Origin: Curtobacterium sp. MCPF17_052
GTDB lineage: Bacteria > Actinomycetota > Actinomycetes > Actinomycetales > Microbacteriaceae
Length of the DNA: 64,000 nucleotides
NCBI RefSeq assembly: GCF_003234085.1
Contig: NZ_QKSD01000007.1
Location: 156,776-220,775, forward strand
Direction of reading: 5' to 3'
The notes under the pieces were generated by a model. It saw only the letters and a list, made by a program, of their open reading frames with translations, was not told where the DNA came from and did not search any database. The translations under genes and the position numbers were made by a program. Every line of letters begins with the position of its first letter. Within the stretch, counting starts at the first letter, position 1. This document shows, in pieces, positions 1-64,000 of this stretch.

Positions 1-9
1 CCGGACCAC

Positions 10-1479
10 GTGCTCGCCGCCGGGACCGAGACGGTCGACCCGTCCGGTCCGATCCCGCAACTCGTCATCGCCGCCCTCGTCGGCATCGTGGTGATCATCG
101 CGCTCATCACCTGGCTCAAGGTGCACCCCTTCGTCGCCCTGACGATCGGTGCGCTCGGCGTCGGCCTCGGTGCCGGACTCGCACCGGAGAAGGCGGTCAC
201 GAGCTTCGGGGACGGCTTCGGCGCGACCATGACGAGCGTCGGCATCCTCGTCGGCCTCGGCTCGATGTTCGGCAAGCTCCTCGTCGACTCCGGCGCCGCC
301 GACCGGGTCGTCGACACCCTGGTCCGCCGCTCGTCCGCCGCCGCGCTGCCCTGGACGATGGCACTGATCGGTGCGCTGATCGGCCTGCCGATGTTCTTCG
401 AGGTCGGCCTGGTCCTGCTCATCCCGATCATCGTCCTGGTCGCCAAGCGCAGCTCCGTCCCGATCATGAAGATCGCGATCCCGGCCCTCGCCGGGCTCTC
501 CACGATGCACGCGTTCGTCCCGCCGCACCCCGGTCCGCTGGTCGCCGTCTCGACGGTGGGTGCGGACCTCGGCACGACGCTGGCGTTCGGCATCGTGCTC
601 GCGATCCCCGTCATCGTCCTGGCCGGCCCGGTCTTCGCCCGCTTCGCAGCGCGCTGGGTCGACGTCCCGGTGCCGGACATCTTCGGCGCGCGGGGCGAGG
701 ACCCAGCGCACCCCGGCCGGGAGGCCCGCCGCACCCCCGCCACGGAGGACACCGCGTCCCTGCCCCACGGCAAGAGCGACTTCACGCGGGTGATCAGCGA
801 GCCGCGCAGCCCGTCGTTCGCCGTCGCGCTGGTCGGCATCCTGCTGCCCGTCGTGCTCATGCTCGCGCAGGCGATCCGCGAGGCCACCGCCCCGGACGCG
901 GATGGTGCCTGGGTGGGCGTGCTCGACTTCCTCGGGACGCCGATGATCGCGATCGGCATCGCGACCGTCTACGCGATGGTCTTCTTCGCGATCGGCGGCG
1001 GCATGGACCGGTCCGCGGTCGCGAAGTCGCTCGAGAGCGCGCTGCCGCCGGTCGCCGGGGTGCTCCTCATCGTCGGTGCCGGCGGTGGCTTCAAGCAGGT
1101 GCTCATCGACACGGGCATCGGCGGCGTGATCGCCGACGCGGTCAAGGACTCCGGCATCTCGGTACTCCTCGTCGCCTGGGTGGTCGCCGCGCTCGTCCGC
1201 GTCGCCACCGGGTCCGCCACCGTCGCGACCGTCACGGCCGCGGGCATCATGGCCCCGATCGCCCACGACCTGTCGTCCCCGATGACGTCACTGCTCGTGC
1301 TCGCGATCGGCGCCGGGTCGGTGTTCCTGTCGCACGTCAACGACGCCGGGTTCTGGTTGGTGAAGGGGTACCTCAACACCTCGGTGGGACAGACCTTCAA
1401 GTCGTGGTCGGTGCTCGAGTGCCTGATCTCGGTCATCGGTCTGGTCGGCGTGCTCGTCGCCGGGATCTTCATCCGATGA
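10..1479 (+). CDS. gntP: GntP-family gluconate:H+ symporter (5' end possibly outside window)
   Basis: Inner-membrane permease that takes up gluconate or a related sugar acid. The protein is 489 aa and almost wholly hydrophobic, with about 12-14 predicted membrane segments, the usual GntP length (about 440-490 aa). The motif PPHPGPLVAVSTVGAD near residues 170-185 is typical of GntP. A charged loop at about residues 221-262 breaks the membrane segments. The frame is open to the window edge, so the GTG at 10 is only the first visible start and the true start may lie upstream. The stop overlaps the ATG of the gluconokinase gene by 4 bp (ATGA), which makes a gluconate uptake and phosphorylation operon. 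The exact substrate is inferred from the neighbour. Confidence 0.9.
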   Translation: MLAAGTETVDPSGPIPQLVIAALVGIVVIIALITWLKVHPFVALTIGALGVGLGAGLAPEKAVTSFGDGFGATMTSVGILVGLGSMFGKLLVDSGAADRVVDTLVRRSSAAALPWTMALIGALIGLPMFFEVGLVLLIPIIVLVAKRSSVPIMKIAIPALAGLSTMHAFVPPHPGPLVAVSTVGADLGTTLAFGIVLAIPVIVLAGPVFARFAARWVDVPVPDIFGARGEDPAHPGREARRTPATEDTASLPHGKSDFTRVISEPRSPSFAVALVGILLPVVLMLAQAIREATAPDADGAWVGVLDFLGTPMIAIGIATVYAMVFFAIGGGMDRSAVAKSLESALPPVAGVLLIVGAGGGFKQVLIDTGIGGVIADAVKDSGISVLLVAWVVAALVRVATGSATVATVTAAGIMAPIAHDLSSPMTSLLVLAIGAGSVFLSHVNDAGFWLVKGYLNTSVGQTFKSWSVLECLISVIGLVGVLVAGIFIR

Positions 1480-2030
1480 GCGGACAGTCGGACGGACGGC
1501 AGCCCCGCTCGGAGTCCCGGACGCTGGACCCCCAGGTGCTCGTGGTGATGGGCGTCTCCGGTTCCGGCAAGTCCACCGTCGCGGCGATGGTCGCCGACGA
1601 GCTCGGGTGGGAGTTCGCGGAGGGGGACAGCATGCACCCCGAGGCGAACGTCGCGAAGATGCACGCCGGCACAGCCTTGACGGACGAGGACCGCTGGCCG
1701 TGGCTCGACGTCGTCGCCGGCTGGATCCGCGGCCACCTCGACGCCGGGACGAACGGGGTGGTGACCTGCTCGGCACTGAAGCGGTCGTACCGGGACGTGC
1801 TGCGGGCCTCCGGGGTGGTCTTCGTGCACGTCGCCGCGGACCGGGCCCTGCTCGAGGAGCGGATGTCCTCGCGGTCCGGGCACTTCATGCCGGCGTCCCT
1901 GCTCGCATCGCAGCTGGCGACCCTCGAGCCGCCGCAGCCGGACGAGGCGCATCTCACTGTCACCGCCGACCGCTCACCGGAGGAGGAGTCCGCCGAGGTG
2001 CTCGAGCTGCTGGGGTTCCGGACGGCCTGA
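1476..2030 (+). CDS. gntK: Gluconokinase
   Basis: Cytoplasmic kinase that phosphorylates gluconate to 6-phosphogluconate, feeding the pentose phosphate pathway. It is 184 aa, normal for the GntK family. The P-loop GVSGSGKST lies at about residues 26-34, followed by the family signature EGDSMHPEANVAKM and the DEDRWPWL stretch that binds the sugar acid. I chose the ATG at 1476 because it overlaps the permease stop (ATGA), giving translational coupling. The in-frame GTG at 1404 lies inside gntP and would add 24 unrelated residues. The context with a GntP permease supports gluconate as substrate. Confidence 0.94.
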   Translation: MSGQSDGRQPRSESRTLDPQVLVVMGVSGSGKSTVAAMVADELGWEFAEGDSMHPEANVAKMHAGTALTDEDRWPWLDVVAGWIRGHLDAGTNGVVTCSALKRSYRDVLRASGVVFVHVAADRALLEERMSSRSGHFMPASLLASQLATLEPPQPDEAHLTVTADRSPEEESAEVLELLGFRTA

Positions 2031-2083
2031 CGGGACCGCCCCGCTTGAGAGGGCGGACGGGCGGACGTCGGCAGCATGGGGGC

Positions 2084-3391
2084 ATGCCTGTCGACGACTC
2101 CCCGTCCCTGCTCACCCGCGGCTACGGCTTCGGCGCCCACGTCTGGCGCCGGGCGGCCGACGGTGCCAGGGCGGTGCCGATGCGCTTCCTGCTCCGTGAC
2201 GCGCTGCTGGTCCGCGGTGCCGAGGGTGTCGAGTTGTTCTACAGCGACCGGATCGCCCGACACGGTGCGATGCCGGCGATCGTGCAGCAGACGCTGTTCG
2301 GCGACGGGTCCGTGCACAGCCTCGACGGCGCCGAGCACCGGCACCGCAAGGCGACCTTCGTCGACGTCGCGTACGAGGACGAGCAGGTCGCCCGCCTCAC
2401 CCCGCTCATCGCCGAGGAGTGGCACCGGGAACTCGACGAGTGGCTCGGCGGCGGGCAGCGGTCTGCCTACGACGCCGCCGTCGGTGTGTTCGGCCGTGCC
2501 GGCATGCGGTGGGCGGGTCTGCCCGGCACGCCGGCCGCGAAGACCCGGTGGGCAGCACGCCTCGCGCAGATCGTCGACGGGTTCGGTGTGCCGTACTCGC
2601 CGGAGTACCTGCTCGCCATCCGGAACCGGTGGTGGTCGAACCGACACGCGGAACGGCTGGTCCGGGCGGTCCGGGACGGCGATCTCGACCCGGCCGAGGG
2701 CACGGCGCTGTACGAGTGGGCGTGGCACCGTGACCGCTCCGGCGTGCTGCTGCCCGCGGTGACCGCCGGCGTCGAGCTCCAGAACAGCATCCGTCCGCTC
2801 ATCGCGGTCGCCCGGTTCGTCGCGTTCGCCGCGAAGGAGCTGCACGACCGGCCGGAGTGGCGTGCCCGGATCGCCGAGGAGTCCGTCACCGGACGCTCGC
2901 TCGCCGGCGGGCCCCTCGCGACCGCCTTCGCGCAGGAGATCCGCCGGACGGCGCCGTTCGTGCCGATGCTGCCCGGGTGGGCGACCGAGGACCTCGAACT
3001 CGACGGACAGCGGCTCGCGAGTGGCGGCCGGGTCCTGCTCGACCTGCTCGGCACCGACATCGACGACCGTTCGTGGCCCGCGGCCGACCGGTTCGACCCG
3101 GAGCGGTTCCTCGGCGTCGACGACTACGAGGCGATCGAGACGTTCGTGCCGCACGGTGGCGGCGACGTCGCGAGCGGCCATCGGTGCCCGGGGGAGAAGC
3201 TCGCGATCGTCGCACTCGCTTCGGCGATCGCGACCCTCAGTGACCCGCGGGTCAGCGTCCTCGACGAGGGGCTCGACGTCGACCGTCGACGTCTGCCGAC
3301 GAAGCCGGCTTCGGGCGGCCGTGTCCGGGCGCGGTCCCGGGTCGGGTCCGGCCGCTCCGGTGGCTGCCCGTTCCACCGTGGCGGGCGCTGA
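2084..3391 (+). CDS. CYP152-type cytochrome P450 (fatty acid peroxygenase-like)
   Basis: Heme-thiolate enzyme of 435 aa, close to the usual CYP152 length (about 420). The heme-binding region reads PHGGGD...GHRCPGE with the ligand Cys near residue 367. The I-helix carries NSIRPLIAVARF; its Arg-Pro pair corresponds to the Arg-Pro that binds the fatty-acid carboxylate in the P450-BS-beta family and replaces the acid-alcohol pair of ordinary P450s. EIRRTAPFVPMLPG matches the ExxR helix region of that family. Known members use H2O2 to hydroxylate or decarboxylate fatty acids without redox partners; that activity is inferred here. Start ATG 2084 follows a GGGGG ribosome site. No redox-partner gene lies nearby, in keeping with peroxygenase chemistry. 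Confidence 0.88.
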   Translation: MPVDDSPSLLTRGYGFGAHVWRRAADGARAVPMRFLLRDALLVRGAEGVELFYSDRIARHGAMPAIVQQTLFGDGSVHSLDGAEHRHRKATFVDVAYEDEQVARLTPLIAEEWHRELDEWLGGGQRSAYDAAVGVFGRAGMRWAGLPGTPAAKTRWAARLAQIVDGFGVPYSPEYLLAIRNRWWSNRHAERLVRAVRDGDLDPAEGTALYEWAWHRDRSGVLLPAVTAGVELQNSIRPLIAVARFVAFAAKELHDRPEWRARIAEESVTGRSLAGGPLATAFAQEIRRTAPFVPMLPGWATEDLELDGQRLASGGRVLLDLLGTDIDDRSWPAADRFDPERFLGVDDYEAIETFVPHGGGDVASGHRCPGEKLAIVALASAIATLSDPRVSVLDEGLDVDRRRLPTKPASGGRVRARSRVGSGRSGGCPFHRGGR

Positions 3392-3452
3392 CGGCCGGTC
3401 GCTGTCGGGCGAACGCTGACCCGCGCGCGCTGGCACGCGGTCGCCCGGGCGG

Positions 3453-4403
3453 TCAGCGGCCGCGGTGCTCGAGCGTCGCCGGTGCGTCCGGACCCGTCGG
3501 CATGGAGGCCCGGGCCTGCTCCCACGCGTCGTCACCGGCATCGAGTGCAGAGCGCAGGTACGCCGTGGTCAGACGCTGCACCAGAGCGACGCGCTCCGGG
3601 TCCTCGTCGGTGGTCTCGGCGGCCTCGTAGCCGGAGATCCCGCCGAGGGAGTGCTCGCCGCCGCGGAGGACGAGCAGGTCCGTTGCACCGGGGCTCTGTG
3701 TGTAGGCATCGGTGAACCAGTCCGGGCCGCGGGTCGACATCCGTGACTGGTCGTGGTCACCGGCCACGACGAGCGTGGGGGTCGTCAGTTCGGCGAAGGA
3801 CGGTCGCATGAACGGGAAGTGCTCGGCCGCGAACGGGACGAGGTCGTCGCCGGCCACCCCGGTGGCGGCGAGGAGGACGCCGGCGGTGATCCGGGCCTCC
3901 CGTCGGTCCTCGCCGGGCTGGCCGGCGTCGTCGAGGATGCGCGCGCCGAGCAGGCTCTGCACGCTCTGGCCGCCCCACGAGTGTCCGGCGGCGGCGACGC
4001 GGCTGTGGTCGACGCGGCCGGACAGACCGGGCAGTGCGGCCTCGACGGTGTCGAGCTGGTCGAGCACCCGGACCAGGTCGGTGGTGCGTTCGGACCAGAT
4101 CGTCGGGAAGATCGGGTGGTCGAACCCGATGCCGTTGCGGCGGGAGTCGAGGTGCGTCGGCTGCACCACGACGAACCCGTGCGCCGCCCAGAACGAGACG
4201 AGGGGTGCGTAGGCGTCGAGGTGCATGCCGTTGCCGTGCGAGAAGAGCAGGACGGGCAGATCGGTGCCGGTCGCCGGTGCGGAGACGCGGACCTGCAGGG
4301 GGAGCGGGCGGCCCGGGGCGTCGAGCTGGACGGGGGCGACGGAGACGACGGGGGCGGGGTCGCCGAGGAGGTGGTCGAGCGTGGTGCTGACGGAGGTGGG
4401 CAC
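3453..4403 (-). CDS. Alpha/beta hydrolase (PAF-acetylhydrolase/dienelactone-hydrolase-like)
   Basis: 316-aa serine hydrolase. FSHGNGMHLD near residue 55 looks like the oxyanion loop, GHSWGG puts the nucleophile at Ser142, AGDHDQS gives the acid and GGEHSLGG the histidine. The fold resembles the platelet-activating-factor acetylhydrolase/chlorophyllase group, which cleaves esters. No signal peptide, so probably cytoplasmic. I chose GTG 4403 because a GGAAGGA ribosome site precedes it; longer frames upstream run through the operator and the divergent TetR gene. It is transcribed divergently from that regulator, with the operator palindrome between them, so the regulator probably represses it. 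The substrate is unknown. Confidence 0.86.
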   Translation of the reverse strand: MPTSVSTTLDHLLGDPAPVVSVAPVQLDAPGRPLPLQVRVSAPATGTDLPVLLFSHGNGMHLDAYAPLVSFWAAHGFVVVQPTHLDSRRNGIGFDHPIFPTIWSERTTDLVRVLDQLDTVEAALPGLSGRVDHSRVAAAGHSWGGQSVQSLLGARILDDAGQPGEDRREARITAGVLLAATGVAGDDLVPFAAEHFPFMRPSFAELTTPTLVVAGDHDQSRMSTRGPDWFTDAYTQSPGATDLLVLRGGEHSLGGISGYEAAETTDEDPERVALVQRLTTAYLRSALDAGDDAWEQARASMPTGPDAPATLEHRGR

Positions 4404-4452
4404 GGGGTTCCTTCCGGAGGGGTGACAGCTGCCGTACGATGAAGCGGAGCAG

Positions 4453-4481
4453 TGTTCCGGACAGTACCGGAACATAGTTCC
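4453..4481. promoter_or_regulatory. TetR-type operator between divergent hydrolase and regulator genes
   Basis: A perfect inverted repeat, TGTTCCGG-N6-CCGGAACA (4453-4474), is followed at once by a third half-site, so that GGAAC-ATA-GTTCC (4469-4481) forms a second overlapping dyad. It sits between the hydrolase start at 4403 and the regulator ATG at 4509. The size and symmetry are typical of TetR-family operators. Repression of both genes is inferred. Confidence 0.65.
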
Positions 4482-4508
4482 GTTTGCAACGATCATCGAG
4501 GAGCCTCC

Positions 4509-5111
4509 ATGCCCGAGCCCGGCCCAGCCGCGTCCGACCGCGTGCAACGCAGCGACGCGCGCCGGAACCAGGAGACCCTGCTCGACGCCGCCGCCCGGGT
4601 GTTCGTCCGGTCCGGCGTCGACGCCCCCGTGCGTGCGGTCGCGACGGAGGCCGGGGTCGGCGTGGGGACCGTCTACCGGCACTTCCCGACCCGGGCCGAC
4701 CTGGTGCTCGCCGTGTACCGGCACCAGGTGGAGGCGTGCGCGGAGGCCGGCCCGCGCTTCCTGTCCGAGGCGTCCGACCCGGATGCGGCACTGCGGCAAT
4801 GGATCGGACTCTTCGTCGACTTCCTGGTCACCAAGCACGGACTGCCCGTCGCCATGCACGGCGACGGCGCCGCGACCGACGCCCTGCACCGGTACTTCGT
4901 CGACCGACTCGTGCCGGTGTGCGGCGATCTGCTGACCGCCGCACGCGCTGCCGTTCCGGGGCGGGCGACGAGCGCGGGGGTCACCGGCTACGAACTGCTC
5001 CGCGGTGTCGGGAACCTGTGCATCGGGACGGCGGACGACCCGGACTTCGACGTCGAGCGAGCGGTCCAGGTGTACGTGTCCGGGGCGCTCGTCGGCGTCC
5101 CGGGCGGGTGA
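4509..5111 (+). CDS. TetR/AcrR-family transcriptional regulator
   Basis: 200-aa DNA-binding repressor. The N-terminal helix-turn-helix (about residues 41-63, VATEAGVGVGTVYRHFP) is the canonical TetR motif; the C-terminal half is the variable ligand-binding domain. I chose ATG 4509 because a GAGGAG ribosome site precedes it by 5-6 nt; the in-frame ATG at 4452 lies inside the operator. It is divergent from the alpha/beta hydrolase gene and most likely controls that gene and itself through the palindrome at 4453-4481. The ligand cannot be told from sequence. Confidence 0.93.
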   Translation: MPEPGPAASDRVQRSDARRNQETLLDAAARVFVRSGVDAPVRAVATEAGVGVGTVYRHFPTRADLVLAVYRHQVEACAEAGPRFLSEASDPDAALRQWIGLFVDFLVTKHGLPVAMHGDGAATDALHRYFVDRLVPVCGDLLTAARAAVPGRATSAGVTGYELLRGVGNLCIGTADDPDFDVERAVQVYVSGALVGVPGG

Positions 5112-5129
5112 GCACCGGGCTCCCGGCGC

Positions 5130-5615
5130 TCAGCCCTCGGTGAGTGCTGCCGCGTAGGCGCGCACCGACCGGTTGTACCGCGGCAGGGTCGGTTCGATCG
5201 TCTCGATGGCCAGCCGCAGCGCCTCGTCACTCCGCCCGGCACTGTGCAGGGCGAGCGCGAGGAACACCGCCGGAGCGTCGCCGATCGATGGGTGAGCGGG
5301 GGCTGCGCGGAGCATCGTGATCGCGTCTTCGACCCGGCCCAGGTTCCGGAGCGTGGACGCGTGCTGGATCACCATCCGGGCGGCACGGACCGGGTCGACC
5401 GTCCCCAGGCCCTCCGTGATGGCCCGGCTGTACTCGACGTCGGCCTCGACCTCGTGCCCGCCGGAGTCGTACGCGCCGCCGAGCTCGAAGGCCCCGAGTG
5501 CCGGGTGCGGTGCGGCGTCGGCCAGCTCCCGCATCCGGACGATCCGCTGCTCGCCGTCGACGTCGGTGTCGGCCCAGAGAGCGTCGACGTGCTGCTGCCA
5601 CTCCGTCATGTCCAC
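5130..5615 (-). CDS. Tetratricopeptide-repeat protein
   Basis: 161-aa, mostly helical protein with TPR-like repeats; ALGAFELGGAYDSGGHEVEADVEY and the later VFLALALHSAGRSDEALRL segments show the A-G-Y-F spacing of TPR helices. It resembles the small actinobacterial TPR_5-type proteins. No signal peptide or membrane segment, so a cytoplasmic scaffold role is likely; partners are unknown. Start GTG 5615 is preferred over ATG 5609 because a TAGGCT -10 hexamer ends 6 nt before it, the leaderless layout seen at other genes in this window. It is convergent with the TetR gene. Confidence 0.76.
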   Translation of the reverse strand: MDMTEWQQHVDALWADTDVDGEQRIVRMRELADAAPHPALGAFELGGAYDSGGHEVEADVEYSRAITEGLGTVDPVRAARMVIQHASTLRNLGRVEDAITMLRAAPAHPSIGDAPAVFLALALHSAGRSDEALRLAIETIEPTLPRYNRSVRAYAAALTEG

Positions 5616-5621
5616 CGCGCC

Positions 5622-5627
5622 AGCCTA
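5622..5627 (-). promoter_or_regulatory. -10 hexamer TAGGCT, leaderless promoter of TPR gene
   Basis: Read on the minus strand, TAGGCT stands 6 nt before GTG 5615, so transcription should begin at or next to the start codon. No clear -35 or ribosome site is visible. The same hexamer and spacing occur at the amidase gene (8156). Confidence 0.5.
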
Positions 5628-5657
5628 GGGGCGCCTCAATCCCGGACCGCTGTTCCG

Positions 5658-7322
5658 TCAGTCCTCGGTGACCCGCCCGGCCTCGACCCGCCACTGCCGG
5701 TCGAGCTGCACCGTGTCGAGCATCCGCCGGTCGTGGGTGACCAGCAGCAGCGTCCCCTCGTAGGACTCGAGTGCCTGCTCGAGCTGCTCGATGGCGACGA
5801 GGTCCAGGTGGTTCGTCGGCTCGTCGAGCACGAGCACGTTCACCCCGCGGGCCTGGAGGAGCGCCAACCCGGCACGGGTCCGTTCGCCCGGCGAGAGCTC
5901 ACCGGCGGCCCGTCCGACGTGGTCGGCCTTCAGCCCGAACTTCGCGAGCAGGGTGCGGACGTCCGGGGTGTTCATCTCGGGGACCAGGTCCTCGAACACG
6001 GCGGCCAGGGGCTCGGACCCGGTGAACAGCGACCGGGCCTGGTCGACCTCGCCGACCGCCACGCTCGACCCGATCGACGCCGTGCCACTCGTCGGTTCCT
6101 GCCGCCCGAGCAGCGCCCGCAGCAGCGTCGACTTGCCGGCGCCGTTCGGGCCCGTGATGCCGATCCGGTCGCCGCCGTTCACCTGCAGCGACACCGGCCC
6201 GAGGGTGAAGTCGCCCTGCTCGTAGCTGGCGTTCGACAGGGTCGCGACGACGGCCGAGGACCGCGGCGCCTGCCCGATCGTGAACTCGAGCTGCCACTCC
6301 TTGCGCGGCTCCTCGACCTCGTCCAGCCGGGCGATCCGCGACTCCATCTGCCGGACCTTCTGCGCCTGCTTCTCGCTCGATTCGCTGGCGGCCTTCCGGC
6401 GGATCTTGTCGTTGTCGGGGGCCTTCTTCATCGCGTTCCGGACGCCCTGGCTCGACCACTCGCGCTGGGTCCGGGCCCGTGAGACCAGGTCGGCCTTGGT
6501 GGACGCGAACTCGTCGTACGCGTCGCGCTTGTGCTGACGGGCGATCTCGCGTTCCTCGAGGTAGGCGTCGTAGCCACCGCCGAACAGCCGGTTCGACGAC
6601 TGCGCCAGGTCGAGTTCCAGGACCGCCGTCACCGAGCGGGCGAGGAACTCGCGGTCGTGGCTGACGAGGACGACGCCGCCGCGCAGGCCGCGCACGAACT
6701 CCTCGAGCCGGTCCAGCCCGTCGAGGTCCAGGTCGTTCGTCGGCTCGTCGAGCAGCACGATGTCGAACCGCGAGAGCAGCAGCGCCGCCAACCCCACCCG
6801 AGCCGCCTGTCCGCCGGACAGCGAGGTCATCAGCGAGTCCGCTGTGACCGAGCCGTCGGGTGCGTCGAGGGTCAGGCCGAGGTCGGCGAGCACCACCGGC
6901 ATCCGCTCGTCCAGGTCCGCGGCACCCGAGGCCAGCCACCGTTCGAGGGCGACCGAGTACCGGTCCGCTGCGGCGTCCCCGGCGTCCGGCTCGCCGAGGG
7001 CCAGGGCGGTCGCGTCCATCTCCGCCGCCGCCTCGGCACATCCGGTCCGGCGGGCGACGTACCCCGCAACGGTCTCCCCGGGCACCCGCTCGTGCTCCTG
7101 CGGCAGCCAGCCGACGAACGCGTCCGTCGGCGACAGTGACACGGTCCCGGCGAGCGGCTCGTCGACCCCGGCCAGCAGGCGGAGCAGCGTGGACTTGCCC
7201 GCGCCGTTGACGCCGACGACGCCGATCACGTCACCAGGTGCGACCGTGAGGTCGAGGGAGTCGAACAGCGTGCGGGCGGCGTAGCCGCCGGCGAGCCCCT
7301 TGGCGACGAGCGTGGCGGTCAT
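5658..7322 (-). CDS. ABC-F family ATPase (ribosome-associated)
   Basis: 554-aa protein with two ABC ATPase domains and no membrane segments. Domain 1 has Walker A GVNGAGKST (about 37-45), signature LSGGQAAR and Walker B VLLDEPTNDLD; domain 2 has GPNGAGKST (about 388-396), LSPGERTRAGLA and LVLDEPTNHLD. Between them lies a long charged helical linker (about residues 265-350), the part that reaches the ribosome in ABC-F proteins. The family either protects ribosomes from antibiotics or aids translation; which applies here cannot be told. Start ATG 7322 follows a GGAGGG ribosome site, while the in-frame start at 7355 lacks one. Confidence 0.93.
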   Translation of the reverse strand: MTATLVAKGLAGGYAARTLFDSLDLTVAPGDVIGVVGVNGAGKSTLLRLLAGVDEPLAGTVSLSPTDAFVGWLPQEHERVPGETVAGYVARRTGCAEAAAEMDATALALGEPDAGDAAADRYSVALERWLASGAADLDERMPVVLADLGLTLDAPDGSVTADSLMTSLSGGQAARVGLAALLLSRFDIVLLDEPTNDLDLDGLDRLEEFVRGLRGGVVLVSHDREFLARSVTAVLELDLAQSSNRLFGGGYDAYLEEREIARQHKRDAYDEFASTKADLVSRARTQREWSSQGVRNAMKKAPDNDKIRRKAASESSEKQAQKVRQMESRIARLDEVEEPRKEWQLEFTIGQAPRSSAVVATLSNASYEQGDFTLGPVSLQVNGGDRIGITGPNGAGKSTLLRALLGRQEPTSGTASIGSSVAVGEVDQARSLFTGSEPLAAVFEDLVPEMNTPDVRTLLAKFGLKADHVGRAAGELSPGERTRAGLALLQARGVNVLVLDEPTNHLDLVAIEQLEQALESYEGTLLLVTHDRRMLDTVQLDRQWRVEAGRVTED

Positions 7323-7362
7323 CCCTCCATCGTCCCACCTCGCCGGGGCGGCCACGGACCGG

Positions 7363-7402
7363 GACGGGAGGCGCGGTGCCGGGCCGCCCCGCGCCTCCCG
7401 TC
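7363..7402. repeat. REP-like hairpin/terminator, family A copy 1
   Basis: A 14-bp perfect stem, GACGGGAGGCGCGG (7363-7376) with CCGCGCCTCCCGTC (7389-7402), and a 12-nt loop. It begins inside the stop codon of the minus-strand gene at 7401 and points into the gap before the ABC-F gene. A near-identical element lies at 31624-31667, also just after a minus-strand gene, so this is a dispersed repeat that may serve as terminator. There is no U-tract. Confidence 0.68.
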
Positions 7403-8096
7403 AGTCGAGCGGTGCGGCCGAGTCGAAGGCGACGGTGAGCAGGGGCAGCTCGTCGCGGGGGAGCACCGCCGTCAGGAGTCGCCCGTCGTCGAGCTCGGTG
7501 GCCAGGCCGAGCACGAAGGGGTCCGTGTCGAGGAGCAGCCCGGGGCGCTCGACGCCGTCGACCAAGACGGGGTGTCCGGACTGGACGCTGCGTTCGTCGA
7601 CCAGCGTCGGCCAGGGGTCCTCGGTGGACTCCGGGGGAGCGAGTTCGTCGCGGTACCCGTTGACGAGGACGTACTGCACGTGCCCGACGAGCGCCTCGGC
7701 AGGTGACGGGCGGGTGGTACCGCGCCGGCTCCAGTGGGTCTGGACCGCCTCCCACAGCATCGGGTACCGCATCCGCTCGACCGTGGCGACGAGCCAGTCC
7801 GGGCGTGGCCAGGGCGGGACCTCCTCCAGGGACCGTCGCCGCTCGTCGTCCATCGCCGCCAGGTTCACCGGGTCGTCGTGGTCCTCCGGGTTCCGCCAGA
7901 GCGTGTACTGCCGCGACACGGTGGCACTGTCGCGGACGCCGTCGGATTCGCCCGTCTGGACGCCGACGGAACCGAAGTCCTCGAGGTGCCGCTGTGCGAC
8001 GAGCCCGGCGATGCCGAACCGCAGCGATCGGGCCGCGGCCCGGCGCGCGATCTCCGGGTCGGGCGCATCCGCACTGAGCACTCCGCCGTGGTCCAT
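7401..8096 (-). CDS. Hypothetical protein
   Basis: 231-aa soluble protein that I do not recognise. It has no signal peptide, membrane segment or obvious catalytic motif. It is rich in Trp, Pro and acidic residues in its middle (PPWPRPDWLVATVERMRYP), and its C-terminal third is a run of beta-like segments. Codon use has the same strong G/C third-position bias as its neighbours, which supports a real gene. Start ATG 8096 is the first visible start. It diverges from the amidase gene, and its stop lies within the REP-like hairpin at 7363-7402. Confidence 0.75.
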   Translation of the reverse strand: MDHGGVLSADAPDPEIARRAAARSLRFGIAGLVAQRHLEDFGSVGVQTGESDGVRDSATVSRQYTLWRNPEDHDDPVNLAAMDDERRRSLEEVPPWPRPDWLVATVERMRYPMLWEAVQTHWSRRGTTRPSPAEALVGHVQYVLVNGYRDELAPPESTEDPWPTLVDERSVQSGHPVLVDGVERPGLLLDTDPFVLGLATELDDGRLLTAVLPRDELPLLTVAFDSAAPLD

Positions 8097-8155
8097 GCGC
8101 CGAGCCTGGTCTCGTCGAGGCGGTCGGTCAAGGGCCGGGGAGCGACACGTCGGCC

Positions 8156-8161
8156 TAGGCT
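8156..8161 (+). promoter_or_regulatory. -10 hexamer TAGGCT, leaderless promoter of amidase gene
   Basis: TAGGCT ends 6 nt before the GTG start at 8168, leaving no room for a ribosome site. This spacing predicts a leaderless mRNA. No convincing -35 element is seen. Confidence 0.55.
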
Positions 8162-8167
8162 CGATCC

Positions 8168-9607
8168 GTGTTCGAACTCCACCACCTGTCCGCGCAGGAA
8201 CTCTGGGACTGGATCCGCCGCGGTGACACCACCGCCCGCGAGGTCACCGACCACTACCTCGACCGCATCGAGCGGCTCGACCCGGAGCTCGGCGCGTTCG
8301 TGACCGTCACCGCCGAGGCCGCGCGTGCCCGGGCCGACCACCTCGGCGACCTGGTGCCGACGTCGCGGCCGCTGTGGGGCCTCCCGTCCGCGGACAAGGA
8401 CCTGACGGACCGGCGCGGCGTCCCCACCCGGTCCGGGACGCTCGCCCTGCCGGGTGACCCGGCGACGGTCGACCACCCGCTCGTCACCGCCCTCGACGAC
8501 GCCGGGGCGATCAGCCTGGGCAAGACGGCGACGCCCGAGTTCGGCATGTCGTCGTCCTCCGAGACGCGCTTCGGCACCACCCGCAACCCGTACGACACCA
8601 CGCGTGCCCCGGGCGGGTCGTCGAGCGGCGCCGCCGTCGCCGTCGCGGCCGGGCTGCTGCCGGCGGCCGTCGGGTCGGACGGTGGAGGCTCGGTGCGGCT
8701 CCCGGCCGCGGCCACCGGCCTGGTCGGACTCAAGCCGAGTCGTGGTCGGGTGCCGTCGATGCCCGGGCGTGCCGGGCTGGGCGGACTCGCTGTCGCCGGG
8801 CCGCTCACCCGGACCGTCGCCGACGCGGGGATGCTGCTCGACGCACTCGTGGCGCCGACCGGTCTGGCCGAGCGCCAGCCCTACGCGCTCGTGACACCCG
8901 AGGTCGGCGAGGGGCCGTTCACCGCGGCCGCCGTCCGGGGCGAGGGGCGCTTCGTCGTCGGGCTGCTCGACGGTTCGCCGTGGGACGACTTCGTCGACGT
9001 GGTCGTCGACCCGGCCGCGCGGGAGGCCGTGGACACCGCCGTCCGTGTGCTCGGCGAGGTCGGGCACGGGGTCGAGGAGGTCGCGATGCCGCGCGTGCCG
9101 TACGCGGAGTCGTTCCAGGTGGCGTGGGAGTCCTCGGGCGCCGGCATCGCCCGGATCCCCGGCATCGACCTGCGCGCCCTGACGCCCCTCGTCGCCTGGC
9201 TGGTGTCGCGAGGGCGGGAGCTGTCCGCGACGCAGGTGCTCGACGCGATGGCCGGACTGGACGCGTTCTCGATCGCGCTGATCCGGGCGTTCGACCGGTT
9301 CGACGCCGTCCTCACGCCGACGCTCGCCATGACCCCGAGGCCGCTCGGCTGGTACGGCGACGACCCGGAGGAGGACTTCCGTCGTCAGTGCGCGTACTCG
9401 CCCTGGACGTCGATGGCGAACGTGTCGGGGTTGCCCGCGATCTCGTTGCCCGTCGGGGTCACGGGCGAGGGGCACCCGGACGGCGCGGGGCTGCCGATGG
9501 GGGTGCAGCTCATCGGACGTCCGGGTGGTGAGCGGGTGCTCCTGGCGATCGGGGCGCAGCTCGAGCGCAGGCTGCGCTGGCAGCGGCGGCACCCCGCCGG
9601 CTGGTAG
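8168..9607 (+). CDS. Amidase (amidase-signature family)
   Basis: 479-aa hydrolase of the amidase-signature family, which cleaves C-N bonds with a Ser-cisSer-Lys triad. The Lys is in LPSADKDLTD (about residue 77), the cis-Ser in GGSSSGAAVAVAAG (about 150), and the nucleophile Ser in GSDGGGSVRLPAAATG (about 175). It is close to the GatA/AmiC group, but no gatB or gatC lies nearby, so it is more likely a catabolic or detoxifying amidase than the tRNA amidotransferase. No signal peptide. The GTG start is supported by the -10 hexamer 6 nt upstream. It is convergent with the ABC importer operon. Confidence 0.92.
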   Translation: MFELHHLSAQELWDWIRRGDTTAREVTDHYLDRIERLDPELGAFVTVTAEAARARADHLGDLVPTSRPLWGLPSADKDLTDRRGVPTRSGTLALPGDPATVDHPLVTALDDAGAISLGKTATPEFGMSSSSETRFGTTRNPYDTTRAPGGSSSGAAVAVAAGLLPAAVGSDGGGSVRLPAAATGLVGLKPSRGRVPSMPGRAGLGGLAVAGPLTRTVADAGMLLDALVAPTGLAERQPYALVTPEVGEGPFTAAAVRGEGRFVVGLLDGSPWDDFVDVVVDPAAREAVDTAVRVLGEVGHGVEEVAMPRVPYAESFQVAWESSGAGIARIPGIDLRALTPLVAWLVSRGRELSATQVLDAMAGLDAFSIALIRAFDRFDAVLTPTLAMTPRPLGWYGDDPEEDFRRQCAYSPWTSMANVSGLPAISLPVGVTGEGHPDGAGLPMGVQLIGRPGGERVLLAIGAQLERRLRWQRRHPAGW

Positions 9608-9643
9608 CGCGGGGCGCTCGGCGCGGGCGCTCGTCGGGCGGGC

Positions 9644-9691
9644 CTGTCGCCGGGCGTGTCGCCGGGCCTGTCGCCGTCCCTGTCGCCGTCC
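9644..9691. repeat. 12-bp tandem repeat, four copies
   Basis: Four head-to-tail 12-bp units of the form STGTCGCCGKSC lie in the gap between the convergent amidase and importer genes. The first pair ends in GGGC and the second pair in GTCC, suggesting duplication in two steps. Function unknown. Confidence 0.7.
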
Positions 9692-9787
9692 GCCGAGGTC
9701 GCACGACATGCCGCGCGTCGTCCGCCGAGGTCGCGAAATCTGCAGGCCTGGAGGCGCGTGGCCGGCAGTCCGTGCAACCTCGGCGGA
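9689..9787. repeat. Three REP-like units (TCCGCCGAGG type), two direct and one inverted
   Basis: Units of about 28 bp start TCCGCCGAGGTYGC and end TGCNGSC: 9689-9716 and 9721-9748 on the plus strand, and 9761-9787 on the minus strand. The second and third units face each other and can pair as a long hairpin. A further partial GTGCGACC arm lies at 9803-9810. The position between convergent genes suits a bidirectional terminator or a REP/BIME element. No coding gene is seen in 9608-9858. Confidence 0.65.
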
Positions 9788-9858
9788 TGTCTGCGGCGGT
9801 TTGTGCGACCCGGGCGCCGCCACCCCGGCCTCGCCGGGCCGCCCGCGCGCCCCTGGCC

Positions 9859-10659
9859 CTACGGCAGCGTCGGCGCCGCCGCGACCAGGGCCCGGGTGAC
9901 CTCGTGCGTCGGCGCGTCGAGCAGGGACACCGGGCCGTGCTCGACGATCCGCCCCGCCGACATCACGGCGACGGTGTCGCACAGGCGCTGGACGACCCCG
10001 ATGTCGTGCGAGACGAGCACGAGTGTCGCCCCGAGGTCGTCCACGAACGAGCGGAACAGGTCGATCACGCGGGCACGGACCACCACGTCGAGGGCGCTCA
10101 TCGGCTCGTCCCCGAACAGGATCCGCGGTCGGTGCACCACCGCGCGGGCGATCGCGATCCGCTGGCGCTGCCCGCCGGAGAACTCGTGCGGGTACCGGTC
10201 AGCAGCGTCGGCTGGCAGGTCCACCCGTTCCAGGACCGCCGCGACCATCGCGCGGTGGTCGCCGGCGACACGGAGTGCCCGGAGCGGTTCGGCGACGATC
10301 GCACCGACGCGCATCCGCGGGTCGAGCGAGGCGACCGGGTCCTGGAACACGATGCCGGTCTCGCGCCGGAACCAGCGCGAGGCCGCGGCCGATGCCCGCG
10401 CGTCCACGGGGCGGCCCGAGGCCTGGACCGTGCCGGTGGTGGGGGCCTCCAGTCCGGCGAGGAGGCGGACGAGCGTCGACTTGCCGGACCCGGACTCACC
10501 GACGATCCCGAGCCGGGCGCCGGACGGGACGATGAGGTCGACGCCGTCCACGGCGGTGCGGACCGCGCCCGGTTCGAAGGGGCCACGCCGGGGGAGCCGG
10601 TACGTGCGGCTGAGGTCCGCGCCGGCGAGGGCCGGAGCGGCGGTGTCGGGCTCCCTCAC
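9859..10659 (-). CDS. ABC transporter ATP-binding protein, peptide/nickel type (DppF/OppF-like)
   Basis: 266-aa ATPase subunit, last gene of a five-gene importer operon. It has Walker A GESGSGKST, signature FSGGQRQRIAIARA, Walker B ILFGDEPMSALD and the H-loop VSHD. It pairs with the second ATPase (10656-11456) to power import through the two permeases. Start GTG 10659 follows an AGGAGG ribosome site and overlaps the stop of the gene before it (GTGA). The C-terminal extension is short compared with most DppF proteins, and no Cys-rich Fe-S loop is evident. The substrate (peptide, nickel, glycan or other) is not decided by the sequence. Confidence 0.93.
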   Translation of the reverse strand: MREPDTAAPALAGADLSRTYRLPRRGPFEPGAVRTAVDGVDLIVPSGARLGIVGESGSGKSTLVRLLAGLEAPTTGTVQASGRPVDARASAAASRWFRRETGIVFQDPVASLDPRMRVGAIVAEPLRALRVAGDHRAMVAAVLERVDLPADAADRYPHEFSGGQRQRIAIARAVVHRPRILFGDEPMSALDVVVRARVIDLFRSFVDDLGATLVLVSHDIGVVQRLCDTVAVMSAGRIVEHGPVSLLDAPTHEVTRALVAAAPTLP

Positions 10660-11456
10660 GAGGTCCTCCTGGCGGTGGCGCGGGCTGCCTCGACGAGCGC
10701 GAGCGTGGCAGGGTGCCCGGGCGTGGCGAGCAGGTCGGCGACGCGGCCCTGCTCGACGACACGTCCGGCCTCCAGGACGACCGCCGTGTCCGCGATCCGC
10801 GACAGCACCGCCAGGTCGTGGGTGACGAACAGCATCCCCGTCCCACGGGAGGCCGTGAGCGACTCGAACAGGTCGAGGATCCGCGCCTGCGTGGTCACGT
10901 CGAGCGCCGTGGTCGGCTCGTCGGCGACGAGGAACGCGGGCTCGCCCGCCATCGCCATCGCGATGCAGATCCGCTGCCGCTGCCCGCCGGACAGCTGGTG
11001 CGGGTACTGCCGGAGCAGCAGTTCCGGGTCGGGCAGACCGACGTCCCGGGCGAGTCCGACGGCGGCCTCGGCGGCGGCGCGCCGGTCGAGACCCCGGTGC
11101 AGCCGGAGCGGCTCGACGATCTGCCTGCCGACGCGCCGGAGCGGGTCGAGGGCGGTCCCCGGCTCCTGGAACACCATCCCGATCGCCGCGCCGCGGGTGC
11201 GTGCACGCTCGCGGTCGGGCAGGCCGACGAGCTCCCGTCCGTCCAGGCGGATGCTGCCGGTGACGGTCGCGCCGGCGGGTTCCAGGCCCATCAGGGCGAG
11301 CGACGTCATCGACTTGCCCGACCCGGACGCGCCGATCACGCCGACGCGACGGCCGGGAGGCACGGTGAACGTCACGTCGTCGAGGACCGTACGCCCCGCG
11401 ATCCGGACCGTCAGGCCGCGGACGTCGAGGCCGGGCGTCGCCGTTCCGGTGCTCAT
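10656..11456 (-). CDS. ABC transporter ATP-binding protein, peptide/nickel type (DppD/OppD-like)
   Basis: 266-aa ATPase subunit and partner of the downstream ATPase. It has Walker A GASGSGKSM (Met where Thr/Ser is usual, a conservative oddity), Q-loop MVFQEP, signature LSGGQRQRICIAMAMA and Walker B LVADEPTTALD. Start ATG 11456 overlaps the permease stop by 4 bp (ATGA), as does each junction between the four cytoplasmic and membrane subunits of this operon. Much longer in-frame starts run back through the permease gene in another frame and are rejected. The role is energy supply for solute import. Confidence 0.93.
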   Translation of the reverse strand: MSTGTATPGLDVRGLTVRIAGRTVLDDVTFTVPPGRRVGVIGASGSGKSMTSLALMGLEPAGATVTGSIRLDGRELVGLPDRERARTRGAAIGMVFQEPGTALDPLRRVGRQIVEPLRLHRGLDRRAAAEAAVGLARDVGLPDPELLLRQYPHQLSGGQRQRICIAMAMAGEPAFLVADEPTTALDVTTQARILDLFESLTASRGTGMLFVTHDLAVLSRIADTAVVLEAGRVVEQGRVADLLATPGHPATLALVEAARATARRTS

Positions 11457-12391
11457 GCGATGCCCTCCGTTCCGCTGACCGTGCCGGTCGTGCCGCGGTT
11501 GTCGGGTGTGTCGGGCGTGCCCACTGCGGTGCCGGGTGCGGGAGCCGCGTCCGACCCCCGCCGACTGGTCGTCAGCCGTGGGTCGGTGGCGTCCCGGACC
11601 GCGTCGCCGAGCAGGGACAGCGCCATCACCACGAGCGCGATCGCCGCACCCGGCCAGGTCGCGCTCCACGGGTGCACCCCGATGTACGTCTGCAGGTCGG
11701 ACAGCAGCCGACCCCAGGACGCCGTGCCCGCGTCGGCGCCGTAGCCGAGGTAGGACAGCCCGGCCTCGGCGAGGACCGCGCTCGCCATCGCGAGCGACAG
11801 CTGCACGGTGAACAACGGCGCGGCGTTCGGCACCAGGTGGCGGAACAGCACACCGAGCGGGCCGACCCCGGACGCCCGGGCTGCGACGACGTAGTCGCTC
11901 CGGGCGATGCGCCGGATCTCGCCGCGGGCGACCCGGGCGATGGTGACGCCGAACGCCAGCCCGACGGACACCACGACGACGCCGAGGGAGCCGCCGTACA
12001 CGGCGGTGAGGAGCATCGCGGTGAGGAGGGTGGGGAAGGCGACCAGGACGTCGAGGAGCACCGCCGTGGCCTCGCGCATCCAGCGGACGGTGAGGGAGCC
12101 GATCGCGGTGAGGACGATTCCGACGACGCTGGCGATGATCCCGGCGCCGACCGCGACGAGGAGCGTGGTCCGGGTGCCGGCGAGCAGGTAGCTGGCGATG
12201 TCGCGGCCGACCCCGTCGGTGCCGAACCAGTGCGCGGCGCTCGGGCGCTCCCACTGGTGGAACGGGTCGGTGCGGAACGGGTCCTCGGGCGTCCAGACGA
12301 GCGACACCGCGGCCAGGACGACGAGCAGTCCGAGGACGACGACGGCGAACAGTCCGGTCGGGGTCCGGAGCAGCCGGCCGAGCGCGCTCAC
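11453..12391 (-). CDS. ABC transporter permease, peptide/nickel type (DppC/OppC-like)
   Basis: 312-aa inner-membrane subunit with an N-terminal anchor (FAVVVLGLLVVLAAVSLVW), a short periplasm-facing segment containing HWFGTDGVGRD (the DppC-type signature before the core), then five further membrane segments. The coupling region ARGEIRRIARSDYVVAARASG is the EAA loop that contacts the ATPases. The GTG start at 12391 overlaps the stop of the first permease gene (GTGA). The C-terminal tail of about 40 residues is Pro/Gly/Thr-rich and looks disordered. Confidence 0.93.
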   Translation of the reverse strand: MSALGRLLRTPTGLFAVVVLGLLVVLAAVSLVWTPEDPFRTDPFHQWERPSAAHWFGTDGVGRDIASYLLAGTRTTLLVAVGAGIIASVVGIVLTAIGSLTVRWMREATAVLLDVLVAFPTLLTAMLLTAVYGGSLGVVVVSVGLAFGVTIARVARGEIRRIARSDYVVAARASGVGPLGVLFRHLVPNAAPLFTVQLSLAMASAVLAEAGLSYLGYGADAGTASWGRLLSDLQTYIGVHPWSATWPGAAIALVVMALSLLGDAVRDATDPRLTTSRRGSDAAPAPGTAVGTPDTPDNRGTTGTVSGTEGIA

Positions 12392-13341
12392 GACGAGGCC
12401 TCGCGCTGTCGGGGGTCGAGCACGCGGTGCAGCACGTCGACGGCGAACCCGACCAGCAGGACGAGACCGGTGAGCACGAGGAGCTCGGACTGCACCTTCG
12501 TGATGTCGCGCCGGCCGACGTCGGTGACGAGCATGCGGCCGACCCCGGGCAGCGAGAACAGCTGCTCGACGACGACGGCTCCGACCAGCAGCCCGGCGAT
12601 CTGCACACCGAGAACGGCGAGCACGGTCAGCGCGACGCTCGGCAGGCCGTGGCGGAGGAGCGCCCGGTTCTTCGTCAAGCCGATCGCCGCAGCGGTCCGG
12701 ACGTGGTCGGCGTCGAGGATGGACAGCGTCGCGGACCGGGTGAAGCGGAGGATGACAGCACCTTCGACCGCGCCGATGGTCAGCGCGGGCAGGACGAGCG
12801 CCGCGAACGCCCGGCCCGGCGTGTCCCAGCCGTCGAGCGGGAAGCCCTGCACGGGCAGCCAGTGCAGCGTCACGGCGAACAGGGCGACGAGCAGCATGCC
12901 GGCCCAGACGACCGGGATCGCGGCGACGGCCTGCGCGGCACCGGAGATGACCGCGCCACCCGGTCGGCGACGGAGGACCGCGGCCAGCACGCCGAGCGGG
13001 ACGCCGAGCACCAGCGCGGCCGCCAGGGACATGCCGGCGAGCGGCAGCGTCACCGCGAGTTTCTGCGCGATCTCCGGGGCGACCGGGCCGCGAGTGACGA
13101 GCGAGTTGCCGAGGTCACCGCGGAACAGGGCGCCGATCCAGTCGAGGTACTGCAGCGCGACGGGCCGGTCGAGCCCGAGCTGCTCGCGGAGCGCGGCGAC
13201 CTGGGTGGGCGTCGCCTCGGCGCCCGCGACGACCTGTGCGACATCGCCGGGGAGCACGCGGAGCGTCGCGAAGACGATCAGGCTCGCCACGAGCAGTCCG
13301 ACGGCGAGCAGGAGCACCCGCCCGACGAGGAATCGGGTCAC
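12388..13341 (-). CDS. ABC transporter permease, peptide/nickel type (DppB/OppB-like)
   Basis: 317-aa inner-membrane subunit with about six membrane segments and the DppB start pattern (RFLVGRVLLLAVGLLVASLIVF). RGDLGNSLVT and FSLPGVGRMLVTDVGRRD are family landmarks, and the EAA-type loop is ILDADHVRTAAAIGLTKNRAL. It pairs with the second permease to form the channel. The start is GTG 13341, 10 bp after the stop of the substrate-binding gene, so it is the second gene of the operon. Confidence 0.93.
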   Translation of the reverse strand: MTRFLVGRVLLLAVGLLVASLIVFATLRVLPGDVAQVVAGAEATPTQVAALREQLGLDRPVALQYLDWIGALFRGDLGNSLVTRGPVAPEIAQKLAVTLPLAGMSLAAALVLGVPLGVLAAVLRRRPGGAVISGAAQAVAAIPVVWAGMLLVALFAVTLHWLPVQGFPLDGWDTPGRAFAALVLPALTIGAVEGAVILRFTRSATLSILDADHVRTAAAIGLTKNRALLRHGLPSVALTVLAVLGVQIAGLLVGAVVVEQLFSLPGVGRMLVTDVGRRDITKVQSELLVLTGLVLLVGFAVDVLHRVLDPRQREASS

Positions 13342-13351
13342 GACTCCGATG

Positions 13352-14851
13352 CTACGAGACGGCGAGGTCCGCCAGGTCCAAGCGGGTCGTGGTGCTGTCG
13401 AACGGGAAGCCGGTGACCCCGTCGCGGACCGCCGTCGTGGTGGTCGCCGTGTACAGCCACTCGGCCGCGGCGTCGTCGCTGACGATCTTCGCCGCCTGCT
13501 GCAGGGCGCGCACCTTCTCGGCCTGGTCGGTCGTGGCGACGGAGGCTGCGTAGAGCCGCTGGACCTCGGCGTTGTCGTACCCGAAGTAGTAGTCCGGGTC
13601 CGCCCAGTTGCCGAAGTCCCGCGCCTCGGTGTGGTTCACCATGCTGAGGTCGAAGTCCTTGTTCTTGAACACCGAGTCGAGCCAGGTCGCGAAGTCCACG
13701 CGCTGCACCTTGAGCGTGATGCCGACGTCGGCGAGCTCGGAGGTCAGGACGTCGCCGATCGCCGTGGGGTACACGTTGGCGTAGGTCAGGGTGAGCGTCG
13801 GCTTCGTGACGCCGGCCTGCCGCAGGAGCTTCTTCGCCGAGGCGGGGTCGTACGCGTCGATGTCGGTCAGGTCCTGGTAGCCGGGGTCGAGCGCGGGGAT
13901 CGGACCGCCCTGCTCCACCCCGCCGCCGCCGATCGCCTTGATGACGGCCTTCGGGTCGACGGCCTGCCGGATCGCCCTGCGGACGCGGACGTCGTCGAAG
14001 GGTGCCTTCTGGTCGTTGAACGCGAGCGTGTACTTGTCGGTCGTCTTGCCGGTGTGCAGTGTGACGCCGGAGGTGTTCTGCAGCTGGCTCTTCAGGGTGC
14101 CGTCGACCGCGGTCTCGACGTCGAGATCGCCGCCGGCCATGGCGTTGACGGCCGTCGACGGGTCGGTGATGTACCGGAAGACGACCTTCGCCACCTTCGC
14201 CTTCGCGCCCCAGTAGTCCGGGTTCCGGCGGAAGGTGAGCGAGTCGCCCTGCTTCCAGCTGGCGACCTCGAACGGCCCGGTGCCGTTCGCGGTCTTCGTC
14301 CGGTCGTTGTCCGCCGCCTGCTCGAGGACCAGGCCCGCGCGGCCGGTGAGGTTCCAGAGCAGGTCCGAGTCCGGCTTCGAGAGGGTCAGCGTGACGGTGT
14401 CGTCTCCGGTGGCGGCCACGGTCTCCACCGCGGCGAGGTCGTCCGCGTCGACGTAGGACTCGTGCGCCTTGACGTCCTCGAACGACCAGACGACGTCCTT
14501 CGCGGTGACCGGCTCGCCGTCCTGGAAGGTCGCACCGTCGCGCAGCGTGAACGTGTAGGTCAGGCCGTCGTCGGACACCTCGTGCGAGGACGCCAGCACG
14601 TCGCGGACCTTCCCGCTCGCGGTCCGTCCGACGAGCCCCTGGTAGACGTTGTCGATGAGCACCTGGTCGAGCGCGTTGCCGGACTGGGTGCGGATGTCGA
14701 GGCTGGTCGGTTCGAGCACCAGGCCGACCCGGACCGTCGCGTCGGCGCCGCCCCGGGTGTCGTCGGAGCCGCCGGAGCAGCCGGCCAGGGCGACCGAGGT
14801 CGCGACGGCGAGGGCTGCCGCGGCCAGGGCGGTGCGGTGGAGCGGACGCAT
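13352..14851 (-). CDS. ABC transporter substrate-binding lipoprotein, peptide/nickel family 5
   Basis: 499-aa extracellular solute-binding protein anchored as a lipoprotein: signal peptide with lipobox LAGC, Cys at residue 25, then a Gly/Ser/Asp-rich linker. It is the SBP_bac_5 type, with the usual early LVLEPTSLDI and the mid-protein PFEVASWKQGDSLTFRRNPDYWG pattern in which solute contacts lie. It is the first gene of the operon SBP-permease-permease-ATPase-ATPase. ATG 14851 follows a GGAAGGAA ribosome site. The ligand is unknown; peptides are the commonest choice for this family. Confidence 0.93.
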   Translation of the reverse strand: MRPLHRTALAAAALAVATSVALAGCSGGSDDTRGGADATVRVGLVLEPTSLDIRTQSGNALDQVLIDNVYQGLVGRTASGKVRDVLASSHEVSDDGLTYTFTLRDGATFQDGEPVTAKDVVWSFEDVKAHESYVDADDLAAVETVAATGDDTVTLTLSKPDSDLLWNLTGRAGLVLEQAADNDRTKTANGTGPFEVASWKQGDSLTFRRNPDYWGAKAKVAKVVFRYITDPSTAVNAMAGGDLDVETAVDGTLKSQLQNTSGVTLHTGKTTDKYTLAFNDQKAPFDDVRVRRAIRQAVDPKAVIKAIGGGGVEQGGPIPALDPGYQDLTDIDAYDPASAKKLLRQAGVTKPTLTLTYANVYPTAIGDVLTSELADVGITLKVQRVDFATWLDSVFKNKDFDLSMVNHTEARDFGNWADPDYYFGYDNAEVQRLYAASVATTDQAEKVRALQQAAKIVSDDAAAEWLYTATTTTAVRDGVTGFPFDSTTTRLDLADLAVS

Positions 14852-14961
14852 GCTGGGTTCCTTCCCGGAGCCAGACCCACGAGGGCCGGGACGAGGGCGG
14901 CGAGACGACGGTCGTCAGCGACGCTCGGACGAGGCTACCGGGCAGCCGGGCACCGGCGGTG

Positions 14962-15915
14962 TCAGGTCTCGGACGAAGTCTCGGGGGGTTCTTCGACGCC
15001 ATCCAACAAGCCGTGAGTGGTCGCCCATTCCCGGATCGCGTCCGCGAGGGCGAGCGGCGCCTGCGTCTGCACGGCGTGCCGCGACTCCACCGTCACGATC
15101 GTGGCGTCCGGCAGCCGCTCGGCGAACGCGTGGTGCAGCTTGGGGGAGACGTACCCCCGGTCACCGCGGACGAGCAGCAGCGGGACGTCGAGCTGCTCGA
15201 GGTCCGGCCACGCGTCCACGAACCGCCCGACGGACGACGTGCGACCGCCGAGGTGCGGGAAGTGGTGCCGCCGCACGAGTCGTCCGTCGGCGCCGAGCCG
15301 GGTCGAGTGGCGCGCCTCCCGGAGGAGTGTCGCCTCGTCCCCACCGACTCGCGCGGCGATCGCCCGTTCGACGACCTCGTCCAGGCTCGCGAACGGCTCC
15401 TCGGACTCCAGGGCACGGGCGATCCGGTCGACGGCCCGCTGCGCGAAGTCCGGGGACATGTCGACGAGCACGAGCCCGGTGACCCGCTCGGGTGCGAGGG
15501 CGGCGAGCCGCGCGGACAGGATCGCACCGAGTGAGTGGCCGACGACGAGCCCCGGCGGCACGTCGAGGGCGTCCAGGGCGGCGAGGACGGTCGGTGCCGT
15601 CGCGGTCGCCGCGTAGTCCGCGTCCTCCCGCCAGGCCGAGCGGCCGTGCCCGGGCAGGTCGAGCGCGACGGCCGGCTGGTCGATCGCGACCGCGGTCTGG
15701 TCGAAGCTGTGGGCGTCGATGCCGAGCCCGTGCAGGTAGGTGATCCGTGCCTCCCGTCCGGGCGCGGGCGGGCCGGTGCGGGACCAGCGGATCGCTGAGA
15801 CCGTCCCGCCGCCGTCGGTACGCACGTCCTGCCGGGAGGCGCGGAGCGGCTCGGTCACGCCGCTTGCGGCCGCCAGGGCGGGGACGTCGGCGAATTCGTC
15901 ATCGTGCTCGGACAC
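14962..15915 (-). CDS. Alpha/beta hydrolase
   Basis: 317-aa alpha/beta-fold hydrolase. YLHGLGIDAHSF carries the oxyanion motif, LPGHGRSAW is the usual HGxS-like strand, VVGHSLGAI holds the nucleophile Ser, and ESRHAVQ the catalytic His. The Asp is probably in VRGDRGYVS. The N-terminal 40 residues are acidic and of no known fold. No signal peptide. Start GTG 15915 is the first in the frame and has no good ribosome site. It is divergent from the iron-regulated reductase gene, about 60 bp away, so the promoters may interact. Substrate unknown. Confidence 0.86.
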   Translation of the reverse strand: MSEHDDEFADVPALAAASGVTEPLRASRQDVRTDGGGTVSAIRWSRTGPPAPGREARITYLHGLGIDAHSFDQTAVAIDQPAVALDLPGHGRSAWREDADYAATATAPTVLAALDALDVPPGLVVGHSLGAILSARLAALAPERVTGLVLVDMSPDFAQRAVDRIARALESEEPFASLDEVVERAIAARVGGDEATLLREARHSTRLGADGRLVRRHHFPHLGGRTSSVGRFVDAWPDLEQLDVPLLLVRGDRGYVSPKLHHAFAERLPDATIVTVESRHAVQTQAPLALADAIREWATTHGLLDGVEEPPETSSET

Positions 15916-15951
15916 CCGACCAGTGTCGCAGTGCCTCGCGCCCTTCTGTCG

Positions 15952-15972
15952 TTAGGTTAGGCATGCCATACT
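15952..15972 (+). promoter_or_regulatory. DtxR/IdeR-type iron box overlapping a leaderless -10
   Basis: TTAGGTTAGGCATGCCATA (15952-15970) matches the classic iron-box consensus TTAGGTTAGGCTAACCTAA at 14 of 19 positions, with the left half-site perfect. A CATACT -10 (15967-15972) overlaps its right edge and ends 6 nt before GTG 15979. Iron-loaded DtxR/IdeR bound here would block transcription of the siderophore-interacting reductase and its partner ATPase. Binding is inferred. Confidence 0.72.
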
Positions 15973-15978
15973 CGAGGT

Positions 15979-16890
15979 GTGGCAGCCCGGTACCGTGTCT
16001 TCTCCGTCCGTGTGGCCGCCGTCACGTCCCTCACCCCGCACTTCGTCCGGGTGACGCTGACGGGCGACGAGCTCGCGGACTTCTCGGCCGTCGGTCTCGA
16101 CCAGCGCATCAAGGTGCTCCTGCCGCTCGAGGGCCACGGGTTCTCGGACCTGCCCGAGGGCCAGGACTGGTTCGCCGCGTGGCGTGCCCTGCCGGACGCG
16201 ACCCGGAACCCGATCCGCACCTACACCGTCCGCTCGTTCCGGCCCGACGCCCACGAGCTCGACATCGACTTCGTCGCCCACGGGGACGCCGGCCCCGCAT
16301 CGCGGTGGGTGTCCGCGTGCCGCGTCGGTGACGAACTGCGGATCGTCGGGCCGAGCGTCCCGGAGTCGCCCGCCGACCTGCCGTCCGGCGCTGCCGAGTT
16401 CTCGCCCGGGTCCGCGAACCGGATCCTGCTCGCCGGGGACGAGACCGCCGCGCCCGCGATCTGCGCCATCCTCGAAGCCCTCGACGTCAGCGCCGTCGGA
16501 CACGTCTTCATCGAGGTCCCGACCGACGCCGACCGGCTGCCGGTGTCTGCACCCGTCGGGGTCGAGGTCCGCTGGATCGCCCGCAACGGTGCCTCACACG
16601 GGGCCCGGATGACGGACCACGTGCACGCCTGGGCCTCGACCGTGGCACCGGACCCGCTCGTCGTCGACCGACGCGCTGCGGCCGCGGCCGAACTCGTCGA
16701 CGTGGACGTCGACGAGCAGGTGCTCTGGGACGTCCCGCGTGAGGACGACGACCTGCCCGTGTACGCCTGGATCGCGGGGGAGGCCGGCTGCGTCAAGGAG
16801 CTCCGTCGTCACCTCGTGCGGAGCATCGGGCTGGACCGGAAGCAGGTCGCGTTCATGGGGTACTGGCGGCACGGCAAGGCGGAGTGTTGA
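15979..16890 (+). CDS. Siderophore-interacting protein (FAD-linked ferric-siderophore reductase)
   Basis: 303-aa cytoplasmic flavoprotein of the SIP/ViuB family, which reduces ferric siderophores to release iron. RTYTVRSFRPDAHELDIDFVAHGDAGPASRW contains the RxYTxR FAD-binding motif and the paired DFVxHG strand of the family (about residues 78-110). LAGDETAAPAI (about 152-162) is the nucleotide-binding start of the second domain, and WIAGEAG followed by RRHLVRSIGL near the C-terminus is also diagnostic. The GTG start is supported by the -10 hexamer 6 nt upstream. The iron box fits iron repression. It overlaps the ATPase gene by 7 bp. Confidence 0.93.
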   Translation: MAARYRVFSVRVAAVTSLTPHFVRVTLTGDELADFSAVGLDQRIKVLLPLEGHGFSDLPEGQDWFAAWRALPDATRNPIRTYTVRSFRPDAHELDIDFVAHGDAGPASRWVSACRVGDELRIVGPSVPESPADLPSGAAEFSPGSANRILLAGDETAAPAICAILEALDVSAVGHVFIEVPTDADRLPVSAPVGVEVRWIARNGASHGARMTDHVHAWASTVAPDPLVVDRRAAAAAELVDVDVDEQVLWDVPREDDDLPVYAWIAGEAGCVKELRRHLVRSIGLDRKQVAFMGYWRHGKAEC

Positions 16891-17714
16891 GTCCTGCCGG
16901 TCGTCCCGCGACCGTCCTCACGCCGGAGGCACCGGTCACCGCGCTCGGAGCCCGGGGTCTCCGGCTCGGGTACGACGACCGGGTCGTCGTGCAGGACCTC
17001 GACGTGGACGTCCCGGACGGCGAACTGACCGTCATCGTCGGGCCGAACGCGTGTGGCAAGTCGACGCTGCTCAAGGCGCTGGCCCGGACGCTCAAGCCCT
17101 CGGCCGGCACCGTGTACCTGGACGGCCGGCCGATCACGTCGTACCGCCCGAAGGCCGTCGCCCGGCGGGTCGCGATGCTGCCGCAGACGCCGATCGCCCC
17201 GGACGGCATCACCGTGCGGGACCTCGTGGCCCGCGGACGGTTCCCCCACCAGGACCTGCTGCACCCCTCCAGCGGGACCGATCGACAGGTCGTGCAGGCG
17301 GTCCTGGCGCAGACCGACATCCTGGGGCTCGCCGACCGTGGCGTGGACGAACTCTCCGGCGGGCAGCGGCAGCGCGTCTGGATCGCGATGGTGCTCGCGC
17401 AGCAGACCGACATCGTGCTGCTCGACGAGCCGACGACGTTCCTCGACATCGCGCACCAGTACGACGTGCTCGAACTGGCGTCGACGCTCCACGCCGCCGG
17501 GCGCACGGTCGTCGCGGTGCTCCACGACCTCAACCAGGCGGCCCGCTACGCCACGCACATGATCGCGATGCGGGACGGCGCGATCGTCGCGCAGGGGACG
17601 CCGGCGTCCGTCGTCACCGAGGAACTCGTCGCGGACGTCTTCGGGCTGCCGTGCGTGGTCGTGCCGGATCCGGAGACCGGGACGCCGCTGGTCGTCCCGC
17701 GCCGCTCGCGCTGA
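16884..17714 (+). CDS. Iron-siderophore ABC transporter ATP-binding protein (FecE/FepC-like)
   Basis: 276-aa ATPase for ferric-siderophore import: Walker A GPNACGKST (about 53-61), MLPQTP Q-loop, the FepC-type GRFPHQDL segment, signature LSGGQRQRVWIAMVLAQQT and Walker B VLLDEPTTFLD followed by IAHQYDVLEL. It overlaps the reductase gene and shares its iron box. No permease or binding-protein gene is adjacent, so it must work with subunits encoded elsewhere. Start GTG 16884 is used; the first 20 residues are not part of the ATPase fold, so a later start cannot be excluded. Confidence 0.92.
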   Translation: MLSPAGRPATVLTPEAPVTALGARGLRLGYDDRVVVQDLDVDVPDGELTVIVGPNACGKSTLLKALARTLKPSAGTVYLDGRPITSYRPKAVARRVAMLPQTPIAPDGITVRDLVARGRFPHQDLLHPSSGTDRQVVQAVLAQTDILGLADRGVDELSGGQRQRVWIAMVLAQQTDIVLLDEPTTFLDIAHQYDVLELASTLHAAGRTVVAVLHDLNQAARYATHMIAMRDGAIVAQGTPASVVTEELVADVFGLPCVVVPDPETGTPLVVPRRSR

Positions 17715-18091
17715 GCCGGGCCGTCGCGTGCGCTGCGCCGGGCTGTCGCGTGCATCGGGCCGGGCTGCCGCGCCCGGCTCGGGTCCGTCGAGTGGTCACA
17801 CATCGTCGTTCTCAGCGCCGCGGAACGACCGAACGTGACCGAACGGCGGATCCGTTGTCGTGACCGTTCGGCGCGAGGACGATGCCCGGTTGTCCTCTGC
17901 CGGGCGCTCGATCGGATCGGCGGCGCAGATCGGCGGCGCAGAACGGCGCCGCACAGCGGAAACCGGCTGGAACCGGGGGATCCCGTGGTTCGAGCCGGTT
18001 GCTGTTGTGCGTGGCCGGGCGGCGCCGGGCGCCGGGCGCCGGACGCCAGGCGGCGCCAGCCGAGCCGGGTGCCGAGCGCGGGGAACGCGGG
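17715..18091. other. 377-bp gap between convergent genes, repeat-rich, no gene
   Basis: Frames crossing this gap are short or run as shadows of flanking genes, and none has a start with ribosome site. It holds: repeated GCCGGGCNGTCGCGTGC-like units at about 17715-17770; an inverted pair CCGAACGG/CCGTTCGG at about 17832-17872; a direct repeat of ATCGGCGGCGCAG at about 17919-17945; and a 40-bp palindrome at 17961-18000. The 3' flank near 18010-18060 is a run of GGCGCCGGGCG-like repeats. Confidence 0.6.
17961..18000. repeat. 40-bp near-perfect palindrome
   Basis: Arms AACCGGCT...AGCCGGTT and GAACC...GGTTC surround a GGGATCCC core; 17 of 20 base pairs match in the dyad. It lies between two convergent genes and could form a stable hairpin on either strand. 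It may be a bidirectional terminator, a protein-binding site or a copy of a dispersed repeat. Confidence 0.75.
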
Positions 18092-18448
18092 TCAGCGGTA
18101 GCCGCCGTCCTCCAACCCGGCCTCGACCTCGAAGCGGTTGCGGAGCGGATCCCGCCCGGCGATCCCGTAGAGCAGCGGCATGAGCATGCCGTAGCGGCGC
18201 CACTGGTCGACGTGCACACGCTCGTGCCGCAGGACCCGGTCGCCGTCGTTGTCCCGCGTCAGGTAGACCGAGCCGACGCAGGTCCCACCGCGCCGGAAGA
18301 CCCAGCGCGGCAGTCCTCGGCAGACGATCACGCCATCGACGACCCGCACGGGTCCGGACGACAGCGGCAGCCCGATCGCCAGGCCCACGGCCGTCGCGAA
18401 GAGCCATCCCGCACGGGACACCGGCGAGTCGACGAGCGGGTTCCGCAT
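18092..18448 (-). CDS. Small HExxH-motif protein, unknown function
   Basis: 118-aa protein with a hydrophobic segment (about residues 14-30, GWLFATAVGLAIGLPL) and the motif LRHERVHVDQWRRYG (about 73-87). HERVH fits the zinc-binding HExxH of metallopeptidases, though the protein is far shorter than any well-known zincin. Similar short HE-V-H-Q-W proteins occur in actinobacteria without known function. ATG 18448 lies 3 bp after the stop of the flavin oxidoreductase gene, so the two form an operon. A third metal ligand could be the Glu in FEVEAGLEDGG. Activity is uncertain. Confidence 0.75.
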   Translation of the reverse strand: MRNPLVDSPVSRAGWLFATAVGLAIGLPLSSGPVRVVDGVIVCRGLPRWVFRRGGTCVGSVYLTRDNDGDRVLRHERVHVDQWRRYGMLMPLLYGIAGRDPLRNRFEVEAGLEDGGYR

Positions 18449-18451
18449 CGG

Positions 18452-19852
18452 CTACTCGGGGCGGCCGTAGGTCTCGAGCAGGCGCAGCCAGATCTCGTTC
18501 ATGGTGGGGTAGGCCGGGACCGCGTGCCAGAGCCGGTCGACCGGGACCTCGCCCACGACCGCCACGGTGGCGGCGTGCAGCATCTCGGCGACGTCCTGCC
18601 CGACGAAGGTGACCCCGACGACGACCCCGCGGGACTCGTCGACGACCATCTTCGCCCGGCCGGTGTAGCCGTCCGCCTGCAGTGCCGAGCCGGCGACGCT
18701 GCCCAGGTCGTACTCGACCGCGCGGACGTCGATGCCCTGCTGACGCGCCTGCTCCTCGGTGAGGCCGATGCTCGCGACCTCGGGGTCGGTGAAGGTGACC
18801 TGCGGGACCGCGGCGTGGTCCGCGGTGGCGACGTGCGCGCCCCACGGCTCGGCGTGCACCGGACGGCCCTGGACCCGTGCCGCGATGACCTCGCCGGCTG
18901 CGCGGGCCTGGTACTTGCCCTGGTGGGTGAGGAGCGCGCGGTGGTTGACGTCACCGACGGCGTACAGCCAGTCGGTGCCGGTGACGAGCATGGTGTCGTC
19001 GACGTCGAGCCACTCGCCGTCGGTCAGCCCGACGGAGGAGAGCCCGAGGTGCTCGGTGCCCGGTGCGCGGCCGGTCGCGGCGAGGACCTCGCTCGTGACG
19101 AGGGTCGTGCCGTCGTCGAAGGTGGTGGTGACCAGCCCGTGCTCGTCGCGGTCGACGCGGGTCGGGTTCACACCGGTGCGGACGTCGATGCCCAGCTCCC
19201 GCATGCCGTCGGCGACGAGTTCGCCCGCGAAGGGCTCCATGCCGCCGAGCAGACCGTGGCGGGCGGCCAGCGTGACCTTCGCGCCGAGTGCTGCCCAGGC
19301 GGTCGCCAGCTCGGAACCGGCGACGCCGCCACCGATGACGAGCAGGCTCTCCGGGACCTCCTGCGCACTGGTGCCCTCCCGCGTGCCCCACGGCTTCGCC
19401 TCGGCCAGACCCGGGACCGGCGGCAGGGTGTGCACGGAACCGGTGACCAGGGCGACGGCGTGTGCGGTGTACGTGGTGCCGTCGACCTCGACGGTCTTCT
19501 CACCGGTGATCACGGCGCGGCCACGGATCAGTGCGATGTCGGCGGACTCGAGCCACTGCACCTGCGATGCGTCGTCCCAGTTGCTCGTGAACGAGTTGCG
19601 GCGTGCGAGCACGGCGGCCGCGTCGACGTCACCGGTCACGGCTTCCGCCGCGCCACCCACGCGCTTGGCCGCGGCGATCGCGTGGCTGCTGCGGAGCAGT
19701 GCCTTGGACGGCATGCAGGCCCAGTAGGAGCACTCACCGCCCACGAGTTCGGCTTCCACCACGGCGACCGAGAGGCCGCGCTTGTGGGCGTAGTCCGCCA
19801 CGTTCTCGCCGACAGCGCCGGCTCCGATCACGATGAGGTCGTAGTCCGTCAT
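18452..19852 (-). CDS. FAD/NAD(P)-dependent disulfide oxidoreductase (dihydrolipoyl dehydrogenase-like)
   Basis: 466-aa class I pyridine-nucleotide disulfide oxidoreductase. The FAD motif is VIGAGAVGENVAD at the N-terminus, the redox pair is Cys41/Cys46 in GGECSYWACMPSKAL, the NAD(P) motif is VIGGGVAGSELATAW (about 173-187), and the dimer domain ends with HAVPAYPTMNE. The active-site HAxPxxxE form differs a little from lipoamide dehydrogenase (HAHPTxxE), so the substrate may be another disulfide, a quinone or mercuric ion; no mer genes are near. The start ATG 19852 has a TACGCT -10 only 7 nt upstream. It heads an operon with the HExxH protein. Confidence 0.9.
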   Translation of the reverse strand: MTDYDLIVIGAGAVGENVADYAHKRGLSVAVVEAELVGGECSYWACMPSKALLRSSHAIAAAKRVGGAAEAVTGDVDAAAVLARRNSFTSNWDDASQVQWLESADIALIRGRAVITGEKTVEVDGTTYTAHAVALVTGSVHTLPPVPGLAEAKPWGTREGTSAQEVPESLLVIGGGVAGSELATAWAALGAKVTLAARHGLLGGMEPFAGELVADGMRELGIDVRTGVNPTRVDRDEHGLVTTTFDDGTTLVTSEVLAATGRAPGTEHLGLSSVGLTDGEWLDVDDTMLVTGTDWLYAVGDVNHRALLTHQGKYQARAAGEVIAARVQGRPVHAEPWGAHVATADHAAVPQVTFTDPEVASIGLTEEQARQQGIDVRAVEYDLGSVAGSALQADGYTGRAKMVVDESRGVVVGVTFVGQDVAEMLHAATVAVVGEVPVDRLWHAVPAYPTMNEIWLRLLETYGRPE

Positions 19853-19859
19853 GTGGCCG

Positions 19860-19865
19860 AGCGTA
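19860..19865 (-). promoter_or_regulatory. -10 hexamer TACGCT, likely leaderless promoter of oxidoreductase gene
   Basis: On the minus strand TACGCT ends 7 nt before ATG 19852, in the position seen for other leaderless genes of this window. No -35 is evident. Confidence 0.42.
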
Positions 19866-19914
19866 GCCTTCGCCGGGCGGTCATCGGCCGGGAGCGGTGC
19901 GCCCGGTGGAGAAC

Positions 19915-19931
19915 CGCACCCGACGGGTGCG
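19915..19931 (-). terminator. Short hairpin after arginase-fold gene
   Basis: CGCACCCGACGGGTGCG is a perfect inverted repeat right after the stop codon at 19932, read on the minus strand. The stem is GC-only with a tight loop and no U-tract, so termination strength is doubtful. Confidence 0.45.
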
Positions 19932-20753
19932 TCAGGCCGCGCGCGCCGCGGTGGACAGGGCGCCGACGACCCGCAGGATCACGCCCAGGTCCTCGACGGC
20001 ACGGCTCGGGTCGACCGGGGCGAACCCGGTCAGGGCTGCTCCGACGAGCCGTCGTCCGTCCGTGGCCGCCTGGACCAGGGCGACGAGGGCTGCGCCGTCG
20101 ATGCCGAAGGGGACCGGTTCGAGCAGCCCGTCGACCTGCGAGGGGTCGAGGACGTCGAGGTCCACGTGCACGAACACGCTGCCGGCACCGGTGCGCTCGA
20201 CCGCGGCACGGACGGCGTCCGGGGTCGCCGCGTCCACGTCGAGGTGGGTGATCCCGGCCCGGTCGAGTGCGGCCGCCTCGGCGGACTCGGTGCCGCGCGT
20301 GCCCGCGACCACCACCGACGACGCCGGGACGACCGGCAGGTCCGGGAACAGTTCCGACGGGCGGTCGACCAGGAGGCGCAGTGCGGCCGTCTCGGCCGCG
20401 ACCGGCTGGGCGCGGTTCAACGCCCGGAACCCACTCGACCCGGAGAGGCGCACCACCGCCGTGTCCGCCCCGACCAGCACGGAGGCGCCGAGCACGCTGG
20501 AGCCGTCACCACCGATCACGAGGACGGCTTCGGTGGCGACAGCCGCCTCCGCGGCGACGGAGCCGGAGACCGTGAGCACCGAGGTGTACCGCGCGACCGC
20601 GGTGTCGAGGCGGTCGCCGGCACCGGTCGGCACGTCGATCGTGGTGGTCGCCGTGCGGGGGAGGTCCGCTGCGACGGCGGCTGCTCCGTCCGCGAGCCGC
20701 ATGGCGCGCGACGACGCCGAACCCTGCCACTGACCGACCACGATGAAGCGCAT
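19932..20753 (-). CDS. Arginase/agmatinase-fold protein lacking several metal ligands
   Basis: 273-aa member of the arginase-fold (ureohydrolase) superfamily. VFVHVDLDVLDPSQ (about 194-206) matches the conserved DxDxxDP metal motif. The other metal motifs are changed: the usual GGDHS is GGDGSS at 81-86, with the ligand His lost, and the usual DAHxD is replaced by LSGSSGF around 103-109. It is therefore unlikely to hold a normal binuclear manganese centre and may be a pseudoenzyme or use one metal. It is shorter than typical arginases (about 300). No arginine-pathway gene is adjacent. ATG 20753 is the first start. Confidence 0.8.
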   Translation of the reverse strand: MRFIVVGQWQGSASSRAMRLADGAAAVAADLPRTATTTIDVPTGAGDRLDTAVARYTSVLTVSGSVAAEAAVATEAVLVIGGDGSSVLGASVLVGADTAVVRLSGSSGFRALNRAQPVAAETAALRLLVDRPSELFPDLPVVPASSVVVAGTRGTESAEAAALDRAGITHLDVDAATPDAVRAAVERTGAGSVFVHVDLDVLDPSQVDGLLEPVPFGIDGAALVALVQAATDGRRLVGAALTGFAPVDPSRAVEDLGVILRVVGALSTAARAA

Positions 20754-20822
20754 CGTGTCAGTCTGTCAGGCGGGTCCGACGTCGTCCGGAGCAGTCGTCG
20801 AGCGTGTGCCGACCGGTCGGGG

Positions 20823-21545
20823 TCAGACCGTCGGGCCGCCGGACTTCAGGGCGGCGAGACGGGCTTCGACCTCGGCGTCGCGGCCGACGTCCTCGAGGCT
20901 CTCGAACTGTGCGTCGAGACTGGAGGCCTGCAGCTCCTGCTGGCCGATGACCTTCGCCTCTTCGCGGCGGACCTTCTCCTCGAAGCGGGCCAGGTCACTC
21001 GTCGGGTCGGTGATGTCGATGTTGCCCAGGGCGTCGTTCACCTTCGACTGCGCCTCGGCGGTCTTGGCACGGGCGACGAGGGTGTTCCGCTTCGACCGGA
21101 GCTCCTCGAGCTTCTGCTCCATGCCGGCGAGACCCTGCTTGAGCTTCTCGACCTGCTCGTTCTGCGTGGCGAGTGGTGCGGCGTTGTCCTGCACCTCTTG
21201 TTCGGCGGCGATCTGCTTGCCGATCGCGATCTTCGCGAGGTTGTCGAACTTGTCGGCGTCCGAGGCCTTGCCCTCGGCCCGGTACCGGTCGGCAGCGGCG
21301 GAGGCGTTCGCGGCCTTCTGACCCCACTCCTGAGCGGCGCGGACGTCCTCCTCGTTGTCCTGCTCGAGCAGGCGGAGGTTCCCGATCGTCTGCGCGATGG
21401 CGCTCTTGGCGTCCGCGATGTTGTTCGAGTAGTCGCGGACGAGCTGGTCGAGCATCAGCTGCGGGTCCTCGGCGTTGTCGATCAGCTGGTTGATGTTCGC
21501 CCGGACGAGTGTGGAGATGCGGCCGAAGATGGACTGCTTTGCCAT
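20823..21545 (-). CDS. pspA: PspA/IM30 family membrane-stress protein
   Basis: 240-aa peripheral membrane protein of the PspA/Vipp1 (ESCRT-III-like) family. The N-terminal amphipathic region FGRISTLVRANINQLID is followed by the family segment AEDPQLMLDQLVRDY and a long coiled coil (about 25-185). It senses and seals membrane damage, forming rods or rings on the inner leaflet. ATG 21545 follows an AAAGGGA ribosome site. It lies 49 bp downstream of the TPM-domain gene on the same strand, a pairing common in actinobacteria. A CCGACCGGTCGG palindrome sits just after its stop (20809-20820). Confidence 0.92.
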   Translation of the reverse strand: MAKQSIFGRISTLVRANINQLIDNAEDPQLMLDQLVRDYSNNIADAKSAIAQTIGNLRLLEQDNEEDVRAAQEWGQKAANASAAADRYRAEGKASDADKFDNLAKIAIGKQIAAEQEVQDNAAPLATQNEQVEKLKQGLAGMEQKLEELRSKRNTLVARAKTAEAQSKVNDALGNIDITDPTSDLARFEEKVRREEAKVIGQQELQASSLDAQFESLEDVGRDAEVEARLAALKSGGPTV

Positions 21546-21594
21546 TGCTGGTTCCCTTTCGTGGATGGACTGCTGGGTTGTTCGAGAGGTCTGG

Positions 21595-23523
21595 TCAGAA
21601 CCGGCCGCCGCCGGAGAAGCCGCCCCCGCCGAAGCTGCCGCCACCGTAGCTGCCACCGCGCCCGCCGAGCAGGCCGCCGAGGACGATGCCGGTGACGAGT
21701 CCGCCGAGCTGGGCGCCACCGCGGCCGCCACCCGTGCCCCCACCGGCACCGGGCCATCCGCCCATGTCGTTGTCCGCCTCGTCGATGGCCGCGGCCGCGT
21801 ACTGCTCGGCTGCACGGGCCGCCTGCAGCGCACGCTGGGGGTCGGTCACCGCGAGGTCGAGGGCGTCGTCGAGCGCGCGTTCGGCCTCGGACAGACGGGT
21901 GCGGGCGGTCGAGCCGACACCGCCGCGGTGGACGGTCACGTACTGGCGGGCCTGGGCGATCCGGCTCCGGGCGTCCCGCAGCGCGGCGTCGAGGGCCTGG
22001 GTCGCGCGGCGGTGCTGCTCTTCGGCGGTGCGGGCGCTGGCGAGGGCCGCGTCGATGTCGGTGTTCGCCCTGGTCAGTGCGTCGACGGCGCCGACCGGGT
22101 CGCGCGGGTCGACGTCGGCGCGGAGGACCCGCTGCGCTCGCGCCACGGCGGCGGCCAGGTCCGCACCACCGGTGGTGAGGGTGCCGGCGGCGGCGAGGTC
22201 CCCCTCGATGTCGGCGCGCATGGCCTCGGCGCGGCTGGCAGCGTCGGCGAAGGTGGTCTCGGCGGCCGTCACGGCACCGGTGAGCTGCTGCACCTGAGCC
22301 AGCGCGTGCTGGCCGTCGCGGACGGCGACGACCGCTGCGCCACGGTCACCGGCGGCGAGGGCCGTCCGGGCTGCGGCGGCGCGATCGTCGGCGTACCGCA
22401 GGACCTCGACGGCCTGGTCGACGTTGTCGGCGACGGTCGCGAGGGTCCGGCCGGTGTAGGCGTTCCGGACGCGCTCGAGAGCGGCGCGGGCTGCGTCGAC
22501 GGCGGCGGGAGCCGCGGTGAGCGACGTCGTGAGGTCGGCCGAGGCGGTGTCCACCGTCTCCTCGAGCGCCCGGAGCTGGTCGAACGCCTCGGTCTGGGAC
22601 TCGATCGCCGCGTGGGCCTGCTCGCACGTCGCGATGATCTGGTTCGACCAGTCGACGCGCTGCTGGGCGGTGTCCGGGACCTCGTCGTCGAGCTGCTGTT
22701 GGAGGGCGAAGGCCTTGCGGACCTCGCGTCTGGCGATCGCGACGGTGTCGGCGAACGGCTTCGCGGCGTCGTCGCCGAACTGGGCCGCGGCGAACCCGAC
22801 CTCCTGCTCGGCGGTGCGGATCTCGTCGTCGATCGTGACGAGGGCGCCACCGGCTCGGCGTTCGAGCTCGGCGAGGGTCTGCTCCTGCTGCTCGCGTGCC
22901 GCGGCCGCGCGGCGTCTGTTGCGGGTACGGATCACCAGGACCGCGACGACGGCGGCGAGCACGGCGAGGCCGAGCAGGATCCACAGCCAGGTCAGGTCGG
23001 CGGGCTGCTGGGTCTGCTGCAGTCCGGCGGCGAACGCGGTCGCCGCAGCGGCCCACTGCCCCTGCTTCAGCCGGGGGAGCAGGTCCGAGTCGACAGCGTT
23101 CTCGACGTCGCCGGAGCTGATCGCGGTCTCGTTCGTCTGCTGGACGTCGTAGTTCCGCTCGTCGACCGCGACGGACAGCAGGATGCCGTCCGTCTCGATC
23201 TGGTTCCGCTGCAGCGTCGCCGCGCCCCATGCGGTGTGGTCGGTCGGGTCGGTGAACGACGGGACGAAGACCACGTAGAGCTGGGTCTGCGTGTCCTGGT
23301 AGAGCTCCTGCACGGCCTGCTCGACGTCGGCCTGCTGCGCGTCGGTCAGTGCGTCGGCGTCGTCGACGACGTAGGCGCTGCCGATGTCGACCGGTGCGGT
23401 GGCCTGCGCTCCCGCTGCGGGGAGCACGACGAGCGCCATCGCGGTCACCGCCGAGACGATCCCCGACGACAGCCGCGTCACCCTCGCCGACCCGGAGTCC
23501 GTCCTGCTTCCGACCGCGCGCAT
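21595..23523 (-). CDS. TPM-domain membrane protein with coiled coil and Gly-rich tail
   Basis: 642-aa protein. Residues 1-41 are a signal peptide ending AGAQA. A TPM domain (about 45-165; YVVDDADALTDAQQADVE is the standard start) faces outside. One membrane segment follows (about 170-195), then a very long Ala/Gln-rich helical region (about 200-590) in the cytoplasm and a Gly/Ser-rich tail (about 600-642, GGGSFGGGGFSGGG) like that of other TPM proteins. It is first in an operon with pspA, so a role in envelope stress or membrane-protein repair is likely. ATG 23523 follows AAAGAGGA; longer frames upstream lack a signal peptide at the start. Confidence 0.88.
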   Translation of the reverse strand: MRAVGSRTDSGSARVTRLSSGIVSAVTAMALVVLPAAGAQATAPVDIGSAYVVDDADALTDAQQADVEQAVQELYQDTQTQLYVVFVPSFTDPTDHTAWGAATLQRNQIETDGILLSVAVDERNYDVQQTNETAISSGDVENAVDSDLLPRLKQGQWAAAATAFAAGLQQTQQPADLTWLWILLGLAVLAAVVAVLVIRTRNRRRAAAAREQQEQTLAELERRAGGALVTIDDEIRTAEQEVGFAAAQFGDDAAKPFADTVAIARREVRKAFALQQQLDDEVPDTAQQRVDWSNQIIATCEQAHAAIESQTEAFDQLRALEETVDTASADLTTSLTAAPAAVDAARAALERVRNAYTGRTLATVADNVDQAVEVLRYADDRAAAARTALAAGDRGAAVVAVRDGQHALAQVQQLTGAVTAAETTFADAASRAEAMRADIEGDLAAAGTLTTGGADLAAAVARAQRVLRADVDPRDPVGAVDALTRANTDIDAALASARTAEEQHRRATQALDAALRDARSRIAQARQYVTVHRGGVGSTARTRLSEAERALDDALDLAVTDPQRALQAARAAEQYAAAAIDEADNDMGGWPGAGGGTGGGRGGAQLGGLVTGIVLGGLLGGRGGSYGGGSFGGGGFSGGGRF

Positions 23524-23745
23524 CCGTCCTCTTTCCGTGGTCCTGTCGACCTGGTCCGTGGCCGTCGCTCGGAGTCTATCCAGGCACCCGCTGGACCGGC
23601 CCGGGCTGTGGAGAACTCCGTCAGGAGGCGTCGACCTGTACCCCGTATCGCCTCCGTGGCTCCGAGCCGGATGCGGACAATCCGGGAGGCGTGTCCCCCG
23701 AAGCGGGGTATGGTGAGTCCACGTCAACGAGGAAGGGGTCCAGCA

Positions 23746-23949
23746 ATGGAGCGAGCGACCACTGCAGAAGTCGTCCCACTGGAGGACGGGTACCACCGCG
23801 TGTCGACACCGCTGAGCGGTGTGATCGGGTTCGTCCGCGAGAGCGACGGCCGGTACGAGGTCCTCCGTGGCCGCGTCCGCCAGGCCACCCGGTCCGAGGG
23901 CAAGTACGCGACGATGAACGTCGCACTCATCGCCCTCACGCACGCCTGA
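23746..23949 (+). CDS. Small hypothetical protein
   Basis: 67-aa protein I do not recognise, starting MERATTAEVVPLEDGYHRVS. It has alternating beta-like segments and a basic stretch (RGRVRQATRSEGKY), with no Cys or membrane segment. ATG 23746 is preceded by an AGGAAGGGG ribosome site at good spacing, and a TATGGT -10-like hexamer lies at 23709. It is divergent from the TPM gene. Its stop lies 8 bp before the phosphopantetheinyl transferase gene, so the two are probably co-transcribed. Confidence 0.72.
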   Translation: MERATTAEVVPLEDGYHRVSTPLSGVIGFVRESDGRYEVLRGRVRQATRSEGKYATMNVALIALTHA

Positions 23950-23957
23950 AGGGCTCC

Positions 23958-24692
23958 GTGTCGGACGGTGTCGTCGTCCGCGTCCTGACCGGACGTGGGA
24001 CGCGCGCCGCCGACCGGGAGGCCCTGGTCGCCTTCGTCGCGGACGTCACCGACACCGCCGTGGCGCTGGTGCGCGTCGAGCGTCGCTGCGCGCATTGCGG
24101 GGCCGCGGACCACGGCCGACCGGCAGCCGTCGTGGACGGTCACGACATCGGTGTCAGCCTGTCGCGGACGACGGGCGTCCTCGCACTGGCCGTCGGCCCG
24201 AGCACGACCAGCCGCGCCACGACGAGTTCCGGCTCGACGAGCCCCGCCACGACCGACCCGAGCGCGATCGTCCCGAGCGCGATCGGCGTCGACGTCGAAC
24301 GCCTCTCCCGCGTCGCCGCCGCCGAGCTCGACGCCTTCACGCCGGGGGAGCGTCAGCGAGCCGGACGGTCCGGGTCCGCCGCCGTCGACCTCACCGCGTG
24401 CTGGGCCGTGAAGGAGGCCGTCCTGAAACGGGACGGTCGGGGCCTCCGTGTCGACCCGACCGAGGTCGACGTGGTGCTCGGGTGCATGACGCCGGAGTCC
24501 GTCGCTGCCGACCGGGTCACGCCCGAGTCCAGCGGGCACACCGCCCGCTTCGACGGCCTCGTGCAGCCGGTGACGGTCCTCCGGCTCGGTGACGACCTCG
24601 TGCTCGCCGTCGCGGCAGGGGGCGCCCCGGTCACGGTCCAGGACCGACGCGTCGGGCTGGTCTCCGACCGGGAGAGCGGAGAGCGCCCGTAG
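23958..24692 (+). CDS. 4'-phosphopantetheinyl transferase (Sfp-like)
   Basis: 244-aa enzyme that moves phosphopantetheine from CoA onto the Ser of carrier domains. The diagnostic motifs are IGVDVERL (about 110-117; Asp and Glu bind Mg) and WAVKEAVLKRDG (about 149-160; Lys and Glu catalytic). The N-terminal RRCAHCGAADHGRP matches the RxCxxCGxxHGxP motif of Sfp-like enzymes. About 20 Thr/Ser/Ala-rich residues before the IGVDVE motif look like a local expansion. GTG 23958 follows a GAAGG site. The window holds a carrier protein it could serve: the NRPS-like synthetase about 3-7 kb away. That link is inferred. Confidence 0.9.
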   Translation: MSDGVVVRVLTGRGTRAADREALVAFVADVTDTAVALVRVERRCAHCGAADHGRPAAVVDGHDIGVSLSRTTGVLALAVGPSTTSRATTSSGSTSPATTDPSAIVPSAIGVDVERLSRVAAAELDAFTPGERQRAGRSGSAAVDLTACWAVKEAVLKRDGRGLRVDPTEVDVVLGCMTPESVAADRVTPESSGHTARFDGLVQPVTVLRLGDDLVLAVAAGGAPVTVQDRRVGLVSDRESGERP

Positions 24693-24729
24693 AGGCGTGG
24701 TGCTCAGCGCCCGGGGACGACACCGGCCA

Positions 24730-25125
24730 TCAGGCGGCGGCGGCGTTCGCTGAGGAGCGACACTCCTCCGGCGGCCGACCAGCGACCGACTCCGCCGCGA
24801 TGCCGCGGAGCCGGGCGAGGCGATCACGGGTGGCGGTGAGGGCCTCGATCTGGCGTCGGATGCGATCGCTCTCCTCGTCGAAGTGGTCGAGCATCGTCGA
24901 CGTGGCGACCCCGGTGTCGAGGAAGGGCAGGAGCTCGATGATCCGGCGGCTCGGCATGCCCGCGGCGTAGAGCATCTGCATGAAGCGCACACGCGTGACG
25001 TCGGACTCGCGGTACTCCCGGTGTCCTCCTGCAGTCCGCTCGGACTCGAGGAGGCCTCGTTCCTCGTAGTACCGCAGCGACCGCACGCTGACGCCGGCCT
25101 GTTCGGCGAGTGCACCGATCCGCAT
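24730..25125 (-). CDS. MerR-family transcriptional regulator
   Basis: 131-aa regulator with an N-terminal winged helix-turn-helix (MRIGALAEQAGVSVRSLRYYEERGLL) followed by the MerR recognition segment and a dimerising coiled coil (about 80-115). It lacks a conserved Cys metal site; the single Cys is in the tail PPEECRSS. This resembles the small-molecule or stress MerR regulators rather than metal sensors. ATG 25125 faces away from the SDR gene, with a MerR-style promoter between them. It is convergent with the PPTase gene, 37 bp away. Confidence 0.92.
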   Translation of the reverse strand: MRIGALAEQAGVSVRSLRYYEERGLLESERTAGGHREYRESDVTRVRFMQMLYAAGMPSRRIIELLPFLDTGVATSTMLDHFDEESDRIRRQIEALTATRDRLARLRGIAAESVAGRPPEECRSSANAAAA

Positions 25126-25141
25126 CCTCGGCCCCCTGGGC

Positions 25142-25173
25142 TTGATCCTCACGCTGACGTCAGGTTCTACCGT
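25142..25173 (+). promoter_or_regulatory. MerR-type promoter/operator of the SDR gene, leaderless
   Basis: A -35 TTGATC (25142-25147) and -10 TACCGT (25168-25173) are separated by 20 bp, the lengthened spacer typical of MerR-controlled promoters. The palindrome CTGACGTCAG (25154-25163) lies near the centre of that spacer, where MerR dimers bind. The -10 ends 6 nt before ATG 25180. Control by the divergent MerR gene is inferred. Confidence 0.7.
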
Positions 25174-25179
25174 AGCGGC

Positions 25180-25908
25180 ATGGACATCTCTGGAGCCACT
25201 GCCCTCGTCACCGGCGCGAATCGCGGGATCGGACGCCACCTCGCCGCCCAGCTGGTCGAACGCGGGGCGAAGGTGTACGCCACCGCCCGCCGGCCTGAAC
25301 TCATCGACCTCGAGGGCGTCGAGCCGCTCGCCCTCGACATCACCTCCCCGGCGTCCGTCGCAGCCGCCGCCGCTGTCGCGACCGACACCGACCTCCTGAT
25401 CAACAACGCCGGGATCGCCACCACGGCGACCCTGCTGGGTGATCTGGACGCGGCGCACGCAGACATGGACACGAACGTCTGGGGCACCCTGTCCGTGATC
25501 CGGGCGTTCGCACCCGTCCTGTCCGCGAACGGTGGTGGGAGCATCGTGAACATCGCCTCGGGCGCCTCCTGGCTGGCCATGCCGGGCGCCTCCGCCTACG
25601 CGGTGTCGAAGGCTGCCCTGTGGAACATGGGCAACGCGTTGCGCCACGAGCTGGCCGGACAGGGGACATCGGTGATGTCCGTGCACCTCGGTATCGCCGA
25701 CACGGACATGGCAGCGGGAGTCCCGCTGGCCAAGACCGACCCGGCGGACGTGGCGCGCGCGACCCTCGACGGGGTGGAGCGCGGCGTGTACGAGGTCGTG
25801 GTGGACGAGCAGACGGCGTTGGTCAAGCAGATGCTCGCCCGTGACCCCGAGGAGTTGTACGCGGTCCTGGCCCGGATGCTCGCGGGGGAGACGCGGCCCC
25901 GTGACTAG
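25180..25908 (+). CDS. Short-chain dehydrogenase/reductase
   Basis: 242-aa classical SDR. TGANRGIGRHLA (about 11-22) is the dinucleotide-binding motif, NNAGIA (about 75-80) follows, and the catalytic set is Ser in IASGASW with YAVSK. It is likely NADP-dependent because Arg residues follow beta-2 (ATARRPEL). It reduces or oxidises an unknown alcohol or carbonyl. It is driven by the MerR-type promoter upstream. Its stop (TAG) overlaps the stop of the convergent M1 peptidase gene in the shared tetranucleotide CTAG. Confidence 0.92.
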   Translation: MDISGATALVTGANRGIGRHLAAQLVERGAKVYATARRPELIDLEGVEPLALDITSPASVAAAAAVATDTDLLINNAGIATTATLLGDLDAAHADMDTNVWGTLSVIRAFAPVLSANGGGSIVNIASGASWLAMPGASAYAVSKAALWNMGNALRHELAGQGTSVMSVHLGIADTDMAAGVPLAKTDPADVARATLDGVERGVYEVVVDEQTALVKQMLARDPEELYAVLARMLAGETRPRD

Positions 25909-27221
25909 GGCAGTTCCGGCACCCCGGGCTCGTCGATCCACGGCCCGATGGCGAGCAGCACGTCCCCGGGCGTCCTGTCGGCCGCCGCGGCGAACGCCTC
26001 GACGACGTCGGTCGTCGCGACCGTTCCGTGGCGGTGCCGTTCGGTGATGGTCCGGAGCCCGGCGGTGAAGGCCTGGTCACCGATCGTCCGACGGAGGGCG
26101 TGCAGGGCGATCGCCCCACGCTTGTAGACGCGGTCGTCGAACATGTCCCGAGCGCCCGGGTCGGCGACCACCAGGTCCTGCGGCTGGTCGAGCAGGCCGG
26201 CCCGGTGCTCGGCGGCGAGCACGTCCGCCGAGGCACCGCCGCGGTGCTCGGACCAGAGCCACTCGGCGTAGCAGGCGAAGCCCTCGTGCAGCCAGATGTC
26301 CCGCCACTGCCCGAGGGTGACCGAGTTCCCGAACCACTGGTGGGCGAGTTCGTGGGCGATCAGCCGGTCGGTCCCGTGTTCGCCGTCGACGTGGTTCCGG
26401 CCGAAGACGGCCAGGCCGTGTGCCTCGAGCGGGATCTCGAGCTCGTCGTCGGTGACCACGACGCCGTACTCCGCGAACGGGTACGGGCCGAAGCGGTCGG
26501 TGAACAGGGCGATCATGTCCGGCACCCGGCCGAAGTCGGTCTTCACCGCCGCGGTCAGGTCGGCCGGGTGGTGCAGCGTGACCGGGACGTCGCCGCCGCG
26601 GATCGTCGTCGTGCGGTAGCGGCCGATCTGCACCGTGGCGAGGTACGACGCCATCGGCTCGGTGACGGCGAAGGTCCACCGGCTGCCGCGTGCGGTGCGG
26701 TCACGGCCGAGCAGCGCCCCGTTCGCGACGACGTCGTACCCGGCTTCGCAGGTGAGCTCGATCCGGTAGGTCGCCTTGTCGTTGGGCCGGTCGTTGCAGG
26801 GGAACCACGACGGCGCACCGATCGGCTGGCTGGCGACGATCACGCCGTCGGTCAGCTCCTCCCACCCGAGCGTGCCCCAGGGGCTCCGGAGTGGTCGGGG
26901 TGCGCCGCGGTAGCGGACGTGCACGGTGAACTCCGCTCCGGCGGCGATCGGCGTCGCGGGCGTGACGGTCGTCTTGTGGGTGCCGACGGAGACCTTCTTC
27001 GCGCGGACACCGTCGACGTCGACCCGGTCGACGGACAGCCCGTGCAGGTCGAGCAGGACCCGGTCGAGCGCTTCGTTCGCCACCGCCGTGAGGGTCGCGG
27101 TCGCGTCCAGGCGGTTCGTGGCGACGCGGTAGTCGAGGTGCAGGTCGTGGTGGCGGCTCGACCAGCGCCGGTCGCCGCTGTGCGGGGTGTACGGGTCGGC
27201 GGCGGGGTCGGTCTGCTTCAC
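25905..27221 (-). CDS. Compact M1-family zinc metallopeptidase
   Basis: 438-aa peptidase, about half the usual M1 length, keeping only the N-terminal beta domain and the thermolysin-like catalytic domain. The zinc site HELAHQWFG with its third ligand 18 residues after (in WLHEGFACYAE) is complete. The usual GAMEN exopeptidase motif is replaced by a region reading ELEIPLEAHGLAVFG. No signal peptide. GTG 27221 lies 8 bp after the stop of the Pls-like synthetase, so the two are co-transcribed and probably coupled. In poly-lysine producers, peptidases that cut the polymer accompany the synthetase; a similar role here (trimming or self-protection) is inference. Confidence 0.9.
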   Translation of the reverse strand: MKQTDPAADPYTPHSGDRRWSSRHHDLHLDYRVATNRLDATATLTAVANEALDRVLLDLHGLSVDRVDVDGVRAKKVSVGTHKTTVTPATPIAAGAEFTVHVRYRGAPRPLRSPWGTLGWEELTDGVIVASQPIGAPSWFPCNDRPNDKATYRIELTCEAGYDVVANGALLGRDRTARGSRWTFAVTEPMASYLATVQIGRYRTTTIRGGDVPVTLHHPADLTAAVKTDFGRVPDMIALFTDRFGPYPFAEYGVVVTDDELEIPLEAHGLAVFGRNHVDGEHGTDRLIAHELAHQWFGNSVTLGQWRDIWLHEGFACYAEWLWSEHRGGASADVLAAEHRAGLLDQPQDLVVADPGARDMFDDRVYKRGAIALHALRRTIGDQAFTAGLRTITERHRHGTVATTDVVEAFAAAADRTPGDVLLAIGPWIDEPGVPELP

Positions 27222-27229
27222 GGTGCCGG

Positions 27230-30200
27230 TCAGTCTGTCACGGCCCCGGGGGCGTCACGCCACGGCGGGCGTCCCCACGGCGCGATCGGGTTGCCGGCCC
27301 AGAGCGTCCCGGCGGGGACCTGCTCGCCGCGCATGACGAGGCTCGCCGGCCCGACGGTCGCACCGGGGCCGATGCCGGCGGCGGGCAGGACGACGCCGTG
27401 GGGGCCGAGCGTCGACCCCGCGTCGAGGGTGACGGCGTCGAGCTGCATGACGCGGTCGTGGAACAGGTGGGTCTGGACGACGGTGCCGCGGGCGACCGTC
27501 GCGCCGTCGCCGATCGTGACGAGGTCCGCCTCGGGCAGCCAGTACGTCTCGCACCACACGCCGCGGCCGATCGTCGCGCCGAGACTCCGCAGCCAGACGG
27601 ACAGGGCAGGCGTGCCGATGGCCTGCTCGGCGAACCAGGGACGGGCGACGGTCTCGACGAAGGTGTCCTGCACCTCGTTGCGCCAGACGAACGAGGACCA
27701 CAGCGGGTGCTCGGTCGCGGTGATCCGACCGACGAAGGCCCACTTCGCCAGGGTCGACACGGCCGCGGCCACCGCTCCGGCGACGATGAGCACTGGGCCG
27801 GCGAGCAGCACCGTCCACCCGATGCCGACGGCGCTCCAGGACGCCAGGAGCGTCAACGCGACGCCGAGGGCGATGGCGGCGGACACCATCGGGGCGAGCA
27901 GACGCAGCAGCTCCCACGCGCCGCGGGCGACCTTGAGGCGGGTCGGCGGCCGGAAGGTGCGCTCCTCGTCGAACTGCGCGGCGGCCCGGCGCAGGCGGAC
28001 CGGCGGGCTGCCGAGCCAGGACGACCCTCGCTTGGCCTTCTTCGGCACGGCCGAGAGCACCGCGACGAGTGCCTCGCGGGGGACCGAGCGACCGGCACCG
28101 GTCATGCCCGAGTTGCCGAGGAACGCCCGACGTCCGACCTTCGAGCGGCCGATCTTCACCCGTCCACCGCCGAGTTCGTACGTGGCGACCATCGTGTCGT
28201 CGGCCAGGAACGCACCCGAAGCGATCTGCGTCAGCGCGGGGATGAGCAGCACGGTGGAGATCTCGGTGTCCCGACCGACCTGCGCACCGAGCAGCCGGAG
28301 CCACAGCGGCGTGACGAGGCTCGCGTACAGCGGGAACAGCAGCGTCCGGGCGGCGTCGAGGATCCGCTCTGTGCTCCACACCTGCCACCCGGTCCGGGAG
28401 CGCACCGGGTGTCGTCCCTCGACCAGTCCGAGTCCGAGGAGCCGGACCGCGGCGACGACGAGTCCCGCGTACACGACGCCGGCGACGACCGTGCCGAGCG
28501 GGACGGCGACCAAGGCCGGACCCACCACGGCGTCGAGCGAGTCCGGACGCCCGACCACCGCGGCGACGACGGCGAGCCCGGCGGCGACCCCGACCACGGG
28601 GAGCCCGGCGACGGCGACGGAGCCGACCCCGTACGCGAGCAGCCAGCGTCTCGGGGAGGCGGGGCGCGCCTCCCGGCCGTGGCGTGCCGAGCCGACGCGT
28701 CCGGCGGGAGAACCAGCCCACCGTTCGCCGTCGGGGACGGGCCCGGCGACAGCGGAACCGGCCTCGACCTCGGCGCCGGCACCGACGTGGGCGCCGGGCA
28801 TCAGCGTCGAGCGGCTGTGCACGACCGCGTCCGCTCCGACGTGCACCCGGCCGAGCCGGAAGACGTCGCCGTCCACCCAGTGCCCGGCGAGGTCCACCTC
28901 GGGTTCGACCGAGGCCCGCTTGCCGATCGTGAGCATGCCGGTCACGGGCGGCAGCGTGTGCAGGTCGACGCCGCGACCGACGGTCGCGCCGAGTGCGCGG
29001 GCGTAGTAGCTGATCCACGGCGCGCCCGCCGTGGAGGGACCGTCCACCGCCTCGGCGATCCGCTCGGCGAGCCAGACCCGCACGTGCACCGACCCACCAC
29101 GGGGATGGTCGCCCGGACGGACGCCGGCCAGCAGCAGACGGGCCGCGACGACCGTGAGCGTCATCTTGCCCGCGGGGCTGACGAACAGCAGGAGACCGAC
29201 CACGAGCGCCGGCCAGGGCAGCACGGGCAGGAACGGCATGGTCGTGGCGTGCAGGACCTGTGCGACCAGCGCCGTCCAGCTGAGCAGCCGCAGTCCGCGG
29301 AGCACCTGGAGCGGCAGCCCGAGGAGGGTCAGCAGCGCACCGGTCGCGGGCGGGACCGGCACGACGTCACGGCGGACCGCGGCGACCGGACCGGACTCGT
29401 CCAGCGCGTCCGCCAGTGCACCGATGCGCGGATGGTCGTACACGTCGGCGACGGTCGTCGTCGGGTACCGCTCGCGGATCGCGGAGACCAGCTGCGCAGC
29501 GGTCAACGAGCCGCCACCGTGCGCGAAGAAGTCGTCGTCGACGTCCGCGACGGGCACGCCGAGGATCGCGGACCACCGTTCGGCGATCCACGCGACGGTC
29601 GGCGGCAGGTCGGTGCCGGTCACACCCTCGAGCGGCCAGGGGAGGGCCGCCCGGTCGACCTTGCCCGACGTGCGCGTCGGCAGGACGTCGACCACGGCCA
29701 GGAGCGGCACGAGCGCGGCGGGCAGCTCCTGTCGCAGTCGCTCGTTCGCCGCGGCCGTGTCGATGGACGCGCCGGCGACCGGTGCCACGTACCCGACGAG
29801 CACCTGGTTGCCGGCAGGGGTCCGCTGCACCACGGCAGCACCACCCGCGACTCCGTCGAGCGCCTGGAGCGCGGCGTCGATCTCGCCGAGTTCGATGCGC
29901 CGCCCACCGAGCTTCACCTGGTCGTCCGCACGACCCTGGAAGACGAGCCCCTCCGGGTCGTAGCGGACCAGGTCGCCGGACCGGTACGCCCGCGCCCACC
30001 CGAGGGTCGGGAACGGCGCGTACTTCTCCGCGTCCTTCGCCGGGTCGAGGTAACGGCCGAGCCCGACACCCCCGATGACGAGCTCACCCACCTGCCCCGG
30101 CGCGACCCGCTGCCCCTCGGCGTCCACGACGGCCAGGTCCCACCCGTCGAGCGGCAGCCCGATCCGGATCGGGGTGCTGCCGTCGAGCAGGGCCCCGCAC

Positions 30201-31117
30201 GCGACGACCGTGGCCTCGGTCGGCCCGTAGGTGTTCCAGACCTCCCGGTCCCGCGACGCGATGCGGGCGGCGAGCTCGGGCGGGCACGCCTCACCGCCGA
30301 AGACCACCAGACGCACGGACGCCAACGCGTCGTCCGGCCACAGCGCCGCGAGCGTCGGGACCGTCGACACGACGGTGATCCCGTCCGCGATGAGCCACGG
30401 CCCGAGGTCCACACCGCTCTTCACCAACGACCGGGGCGCCGGGACCAGGCAGGCGCCGTGCCCCCAGGCCAGCCACATCTCCTCACACGACGCGTCGAAC
30501 GCGACACTGAGCCCGGCGAGCACCCGGTCCGCCGGACCGAGCGGAGCGGCCTGCAAGAACATCCGCGCCTCGGCGTCGACGAACGCGGCAGCGGAGCGGT
30601 GGGTGACGGCGACGCCCTTCGGCACCCCCGTGGACCCGGAGGTGAAGATGACCCACGCGTCGTCGTCGGTGGACGGGGGTTCGGCGCTCGCCGTGGGGTC
30701 GGTGACCGGCAGGGCTGCGCCGTCGCGGTCGCGGAGCACCCCGCCTGCCCCGATGACGCCGACGACACCGGCCTCACCGAAGACGAGGGTGGCGCGTTCC
30801 TCGGGGTCGTCGGCGTCGACGGGGACGTAGGCGGCACCGGCGGCGAGGACGGCGAGGATCGAGAGCGAGAGGTCGCGGCCGCCGGAGGGGATGCGGATGC
30901 CGACCCGGTCGCCGCGGCGGACGCCGTGCCGTGCCAGGTCGTCGGCGCCCTCGTGCACGAGGGCGACGAGCGCGCGGTAGTCGAGCGGCCCCTCGGGCGT
31001 CTCGAGGGCCAGGGCGTCAGGGAGCGTCGCGGCGGTGGCAGCGAGGACGTCGAGCAGGGTCCGGGCGGGTGCCGCGAGGCTGCCCCGGTCGAGTTCCCGC
31101 TGCGTGGAGTGCGTCAC
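27230..31117 (-). CDS. Pls-type membrane NRPS-like synthetase (epsilon-poly-L-lysine synthetase family)
   Basis: 1295-aa single-module enzyme. Order: adenylation domain (about 25-500; VIFTSGSTGVPKG, NTYGPTEATVV, YRSGDLVRY, Lys in TRTSGKVDRA); carrier domain with the phosphopantetheine Ser in FFAHGGGSLTAAQ (about 536); then three pairs of membrane segments (about 590-660, 820-900, 1072-1125), each followed by a soluble domain with hexapeptide-repeat-like stretches. This A-T-6TM-3-domain layout and length match Pls, which makes epsilon-poly-L-lysine (Streptomyces enzyme 1319 aa). No condensation or thioesterase domain is seen. The A-domain pocket has Glu at the 239 position (FDASCEEMW), suiting a cationic amino acid. 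GTG 31117 is chosen because a TAGGAT -10 ends 8 nt upstream. Confidence 0.9.
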   Translation of the reverse strand: MTHSTQRELDRGSLAAPARTLLDVLAATAATLPDALALETPEGPLDYRALVALVHEGADDLARHGVRRGDRVGIRIPSGGRDLSLSILAVLAAGAAYVPVDADDPEERATLVFGEAGVVGVIGAGGVLRDRDGAALPVTDPTASAEPPSTDDDAWVIFTSGSTGVPKGVAVTHRSAAAFVDAEARMFLQAAPLGPADRVLAGLSVAFDASCEEMWLAWGHGACLVPAPRSLVKSGVDLGPWLIADGITVVSTVPTLAALWPDDALASVRLVVFGGEACPPELAARIASRDREVWNTYGPTEATVVACGALLDGSTPIRIGLPLDGWDLAVVDAEGQRVAPGQVGELVIGGVGLGRYLDPAKDAEKYAPFPTLGWARAYRSGDLVRYDPEGLVFQGRADDQVKLGGRRIELGEIDAALQALDGVAGGAAVVQRTPAGNQVLVGYVAPVAGASIDTAAANERLRQELPAALVPLLAVVDVLPTRTSGKVDRAALPWPLEGVTGTDLPPTVAWIAERWSAILGVPVADVDDDFFAHGGGSLTAAQLVSAIRERYPTTTVADVYDHPRIGALADALDESGPVAAVRRDVVPVPPATGALLTLLGLPLQVLRGLRLLSWTALVAQVLHATTMPFLPVLPWPALVVGLLLFVSPAGKMTLTVVAARLLLAGVRPGDHPRGGSVHVRVWLAERIAEAVDGPSTAGAPWISYYARALGATVGRGVDLHTLPPVTGMLTIGKRASVEPEVDLAGHWVDGDVFRLGRVHVGADAVVHSRSTLMPGAHVGAGAEVEAGSAVAGPVPDGERWAGSPAGRVGSARHGREARPASPRRWLLAYGVGSVAVAGLPVVGVAAGLAVVAAVVGRPDSLDAVVGPALVAVPLGTVVAGVVYAGLVVAAVRLLGLGLVEGRHPVRSRTGWQVWSTERILDAARTLLFPLYASLVTPLWLRLLGAQVGRDTEISTVLLIPALTQIASGAFLADDTMVATYELGGGRVKIGRSKVGRRAFLGNSGMTGAGRSVPREALVAVLSAVPKKAKRGSSWLGSPPVRLRRAAAQFDEERTFRPPTRLKVARGAWELLRLLAPMVSAAIALGVALTLLASWSAVGIGWTVLLAGPVLIVAGAVAAAVSTLAKWAFVGRITATEHPLWSSFVWRNEVQDTFVETVARPWFAEQAIGTPALSVWLRSLGATIGRGVWCETYWLPEADLVTIGDGATVARGTVVQTHLFHDRVMQLDAVTLDAGSTLGPHGVVLPAAGIGPGATVGPASLVMRGEQVPAGTLWAGNPIAPWGRPPWRDAPGAVTD
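28654..28674. repeat. GGGAGGCG hairpin inside the synthetase gene
   Basis: GGGAGGCG and CGCCTCCC, separated by 5 nt, form an inverted repeat resembling the arms of the REP-like hairpins at 7363 and 31624. It encodes part of the linker (REARPASPRR) between the first soluble domain and the second membrane pair of the synthetase. Confidence 0.45.
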
Positions 31118-31125
31118 GCCGCGTG

Positions 31126-31131
31126 ATCCTA
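31126..31131 (-). promoter_or_regulatory. -10 hexamer TAGGAT, leaderless promoter of the Pls-like gene
   Basis: Read on the minus strand, TAGGAT ends 8 nt before GTG 31117. The same hexamer with the same 8-nt gap precedes lysA (34871). A hairpin CCGAGG-N6-CCTCGG (31138-31155) lies upstream, where the -35 should be; no consensus -35 is seen. Confidence 0.58.
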
Positions 31132-31175
31132 GGGCCCCGAGGTGTCCTCCTCGGAAACAGCGGTGACGCTCACCC

Positions 31176-31385
31176 GTCGGAGTCGCCACGAAGAGTTGCG
31201 TGAACCTGTCGGAGTCGTCACGACGAGGTGCGTCACCCTGTCGGAGTCGTCACGACGAGGTGCGCCGACCCACCGGGGTCGCCACGACGAGGTGCGCCGA
31301 CCCACCGGGGTCGCCACGACGAGGTGCGCCGCCCCACCGGGGTCGCCACGACGAGGTGCGCCGCCCCACCGGGGTCGCCACGGGT
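31176..31385. repeat. 32-bp minisatellite, six full copies plus a partial one
   Basis: Head-to-tail 32-bp units start at 31176, 31208, 31240, 31272, 31304, 31336 and 31368 (last one partial). Each keeps GTCG-N3-CGAC followed by GAGGTGCG. Units nearest the tRNA (31272 on) are nearly identical; those nearer the synthetase differ more (GTCGGAGTCG instead of ACCGGGGTCG). With 32 bp not divisible by 3, the array shifts frame at every copy and is not coding. There are no spacers, so it is not CRISPR. It fills the 345-bp gap between the synthetase start and tRNA-Arg, about 45 bp upstream of the -10. Confidence 0.9.
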
Positions 31386-31462
31386 GATCAGTCGGCGAAG
31401 CCGACATCGCGCGCTGCCGACCGAGCGCAGCGAGGACGTCAGCTTGCGCGGGGATTTCACTG

Positions 31463-31534
31463 TGCCCCCAGGAGGATTCGAACCTCCGCCCCTGCCTCCG
31501 GAGGGCAGTGCTCTATCCCCTGAGCTATGGGGGC
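31463..31534 (-). tRNA. tRNA-Arg (anticodon CCG)
   Basis: Full cloverleaf on the minus strand: acceptor GCCCCCA pairs with TGGGGGC, the D-arm reads TAGCTCAGGGGATAGAGCA, anticodon stem CTGCC/GGCAG holds the loop CTCCGGA (anticodon CCG, codon CGG), and the T-arm reads GGAGG-TTCGAAT-CCTCC. The discriminator is A. The 3' CCA is not encoded. It lies 3' of the minisatellite array and could in principle serve as an integration site, but no integrase is seen. Confidence 0.95.
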
Positions 31535-31623
31535 CCGGGGTGACATCAACCGTAGCAGGTCCGGACCGCGCCCTCGTACGCGTGTCCGGCCTCCGGCCTG
31601 CTGTTCCGGACAGGACGCCCCAC

Positions 31624-31667
31624 CGGACGGGAGGCCCGTGCCGGGCCCGCCCCGCGCCTCCCGTCCG
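31624..31667. repeat. REP-like hairpin/terminator, family A copy 2
   Basis: A perfect 12-bp stem, CGGACGGGAGGC (31624-31635) with GCCTCCCGTCCG (31656-31667), and a 20-nt GC-rich loop containing GTGCCGGGC. It is nearly the same sequence as 7363-7402, and like that copy it lies just after a minus-strand gene (the lipoprotein ending at 31692). It probably acts as terminator or mRNA-stabilising hairpin. Confidence 0.68.
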
Positions 31668-31691
31668 ACGGCGGTCCGCCGAGCGGTCCGA

Positions 31692-32279
31692 TCAGGGCGT
31701 CGGGGACCCACTCGGGGCCTTGGCGTCGGGCGCGACCGCTGCCCGGACCGCGTCGACGACGGGCTGGGCGGTGCCGGGTTCGGTGTAGAGGGAGGACGAG
31801 GTGTGGATCCAGGAGCGGTCGGCGAAGGCGTCGGCGCGGCCGGTCCTGCCGGCGAGGCTGAAGTAGCCCTCGACCGTGTAGGTGGGGACGGAACCACCCT
31901 GTTCGAAGAGGGCGTCCTCGAGTTGCGTCAGCTGCTCCTGCGGAAGGTGGGCGACGGCGACGGTCACGGTCACGCTGTCGTCGGTGGTGGACCGCCAGGT
32001 GCAGACCCGACCGTCCTGGGCGACGATCTGAGCGACGGGGGAGCCCTTCGTCGGCTTCGGGGACCGGACGCGGTCGAACCGCTGCCCGTAGACGCTGAAC
32101 GTGTCGGCGGGCACGAGCTCGTCGCAGGTCTGCGTCACGGGTCGTCCCACGACGCCGGCGGTCGCCGAGGCCGAGGCGGTCGTGCCGTCGCCGTCGCCAC
32201 CGGAGCAGCCGGCGAGGACGAGGGCGGCGGGGAGCACGAGGGCGGCGATGCTGATCGCCCGGAGGCTGCGGGAGGTCAT
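31692..32279 (-). CDS. Putative lipoprotein, unknown function
   Basis: 195-aa secreted lipoprotein: signal peptide of 24 residues with lipobox LAGC (Cys25), a short Gly/Asp/Ser/Thr linker, then a globular domain with two Cys (CDEL and VCTWRS) that may form a disulfide. No known fold is recognised; similar DUF3558-like or sensor-type lipoproteins occur in actinobacteria. ATG 32279 fits the signal peptide, and longer in-frame starts would bury it. It is divergent from argS with a 73-bp gap, and is followed by the hairpin at 31624-31667. Confidence 0.8.
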
Positions 32280-32338
32280 GACGCACCATCCTGCTGCATG
32301 GTGCCCGGCGTGGTCCGGGTGCTGCCTGGGTGTCCCGG

Positions 32339-32344
32339 TAGACT
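32339..32344 (+). promoter_or_regulatory. -10 hexamer TAGACT, leaderless promoter of argS
   Basis: TAGACT ends 8 nt before the GTG of argS at 32353, so transcription should start at the codon. There is no ribosome site in the 8-nt gap and no clear -35. Confidence 0.58.
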
Positions 32345-32352
32345 CGTCCGCC

Positions 32353-34023
32353 GTGACTCCTGCCGAACTCTCCGAAGCGTACCTGTCGATCCTCACGGGC
32401 ATCGTCGAGCGACGAGGTGCTGCCGACACGGTGACGATCGAGGACTCGCACGTGGCTCTGGAGCGCCCGAAGAACCGGGCGCACGGCGACTGGGCGTCGA
32501 ACGCGGCGATGCAGCTCGCGAAGCGCCTGGGCACGAACCCGCGGGAGCTGGCCACGGAGATCGCCGGCGAGCTGACCGAGCTCGACGGTGTGGCGTCGGT
32601 GGACGTCGCGGGTCCGGGCTTCATCAACATCACGCTCGAGGCCGCCGCGGCGGGCGAGGTCGCGCGCACCGTCGTCGACCAGGGGGAGTCCTTCGGCCAC
32701 GGTGACCTGTACGACGGGGTGCGGATCGACCTGGAGTTCGTCTCGGCGAACCCGACCGGTCCGATCCACATGGGCGGGGTCCGCTGGGCCGCGGTCGGCG
32801 ACAGTCTGGCCCGCGTGTTCCAGGCGCAGGGCGGCCTGGTCACCCGCGAGTACTACTTCAACGACCACGGCAACCAGATCGACCGGTTCGCCCGGTCGCT
32901 GCTGGCGTCCGCGCTCGGCGAGCCGACGCCCGAGGACGGCTACGGCGGCGCCTACATCGCCGAGATCGCTGCCCGGGTGCTCGCGACGCTCGAGCCGGGG
33001 CTCGACGTGACGGACCTGCCGCGCGACGAGGCGCAGGAGCTGTTCCGGCGCGAGGGCGTCGAGTTCATGTTCACGGACATCAAGCGCTCCCTGCACGACT
33101 TCGGGGTGGACTTCGACGTCTACTTCCACGAGAACTCCCTGCACGAGTCGAAGGCCGTCGACCGCGCCATCGCCCGACTGCAGGAGCAGGGCCGGATGTA
33201 CGAGGCCGACGGCGCACTGTGGCTCCGCACGACGGACTTCGGCGACGACCGCGACCGTGTGGTCATCAAGTCGGACGGCGAGCCCGCGTACATCGCCGGT
33301 GACCTGGCGTACTACCTCGACAAGCGCGAGCGCGGCTTCGAGCGCAACCTGATCATGCTCGGCGCGGACCACCACGGCTACGTCGGTCGCATGATGGCGA
33401 TGTGCGCTGCGTTCGGGGACGAGCCGGGCAAGAACCTCGAGATCCTCATCGGTCAGCTGGTGAACCTGCTCAAGGACGGCCAGCCGCTCCGGATGTCGAA
33501 GCGCAACGGCACCGTCGTGACGATGGAGGACCTCGTCGACGCGGTGGGTGTCGACGCCGGTCGGTACGCCCTCGTCCGGTTCGCGAGCGACACCGCGATC
33601 GACATCGACCTCGACCTGCTCACCAAGCGGACGAACGACAACCCCGTCTTCTACGTGCAGTACGCCCACGCCCGCACGCAGTCCGTCGCGCGGAACGCCG
33701 CGGCGTCCGGTGTCGACCGGTCGGTCTTCGACGCGTCGCTGCTCACGCACGAGTCGGAGAGCTCGCTCCTCGGTGCCCTCGCCGAGTACCCGCGGGTGCT
33801 CCGTCAGGCCGCGGAGCTCCGCGAGCCGCACCGCATCGCGCGCTTCATCGAGCAGCTCGCCGGGCTGTACCACCGCTGGTACGACTCCTGCCGCGTCACC
33901 CCGCTGGGCGACGAGCCGGTGACCGACCTGCACCGCACCCGCCTGTGGCTGAACGACGCCACCGGGCAGGTCGTCCGCAACGGTCTCGGGCTGCTCGGCG
34001 TCAGCGCGCCCGACCGGATGTAG
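32353..34023 (+). CDS. argS: Arginyl-tRNA synthetase
   Basis: 556-aa class I aminoacyl-tRNA synthetase that charges tRNA-Arg. The N-terminal additional domain binds the tRNA; the HIGH-like motif is [11 protein letters not shown] (about 132-142), the KMSKS-like motif RMSKRNG (about 379-385), and the C-terminal helical anticodon-binding domain contains [12 protein letters not shown]. Length is normal. The GTG at 32353 is supported by a -10 hexamer 8 nt upstream. It is the first gene of the argS/lysA/thr block conserved in actinobacteria. A tRNA-Arg gene lies about 0.8 kb away, probably by chance. Confidence 0.97.
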
Positions 34024-34025
34024 TC

Positions 34026-34796
34026 GTGTCGTCCGCAGCAGCGCCGGCAGCGGGCCGACGTCCGAAGCGCCGCGGCCGGACGGTCGCGATCGTGCTGGTC
34101 GTCGTCCTCGTGGTCCTCGCCGTGCTCGTCGTGGTGGCGGAGTTCGTGCTCCGCGGCGTGGTGGACCGGACGGTCGCGTCGCAGGTCGAGCAGTCGCTGC
34201 CGGACGGCACGACGGGAACGGTCGACGCACACGTGCCGGGGGTCGTCATCCCGCAGCTGCTCCGCGGCACCCTCGACGACGTCCGGATCACCTCGGACCG
34301 TCTCACGGTGGAGGGCATCCCGCTCGCCGCCGACGTCACGGCGCACGACCTGCCGGTGGACGGCAAGGGTGCGGTGCACGACGTCGACGGCACCGTCCGG
34401 CTCGCTTCCGGTGCGGTGAAGGACCTGGCGAAGTACTCGCCCCTCTTCGAGCGGGTCCGCCTGATCGACGGTGGGGTCGAGCTGCGGGGGAGTGCCTCGG
34501 TGCTCGGCTTCCGGATCGGCTACGCGGCGGACGGTTCGGTCACGGCGCAGTCCGACGGGCGCGGGGTGACGATCACGCCGAAGACGGTGCGGATCACGAA
34601 CTCCTCGCTGGGGCTCGACGTCGACGACATCCCCGGCGTCTCGGACGTCCCGGTGCCGGTGTGCACCGCGCAGTTCCTGCCGGAGCAGCTCCGGGTGCGC
34701 TCGCTCCGGGTCACATCGGTGGCGGCGACGGTCCGGATCACGGCCGACGAACTGCCCCTCAACGAGGCGGGCCTCCGCACCACCGGTCGCTGCTGA
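34026..34796 (+). CDS. DUF2993 (LmeA-like) membrane-anchored protein
   Basis: 256-aa protein with a basic N-terminus, one membrane segment (about 20-42, VAIVLVVVLVVLAVLVVVAEFVL) and an extracytoplasmic domain of repeated beta strands. VEGIPLAADVTAHDLPVDG and the VRITNSSLGLDVDDIPGV region fit the DUF2993/LmeA family, a lipid-binding fold involved in mannan maturation in mycobacteria. GTG 34026 lies 2 bp after the argS stop, so the two are co-transcribed. The family assignment is moderately sure; a role in envelope glycolipid handling is inferred. Confidence 0.78.
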   Translation: MSSAAAPAAGRRPKRRGRTVAIVLVVVLVVLAVLVVVAEFVLRGVVDRTVASQVEQSLPDGTTGTVDAHVPGVVIPQLLRGTLDDVRITSDRLTVEGIPLAADVTAHDLPVDGKGAVHDVDGTVRLASGAVKDLAKYSPLFERVRLIDGGVELRGSASVLGFRIGYAADGSVTAQSDGRGVTITPKTVRITNSSLGLDVDDIPGVSDVPVPVCTAQFLPEQLRVRSLRVTSVAATVRITADELPLNEAGLRTTGRC

Positions 34797-34870
34797 CCGG
34801 GCGCGTGGTGCCGGGTCCGACGGCCGTCCACAGGCGGCGTCACATGGCCGGGAGGGACGCCCCGGCCGGA

Positions 34871-34876
34871 TAGGAT
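34871..34876 (+). promoter_or_regulatory. -10 hexamer TAGGAT, leaderless promoter of lysA
   Basis: TAGGAT ends 8 nt before GTG 34885. The arrangement is identical to that of the Pls-like gene on the other strand at 31126-31131. Confidence 0.6.
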
Positions 34877-34884
34877 CGGGTCCC

Positions 34885-36306
34885 GTGAGCGAGAACCCCC
34901 TTGCGCCGCCGCGACTGCGGTACCCGGCGGACGCCTCCGAGCTGGTGGACCGGATCTGGCCCGCGTCCGCGACCCGTACCGACGAGGGCATGCTCGCGAT
35001 CGGTGGGGTCGCTGCTGACGCGCTGGTCGAGCGCTTCGGTTCTCCTCTCTACGTCGTCGACGAGCGTGACGTGCAGTCGCGTGCCGTCCGCGTGCGGGAC
35101 GCCTTCACCGACGCGTTCACCCGGATCGGGACGCGGGCGCACGTCTACTACGCGGCGAAGGCCTTCTGGACGACGCACGTCGCGCGCTGGATGGCCGACG
35201 CGGACCTCCGGCTCGACGTCTGCACGATGGGCGAACTCGCCGTCGGACTGGCCGCGGGCGTCGACCCGGCACGGATGGGCTTCCACGGCAACGACAAGTC
35301 GGACGCCGAGATCGAGCGCGCCGTCGCGGTCGGCCTCGGCACGATCGTGCTCGACAGCCACGAGGAGATCGGCCGCGTCGCCCGGATCGCCGCCGACGCC
35401 GGGGTGACGCAGCGGGTCCGCATCCGGATCAACAGCGGCGTGCACGCCTCGACACACGAGTTCCTCGCCACCGCGCGGGAGGACCAGAAGTTCGGCATCC
35501 CGCTGTCCGAGGCGGTGCAGGCGGCGACCGCCGTCCGGGCCGAGCCCTCGCTCGCCTTCGTCGGGCTGCACTCGCACATCGGATCGCAGATCTTCGACGA
35601 CAGCGGGTTCCGCGAGGCCGCTCGTCGGCTCATGGACGTGCACGCCACGCTCGTCGAGTCGGGTCCGGTGCCGGAGCTCAACCTCGGCGGTGGTTGGGGG
35701 ATCGACTACACCGAGGCCGACTCCGCCCTCGAACCCGAGGACGTCGCCGACGCCCTGGCCGCGATCATCGCGGACGAGTGCTCGTCCCGAGGCATCCCGG
35801 TGCCCGAGATCGCGGTGGAGCCCGGCCGGTACATCGTCGGCCCGCCCGGCGTCACGCTCTACCGCGTCGGCACGATCAAGCCCGTCACGGTCGACTCCGA
35901 GGACGGATCCGCCGCGACGCGCACCTACGTCTCGGTGGACGGCGGGATGAGCGACAACGTCCGGCCGGCGCTCTACGGAGCCGACTACACGGCGCGGCTC
36001 GCGCGGACCTCGGACGCCGACCCGGTGCTCACCCGGGTGGTGGGCAAGCACTGCGAGAGCGGTGACGTCGTCGTCCACGACGAGTACCTGCCCGGCGACG
36101 TGCACCGCGACGACCTGCTCGCCGTGGCCGCGACCGGTGCCTACTGCTGGAGCCTCGCGAGCAACTACAACCACGTCGGCCGTCCGCCGGTCGTCGCAGT
36201 CGCCGACGGGGCAGCCCGTATCCTCGTGCGGGGCGAGAGCGTCGACGACCTCCTCGCCCGCGACACGGGCGTCGTGCCGGTACCCGACACCGGTACGGAC
36301 GCCTGA
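34885..36306 (+). CDS. lysA: Diaminopimelate decarboxylase
   Basis: 473-aa PLP enzyme of the alanine-racemase-fold group; it makes L-lysine from meso-diaminopimelate, the last step of the lysine pathway. The PLP Lys lies in VYYAAKAFW (about residue 91), with LNLGGGWGIDY the glycine-rich phosphate site, VEPGRYIV and the active-site Cys region KHCESGDVV near the C-terminus. Length is normal. The GTG start is supported by the -10 8 nt upstream. It begins a run of aspartate-family genes (lysA, hom, thrC, thrB). Confidence 0.97.
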   Translation: MSENPLAPPRLRYPADASELVDRIWPASATRTDEGMLAIGGVAADALVERFGSPLYVVDERDVQSRAVRVRDAFTDAFTRIGTRAHVYYAAKAFWTTHVARWMADADLRLDVCTMGELAVGLAAGVDPARMGFHGNDKSDAEIERAVAVGLGTIVLDSHEEIGRVARIAADAGVTQRVRIRINSGVHASTHEFLATAREDQKFGIPLSEAVQAATAVRAEPSLAFVGLHSHIGSQIFDDSGFREAARRLMDVHATLVESGPVPELNLGGGWGIDYTEADSALEPEDVADALAAIIADECSSRGIPVPEIAVEPGRYIVGPPGVTLYRVGTIKPVTVDSEDGSAATRTYVSVDGGMSDNVRPALYGADYTARLARTSDADPVLTRVVGKHCESGDVVVHDEYLPGDVHRDDLLAVAATGAYCWSLASNYNHVGRPPVVAVADGAARILVRGESVDDLLARDTGVVPVPDTGTDA

Positions 36307-36334
36307 GAACCCGACCCGGAGAGACCCCCACCAG

Positions 36335-37642
36335 ATGATCGAATACCGCAACGTCCGCGTCGCACTGCTCGGAGCCGGCTCGGTCGGCTCCCAGGTCGCA
36401 CGACTCCTGCTCGAGCACGGACCGGAGCTCGCCACGCGTGCCGGCGCCGGCCTCGAACTCGTCGGGATCGCCGTGCGCGACGTCGACGCCCAGCGGGACG
36501 TCGACCTGCCGCGGGAGCTGTTCACGACGGACGCCGGTTCGCTCATCCTCGGCGCCGACATCGTCGTCGAGCTCATCGGCGGGATCGAGCCCGCCCGCAC
36601 GCTCGTGCTGCAGGCGCTGCAGTCCGGTGCGGACGTCGTCACCGGCAACAAGGCGCTGCTCGCCACCCATGGCCCGGAGCTCTTCGCCGCTGCCGAGCAG
36701 GTCGGCGCGCAGCTCTACTACGAGGCCGCCGTCGCCGGGGCGATCCCGATCATCCGACCGCTGCACGACTCGCTCGCGGGTGACCGCATCGAGCGCATCA
36801 TGGGCATCGTCAACGGCACGACGAACTTCATCCTCGACCTGATGGACCGCGAGGGCGCGACGTTCGAGGACGCCTTGGCCACCGCGACGGAACTCGGGTA
36901 CGCCGAGGCCGACCCGACCGCGGACATCGAGGGCTACGACGCCGCGCAGAAGGCCGCGATCCTGGCCTCGATCGCGTTCCACACCTCGGTCCCGCTCGCC
37001 GCCGTGCACCGCGAGGGCATCACCTCGGTCACGATCGAGCAGGTCCGCGCCGCCCGCAAGGCCGGCTACGTCGTGAAGATCCTCGCCACGTGCGAGCGCC
37101 TCACCGACGCCGACGGCCGCGAAGGCGTCAGCGCCCGTGTCTACCCGGCACTGGTGCCGGAGTCGCACCCGCTGGCGAGCGTCCACGGCGCGAAGAACGC
37201 GGTGTTCGTCGAGGCCGAGGCCGCCGGTGACCTCATGTTCTACGGTGCCGGAGCCGGCGGGGTCGAGACGGCCTCCGCGGTCCTCGGCGACCTGGTGTCC
37301 GCAGCGCGACGGCACGTCATCGGTGGTCCGGGCGTCGCCGAGTCGACGCGGTCGGCGCTGCCGGTGTTCCCGATCGGAACCGTCCGCACCCGCTACCAGA
37401 TCTCCCTGCACGTGTCGGACGCACCCGGTGTGCTCTCGACCGTCGCCGGGGTGCTCGCGGCCCACGGCGTCAGCGTCGAGACCGTCGAGCAGACCACCAC
37501 GGGCGCCACCGAGGGGACCGCGACGCTCGTCATCGGCACGCACCTGGCGCGCGAAGCCGACCTGGCCGACACCGTGGCCGCACTCCGCGGCGAGGACGTC
37601 GTCCTGGACGTGACCAGCGTCCTGCGGTTCGTCGGCGCCTGA
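36335..37642 (+). CDS. hom: Homoserine dehydrogenase
   Basis: 435-aa NAD(P)-dependent enzyme that reduces aspartate semialdehyde to homoserine, the branch point to threonine and methionine. The nucleotide motif is LLGAGSVGSQVA at the N-terminus; GNKALLATHG, YYEAAVAGAIPII and VNGTTNFIL are active-site landmarks. A C-terminal ACT domain (about 355-430, SLHVSDAPGVLSTVAGVL) suggests feedback control by threonine, as known in actinobacteria. ATG 36335 has a weak upstream ribosome site (CCGGAGAG). It is 28 bp after lysA. Confidence 0.97.
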   Translation: MIEYRNVRVALLGAGSVGSQVARLLLEHGPELATRAGAGLELVGIAVRDVDAQRDVDLPRELFTTDAGSLILGADIVVELIGGIEPARTLVLQALQSGADVVTGNKALLATHGPELFAAAEQVGAQLYYEAAVAGAIPIIRPLHDSLAGDRIERIMGIVNGTTNFILDLMDREGATFEDALATATELGYAEADPTADIEGYDAAQKAAILASIAFHTSVPLAAVHREGITSVTIEQVRAARKAGYVVKILATCERLTDADGREGVSARVYPALVPESHPLASVHGAKNAVFVEAEAAGDLMFYGAGAGGVETASAVLGDLVSAARRHVIGGPGVAESTRSALPVFPIGTVRTRYQISLHVSDAPGVLSTVAGVLAAHGVSVETVEQTTTGATEGTATLVIGTHLAREADLADTVAALRGEDVVLDVTSVLRFVGA

Positions 37643-37705
37643 CGCCGGCACGCGCCTCCCGACAGACCCATCCACACCGATCCACCGGACAGAGAGAGAA
37701 GCCTG

Positions 37706-38785
37706 ATGGCCCACCAGTGGCAGGGAGTCCTGCGCGAGTACGCCGACCGACTCGACGTGACCGACGCGACCCCGATCGTGACGCTCGGTGAGGGCGGGAC
37801 CCCGCTGATCCCGGCGCGTCGACTCTCCGAGCGCACCGGCGCGACCGTGTACGTGAAGTACGAGGGCATGAACCCGACCGGCTCCTTCAAGGACCGCGGC
37901 ATGACGATGGCGATCTCGAAGGCCGTCGAGCACGGCGCGAAGGCCGTCATCTGCGCCTCGACCGGCAACACCAGCGCCTCGGCCGCAGCGTACGCGACGC
38001 ACGCCGGGATCACCGCCGCCGTGCTCGTGCCCGAGGGCAAGATCGCGATGGGCAAGCTCAGCCAGGCGGTCGCCCACGACGCCCAACTGCTGCAGGTGCA
38101 GGGCAACTTCGACGACTGCCTGGACATCGCGCGCGACCTGTCCGCCAACTATCCGGTGCACCTGGTCAACTCGGTGAACAACGACCGCATCGAGGGGCAG
38201 AAGACCGCCGCCTTCGAGGTCGTCGACGTCCTCGGCGACGCGCCGGACTTCCACTTCCTGCCGGTCGGCAACGCCGGCAACTACACGGCGTACTCCCGCG
38301 GCTACCGCGAGGACGTGGCCTCGGGCCGCTCCACCAAGATGCCGCGCATGTTCGGCTTCCAGGCGGCGGGCTCGGCCCCGATCGTGCACGGCGAGGTCGT
38401 CCGACACCCGGAGACGATCGCCTCCGCCATCCGCATCGGCAACCCGGCGTCGTGGAAGTACGCGCTGGAGGCCCGTGACGAGACCGACGGCTACTTCGGC
38501 GCCATCTCGGACGAGGCGATCCTGGCGGCGCACCACCTGCTGTCGGCCGAGGTCGGCGTCTTCGTCGAGCCCGCTTCGGCCATCGGCGTGGCCGGGCTCC
38601 TCGAGCGCTCCGATGCAGGCGTCATCCCGAAGGGGGCGACGGTCGTCATCACGGTGACCGGTCACGGCCTCAAGGACCCGCAGTGGGCACTCCGCACCCA
38701 GGACGGTGGTGAGGTCGCGCCGACGAGCGTCCCCGTCGACACCGCGGCGATCGCCGACGTGCTCGGACTGGTCAGCGCGCGGTGA
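37706..38785 (+). CDS. thrC: Threonine synthase
   Basis: 359-aa PLP enzyme that converts O-phosphohomoserine to threonine. The PLP Lys is in GSFKDRGM (about residue 62), with [13 protein letters not shown] the phosphate-binding loop and [11 protein letters not shown] the Gly-rich loop. It is the short bacterial form. ATG 37706 follows an AGAGAGAA ribosome site. The 63-bp gap after hom contains one GCGCCTCCCG arm like those of the REP-like hairpins. Its stop overlaps the start of thrB. Confidence 0.97.
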
Positions 38786-39807
38786 ACGCCGACCGCTCGT
38801 CCGGACCGGGGGAGGGCATGACCGCCCACGATGCTGTACCGGCCGGACGGGCGGTGCGTGTGCGCGTCCCGGCGACGTCGGCGAACCTCGGACCCGGCTT
38901 CGACTCCCTCGGGCTCGCGCTCTCCCTCTACGACGAGGTCGTCGTCCGCGTCCGTCCGGAACCCGGCGCGACCGTCACCATCGACGGTGTCGGCGCGGGC
39001 GAGGTCCCGACGGACGACACGAACCTGGTCGTCCGGGCCGTCCGCCGAGGCCTCGAGCACGCCGGGGTCGCGCAGCCGGGGCTCGAGTTGCACGCCACGA
39101 ACGCCATCCCGCACGGACGCGGCATGGGGTCCTCGGCAGCGGCGATCGTCGCCGGGCTGATGGCGGCTCGTGGCCTGCTCGAGGGCATGGTCGACCTGGA
39201 CGCCGCGACCCTGCTCACCCTCGCGACCGAGATGGAGGGGCACCCAGACAACGTCGCCCCGGCCCTGTTCGGCGGCCTGACGATCGCGTGGATGACCCCG
39301 GACGGCCCGGCACACAAGCGGCTGCTCGTGCACCGCGGTGTCTCGCCGGTCGTGTTCGTGCCGACGTCGACGCTCTCGACGAAGCTCGCTCGCTCCCTGC
39401 AGCCGATGACGGTGCCGCACGAGGACGCGGCCTTCAACGTCTCCCGGTCGGCGCTGCTCGTCGCGGCACTCATCCAGAGCCCGGAACTGCTCCTCGCCGC
39501 GACCGAGGACCGGCTCCACCAGGCCTACCGGGCGAGTGCGATGCCGGAGACCGACGCCCTCATCGGCCTGCTCCGGCAGCACGGCCTGGCCGCCGTCGTC
39601 TCGGGTGCCGGACCGAGCCTCCTGGTCATGGGCAGTGATCCGGCACAGCGTCTCGACGCCGCGGAACTGGTCGAGCGACACGCCGAATCCACCTGGCGCC
39701 CGCTCATGCTGGCCGTCGATCTGGGTGGTGCTACAGTGAAAGCGCTCCCGACGCTCGAAGCCGATCTCGCGCAGGCCTCGACCATCCACGGTCGACCGCC
39801 AGCCTGA
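38782..39807 (+). CDS. thrB: Homoserine kinase
   Basis: 341-aa GHMP kinase that phosphorylates homoserine. Motif 1 is [18 protein letters not shown] and the ATP loop is [17 protein letters not shown] (about 111-127); motif 3 is [14 protein letters not shown] 38782 overlaps the thrC stop (GTGA). An ATG at 38818 is preceded by GGGGGAGGG, but at only 2 nt spacing, and would give a 329-aa protein closer to the usual homoserine-kinase start; both are possible. It is the last gene of the lysine/threonine block before rho. Confidence 0.96.
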
Positions 39808-39829
39808 TCCGGTGCGTGGGGCACTCTCT

Positions 39830-39861
39830 CCAGATCACCGTTCTTGGCCAGATCACCGTTC
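39830..39861 (+). repeat. 14-bp direct repeat in the rho leader
   Basis: CCAGATCACCGTTC occurs at 39830-39843 and again at 39848-39861, an 18-bp period. It lies in the 145-bp gap between thrB and rho, directly before the hairpin at 39867. It could bind a regulator or mark a duplicated leader segment. Confidence 0.6.
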
Positions 39862-39866
39862 CCGGT

Positions 39867-39884
39867 CCGTCGTCTGAACGACGG
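39867..39884 (+). other. Stem-loop in the rho leader
   Basis: CCGTCGT-CTGA-ACGACGG is a perfect 7-bp stem with a 4-nt loop, 68 nt before the rho start. There is no U-tract, so it is not a standard terminator. Rho genes are often self-regulated through leader RNA; a role here is a guess. Confidence 0.5.
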
Positions 39885-39952
39885 CCGTTGCACGCTGCCA
39901 CGGGTCCGGTGGAAACTCTCCGCGTTCTGCGGTCGGAAGGAACAACAGCATC

Positions 39953-42172
39953 GTGACCGACGTCACCACCTCCACCTCGGTGGAGATCCCCACTGACCTG
40001 CGCACGCTCCGTCTCCCGGAGCTCCAGCGCATCGCCTCGTCCCTCGGCATCACCGGGCTCTCGAAGCTCCGCAAGGGCGACCTGATCGCATCGATCGAGG
40101 ACAAGCGACCGGCCGAGGCGTCCGCCTCGGAGACGCCGGTCCTCGACGGTGCCGGCACCGGCACCCCGGCTGCCGAGGTCGCAGCGGCCGAGGCGCCCGC
40201 CACGCAGGTCGACACCGCGCAGGCTCCGGCCGCGCAGACCACCGAGGCCCCCGCCGAGTCCGCACCGCGCGGCCGTCGCAGCCGCCGCGTCACCTCGGGA
40301 GGCACGGTCACCGCCGAGCCGACCGCTGCGGTCTCGCACACCAACGCCGGGCACACCGGCACCGAGGACCTCCTCGCCGGTCTCGACCAGGTCCGTGCCG
40401 AGAAGGACGCCCAGGAAGCCGCCCAGAGTGGCCAGCGTCGTGGTCGTGGCCGTGACCGTCAGGCGCAGCAGGCCGACACCCAGGAGTCGCGCGGTGCCAC
40501 CGCCGAGACCCAGGTCCCGGTCGCGGACGCCGTCGAGCAGGGCGACCAGGACGCCGTCCAGGACGACGCCCGTCAGGACGAGGGCCAGCAGAACGACCAG
40601 GCCGACCAGGCCGACCCGACCGAGGGCGGCGCCCGTCGTGGCCGACGCAGCCGTGGCCGCGGTCGTGGCCGCGGGCAGAACGCCGACCAGGCCGACCAGG
40701 GCGAGCAGAAGCCCGCTCAGCAGCAGGCCGAGCCCGAGCAGAAGCCGGCCCAGCAGCAGAACGGCAAGCAGCAGAACGGCCAGCAGAAGCAGCAGGACCA
40801 GCGCGACGCGCAGCGCGACCAGAAGCAGCAGGACCAGAGGCAGCCGGAACAGCAGCGCGGCGAGCAGCAGCGTGGCGACCAGCAGCGTGGCGAGCAGCAG
40901 CGCGCCGCCGAGCAGGAAGCCGAGAACGGGCGCGCCCGCCGGCAGCGTGACCGCAAGCGCGGTCGTGGCGGCCAGAACGACGAGTTCGAGCCCGAGGTCA
41001 CCGAGGACGACGTCCTCATCCCGATCGCCGGCATCCTCGACGTGCTCGACAACTACGCCTTCGTCCGCACCACGGGCTACCTGCCGGGGCCGGAGGACGT
41101 CTACGTCTCCCTCGGCCAGGTGAAGAAGTACCACCTGCGCAAGGGTGACGCCGTCGTGGGCGCGATCAAGCAGCCGCGTGACAACGAGCAGCAGAGCCGT
41201 CAGAAGTACAACGCACTGGTCAAGATCGACACGATCAACGGTCAGACCGCCGACGAGGCCGCCGTCCGAGTCGACTTCCAGGACCTCACCCCGCTGTACC
41301 CGAACGAGCGTCTGCGCCTCGAGACCGAGCCGGCGAAGCTGTCGACGCGGATCATCGACCTCGTGTCGCCGATCGGCAAGGGCCAGCGCGGCCTGATCGT
41401 CTCCCCGCCGAAGGCCGGCAAGACCGTCGTCCTGCAGGCGATCGCGAACGCCGTCTCGAAGAACAACCCGGAGGCGCACCTGATGGTCGTCCTGGTGGAC
41501 GAGCGTCCCGAAGAGGTCACCGACATGCAGCGCACGGTGAAGGGCGAGGTCATCGCCTCGACCTTCGATCGCCCCGCCGAGGACCACACCACGGTCGCCG
41601 AGCTCGCCATCGAGCGTGCCAAGCGCCTGGTGGAGCTCGGCCACGACGTCGTCGTGCTGCTCGACTCCATCACCCGTCTGGGCCGCGCGTACAACCTCGC
41701 CACCCCGCCGTCGGGCCGCGTGCTCTCCGGCGGCGTGGACTCGGCTGCGCTCTACCCCGTCAAGCGCTTCTTCGGCGCCGCCCGCAACATCGAGAACGGC
41801 GGCTCGCTGACCATCCTCGCCACCGCCCTCGTCGAGACCGGGTCGAAGATGGACGAGGTGATCTTCGAGGAGTTCAAGGGCACCGGCAACATGGAGCTCC
41901 GCCTCAACCGTCACCTGGCCGACAAGCGGATCTTCCCCGCCGTCGACATCAACGCCTCCGGGACCCGTCGGGAGGAGCAGCTGCTCTCCGCCGACGAGGT
42001 CGCGATCACGTGGCGCCTGCGTCGTGCCCTCGCCGGGCTCGACCCGCAGCAGGCGCTCGACGTGGTGCTGCGGAACCTCCGGGAGACGCAGTCGAACGTT
42101 GAGTTCCTGGTCCAGATCCAGAAGTCGGTGCCGGCGACCAGCGGTCACCACGGCAACGGCCACCAGGAGTAA
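39953..42172 (+). CDS. rho: Transcription termination factor Rho with long low-complexity insert
   Basis: 739-aa hexameric RNA helicase (the E. coli protein is 419 aa). Residues 1-50 are the N-terminal helical domain ([15 protein letters not shown]), then about 295 residues of low-complexity insert: Ala/Thr/Glu-rich first, then Arg-Gly clusters ([15 protein letters not shown]) and a Gln/Asp/Arg-rich part with tandem [10 protein letters not shown] units. The RNA-binding domain ([13 protein letters not shown]) and ATPase core follow, with P-loop [10 protein letters not shown] (about 485), [13 protein letters not shown] and the R-loop. Inserts occur in actinobacterial Rho and bind RNA or drive condensation. 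GTG 39953 follows a GGAAGGAA site. Confidence 0.97.
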
Positions 42173-42175
42173 CGC

Positions 42176-43258
42176 GTGTTCGAGTCGGTGGCAGGGCTGC
42201 TGGCGGAACACGAGGAACTGACGCAGCAGCTGTCGGACCCCGCGCTCCACGCCGACCCGGCCCGTGCGAAGAAGGTCAACCGGCGCTACGCCGAACTCAG
42301 CCAGATCAAGGCCGCGTACGAAGCCTGGCAGGCGGCGGGGGACGACCTCGCCGCCGCCCGGGAACTCGCGCGTGAGGACGAGGCGTTCGCGGAAGAGGTC
42401 CCCGGGCTCGAGGGGCAGCTGGCCGAACGCCAGGAGCGCCTCCGCCGACTCCTCATCCCGCGCGACCCGGACGACGGCCGCGACGTGATCATGGAGATCA
42501 AGGGCGGCGAGGGCGGCGAGGAATCGGCGCTGTTCGCGGCCGACCTGCTCCGGATGTACTCGCACTACGCCGAGGGCAAGGGCTGGAAGGTCGAGCTCCT
42601 CGAGCGCACCGAGTCCGACCTCGGCGGGTACAAGGACGTCCAGGTCGCGATCAAGTCGAACACGACGGACCCGTCCCAGGGCGTGTGGGCGCACCTGAAG
42701 TACGAGGGCGGGGTGCACCGTGTGCAGCGGGTGCCGCAGACCGAGTCGCAGGGTCGTATCCACACCTCGACCACCGGGGTGCTCGTCTTCCCCGAGGTCG
42801 ACGAGCCCGAAGAGGTCGAGATCAACCAGAACGACCTGAAGATCGACGTGTACCGGTCGTCGGGTCCGGGTGGGCAGTCCGTCAACACGACGGACTCCGC
42901 GGTGCGCATCACGCACCTCCCGACGGGCATCACGGTCGCGATGCAGAACGAGAAGTCGCAGCTGCAGAACCGAGAGGCGGGGATGCGCGTCCTGCGTGCC
43001 CGGATCCTCGCTCGTCAGCAGGAGGAGCTCGACGCCCTGGCGTCGGACGCGCGCAAGTCGCAGATCCGCGGGATGGACCGTTCGGAGCGCATCCGGACGT
43101 ACAACTTCCCGGAGAACCGGATCGCGGACCACCGCACCGGCTACAAGGCGTACGACCTCGACCGTGTCATGAACGGTGCGCTCGAGCCGGTCATCCAGTC
43201 CGCCATCTCAGCGGACGAAGAGGCTCGACTGGCCGCCATCGGCGACCAGGACGCCTGA
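42176..43258 (+). CDS. prfA: Peptide chain release factor 1
   Basis: 360-aa class I release factor, recognising UAA and UAG. GGQ lies in [16 protein letters not shown] (about 230-245) and acts in the peptidyl-transferase centre; the stop-codon recognition region is near the [25 protein letters not shown] stretch, with the PxT-type motif. GTG 42176 lies 3 bp after the rho stop, so it is translated from the rho message. The gene for ribosomal protein L31 (rpmE), found between rho and prfA in mycobacteria, is missing at this site. Confidence 0.97.
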
Positions 43259-43263
43259 GCGGC

Positions 43264-44136
43264 GTGGACCTCCCGCAGCCGACGTTCGCCGCGGACCGCC
43301 TCCTGCGTGAGGCGGTCGCGGCGCTGTCGGCAGCGGGTGTGCCCACGCCGCAGGTCGACGCCGAGCTGCTGCTGGCGTGGGCGACCGACACCTCTCGTGG
43401 CGCGGTGCAGGCCCGGGCGCTGACCGGGGGAGCGATCGCAGCCGAGCACGTCGAACGCTTCCGGCACGCGGTGGCGCGACGTGTCACCCGCGAGCCACTG
43501 CAGCACGTCACCGGCGAAGCCCACTTCCGTGCGCTCACCCTGTCCGTCGGACCGGGGGTGTTCGTGCCACGACCCGAGACCGAGTCGGTCGTGCAGTTCG
43601 GCATCGACGCGCTCCGCGCCACCGCGGTCCCCGAGCCGATCGCGGTCGATCTCGGTGCCGGGAGCGGTGCGATCGCCATCGCCATGGACACCGAGGTTCC
43701 GAACGCCGTCGTGTACGCCGTCGAGCGGTCGGCCGAGGCCCTCCCGTGGACCCGGTGCAACGTCGACGCCCACGGCGGCACCGTGCGACTCGTTGAGGGC
43801 GACCTCGCCGACGCGTTCCCGGAGCTCGACGGACAGGTCTCGGTCGTCGTGTCGAACCCGCCGTACGTCCCGGACGACGCGGTGCCGATCGACCCCGAGG
43901 TCCGCGACCACGACCCGGCACTCGCGCTCTACGGCGGACCCGACGGCCTCGACGCCGTGCGCGCCCTGACCGAGACCGCGTGGCGGTTGCTCGTGCCCGG
44001 TGGTCTCGTCGTGGTCGAGCACGCCGAACAGCAGGGTGCCGGGGTCCGAGCGGTCCTCGCCGCGCGCGGCTTCCGATCACCGGAGACGCACGTCGACCTC
44101 ACCGGACGCGACCGCACGACCACCGCCACGCGCTAG
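43264..44136 (+). CDS. prmC: Release-factor glutamine methyltransferase
   Basis: 290-aa SAM-dependent enzyme that methylates the GGQ glutamine of release factors; here it follows prfA directly, as is usual. The N-terminal helical domain contains the LLLAWATDTSRG region, then FVPRPETE, the SAM motif VDLGAGSGAIAIAM (about 125-138), and the catalytic NPPY in VVSNPPYVPDD (about 199-202). GTG 43264 lies 5 bp after prfA; no ATG is available upstream in the frame. Confidence 0.95.
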   Translation: MDLPQPTFAADRLLREAVAALSAAGVPTPQVDAELLLAWATDTSRGAVQARALTGGAIAAEHVERFRHAVARRVTREPLQHVTGEAHFRALTLSVGPGVFVPRPETESVVQFGIDALRATAVPEPIAVDLGAGSGAIAIAMDTEVPNAVVYAVERSAEALPWTRCNVDAHGGTVRLVEGDLADAFPELDGQVSVVVSNPPYVPDDAVPIDPEVRDHDPALALYGGPDGLDAVRALTETAWRLLVPGGLVVVEHAEQQGAGVRAVLAARGFRSPETHVDLTGRDRTTTATR

Positions 44137-44167
44137 GCGGACCTGGGTCGAGCCTCCCGGTCGGCGG

Positions 44168-44851
44168 TCAGGCGGGGGCCGGCTGGGCGTTCGTCGGGAC
44201 GGGCGTGGTCTCGTGCGCCGCGACGAAGGTCCGGACCGCGTGCCGCAGGTCGGTGTCGTGCTCGACCAGGACGGCTGTGATGCCGACACTCCGAGCGCCG
44301 GCGACGTTCTCCGGCATGTCGTCGGCGAAGAACGTCCGCTCGGCGGGGACGCCGTGGTGCTCGAGCACCCGCCGGAAGACGTCCTGCTCGGGCTTGCGCG
44401 CACCGAACCTGCTCGACGTGTCCAGGTGTTCGCCGAACAGCGGAGGCAGGGACGGCACCCACTCGTGCAGCCAGCGTCGGGCCAACGGACCGTTGTTCGT
44501 GAGGAGCGCCACCCGGCCGTGCTCCTTGGCGATCCGGACCGCTTCGAGCCGGTCGGGCAGCTCGGTCATCGCGGCGCCGCGGACCCGGGCCCACTCGGCC
44601 TCGTCGACGTCGCAGCCCATGGCCTCCTGGAAGGCGGCCAGGTACTCGTCGCCGTCCGCGAAGTGCCCCGCCTCGGCGCGCTGCTCGCTGCCGGTGTCCC
44701 ACCAGCGGCGCCGGAGCTCGACGAAGTCGTGTCCCGTCAGCTCGGAGAGTCCGGCCATGCGGGTCTTCCAGTCGTAGCGGACGAGAACGTCGTCCATGTC
44801 GAAGAGGAACAGGAGTGGGGGCGCTGGCGTCTCGTTCACGATGCCCCCCAT
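44168..44851 (-). CDS. HAD-superfamily hydrolase
   Basis: 227-aa phosphatase-like protein. Motif I is FLFDMDDVLVRYD (nucleophile Asp18, Asp20), motif II the Thr in ALLTNNG, motif III the Lys in ARKPEQDVF, motif IV FFADDMPEN. The helical cap lies at about residues 30-95. It resembles the YihX/epoxide-hydrolase-N-type HAD phosphatases. It is inserted, in reverse, between prmC and tsaC, which are adjacent in other actinobacteria. ATG 44851 has a GATAGT -10 8 nt upstream; GTG 44839 is an alternative with a GGGGGG tract just before it. Confidence 0.9.
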   Translation of the reverse strand: MGGIVNETPAPPLLFLFDMDDVLVRYDWKTRMAGLSELTGHDFVELRRRWWDTGSEQRAEAGHFADGDEYLAAFQEAMGCDVDEAEWARVRGAAMTELPDRLEAVRIAKEHGRVALLTNNGPLARRWLHEWVPSLPPLFGEHLDTSSRFGARKPEQDVFRRVLEHHGVPAERTFFADDMPENVAGARSVGITAVLVEHDTDLRHAVRTFVAAHETTPVPTNAQPAPA

Positions 44852-44859
44852 CCTCGCGC

Positions 44860-44867
44860 ACTATCAT
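44860..44867. promoter_or_regulatory. Overlapping divergent -10 elements (HAD gene / tsaC)
   Basis: ACTATCAT holds TATCAT (44862-44867) facing tsaC, 10 nt before ATG 44878, and on the other strand GATAGT (44860-44865) facing the HAD gene, 8 nt before ATG 44851. The two -10 hexamers overlap by four bases. Only 26 bp separate the two start codons, so both transcripts must be almost or fully leaderless. Confidence 0.55.
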
Positions 44868-44877
44868 CGTGCAGGTC

Positions 44878-45552
44878 ATGGCTTCCCGATACGACTGCTC
44901 CGACCCCGACGGGCTCCTCACCGGGATGCGGCTCGCCCGAGCCGCCCTCGGTCGCGGTGAACTCGTCGTCGTCCCCACCGACACCGTGTACGGCGTCGCC
45001 GCGGACGCGTTCAGCGCGCAGGCCGTGCAGCGCCTCCTGGACGCGAAGGGCCGGACGCGGCAGTCCCCACCGCCCGTGCTCATCCCGGGCGTGGCGACGA
45101 TGGACGCCCTCGCCAGCGAGGTCCCCGAAGCGGTGCGACGACTCGTCGACGAGTTCTGGCCCGGCGGTCTCACCGTCATCCTCCGCGCGCAGCCGTCCCT
45201 CGACTGGGACCTCGGCGAGACACGCGGCACCGTGGCGCTCCGGATGCCGGACTCGCGCATCGCCCTCGAGCTCCTCCAGGAAGTGGGGCCGCTCGCAGTG
45301 TCGTCCGCGAACGCGACCGGTGAGCCCGCCGCGATGGACATCGACGAGGCCGAACGGATGCTCGGCGACAGCATCGCGGTGTACCTCGACGGAGGCGCGA
45401 TCCCCGTGCACGAGGGCACCGCCTCCTCGACCGGCTCCACGATCGTCGACGCCACCGGCCTGGCCGCGGGCGACGGCCTGCGGATCGTGCGCCACGGCGT
45501 GATCTCCGACGACGAGATCAGGCGGGTCGTCGGGGACGACCTCCTGCGGTGA
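44878..45552 (+). CDS. tsaC: L-threonylcarbamoyladenylate synthase
   Basis: 224-aa YrdC/Sua5-fold enzyme that makes threonylcarbamoyl-AMP from threonine, bicarbonate and ATP, for the t6A37 modification of ANN-decoding tRNAs. VVPTDTVYGVAADA (about 31-44) carries the KxR/SxN-type nucleotide pocket start, and VSSANATGEPAA is the second signature. It is the short TsaC form without the Sua5 C-terminal domain. ATG 44878 is preferred; a GTG at 44869 is in frame but lies only 1 nt from the -10. The stop overlaps the wecA-like start (GTGA). Confidence 0.94.
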   Translation: MASRYDCSDPDGLLTGMRLARAALGRGELVVVPTDTVYGVAADAFSAQAVQRLLDAKGRTRQSPPPVLIPGVATMDALASEVPEAVRRLVDEFWPGGLTVILRAQPSLDWDLGETRGTVALRMPDSRIALELLQEVGPLAVSSANATGEPAAMDIDEAERMLGDSIAVYLDGGAIPVHEGTASSTGSTIVDATGLAAGDGLRIVRHGVISDDEIRRVVGDDLLR

Positions 45553-46802
45553 AGTTCTACCTGCTCGCGGGGGTCATCTCGGCGGTCGTGAGCTTCCTGG
45601 TGAGCTGGCTCGTCTGGAAGCTCGGCGTCAGGTACAGGTGGTACCCGAAGGTCCGCGAACGGGACGTGCACCGCACCCCGACGCCGAGACTCGGCGGCAT
45701 CGCGATGTTCCTCGGCGTGATCGTGTCGCTGCTCTGCGCGTGGTTCCTCTTCCCGGCGATCGCCGGCCAGGACTACTTCCGGCTCGTCTTCGCGGAGCCG
45801 GGGCGGGTGCTGGCCGTCCTTGCCGGGGCGACGATCATCGTGGTGCTCGGTGTCGCGGACGACATCTGGGACCTCGACTGGATGACGAAGCTCGCGGGCC
45901 AGATCATCGCCGCAGGCATCCTCGCGTGGCAGGGCGTCGCGATCGTCTCACTGCCGATCGGCAACACGCTCGGCGTCGGCTCGTCCTACATGAGCCTGAT
46001 CTTCACGGTGCTCGCCGTCGTCCTGGTGATGAACGCAGTCAACTTCATCGACGGCCTGGACGGTCTGGTCGCCGGCGTCGCGATCATCGCCGGTGGGGTG
46101 TTCTTCCTCTACACGTTCTTCATCAACCGCGTGGTGGTCGAGACGGAGTTCTTCTTCAACCTGCCGTCGCTGCTGACCGCGGTGCTGGTCGGTGCCTGTG
46201 CCGGGTTCCTCGTGCTCAACTGGCACCCCGCGAAGCTGTTCATGGGTGACGCCGGCGCACTTCTGGTCGGGTTCCTGATGGCCACCAGTGCGGTGTCGAT
46301 CACGGGCAACATCGACCCAGCCGCCGTGCGCACCCGCACCGACCTGCTGCCGGCGTTCATCCCGATCCTGCTGCCCTTCGCGATCCTCGTCGTGCCGATC
46401 CTGGACTTCGCCCTCGCCGTGGTCCGTCGCGTCAGTGCCGGCAAGTCACCCTTCTCCGCCGACCGGAAGCACCTGCACCACCGCCTGCTGGACATGGGGC
46501 ACTCGCACTTCCACGCGGTGCTGGTCTTCTACGCGTGGACGGCGACCGTCGCGTTCGGTTGCCTGCTGTTCCTCTTCGTCAACTGGTGGTGGGTCACGGC
46601 CTTCGTCGCCGTCGGCTTCACGGCGTGCGCCATCGCCACGTTCGCGCCGCTCGGACGCAAGCGCGTGGAGATCGCCGCGCAGACGACCGCCCGGAACGGG
46701 GGAGCCGTGGACGCCAGTCTCGACCCGTTGGACCGCGCCGCCTCCATCCGTGACGCACCCACCCGCCCCTCGTCCCACCCGATCTCTGGAGACCCCTCGT
46801 GA
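45549..46802 (+). CDS. wecA: Undecaprenyl/decaprenyl-phosphate GlcNAc-1-phosphate transferase (WecA/Rfe-like)
   Basis: 417-aa polytopic enzyme (about 10-11 membrane segments) of the MraY/WecA family; it moves a sugar-1-phosphate onto a polyprenyl phosphate, the first step of wall-linked glycan synthesis. Motifs: HRTPTPRLGG, LGVADDIWDLDW (catalytic Asp pair), NAVNFIDGLDGLVAG, and the UDP-sugar loop DRKHLHHRLLD. The tail of about 45 residues is polar. The same position (next to tsaC and before the atp genes) is occupied by rfe/wecA in mycobacteria. GTG 45549 overlaps the tsaC stop. Confidence 0.93.
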   Translation: MKFYLLAGVISAVVSFLVSWLVWKLGVRYRWYPKVRERDVHRTPTPRLGGIAMFLGVIVSLLCAWFLFPAIAGQDYFRLVFAEPGRVLAVLAGATIIVVLGVADDIWDLDWMTKLAGQIIAAGILAWQGVAIVSLPIGNTLGVGSSYMSLIFTVLAVVLVMNAVNFIDGLDGLVAGVAIIAGGVFFLYTFFINRVVVETEFFFNLPSLLTAVLVGACAGFLVLNWHPAKLFMGDAGALLVGFLMATSAVSITGNIDPAAVRTRTDLLPAFIPILLPFAILVVPILDFALAVVRRVSAGKSPFSADRKHLHHRLLDMGHSHFHAVLVFYAWTATVAFGCLLFLFVNWWWVTAFVAVGFTACAIATFAPLGRKRVEIAAQTTARNGGAVDASLDPLDRAASIRDAPTRPSSHPISGDPS

Positions 46803-47278
46803 CCACCCCGAACGGCCTCGACCACGTCCGGCCGGTGTTCCGCCGCATCCTCCTGCAGGGCGCGGTCCTCGCCGGTGCCCTCGCCATCGTCGGGGGTGTC
46901 GTCGGCTGGTTCGTCGCGGGCGGCCCCGGGCTGACCGGCGGGCTGATCGGTGCGGTGTTGAGCGTCGTGTTCTGCGGGCTCACCGCGGTCAGCGTGCTCC
47001 TGGCGATCCGGTTCTCCGGCGGTCAGATGATCTCCGGCGCCTTCTTCGGCACGATCATGGGCACCTTCCTGGTGAAGTTCGTCCTGTTCATCGTCGTGCT
47101 CGTGGCACTCAAGGACCGTGACTGGGTCAACACGCCCGTCCTCGCGATCGCGATCATCATCGGTGTGATCGGTTCGCTCGTCATCGACGTCACCGTCATC
47201 GCACGTGCGCGCGTCCCGATCGGCGTCGAGCTGCCGGGAGACCGAACGGACGCTGAGGATCACGGCCCCGCTGCCTGA
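46799..47278 (+). CDS. AtpI-like membrane protein of the ATP synthase locus
   Basis: 159-aa protein with four membrane segments (about 17-40, 45-70, 78-100, 112-132). It occupies the place of atpI (Rv1303 in mycobacteria) between wecA and atpB. AtpI proteins help to assemble the c-ring. Sequence identity is low in this family, so the name rests mainly on topology and position. GTG 46799 overlaps the wecA stop (GTGA). The C-terminal 20 residues are polar and acidic (DRTDAEDHG). Confidence 0.82.
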   Translation: MTTPNGLDHVRPVFRRILLQGAVLAGALAIVGGVVGWFVAGGPGLTGGLIGAVLSVVFCGLTAVSVLLAIRFSGGQMISGAFFGTIMGTFLVKFVLFIVVLVALKDRDWVNTPVLAIAIIIGVIGSLVIDVTVIARARVPIGVELPGDRTDAEDHGPAA

Positions 47279-47304
47279 GAGCCCGAGAAGCCGCACACAC
47301 CTGA

Positions 47305-47310
47305 TAGGCT
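47305..47310 (+). promoter_or_regulatory. -10 hexamer TAGGCT upstream of atpB
   Basis: TAGGCT in CCTGATAGGCTTCGG stands in the 131-bp gap before atpB. Unlike the leaderless genes it lies about 100 nt before the preferred start, leaving a leader with an AGGAG site. No good -35 is seen. Confidence 0.4.
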
Positions 47311-47409
47311 TCGGGAGCCCGCTGCCGGAGCATGAGCTCGGACGGGCAAGCCTCCACACCAGTCCACCTCCGCGTGCCATGCGTGCGCGCCCCGACACAG
47401 GAGACAGCG

Positions 47410-48541
<1,132 letters not shown>

Positions 48542-48550
48542 GGCTTCTCG

Positions 48551-49117
48551 ATGCAGACTGCACTCATCATCGCGGCGGAGGAAGCGGCCCACAATCCGCT
48601 GATCCCCGAGTGGTACGACATCCTGTGGTCGGCGGTGGCCTTCGTCATCATCTTCATCGTGATGTGGCGTGTCGTCACGCCGCGGATCACGAAGATGCTC
48701 GATGAGCGCACCGAGGCCATCGAAGGCGGCATCAAGAAGGCCGAAGCCGCCCAGGAACAGGCCGCTGCTGCGCTCGACGAGTACAACAAGCAGCTGGCTG
48801 ATGCGCGTGCCGAGGCATCGCGCATCCGTGAGCAGGCCCGTGCCGACGCCACCGCGATCGGCAACGAGGTCCGCGAGCAGGCCAGCGCCGACGCCGCACG
48901 CATCACCGCGAACGCCCAGGCGCAGATCGAGGCAGAGCGCCAGAGCGCGCTCCAGTCGCTCCGCTCCGAGGTCGGCACGCTCGCACTCGGCCTCGCGTCG
49001 GGTGTCATCGGCGAGTCCCTCCAGGACGACGCCAAGGCGACCGCCGTCGTCGACCGCTTCCTCGCCGACCTCGAGTCGTCGCAGGGTGCCCAGACGGCGG
49101 CCGGAACGGAGCACTGA
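48551..49117 (+). CDS. atpF: F0F1 ATP synthase subunit b
   Basis: 188-aa stator subunit: one membrane helix (about 19-42, ILWSAVAFVIIFIVMWRVV) and a long charged coiled coil (about 50-180) that reaches the delta subunit. Ala/Glu/Arg-rich heptads are visible. ATG 48551 is 9 bp after atpE. It is an ordinary single b subunit with no fusion to delta, unlike the b-delta fusion of mycobacteria. Confidence 0.95.
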   Translation: MQTALIIAAEEAAHNPLIPEWYDILWSAVAFVIIFIVMWRVVTPRITKMLDERTEAIEGGIKKAEAAQEQAAAALDEYNKQLADARAEASRIREQARADATAIGNEVREQASADAARITANAQAQIEAERQSALQSLRSEVGTLALGLASGVIGESLQDDAKATAVVDRFLADLESSQGAQTAAGTEH

Positions 49118-49119
49118 GC

Positions 49120-49914
49120 ATGCGCAGCGCCACCCGCGAAGCGATGACGTCCACCAGGGCGGTGCTCGCCGACCTCGGCGGTGCCGTCGACCTGGGCGTC
49201 GGAGCACAGATCTTCGCCTCCGGGCGAGCGATCGCCCGGGCGCCGCAGCTGCTCAACCTGCTCGCCGACCCGACAGCCGACACCGCAGGCAAGAAGGTCC
49301 TCATCGACCGCGTCTTCGCCGGACAGAGCGACGCCACGCGCGCCGTCCTGGCCGCCGTGGCCGGTTCGCGCTGGTCGTCGCAGGGTGACCTGCTTGCCGG
49401 CATCGAGGACGCAGCGGTACGCGCCGTGGCCGCCACGGCGGACCAGTCGACCTCGATCGAGGCCGAGCTGTTCGCCTTCGAGACCGCGGTCCGTTCGGAC
49501 GCCGGACTCGAGCTCGCGCTCGGGACCAAGCTCGGCAGCGCCGACCAGAAGGGCTCCCTCGCGGAGCGTCTGCTGGCCGGCAAGGTGTCGCAGCAGACGA
49601 TCACCATCGTGTCGAACCTCGTGCAGCAGCCCCGCGGCCGCCGCATCGGCGAGATCGTGCGTGACGCCTCCCGGATCGTCGCAGACCAGGCGGACAAGCT
49701 CGTCGCCACGGTCATCACGGCGACGCCGCTGTCCGACGACCAGGCGGCTCGTGTCGCCCGGGGGATCGCGCAGCGCTACGGACGGGACATCACCGTGAAC
49801 CGCGTCGTCGACCCCTCGGTCGTCGGCGGGGTGCGCGTGCAGGTCGGCGGCGACGTCATCGACGGCACCGTCGCGACGCGGCTCGCAGACCTCCGTCTGC
49901 AGCTCGCCGGCTGA
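49120..49914 (+). CDS. atpH: F0F1 ATP synthase subunit delta
   Basis: 264-aa stator subunit that joins the b stalk to the top of F1. It is longer than the E. coli delta (177 aa) by an N-terminal and central helical extension, the usual actinobacterial form. The C-terminal signature [28 protein letters not shown] is well kept. ATG 49120 lies 2 bp after atpF. The 106-bp gap that follows, before atpA, contains only a short leader and an AAGGAAA ribosome site. Confidence 0.95.
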
Positions 49915-50020
49915 GCGTACGGTCGGACTCGTCCCTCCAAGTCCACAACGGGAACTGCCCCGCCCGGCAGCATCACCCTCTCGGAGCCGAAGGGCCCCGG
50001 AAACCAACAAGGAAAATCCC

Positions 50021-51649
50021 ATGGCAGACATCACCATCAGCCCCGATGAGATCCGTGATGCCCTGAAGGACTTCGTCTCGAACTACGAGCCGACGAAGGC
50101 CTCCACGGCCGAGGTCGGGCACGTCACCGACGCCGGTGACGGCATCGCCCACGTCGAAGGCCTCCCCGGCGTCATGGCCAACGAGCTGATCCGCTTCCAG
50201 GACGGCACGCTCGGCCTCGCCCAGAACCTCGACGAGGACTCGATCGGTGCCATCGTGCTCGGCGAGTTCTCCGGCGTCGAAGAGGGCCAGGAAGTCACCC
50301 GCACGGGTGAGGTCCTCTCCGCCCCCGTCGGCGACGCATTCCTCGGCCGGGTCGTCGACCCGCTCGGTGCCCCGATCGACGGTCTCGGCGAGATCGCCGC
50401 CGAGGGTCGTCGTGCCCTCGAGCTGCAGGCGCCGGGCGTCATGTCCCGCAAGTCGGTCCACGAGCCGATGCAGACCGGCATCAAGGCGATCGACGCGATG
50501 ATCCCCGTCGGCCGCGGCCAGCGTCAGCTGATCATCGGTGACCGCCAGACCGGCAAGACGGCCATCGCGATCGACACGATCATCAACCAGAAGGCCAACT
50601 GGGACTCCGGCGACGAGAACAAGCAGGTCCGCTGCATCTACGTCGCCATCGGTCAGAAGGGCTCCACGATCGCCTCCGTCAAGGGTGCGCTCGAGGACGC
50701 CGGCGCGATGGAGTACACGACCATCGTCGCCGCTCCGGCCTCCGACCCGGCCGGCTTCAAGTACCTGGCCCCCTACACCGGCTCGGCCATCGGCCAGCAC
50801 TGGATGTACCAGGGCAAGCACGTCCTGATCATCTTCGACGACCTGTCGAAGCAGGCCGAGGCCTACCGTGCGGTGTCGCTCCTCCTGCGTCGTCCGCCGG
50901 GACGCGAGGCATACCCGGGTGACGTCTTCTACCTGCACTCCCGTCTGCTGGAGCGTTGCGCGAAGCTGTCCGACGAGCTCGGCGCCGGATCGATGACGGG
51001 TCTCCCGATCATCGAGACGAAGGCGAACGACGTCTCGGCGTACATCCCGACCAACGTGATCTCGATCACCGACGGCCAGATCTTCCTGCAGTCGGACCTC
51101 TTCAACGCGAACCAGCGTCCGGCCGTCGACGTGGGCATCTCGGTGTCCCGCGTCGGTGGTGACGCCCAGGTGAAGTCGATCAAGAAGGTCTCCGGCACCC
51201 TGAAGCTCGAACTGGCGCAGTACCGCTCGCTCGAGGCGTTCGCGATGTTCGCGTCCGACCTCGACCAGGCGTCGCGTCGTCAGCTCGACCGTGGTGCCCG
51301 CCTGACCGAGCTGCTCAAGCAGCCGCAGTACTCGCCGTACCCGGTGGAGGAGCAGGTCGTCTCGATCTGGGCCGGCACCAACGGCAAGCTCGACACGGTC
51401 CCCGTGCCGGACGTGCTGCGTTTCGAGTCCGAGCTGCTCGACCACCTGCGTCGCAACTCCGACGTGCTCACGACCCTGCGCGAGACGAACCAGCTCAGCG
51501 ACGACACCGTCGCCGAGATGTCGAAGCAGATCGACGAGTTCACGAAGAGCTTCCAAACGAGCGACGGCAAGACGCTCGGCTCGGAGCAGTTCGACGCCGC
51601 GGACTCCGAGGACGTCGACCAGGAGCAGATCGTCAAGGGTCGTCGCTAG
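50021..51649 (+). CDS. atpA: F0F1 ATP synthase subunit alpha
   Basis: 542-aa non-catalytic nucleotide-binding subunit of F1. The P-loop is [11 protein letters not shown] (about 174-184); [11 protein letters not shown], the [14 protein letters not shown] segment and the Arg-finger region [11 protein letters not shown] are present. The last 35 residues are acidic and extended, as in other actinobacteria, where the alpha tail can limit ATP hydrolysis. ATG 50021 follows AAGGAAAA. The stop TAG abuts the atpG ATG. Confidence 0.97.
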
Positions 51650-54053
<2,404 letters not shown>

Positions 54054-54054
54054 G

Positions 54055-54318
54055 ATGGCGGGTCTCACCGTGAGCGTCGTCTCGGCTGACCGCGAGGTCT
54101 GGTCGGGCGACACCACCATGGTCGTCGCGCGCACGACCGAGGGCCAGATCGGCATCCTCGCGGGACACGAGCCGATGCTCGCGATCCTCGCGCAGGGTCA
54201 GGTCCGCATCACGCGGGCCGACGGCTCCACGGTCGCGGTCGACGCGGAGGACGGCTTCCTCTCCGTCGAGCACGACACGGTCACGATCGTTGCGCGGCAG
54301 GCCGCGCTGGCGTCCTGA
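54055..54318 (+). CDS. atpC: F0F1 ATP synthase subunit epsilon, short form
   Basis: 87-aa protein that contains only the N-terminal beta-sandwich domain (LTVSVVSADREVWSG...HEPMLAILAQGQVRI...FLSVEHDTVTIVA). The C-terminal two-helix domain, which inhibits ATP hydrolysis in E. coli epsilon (139 aa), is absent: the frame stops at the end of the last strand. It binds gamma and the c-ring. There is no sign of a frameshift just downstream, because another gene begins there. The ATG is one base after the atpD stop. Confidence 0.95.
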   Translation: MAGLTVSVVSADREVWSGDTTMVVARTTEGQIGILAGHEPMLAILAQGQVRITRADGSTVAVDAEDGFLSVEHDTVTIVARQAALAS

Positions 54319-55085
54319 CCGGACTGACCGTCCTCCTCCCGCCGTCCGAGACGAAGCGGGAGGGCGGGGACACAGAGAGCTCGCTCGATCTGGGTGAGCT
54401 CTCGTTCCCGGAACTGGCCACAGAGCGGGCCGCGGTGATCACCGCGGCCCGCTCCGTCAGTTCTGAGGAGAGCTCCGCGCGGACGGCGTTGAAGCTCGGG
54501 CCGAAGTCGGTCGCCGAACGACTCCGCAACATGGTCCTCGAGACCAGTCCGACCATGCCGGCCGTCGAGCGGTACACGGGCGTGCTCTACGACCCGCTGG
54601 ACGCCTTGACCGCGGACGCGGGGACGCGCGCCTGGTGGGATCGTCACGTCGTCGTGCAGTCCGCGATGTTCGGACCGGTGGGCGCGGGGGACCGGATCCC
54701 CGCGTACCGGCTGTCGCACGATTCCCGGCTCCCCGGGATCCGGCTCGCGTCGCACTGGTCTGTTCCGGCATCAGCGGCGCTGGCGACCCGTCCGCCGGGG
54801 CTGGTCCTCGACCTCCGGTCGGAGGGCTACCGCGCGCTCGCGCCGGTTCCGGACAGCGTTCCCCTGCGCGTGGTCAGCGTCGCCGGAGACGGTCGACGCA
54901 AGGCACTGAACCACTGGAACAAGACGGCGAAGGGGTGGCTCGTCTCGCTGCTCGGGCGGACCCAGGCGTCGGTTTCCTCGATGGTGGAACTCGCCGCCTG
55001 GGCTGCGGCGCACGGAGTCGTCATCGAGCAGGTCGGGAACGGCTGGGACCTGGTCGCCGAGAGTCTCGAGCCCGTGGCGGTCTGA
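54315..55085 (+). CDS. yaaA: YaaA-family peroxide-stress protein
   Basis: About 256-aa protein of the YaaA/DUF328 family, which limits intracellular iron and oxidative damage in E. coli. The conserved start VLLPPSETKREGG and the motif NHWNKTAKGWL near the C-terminus are present. The conserved N-terminus lies upstream of every ATG, GTG or TTG in the frame, so the start must be non-standard: CTG 54315, which overlaps the atpC stop (CTGA), or CTG 54324. It is therefore probably coupled to the atp operon. Confidence 0.85.
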   Translation: MTGLTVLLPPSETKREGGDTESSLDLGELSFPELATERAAVITAARSVSSEESSARTALKLGPKSVAERLRNMVLETSPTMPAVERYTGVLYDPLDALTADAGTRAWWDRHVVVQSAMFGPVGAGDRIPAYRLSHDSRLPGIRLASHWSVPASAALATRPPGLVLDLRSEGYRALAPVPDSVPLRVVSVAGDGRRKALNHWNKTAKGWLVSLLGRTQASVSSMVELAAWAAAHGVVIEQVGNGWDLVAESLEPVAV

Positions 55086-55180
55086 CCTCCGTCCCTCCAC
55101 AGGGCGGTCGCGACGGTTGGCCGTCCACTGGTCGCTGGAGCGGCCGTCCTGGAGGCCCGACCCACGTCAGGCTCGCCTGC

Positions 55181-55735
55181 ATGCGAACCACAGACACCAC
55201 GACCGGACCCACGCCCCCGACTTCCCCTCGCCACAGTCACGAGATCGCCGCTGCCGTCACGCTGCCGAGCGCTGCTCGCGCCCTCGTCGCACCGGGCCCC
55301 CTGACCACGGCGGGCGGCATCGCGCTCACGACGGCGTGCGGCGCGCTGTCGACCCGCGTGGCGCTCCTCGGGTTCCTGGCCGACCCGGACGCCGACGACC
55401 CGATCGGCATCAGCGGGCACGATCCGTTCACCGACCCGATGCCCTCGGCGCTGCTCGGATCCGGTCCGGAGCCCGACCGCGACCGGGTGCGACGGGCCGG
55501 CGACCGTTGTGTGGACGCCTGGCGTCAGTGGTCCGGGGAACGCGACTCCGGACAGTCCGTGGTCGGCGTCGGGGGAGCACTCGGGCTCGGTGCGTGGTGC
55601 GCGTGGGCTCTGGGCGCGGAGCTCCGTGCCGAGACGCGGGCGCGGTACGCGCTCGACCTGCGCGCTGACGACCCGCTCGCGCAACTGGTGCTCCGCAGTT
55701 GCACGCTGGGCATCCGGGCGGCGTGGCGTGGATGA
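55181..55735 (+). CDS. Hypothetical protein, DUF4192-like C-terminal part
   Basis: 184-aa protein with no signal peptide. The last 65 residues (QSVVGVGGALGLGAWCAWALG... then RYALDLRADDPLAQLVLRS) resemble the helical end of DUF4192 proteins of actinobacteria. The N-terminal part of that family, which is about 350 aa long, is missing, and the first 40 residues here are Thr/Pro-rich. It may be a shortened relative or an unrelated helical protein. ATG 55181 lacks a strong ribosome site. It lies between yaaA and the FHA gene. Confidence 0.65.
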   Translation: MRTTDTTTGPTPPTSPRHSHEIAAAVTLPSAARALVAPGPLTTAGGIALTTACGALSTRVALLGFLADPDADDPIGISGHDPFTDPMPSALLGSGPEPDRDRVRRAGDRCVDAWRQWSGERDSGQSVVGVGGALGLGAWCAWALGAELRAETRARYALDLRADDPLAQLVLRSCTLGIRAAWRG

Positions 55736-55788
55736 GACCGGGTGCACCGCATCGTCTACGGTTGTGGTGCCGACCGGAGGAGCCGCAC

Positions 55789-56385
55789 GTGCAGGACGAC
55801 GAGGACCAGCTCGACGACACCGTGCTGCGTGCGGCGGACCGGCGTCGGGCGACCACCGCTCCGGGGCAGCTCGACGACACCTTCGTTCGTCCCGGGCGTC
55901 ATCGGACTCCGGCGTCGTCTCGCCCGGACCAGGAGGCCGGCCTCCCCGCGGCCGTCCCCTCGATCCGGATCGGGGTACGGGTGTACCGCCTGGACCGTCC
56001 CGTCGTCGTCGGCCGGCGGCCCGGCCCCCCGCGGGTCGTCCAGGGCCCGGTGCCGGAACTCGTGACCGTGCCCTCGCCGGGCGGAGTGGTGTCCTCCTCC
56101 CACGTCCTGTTCCACGCCGCCGGGTCCACCGCCGTCGTCGACGACCTGCACGCCACGAACGGCACGGTCGTCCGCGCTCCCGGCGCCCCGCCGCACCGGA
56201 TGCCCTCGGGTGCCTCGATGGTCGTGCTGACCGGTACGGTTGTCGACATCGGGGACGGCGCCACCATCGAGGTGCTGTCGCCGTACCTGCGGTCCGTCCC
56301 TCCCGGCGGTCGCGAGTCGTCCGGACCCCTCTTGTCTCCACCGTCCACCACCGGTCCGTCCCGAACCCCCAGAGAGCGACCCTGA
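55789..56385 (+). CDS. FHA-domain protein
   Basis: 198-aa soluble protein. Residues 1-70 are acidic and disordered with two short repeats (QLDDTVLRAADRR and QLDDTFVRPGRHR); the Thr in each lies in a DDT[VF] context that could be phosphorylated. An FHA phosphothreonine-binding domain follows (about 80-175; VVGRRPGPP, VVSSSHVLF, DDLHATNGT). GTG 55789 has GGAGGAG 6 nt upstream; longer frames lack one. It heads the FHA-PP2C-kinase-surface protein cluster, so its ligand is probably a phosphoprotein made by the kinase. Confidence 0.88.
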   Translation: MQDDEDQLDDTVLRAADRRRATTAPGQLDDTFVRPGRHRTPASSRPDQEAGLPAAVPSIRIGVRVYRLDRPVVVGRRPGPPRVVQGPVPELVTVPSPGGVVSSSHVLFHAAGSTAVVDDLHATNGTVVRAPGAPPHRMPSGASMVVLTGTVVDIGDGATIEVLSPYLRSVPPGGRESSGPLLSPPSTTGPSRTPRERP

Positions 56386-56388
56386 ACC

Positions 56389-57216
56389 GTGACCGAACTC
56401 GGCCGTGCTGCCTCCTCCCACGCCATCGACTTGCCCGACGGCAACGGTGCGACGCTGACCTTGTCGTGGGGGGCCGCGACCGACGTCGGACGCCGCCGTG
56501 ACCACAACGAGGACAGCTACATCGTCGACGCCCCCTACTTCGTGGTGGCGGACGGCATGGGTGGCCACCTGGCGGGTGACCGGGCGTCCGACGCGGTCGT
56601 GCGCCGCCTCGGCGACTCCACCACCGAACCGTTTGCCTCGCGGCAGACCATCCAGCGGGCACTGCTGCTCGCCACCGCCGACATCGAGCGGGCAGCGGGC
56701 GGCAACGCCATCGGTGCCGGCACGACCGTCACCGGCGTGGCGCTCGTCGCGACGCACGGACAGCCCTCGGCACTCGTGTTCAACGTCGGTGACTCGCGCA
56801 CCTACCGCAGCGATGCGGGAGCACCCTTGAAGCGACTGACGATCGACCACTCGGTGGTGCAGGAGATGGTGGACGCCGGTGTCCTCCGGGCCGAGGACGC
56901 CGAGTCCCACCCGGACAGCAACGTCATCACCCGGGCCGTCGGGTTCGGCGAGCCGCCGGAGCCGGACTGGTGGACCATCCCGCTCCGGACCGGCGACCGC
57001 TACGTGGTCTGCTCGGACGGCCTGACGAAGGAGATCGGCGACGTCGGCATCTCGCGCATCGCTGCGAAGGTCGACGACCCGCAGGAGCTCGCGGAGCGGC
57101 TCGTGGGCGACGCCGTCATCGCCGGCGGTCGGGACAACGTCACGGTCGTCGTGCTGCAGGTCGACGACGCCCCGGCGGTGCCCGACGACATCGAGGACAC
57201 CCTCCCGCGTCACTGA
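56389..57216 (+). CDS. PP2C-family Ser/Thr phosphatase
   Basis: 275-aa metal-dependent phosphatase that removes phosphate from Ser/Thr proteins. Motifs are in order: DVGRRRDHNEDSY, VVADGMGGHLAGDRASD (metal Asp and Gly), NVGDSRTYR, VVCSDGLTKEI and GGRDNVTVVV. No membrane segment, so it acts in the cytoplasm. GTG 56389 lies 3 bp after the FHA gene. It most likely opposes the kinase encoded next. Confidence 0.95.
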   Translation: MTELGRAASSHAIDLPDGNGATLTLSWGAATDVGRRRDHNEDSYIVDAPYFVVADGMGGHLAGDRASDAVVRRLGDSTTEPFASRQTIQRALLLATADIERAAGGNAIGAGTTVTGVALVATHGQPSALVFNVGDSRTYRSDAGAPLKRLTIDHSVVQEMVDAGVLRAEDAESHPDSNVITRAVGFGEPPEPDWWTIPLRTGDRYVVCSDGLTKEIGDVGISRIAAKVDDPQELAERLVGDAVIAGGRDNVTVVVLQVDDAPAVPDDIEDTLPRH

Positions 57217-57261
57217 CCTCGACGGGACGTGCTGCGAACGGGTCTGGACGACCAGGCCCGG

Positions 57262-57267
57262 TAGAAT
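57262..57267 (+). promoter_or_regulatory. -10 hexamer TAGAAT before the kinase gene
   Basis: TAGAAT in CCCGGTAGAATCCCG stands 47 nt before ATG 57315, leaving a leader with a GGAAGGAG ribosome site. It offers a second promoter within the FHA-PP2C-kinase cluster. No clear -35. Confidence 0.45.
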
Positions 57268-57314
57268 CCCGCAACGCCGTCGTGACCACGCCACTCAGCC
57301 GGGAAGGAGCGTCC

Positions 57315-58742
57315 ATGGCCCGCAGACTGCCGTCGAGCCCTCCCGTGCTTCCGGGCTTCAGTCCGGTGCACGTGCTCGGCTCCGGTGGCTTCGCCGACGT
57401 GTTCCTCTACGAGCAGGACATGCCCCGACGCCAGGTCGCGGTCAAGGTCCTGCTCGACGAGGTCGTGGACGACCGCGTCCGCCAGATGTTCCAGGCCGAG
57501 GCGAACCTGATGGCGCGTCTCAGCACCCACCCCTCGATCCTCACCGTGTTCCAGGCGAGCGTCGCCGCGGACGGTCGCCCGTACCTCGTCATGGAGCTCT
57601 GCTCGGCGTCGATCAGCGAGCGCTACCGTCGCGAACCGGTCCCGGTGTCGCAGGTCCTCTCGGTCGGCGTGCGGATCGGCTCGGCGCTCGAGACCGCACA
57701 CCGCGACGGCGTGCTGCACCGTGACGTGAAGCCGTCGAACATCCTGCTCACGGCCTACGGCAATCCGGTGCTGTCGGACTTCGGGATCGCCGCGACCCTC
57801 GGAGAGGCCGATCCCGACGAGCCCGTCGGCATGTCGATCCCGTGGTCGGCGCCGGAGGTGCTCGGCGACGAGTCGCGCGGCACGATCCAGTCCGAGGTCT
57901 ACTCGCTCGCAGCGACCGTGTACTCGCTCCTGGCCGGGCGGAGTCCGTTCGAGGTGCCCGGCGGCAAGAACGGCGCCGCCGACCTCATGGCGCGGATCGA
58001 CAAGGGCGGACCGCTGCCCACCGGGCGTCCCGACGTGCCACCGACCCTCGAACGAGTCCTGGGTACAGCGCTCTCGCGGCGCCCACGGGACCGACCTCCG
58101 ACGGTCATGGAACTCGTGCGTGGGTTCCAGCAGGTCGAGGCCGAGCTCGGTCTCCCGCAGACCCCGGCCGAGGTCGCGGTCGAGGCCTGGGCGGTCGCCA
58201 CACCGTCGCGCCCCGGCGAACAGACCGTCATCGCGGCGGTCGGTGCGGGTGGCGGTGGGGCCGGAGCTCGGTCGGGCCGTCGTCGTCGGACCCGCTCCAC
58301 CCTGCGCGGCGGCGCGGTGGCGAGCGCGTCAGAGAGTGTCGGGACCGTCCACCGGTCCGCCTCCACCGCGCGCGGCCGCCGCGGATCGCGGTCTGCTCTG
58401 GTCTGGGCGACCGTCCTGTCCTCGGTCGTGGTGGTGGCGCTTGCCGTGACCACCGCGGCTGTCCTCACCCGCGGCGGTGACGACGCCGTACCCGTCGTGT
58501 CGGACGTCAGCGCCACCGCCGGTGCGTCCGCCGTGACGTTCCGCTGGACCGATCCGGGCCTCCAGCAGGGCGACACCTTCGTCGTGACGACCGATGGTGC
58601 GACGAGCCAGCAGACCGGGACGACGTTCGTCGCGACCGGCCGCCCCGGCGTCGAGCAGTGCATCCGGGTCGCGGTGAACCGTGACGGCCGCACCGGGGCG
58701 GACAGCGTCGAGCGGTGCGGCACGATCGGCGGAGCCCGGTGA
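57315..58742 (+). CDS. Transmembrane Ser/Thr protein kinase (PknB type)
   Basis: 475-aa kinase. The N-terminal kinase domain (about 10-275) has the G-loop LGSGGFADVF, Lys in VAVKVL, catalytic LHRDVKPSNILL, SDFGIAA and SAPEVL. A basic linker (about 315-358, RSGRRRRTRSTLRG) leads to one membrane helix (about 360-385) and a short outside domain of about 85 residues with fibronectin-III-like strands and two Cys. No PASTA repeats, so it is not a PknB orthologue in wall sensing. ATG 57315 follows GGAAGGAG. The stop overlaps the giant surface-protein start (GTGA). Confidence 0.94.
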   Translation: MARRLPSSPPVLPGFSPVHVLGSGGFADVFLYEQDMPRRQVAVKVLLDEVVDDRVRQMFQAEANLMARLSTHPSILTVFQASVAADGRPYLVMELCSASISERYRREPVPVSQVLSVGVRIGSALETAHRDGVLHRDVKPSNILLTAYGNPVLSDFGIAATLGEADPDEPVGMSIPWSAPEVLGDESRGTIQSEVYSLAATVYSLLAGRSPFEVPGGKNGAADLMARIDKGGPLPTGRPDVPPTLERVLGTALSRRPRDRPPTVMELVRGFQQVEAELGLPQTPAEVAVEAWAVATPSRPGEQTVIAAVGAGGGGAGARSGRRRRTRSTLRGGAVASASESVGTVHRSASTARGRRGSRSALVWATVLSSVVVVALAVTTAAVLTRGGDDAVPVVSDVSATAGASAVTFRWTDPGLQQGDTFVVTTDGATSQQTGTTFVATGRPGVEQCIRVAVNRDGRTGADSVERCGTIGGAR

Positions 58743-61700
58743 TCCGACGGCTGCTCGCTGCCCGGCGTTCCGCGACCGTGACGACCGCGGTGGCCGTCGT
58801 CGTCGGGGCGGTCGTCGCCGGGACGGCGCTCGTGTCGAACGGCTACCACGCACAGCGCGTCGACCTCGGCGACGGCACGGTCTGGGTGCCCTCGGCGCAG
58901 TACGGAGCGGTGGGCCGCGTCAATCCACAGGTGCTCGAACTGAACACCGCGGTGGAGACCTCCTCGGACGCCACTGCCGTGCTGCAGCACGGATCGACGG
59001 TCTACGCGGTCGACCAGACGAAGGGCACGGTGGCCCGGGTCGACGTCGCGGACGCCACCCTGGGTGACGCCGTCACGCTGCCCACGGGTTCGCCGACCGT
59101 CCTCTTCGCCGGGGACACCGCCGTCATCGGCAACGCGGACACTGGCGACCTCTGGTCCACACCCGCGGACTCCCTCGACGAGTTCGACGCCTCGACGGAC
59201 CCGCAACTGACCCTGGGCGCTGATACCGTGTTCGACGCGTCTGCCGACCACGTCGCGGTGTACTCGCCGCGGACCGGCACCGCGTCGCTCGTCGCTCTGG
59301 GTACGACCCCGACCGTGGAACGCCGCTCATCCGTCCGGATGGACCGCACGCACGCCTTCCAGGTCGCGACCGTCGGCGACCACATCGCCGTCCTCGACCG
59401 CACCGACGGCGTGCTCTCGATCGACGGGCGGACCGTCGACCTGGGGGACCGAGTCGGCTCCGCACCCGCGTTGCAGCAGTCGACCAGCACCGGTGACGAC
59501 GTGACGGTCGCGGGCACTGCCGGCCTCGTCCGTGTGTCCGCTTCCGGCGCCGTGCAGCAGTCCGCCCTCGCCGTCTCCGGACGTGCCGCTCGACCGTGGA
59601 CCGACGACGGGTGCACGTTCGGAGCGTGGAGTGGCGGGCAGGCGATCGACACCTGCGACGGTCGTGCCGTGCAGGACCTCGACCGGGTTCCGGGCGGCGC
59701 GGCGCTCCAAGTGGTGCACAACGGGCGCACCGTGGTGGCCAACGACCCGGAGACCGGGCGCTCCTGGGCCGTCGGCCGCAGCGGTCAGCTCATCGACAAC
59801 TGGGCGCAGCTCGTCGACGAGCAGGACGACCAGCAGCAGGAGCGGGCGTCGGACGACGACCCGGAGGTCGAGAAGGAGCAGGCCCCGCCCGTCGCGGTCG
59901 ACGACGACCTCGGTGCTCGTCCTGGCCGCACCACGACCCTCCCGGTCCTGCTCAACGACCACGACCCGAACGGCGACCCGCTGGTCGTCAGCGACGTCGG
60001 CGACGTCGACGACTCGGTGGCGCGCGTCATGATCGTCACCGACGGCCAACAGCTGCAGGTCTCCCTGCCCGCCGCGGCCACCGGTGTCGTGACGTTCCCG
60101 TACACGATCACCGACGGCAACGGGGGGTCCGCGACGGCGACCGTCCGGGTGACCGTCCGGCCGGAGTCCGAGAACGAGCCGCCCCGGCAGGTCCGCGCGA
60201 CACGGGCCGACGTCGTCCGGGGCGGGCACGTCTCGACGAACGTCCTCGGCGACTGGATCGACCCCGACGGCGACCCGGTGTACCTCGAGTCGGCCGACCC
60301 GTCCGAGGGCGACCACACCTCGACCACGCCGGACGGCCTGCTCGACTACCGGAACGACAGCGGTCGCACCGGCGACCGGGTCCAGCAGGTCACCGTCAGC
60401 GACGGCCGGGACACCGGTCGCGGTCCGGTCACGGTGACGGTGGCGGCGCAGGGCGACGTGCCGCTGCGCGCCGAGGGCTTCCCCGTGAGCGGGTACGCCG
60501 ACAAGCCGTTCACGGTGGAACCGCTCGATCACGTCCGCGGGGGCAACGGTGCCGTCACCCTCACGAGCGTGTCGTCAGCGCCAGGCCTGACGGTGACGCC
60601 GAGCTACGACAGCGGGACCGTGCGCGTCGAAGCGCGGACGCCGGGGGACTGGCAGCTCGAGTACACCGTCTCGGACGGAACCAAGACGGCGAGCGGCGTG
60701 GTCCGGATCACCGTGCTCGCGCCGCCCGACGCCTCGGCCGCGCCGGTGACGACGCCGAAGACCGTCTTCGTCACCACGCTCTCGTCGAAGGACACCGACG
60801 TGACGGCGACCGACTTCGACCCGGCCGGCGGCGTCCTCCTCGTCACCGGACTCGACGGGCCGCCGAGCGGTTCCGGCGTCCAGGCCGACGTGGTCGACCA
60901 GCACATCGTCCGGGTGAGCCTCACCGCACCGCTCGACGGCCCGGTGTCCTTCGGCTACACGGTGTCGAACGGACTCGCGACGGCCACGGGCACGATCACG
61001 GTCGTCGAGATCCCCGAGCCGGAGCGCATCCAGCCGCCCGTCGCCCAGCCGGACACAGCGACCGTCCGGGTCGGCGCCGTCACCGACATCGACGTCCTCG
61101 CCAACGACACCCAGCCGGAGGGCGGAGCGATCTCGCTGCTGCCCGACCTCGTCCAGGACGTCCCTCGCGGTGCCGGTCTGCTGTTCGCCTCCGGTGACCA
61201 CCTGCGCTACCTCGCACCGAACACCCCGGGCACCTACACGGCGGCGTACCGGGTCGCCGGACCGGACGGGCAGACCGCAGACGCGACCGTCTCGGTGTCC
61301 GTCCGTGACCGCGACCGTGCGACGAACGGCGCGCCCGTCCCGCAGACGGTGACGGCGCGCGTGGTCGCCGGTCAGTCAGTGCGCGTCTCGGTGCCCCTGA
61401 GCGGGATCGACCCGGACGGCGACTCCGTGCAGCTCGTCGGCGTGGCATCGAACCCGGAGAAGGGCTCGGTGGCGGACGTCGCCGCCGATTCGCTCACCTA
61501 CGAAGCCGGTGACTACTCAGCGGGGACGGACGAGTTCACCTACACCGTGGTCGATGCCCTCGGGGCCCGCGCCACGGGCACGGTCCGCGTCGGCATCGCC
61601 CCGCGTGCCGACGCGGCCGGCCGTCCCGTCGCCGAGGCCGACCGCGTCACCATCCGCCCCGGCGGATCCGTGTCGGTCCGGGTGCTGCAGAACGACTCCG

Positions 61701-64000
61701 ACCCCGAGGGCGGTCGCCTCACCGTCACCGCGGTGGAGCCCACCGCGCCGGACGTCCGCGCGCGGGTCGTCGGCGGCCAGACCGTCCAGGTGACCCCGCC
61801 GCCGTCCGCCCGGCGCGGCGACTTCGCGGTGGCGTACACGGTGGCCGACGACCAGGGCGCGACCAGTACCGCGTTCGTCACCGTGACGGTCGACGAGGAC
61901 GCACTCCCACTGCGCCCCGAGGTCGACGACACCGTGCTCGACCTCCAGGACGTGATCGGACGGCAGACCGTCACCGTCGACGTCCTCCGGAACGTCTTCT
62001 TCGCCGAGGGCACGGACGCGGACCTCCGGGTCGGCGTGGTCGACGGCTACCGCGGCACCGCGTCCGTCACCGGTGACGACCGCCTCGTCGTCCGTGTCTC
62101 GGACACGTCGCAGGTGATCCCGTTCTCGGTCGCACGACGCGACCACCCGGACGTGGTGTCCTACGGTTTCGTCCACGTCCCGGGCGCTGACGACGCGCTC
62201 CCGCAGCTTGACCGGACCGCTCCCGCGGTCTCCGTCCGCAGTGAGTCGACGGTCCGTATCCCGCTGTCCCGCTACGTCGTGACCGCGAACGGCAAGACCG
62301 CGGTCGTCACCGACCCCGGGGCCGTGAAGGCGACGCACGCCGACGGTGGTTCCCTGGTGGTCGACGACTCGACGCTGCAGTTCACCTCGTCGAAGCTCTA
62401 CTTCGGCAAGGCGTCGATCTCGTTCGAGGTGACGGACGGATCGGCTGCGAACGGCGGAACCGGACGTGTCGCGACCCTCGTGCTGCCGATCACCGTGACG
62501 CCGCGCTCGAACCAGCCGCCGGCGCTCACGGGGACGACCCTCGAGATGCAGCCCGGCGACCGGCGCGTGCTCGACCTCACCAAGCTGACCGACTACCCGT
62601 ACCCGGGGGACCTGCCGGAGTTGCGGTGGTCCGTGGTCGAGCGACCGGGCAACGGCACGACGGCGACGATCTCCGGGCGGCGCCTGACCGTCGCGGTCGA
62701 CGACGCGGCGTCACCGGGCGAGCGGTCCACGGTCGGCGTCGGTGTCGCCGACTCGACGGCCCAGGGGCGGTCGGGCCGCATCACGATCGAGGTCGTCACG
62801 TCGACCCGACCGCTGGTGCAGCCCGGGCCGGACAGCGCGGTCGTACGACGAGGCACGTCCACCACGGTCGACGTGCTCGCGAACGACCGACAGACGAACC
62901 CCTTCCCGGGGCAGCCGTTGCGGGTCGTCGACATCCGCGGCCTCGCCGGCGGCATCCCCGCGGGCGTGACGATCACCCCGAGTGCCGACCGGTCGCGCCT
63001 CCGGGTGAGCGTCGCCGCGGACGCGAAGCCGGTCGACACACACCTGCAGTACCGGGCCGTCGATGCGACGGGGGACGCCGACCGATCCGTGTGGGGCGAC
63101 GTGACGGTCTCGGTGCAGGATGTCCCGGACGCGCCGGGTACCCCGACCCGGACCGGTACCGAGGCCGGTGGGCAGGTCACGCTGAACTGGTCCACCCCCC
63201 GTGCGAACAACGCACCGATCACCGGCTACCGCGTGACCGGGACCGGCGGCGTCACGAAGGACTGCGGCACCGCCACCGTCTGCACGGTCACCGGGCTGGA
63301 CCCGACCGCGTCCTACCGGTTCAGCGTCCTGGCCGAGAACGAACTCGGCAGTTCGCAGCCGTCGCCGCAGTCAGCCACGATGAGCGCCGACTTCGTCCCG
63401 ACGGCGCCGACCGGGCTCTCGGTCGTCCCCGACCGGACGAACCCCGGGCAGCTCGACGTCTCGTGGGACCCGGTGCCCCGACCCGCCACGGGCAGCGCCG
63501 TCGACGACCACGTCGTGACGATCGCCGGCCCTGGCCTCAGTGACACGAGACGCACGGGCACCGCGACGACCACGTCCTTCAGCGGCGCGACGAGCGGCGC
63601 GGTCTACGTCGTGACCGTCTCGCCCCGCAACGACGCGGCTCGGGACGGCACGGTCGTGCAGTGGAACAGCGCGACGGCGTCCGGAACCGCCGTCGGGACC
63701 CCCGGCGCGCCGCAGGACGTCCGGGCCGTCACCGGTGAGCAGCCGGACGACCAGGGCAGGTCGACGGTGACGATCACCTGGTCGCCCGCGGACGGTGCCG
63801 GGGGGTCCGGTCCGGCCTACCGGGTGTACCGGGTCGCACCGGGGAGCAGCCCGAGCTGCGACACCCTGTCGGGCCAGACATCGCTCGGCGCGGAGTCCGG
63901 GACGACCGACGCGGGTGTCGGCGGCGGTGGCGTCCGGTACGCGGTGGTGTCCGACAACGGCCTGTTCTGCAACGTCGCCTCCGCCAGCGCGGTCGCCTAC
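58739..64000 (+). CDS. Giant Ig/cadherin-like and FN3 repeat surface protein, 3' end outside window
   Basis: The frame is open from GTG 58739 to the window edge, at least 1754 residues. An N-terminal membrane anchor (about 12-38) is followed by a propeller-like region (about 45-350), an acidic Asp/Glu/Gln linker (about 355-380), about ten tandem Ig/cadherin-like (Big_9-type) domains marked by VLxND-PxGDP repeats such as LPVLLNDHDPNGDPL (about 380-1450), then FN3 domains from about 1461 (VTLNWSTPRANNAPITGYRV). It is an extracellular multidomain protein, probably adhesive or structural. GTG overlaps the kinase stop by 4 bp. Similar loci in Microbacteriaceae continue with MoxR ATPase, DUF58 and transglutaminase genes; those would lie beyond 64000. 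Confidence 0.9.
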   Translation, partial: MIRRLLAARRSATVTTAVAVVVGAVVAGTALVSNGYHAQRVDLGDGTVWVPSAQYGAVGRVNPQVLELNTAVETSSDATAVLQHGSTVYAVDQTKGTVARVDVADATLGDAVTLPTGSPTVLFAGDTAVIGNADTGDLWSTPADSLDEFDASTDPQLTLGADTVFDASADHVAVYSPRTGTASLVALGTTPTVERRSSVRMDRTHAFQVATVGDHIAVLDRTDGVLSIDGRTVDLGDRVGSAPALQQSTSTGDDVTVAGTAGLVRVSASGAVQQSALAVSGRAARPWTDDGCTFGAWSGGQAIDTCDGRAVQDLDRVPGGAALQVVHNGRTVVANDPETGRSWAVGRSGQLIDNWAQLVDEQDDQQQERASDDDPEVEKEQAPPVAVDDDLGARPGRTTTLPVLLNDHDPNGDPLVVSDVGDVDDSVARVMIVTDGQQLQVSLPAAATGVVTFPYTITDGNGGSATATVRVTVRPESENEPPRQVRATRADVVRGGHVSTNVLGDWIDPDGDPVYLESADPSEGDHTSTTPDGLLDYRNDSGRTGDRVQQVTVSDGRDTGRGPVTVTVAAQGDVPLRAEGFPVSGYADKPFTVEPLDHVRGGNGAVTLTSVSSAPGLTVTPSYDSGTVRVEARTPGDWQLEYTVSDGTKTASGVVRITVLAPPDASAAPVTTPKTVFVTTLSSKDTDVTATDFDPAGGVLLVTGLDGPPSGSGVQADVVDQHIVRVSLTAPLDGPVSFGYTVSNGLATATGTITVVEIPEPERIQPPVAQPDTATVRVGAVTDIDVLANDTQPEGGAISLLPDLVQDVPRGAGLLFASGDHLRYLAPNTPGTYTAAYRVAGPDGQTADATVSVSVRDRDRATNGAPVPQTVTARVVAGQSVRVSVPLSGIDPDGDSVQLVGVASNPEKGSVADVAADSLTYEAGDYSAGTDEFTYTVVDALGARATGTVRVGIAPRADAAGRPVAEADRVTIRPGGSVSVRVLQNDSDPEGGRLTVTAVEPTAPDVRARVVGGQTVQVTPPPSARRGDFAVAYTVADDQGATSTAFVTVTVDEDALPLRPEVDDTVLDLQDVIGRQTVTVDVLRNVFFAEGTDADLRVGVVDGYRGTASVTGDDRLVVRVSDTSQVIPFSVARRDHPDVVSYGFVHVPGADDALPQLDRTAPAVSVRSESTVRIPLSRYVVTANGKTAVVTDPGAVKATHADGGSLVVDDSTLQFTSSKLYFGKASISFEVTDGSAANGGTGRVATLVLPITVTPRSNQPPALTGTTLEMQPGDRRVLDLTKLTDYPYPGDLPELRWSVVERPGNGTTATISGRRLTVAVDDAASPGERSTVGVGVADSTAQGRSGRITIEVVTSTRPLVQPGPDSAVVRRGTSTTVDVLANDRQTNPFPGQPLRVVDIRGLAGGIPAGVTITPSADRSRLRVSVAADAKPVDTHLQYRAVDATGDADRSVWGDVTVSVQDVPDAPGTPTRTGTEAGGQVTLNWSTPRANNAPITGYRVTGTGGVTKDCGTATVCTVTGLDPTASYRFSVLAENELGSSQPSPQSATMSADFVPTAPTGLSVVPDRTNPGQLDVSWDPVPRPATGSAVDDHVVTIAGPGLSDTRRTGTATTTSFSGATSGAVYVVTVSPRNDAARDGTVVQWNSATASGTAVGTPGAPQDVRAVTGEQPDDQGRSTVTITWSPADGAGGSGPAYRVYRVAPGSSPSCDTLSGQTSLGAESGTTDAGVGGGGVRYAVVSDNGLFCNVASASAVAY

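Follow-up and report, generated by a model that had tools for sequence, protein, structure and literature searches.

What does a synthetase–peptidase gene pair in Curtobacterium sp. MCPF17_052 make, and which neighboring genes serve it? Here, the window refers to the whole stretch of DNA that was analyzed, 64,000 nucleotides from contig NZ_QKSD01000007.1 of this strain. Judging from sequence, the locus very probably makes and controls a cationic polymer of the epsilon-poly-L-lysine type by a four-step scheme involving a 4'-phosphopantetheinyl transferase (PPTase), a Pls-type non-ribosomal synthetase, and a peptidase.

The synthetase gene, pls (27230..31117, minus strand), encodes 1295 aa from a GTG start. 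At full length, its open reading frame spans 27230–31189 (minus strand). A start at 31189, which would give 1319 aa, is rejected on account of a promoter-like stretch found by eye between 31189 and 31117 (31118..31158, minus strand). Specifically, TAGGAT ends 8 nt before GTG 31117, making 31117 the better start. TAGGA is present upstream of 31117 in eight of 13 rows compared by eye (the window, L001–L006, and L009) and absent from the compared stretch of L007, L008, L010, L011, and L021. A computed 32-bp tandem repeat of ~6.6 copies also lies upstream of pls (31172..31382). On the other side, a gene for a compact M1 metallopeptidase of 438 aa (25905..27221, minus strand) starts 8 bp past the synthetase stop; this spacing, like the coordinates of both genes, was given correctly in the initial annotation, as an open reading frame check confirms. 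A short-chain dehydrogenase gene (25180..25908, plus strand, start estimated; PF00106) is convergent with the peptidase gene and overlaps its end by 4 bp. Between the peptidase and PPTase genes lies a MerR-type regulator gene (24730..25130, minus strand, start estimated; PF13411). The PPTase gene itself (23958..24692, plus strand, start codon uncertain) is convergent to the pls–peptidase pair. Lying further along, it is absent from the initial annotation.

The synthetase possesses the full Pls architecture. At E ≤ 0.01, a Pfam profile search returns only PF00501, PF00550, and a sub-threshold PF00132 match, with no standard condensation or thioesterase domain. The adenylation (A) domain (residues 19–496; 29630..31063, minus strand) is followed by a carrier (thiolation) domain (29402..29590, minus strand; PF00550, E 3.9e-13) that retains the phosphopantetheine serine, Ser537, in GGGSL. 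The C-terminal polymerization domain (27284..29329, minus strand) matches TIGR02353, the Pls/PosA C-terminal domain, with a score of 678 bits, far above the threshold of 423.1. An AlphaFold2 model of this domain (mean pLDDT 82.7, pTM 0.86) predicts three helix hairpins with a beta-helix stretch after each, that is, six membrane helices in three pairs and three soluble domains. Foldseek matches to this model are hexapeptide acyltransferases that cover parts only (18 at E ≤ 0.001; query TM-scores 0.09–0.14). Three hairpin/beta-helix units are likewise modeled for the delta-poly-L-ornithine synthetase PosA in passages of PMC10522769. Each element of this architecture that had been proposed earlier is recovered: the A and carrier domains, the three hairpin pairs, the three soluble domains, modeled as the beta-helix stretches, and the lack of condensation and thioesterase domains.

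The A domain points to the probable substrate. The best PDB match of the synthetase is 7WEW (E 3e-186), and the A domain is 66% identical over 482 columns to chain A of this entry, the Streptomyces albulus epsilon-poly-L-lysine synthase. In a tree of 34 A domains, a 100/99 split divides four diverged paralogs from the other 30 rows, which include both the window domain and S. albulus Pls; the window domain groups with S. albulus Pls and not with domains for non-basic substrates. At the GrsA pocket positions that we presume to apply, re-reading yields D-A-E-S-V-F-T-V-V-K, the same residues as in the initial annotation. Eight of the 10 code positions equal those of S. albulus Pls, and position 2 is Ala. 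According to passages of PMC10522769, position 2 is Ala in Pls, Met for Orn, and Phe for Dap/Dab. Given the sequence identity, the grouping, and this Ala, lysine can be preferred over Orn or Dab, which narrows the earlier proposal of a basic-amino-acid pocket.

The peptidase matches PF01433 and PF17900 and is PldII-like by position. Its HEXXH-18-E zinc motif is intact, and H290, E291, H294, E313, E266, and Y366 are each conserved in 97.5% or more of the 81 peptidase sequences aligned; from general M1 knowledge, we take E266 to be the amino-end Glu and Y366 the catalytic Tyr. No hydrophobic segment is found in the window peptidase sequence. The sequence suggests a cytosolic enzyme, though it may be exported by other means. 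Passages of PMC9223678 report that S. albulus PldII lies outside the membrane and that, upon PldII repression, the polymer shifts to longer chains and tolerance drops. The earlier idea that the window peptidase may trim the polymer or protect the host is in keeping with its sequence.

The PPTase matches PF01648 at 36.6 bits against a cut-off of 25. D112, W149, E153, A154, and K157 are invariant in 20 aligned PPTase sequences, and we presume that they form the motif of an enzyme of the Sfp type. Pls is present in 59 of 66 Curtobacterium genomes; the peptidase gene lies within 500 bp of pls in all 59, and a PPTase gene lies near Pls in 57 (G186 is a Pls genome without one nearby). Four well-assembled Curtobacterium genomes lack Pls, peptidase, and PPTase alike. 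Two incomplete genomes (G158, 65%; G212, 73%) are left out as losses. So is G208, a candidate Pls-less genome with a broken PPTase: argS is not found there either, and thus its Pls locus is probably in an assembly gap. Across 150 Microbacteriaceae genomes, a PPTase is present in all 59 with Pls versus eight of 91 without. The survey scored part of the first-look candidates, so some PPTase absences may be misses. In the genomes surveyed, the PPTase gene usually lies near the pair, and genomes tend to have either all three genes or none of them.

Could the synthetase instead polymerize another basic amino acid, such as ornithine, diaminobutyrate, or beta-lysine? Family members use several diamino acids, as passages of PMC10522769 describe, and the window pocket carries V for L at 299 and F for V at 301 relative to S. 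albulus. F301 loses weight as a sign of a different substrate among 80 relatives, 60 of which have DAESLFTVVK and 11 DAESVFTVVK (the remaining nine have single-letter differences or are incompletely read by pattern; L045 is unreadable, a start artefact). Gap and peptidase lengths obtained for these relatives come from mechanical longest-ORF calls and are left out of the comparison. The Pls-type Ala, the identity to and grouping with S. albulus Pls, and the peptidase gene alongside, which in passages of PMC8117764 adjoins pls but not Dap/Dab synthetase genes, all argue against this alternative. We judge it unlikely and retain lysine. Still less likely, in our estimation, is that the peptidase is a housekeeping aminopeptidase merely sitting in the operon. 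M1 aminopeptidases are common and broad, general names (M1 family metallopeptidase, aminopeptidase N) occur among 120 listed of 7815 relatives, and one deletion could account for joint loss with pls. Nonetheless, the peptidase gene keeps its same-strand place downstream of pls in all 80 fetched relatives, and, at E 1e-40, the Curtobacterium genomes that lack it are exactly those in which Pls does not exceed the cut-off (seven of 66, with three of the seven uninformative). A PldII-like role is the reading that we prefer.

A weightier alternative concerns the PPTase, which could be an Sfp-type enzyme of general function that has stayed in the neighborhood through descent and has no special tie to Pls. 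We consider this account doubtful, but with appreciable probability. Its strengths are the eight PPTase-bearing Microbacteriaceae genomes that lack Pls and, in an order-level set, profile matches in 37 of 139 Pls-less genomes along with two of 59 Pls genomes that have no match anywhere. Moreover, the joint absence in Curtobacterium could stem from a single deletion of adjacent genes. Within the family set, the PPTase match lies away from every copy of Pls in only three Pls genomes (G007, G052, and G090), and in G052 the contig carrying Pls stops after another 2 kb; thus, most of the family-level co-occurrence is also adjacency. Against the general-enzyme account, 25 of the 27 order-level Pls genomes that have no PPTase in the downstream place match the profile elsewhere, a far higher share than among the Pls-less genomes of that set, with 10 of the 25 coming from one family, f7. 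Three Pls-less Curtobacterium genomes (G171, G189, and G190) retain carrier-domain proteins of other kinds yet have no PPTase match, and the sole other carrier match in the window assembly is a fatty-acid-type ACP between genes identified by eye as FabH- and FabF-like. The broader notion that Pls is the only PPTase client across the genus is not upheld: at least three carrier matches exist in 56 of 66 Curtobacterium genomes.

In the scheme that we favor, the PPTase would load the phosphopantetheine arm onto Ser537 of the Pls carrier, the least certain step, suggested by gene linkage. The A domain would adenylate L-lysine and pass it to the arm, as the sequence identity and matching pocket indicate. 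By analogy with the family, the membrane-embedded beta-helix domains would join lysines via the epsilon-amino group, and a polymer of tens of residues would be released. Finally, the co-oriented PldII-like peptidase would degrade the polymer, with cell protection and chain-length setting as its likely roles if it resembles S. albulus PldII. More tentatively, we speculate that, in the Micrococcales, pls, a pldII-type peptidase gene, and a dedicated PPTase gene form a self-contained unit in which the PPTase would switch on a synthetase whose product poisons the producing cell.

The pls–peptidase pair is known in many actinobacteria, and the new detail is the linked PPTase gene. Agrococcus, Microbacterium, and Leifsonia presumably belong to the same family as the window host. 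Epsilon-poly-L-lysine clusters with the same synthetase architecture as in the window are reported from these Microbacteriaceae in passages of PMC12067966, where, unlike the window host, the Curtobacterium species included is not named as a cluster holder. S. albulus Pls–PldII shares the domain order and has a peptidase gene that immediately follows pls on the same strand, but its genes overlap by 4 bp (PMC4361855, in part), versus the 8-bp gap in the window, and its Pls differs at two pocket residues. PosA likewise follows the order A, carrier, membrane beta-helix, but its pocket, DMEHNGTVSK, has Met at position 2 versus Ala in the window (passages of PMC10522769); that text contains no word beginning with "peptidase." Outside Streptomyces, as in the window, passages of PMC8117764 (2021) describe a pls–peptidase operon in Corynebacterium variabile, a member of a different family, and make no mention of a PPTase. 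This pls makes epsilon-polylysine in S. coelicolor. The polymer is undetectable natively in C. variabile and in C. glutamicum expressing C. variabile Pls (same passages), showing that such loci can be silent. One possible reason that this Pls fails in C. glutamicum and not in S. coelicolor is that the former has no suitable PPTase, but a control search finds a PF01648 match in C. glutamicum, which speaks against a simple missing-PPTase account. With this operon already published and Microbacteriaceae loci reported, the initial estimate that such pairs are little studied outside Streptomyces relatives is not supported. In the literature passages searched, a pls locus is nowhere reported for Curtobacterium (for the Curtobacterium strain of PMC10456417, they list NRPS-like and not NAPAA), nor is a PPTase gene linked to pls, including in passages of PMC4361855, PMC4668381, and PMC10522769. 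A plasmid search returned 25 records with relatives, two of which were inspected. An M1 peptidase follows pls on the plasmid of Kitasatospora sp. NBC_00039, none is annotated after pls on Rhodococcus opacus pROB01, and the incomplete gene table annotates no PPTase within 5 kb of pls on either.

Curtobacterium is a plant-associated genus, and nearly all of its genomes surveyed (59 of 66) harbor a pls locus, the gene type behind a widely used preservative polymer. The core finding, Pls together with its peptidase, is already understood; the PPTase link represents a modest, testable extension. Co-expressing the linked PPTase offers a cheap hypothesis for how silent pls genes might be awakened in non-filamentous actinobacteria.

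The gene pls (27230-31117, minus strand) encodes a 1295-residue Pls-type synthetase, and an M1 peptidase gene (25905-27221) lies downstream on the same strand; the positions in the initial annotation agree with the window sequence. The nearest named relative of the synthetase is a Curtobacterium sp. MCLR17_032 protein (95% identity). Pfam gives three matches and no others at E ≤ 0.01: an AMP-binding domain, a carrier domain, and a hexapeptide repeat that falls below threshold. The C-terminal domain shared by Pls and PosA (TIGR02353) scores 678 bits (cut-off 423.1). The C-terminal 715 residues were modeled with an alignment of the window protein and 24 of 80 fetched loci (mean pLDDT 82.7, pTM 0.86). 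Helices are predicted at model residues 10-82, 243-315, and 479-549, with a predicted beta-helix stretch after each group, and Foldseek returns hexapeptide acyltransferases at partial coverage (best E 1.6e-4, 18 at E ≤ 0.001). Pfam, TIGR02353, and the three helix-group/beta-helix units support the Pls architecture proposed initially. Passages of PMC10522769 describe this architecture for Pls and model it for PosA.

The A domain shares 66% identity with 7WEW, the solved A domain of the Streptomyces albulus epsilon-poly-L-lysine synthetase. Re-reading it via the A-domain core motifs, with residues placed by what we take to be the GrsA pocket positions, again yields DAESVFTVVK, the pocket first read by eye; the same reading of S. 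albulus Pls gives DAESLVTVVK. Among the 80 best relatives (from at least 583 confirmed in a genome scan), 60 have DAESLFTVVK and 11 DAESVFTVVK; nine are one letter off or incompletely read. Pocket position 2 is proposed, in passages of PMC10522769, to set substrate length; Pls has Ala there, the ornithine enzyme Met, and Dap/Dab enzymes Phe. In an A-domain tree of 34 rows (the window, 7WEW, 22 of the 80 fetched loci, and 10 further loci), a 100/99 split divides 30 rows, which include the window, S. albulus Pls, and Pls of other actinobacteria, from four diverged paralogs; many inner forks on the larger side are unresolved. The lysine-type pocket, the identity to 7WEW, and the tree grouping bear out the basic substrate suggested earlier, and lysine is what we best infer from sequence.

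The peptidase belongs to the M1 family and has both of its Pfam domains (PF01433 and PF17900). Its nearest named relative among the matches listed is an unclassified Curtobacterium protein (99% identity), and its best PDB sequence match is the zinc metalloprotease 6A8Z. In an alignment of 81 sequences, H290, E291, H294, E313, E266, and Y366 are each kept in 97.5% or more. A Kyte-Doolittle scan finds no hydrophobic segment and no in-frame start codon precedes GTG 27221, which makes a signal peptide unlikely. All 80 fetched loci have a co-oriented peptidase match at most ~2.2 kb downstream of the synthetase, and all 80 keep HEXXH-18-E. Because these loci were picked by likeness to the synthetase, this linkage is a picture of near relatives. 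For S. albulus, parts of PMC9223678 report that translation of PldII, the counterpart of the window peptidase by position, is coupled to that of pls and that PldII repression gives longer polymer and lower tolerance; according to a portion of PMC4361855, the two genes overlap by 4 bp.

The pair had been thought little studied outside Streptomyces relatives. Passages of PMC8117764 contradict this: they report a pls-peptidase operon in Corynebacterium variabile whose pls yields epsilon-poly-L-lysine in Streptomyces coelicolor, polymer not being observed in C. variabile itself or in Corynebacterium glutamicum, and homologs in Microbacterium, Arthrobacter, Brevibacterium, and others. Likewise, passages of PMC12067966 report epsilon-poly-L-lysine clusters in Agrococcus, Microbacterium, and Leifsonia. 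Thus, the window pair belongs to a known kind; the observation is real and ordinary in kind.

Pls-like genes also occur in other settings. Two Microbacteriaceae genomes (G071 and G134) carry a second, diverged synthetase besides a normal pls-peptidase pair. It is ~30% identical to the window protein overall (A domain 36-37%), shows no FDAS pocket pattern, and has no peptidase relative within the fetched stretch; its product may be a different polymer. In another family, G363 and G217 hold four extra loci besides a normal pair, all matching the carrier/C-terminal region and two (L097 and L099) with a separate A-domain match. Plasmid-borne relatives appear, among the records listed, in Rhodococcus, Kitasatospora, Streptomyces, and Mycobacterium avium/intracellulare; 13 of 25 such plasmid records are typed mobilizable or conjugative. 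Among 14 control genomes, C. glutamicum alone has a TIGR02353 match over cut-off.

Convergent with the pair lies a phosphopantetheinyl transferase (PPTase) gene at 23958-24692 on the opposite strand (PF01648, 36.6 bits, cut-off 25); genes for a MerR regulator and a short-chain dehydrogenase lie in between. An iterated profile search places a PPTase on the opposite strand within ~1.2 kb of the peptidase end in 30 of the 80 loci. Their genera, which we take to be Micrococcales, are Curtobacterium, Cryobacterium, Compostimonas, Microbacterium, Rhodoglobus, Plantibacter, other Microbacteriaceae, Arthrobacter and kin, Kocuria, and Humibacillus. The rest, Rhodococcus, Nocardia, and Mycobacterium included, show none within flanks of up to 6 kb; at two loci (L016 and L061) sequence stops ~0.5 kb or less past the peptidase, limiting the search.

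Across 150 Microbacteriaceae genomes, Pls exceeds its cut-off in 59 and a PPTase profile, built from the window and 19 of the 30 linked loci, matches 67: 59/59 with Pls versus 8/91 without (Fisher p 2e-33, shared ancestry ignored). Of 61 Pls copies, 50 have the PPTase downstream, 1.3-2.7 kb past the Pls domain, always convergent. The other 11 comprise four with a PPTase upstream at no more than 5 kb, two each in G071 and G134 (where the PPTase lies 7-10 kb from the diverged copy), and one each in G007, G052, and G090, where it is elsewhere; the Pls contig of G052 stops 2 kb past Pls. By eye, PPTase tracks Pls in 10 of the 13 genera mixed for Pls; G014, G135, and G130 (a weak match) have PPTase without Pls. 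Across 198 genomes of the order, the PPTase matches in 57/59 with Pls versus 37/139 without. It lies within 6 kb downstream of 32 of 62 Pls copies (30/32 convergent) and never there for the 11 copies of one other family. On recount, 25 of the 27 Pls genomes of the order without a downstream PPTase have a match elsewhere, so at the level of the order the co-occurrence is not explained by adjacency alone. These searches scored part of the first-look candidates (for the window genome, 18/78 in the family, 41/105 in the genus, and 13/78 in a third search), so some absences may be misses.

Could the PPTase serve other carriers? The window assembly (76.6% complete) has just two PPTase matches, this one and a short one of AcpS size, and just two carrier matches, Pls and a fatty-acid-type ACP, named with its neighbors by eye. 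This one-PPTase-one-Pls picture fails for the genus, because 56 of 66 Curtobacterium genomes have at least three carrier matches. Within the genus, Pls exceeds cut-off in 59/66 and the peptidase (E 1e-40) occurs in the same 59, always within 500 bp downstream; the PPTase is convergent and 1.4-5.7 kb downstream in 57. Of the two exceptions, one contig (G170) breaks off inside the peptidase, and the sole match of G186 is on a different contig, close to a frame that has several carrier domains. PPTase matches lie within ~10 kb of a >3500-codon frame with several carrier domains in G186, G187, G203, and G163; these frames are probably multimodular NRPSs with their own activator.

Seven Curtobacterium genomes lack Pls. 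Three are uninformative on loss, since argS was not found in G208 and completeness is 65% for G158 and 73% for G212. The other four (G151, G171, G189, and G190; at least 99% complete) keep argS, a lipoprotein gene, tRNA-Arg(CCG), and a small conserved gene in the window's order, and this stretch is free of Pls, peptidase, and PPTase in each. Because G171, G189, and G190 retain other carriers without a match to this PPTase, its tie to Pls is favored. In the window, a 32-bp tandem repeat (31172-31382, ~6.6 copies, 91% matches) separates pls from tRNA-Arg(CCG) (31462-31534); no further copy occurs elsewhere in the window at ≤3 mismatches.

A link between a PPTase gene and pls was not found in the literature searched, among sources available in part, the largest search covering the best 15 of 66 matches. 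The PPTase is a small, testable extension of a known locus. The C. glutamicum control genome has PF01648 matches of its own, so any role in silent pls genes would have to concern PPTase fit, not absence. The chief interest of the PPTase is that it offers a possible reason why some pls genes are silent.
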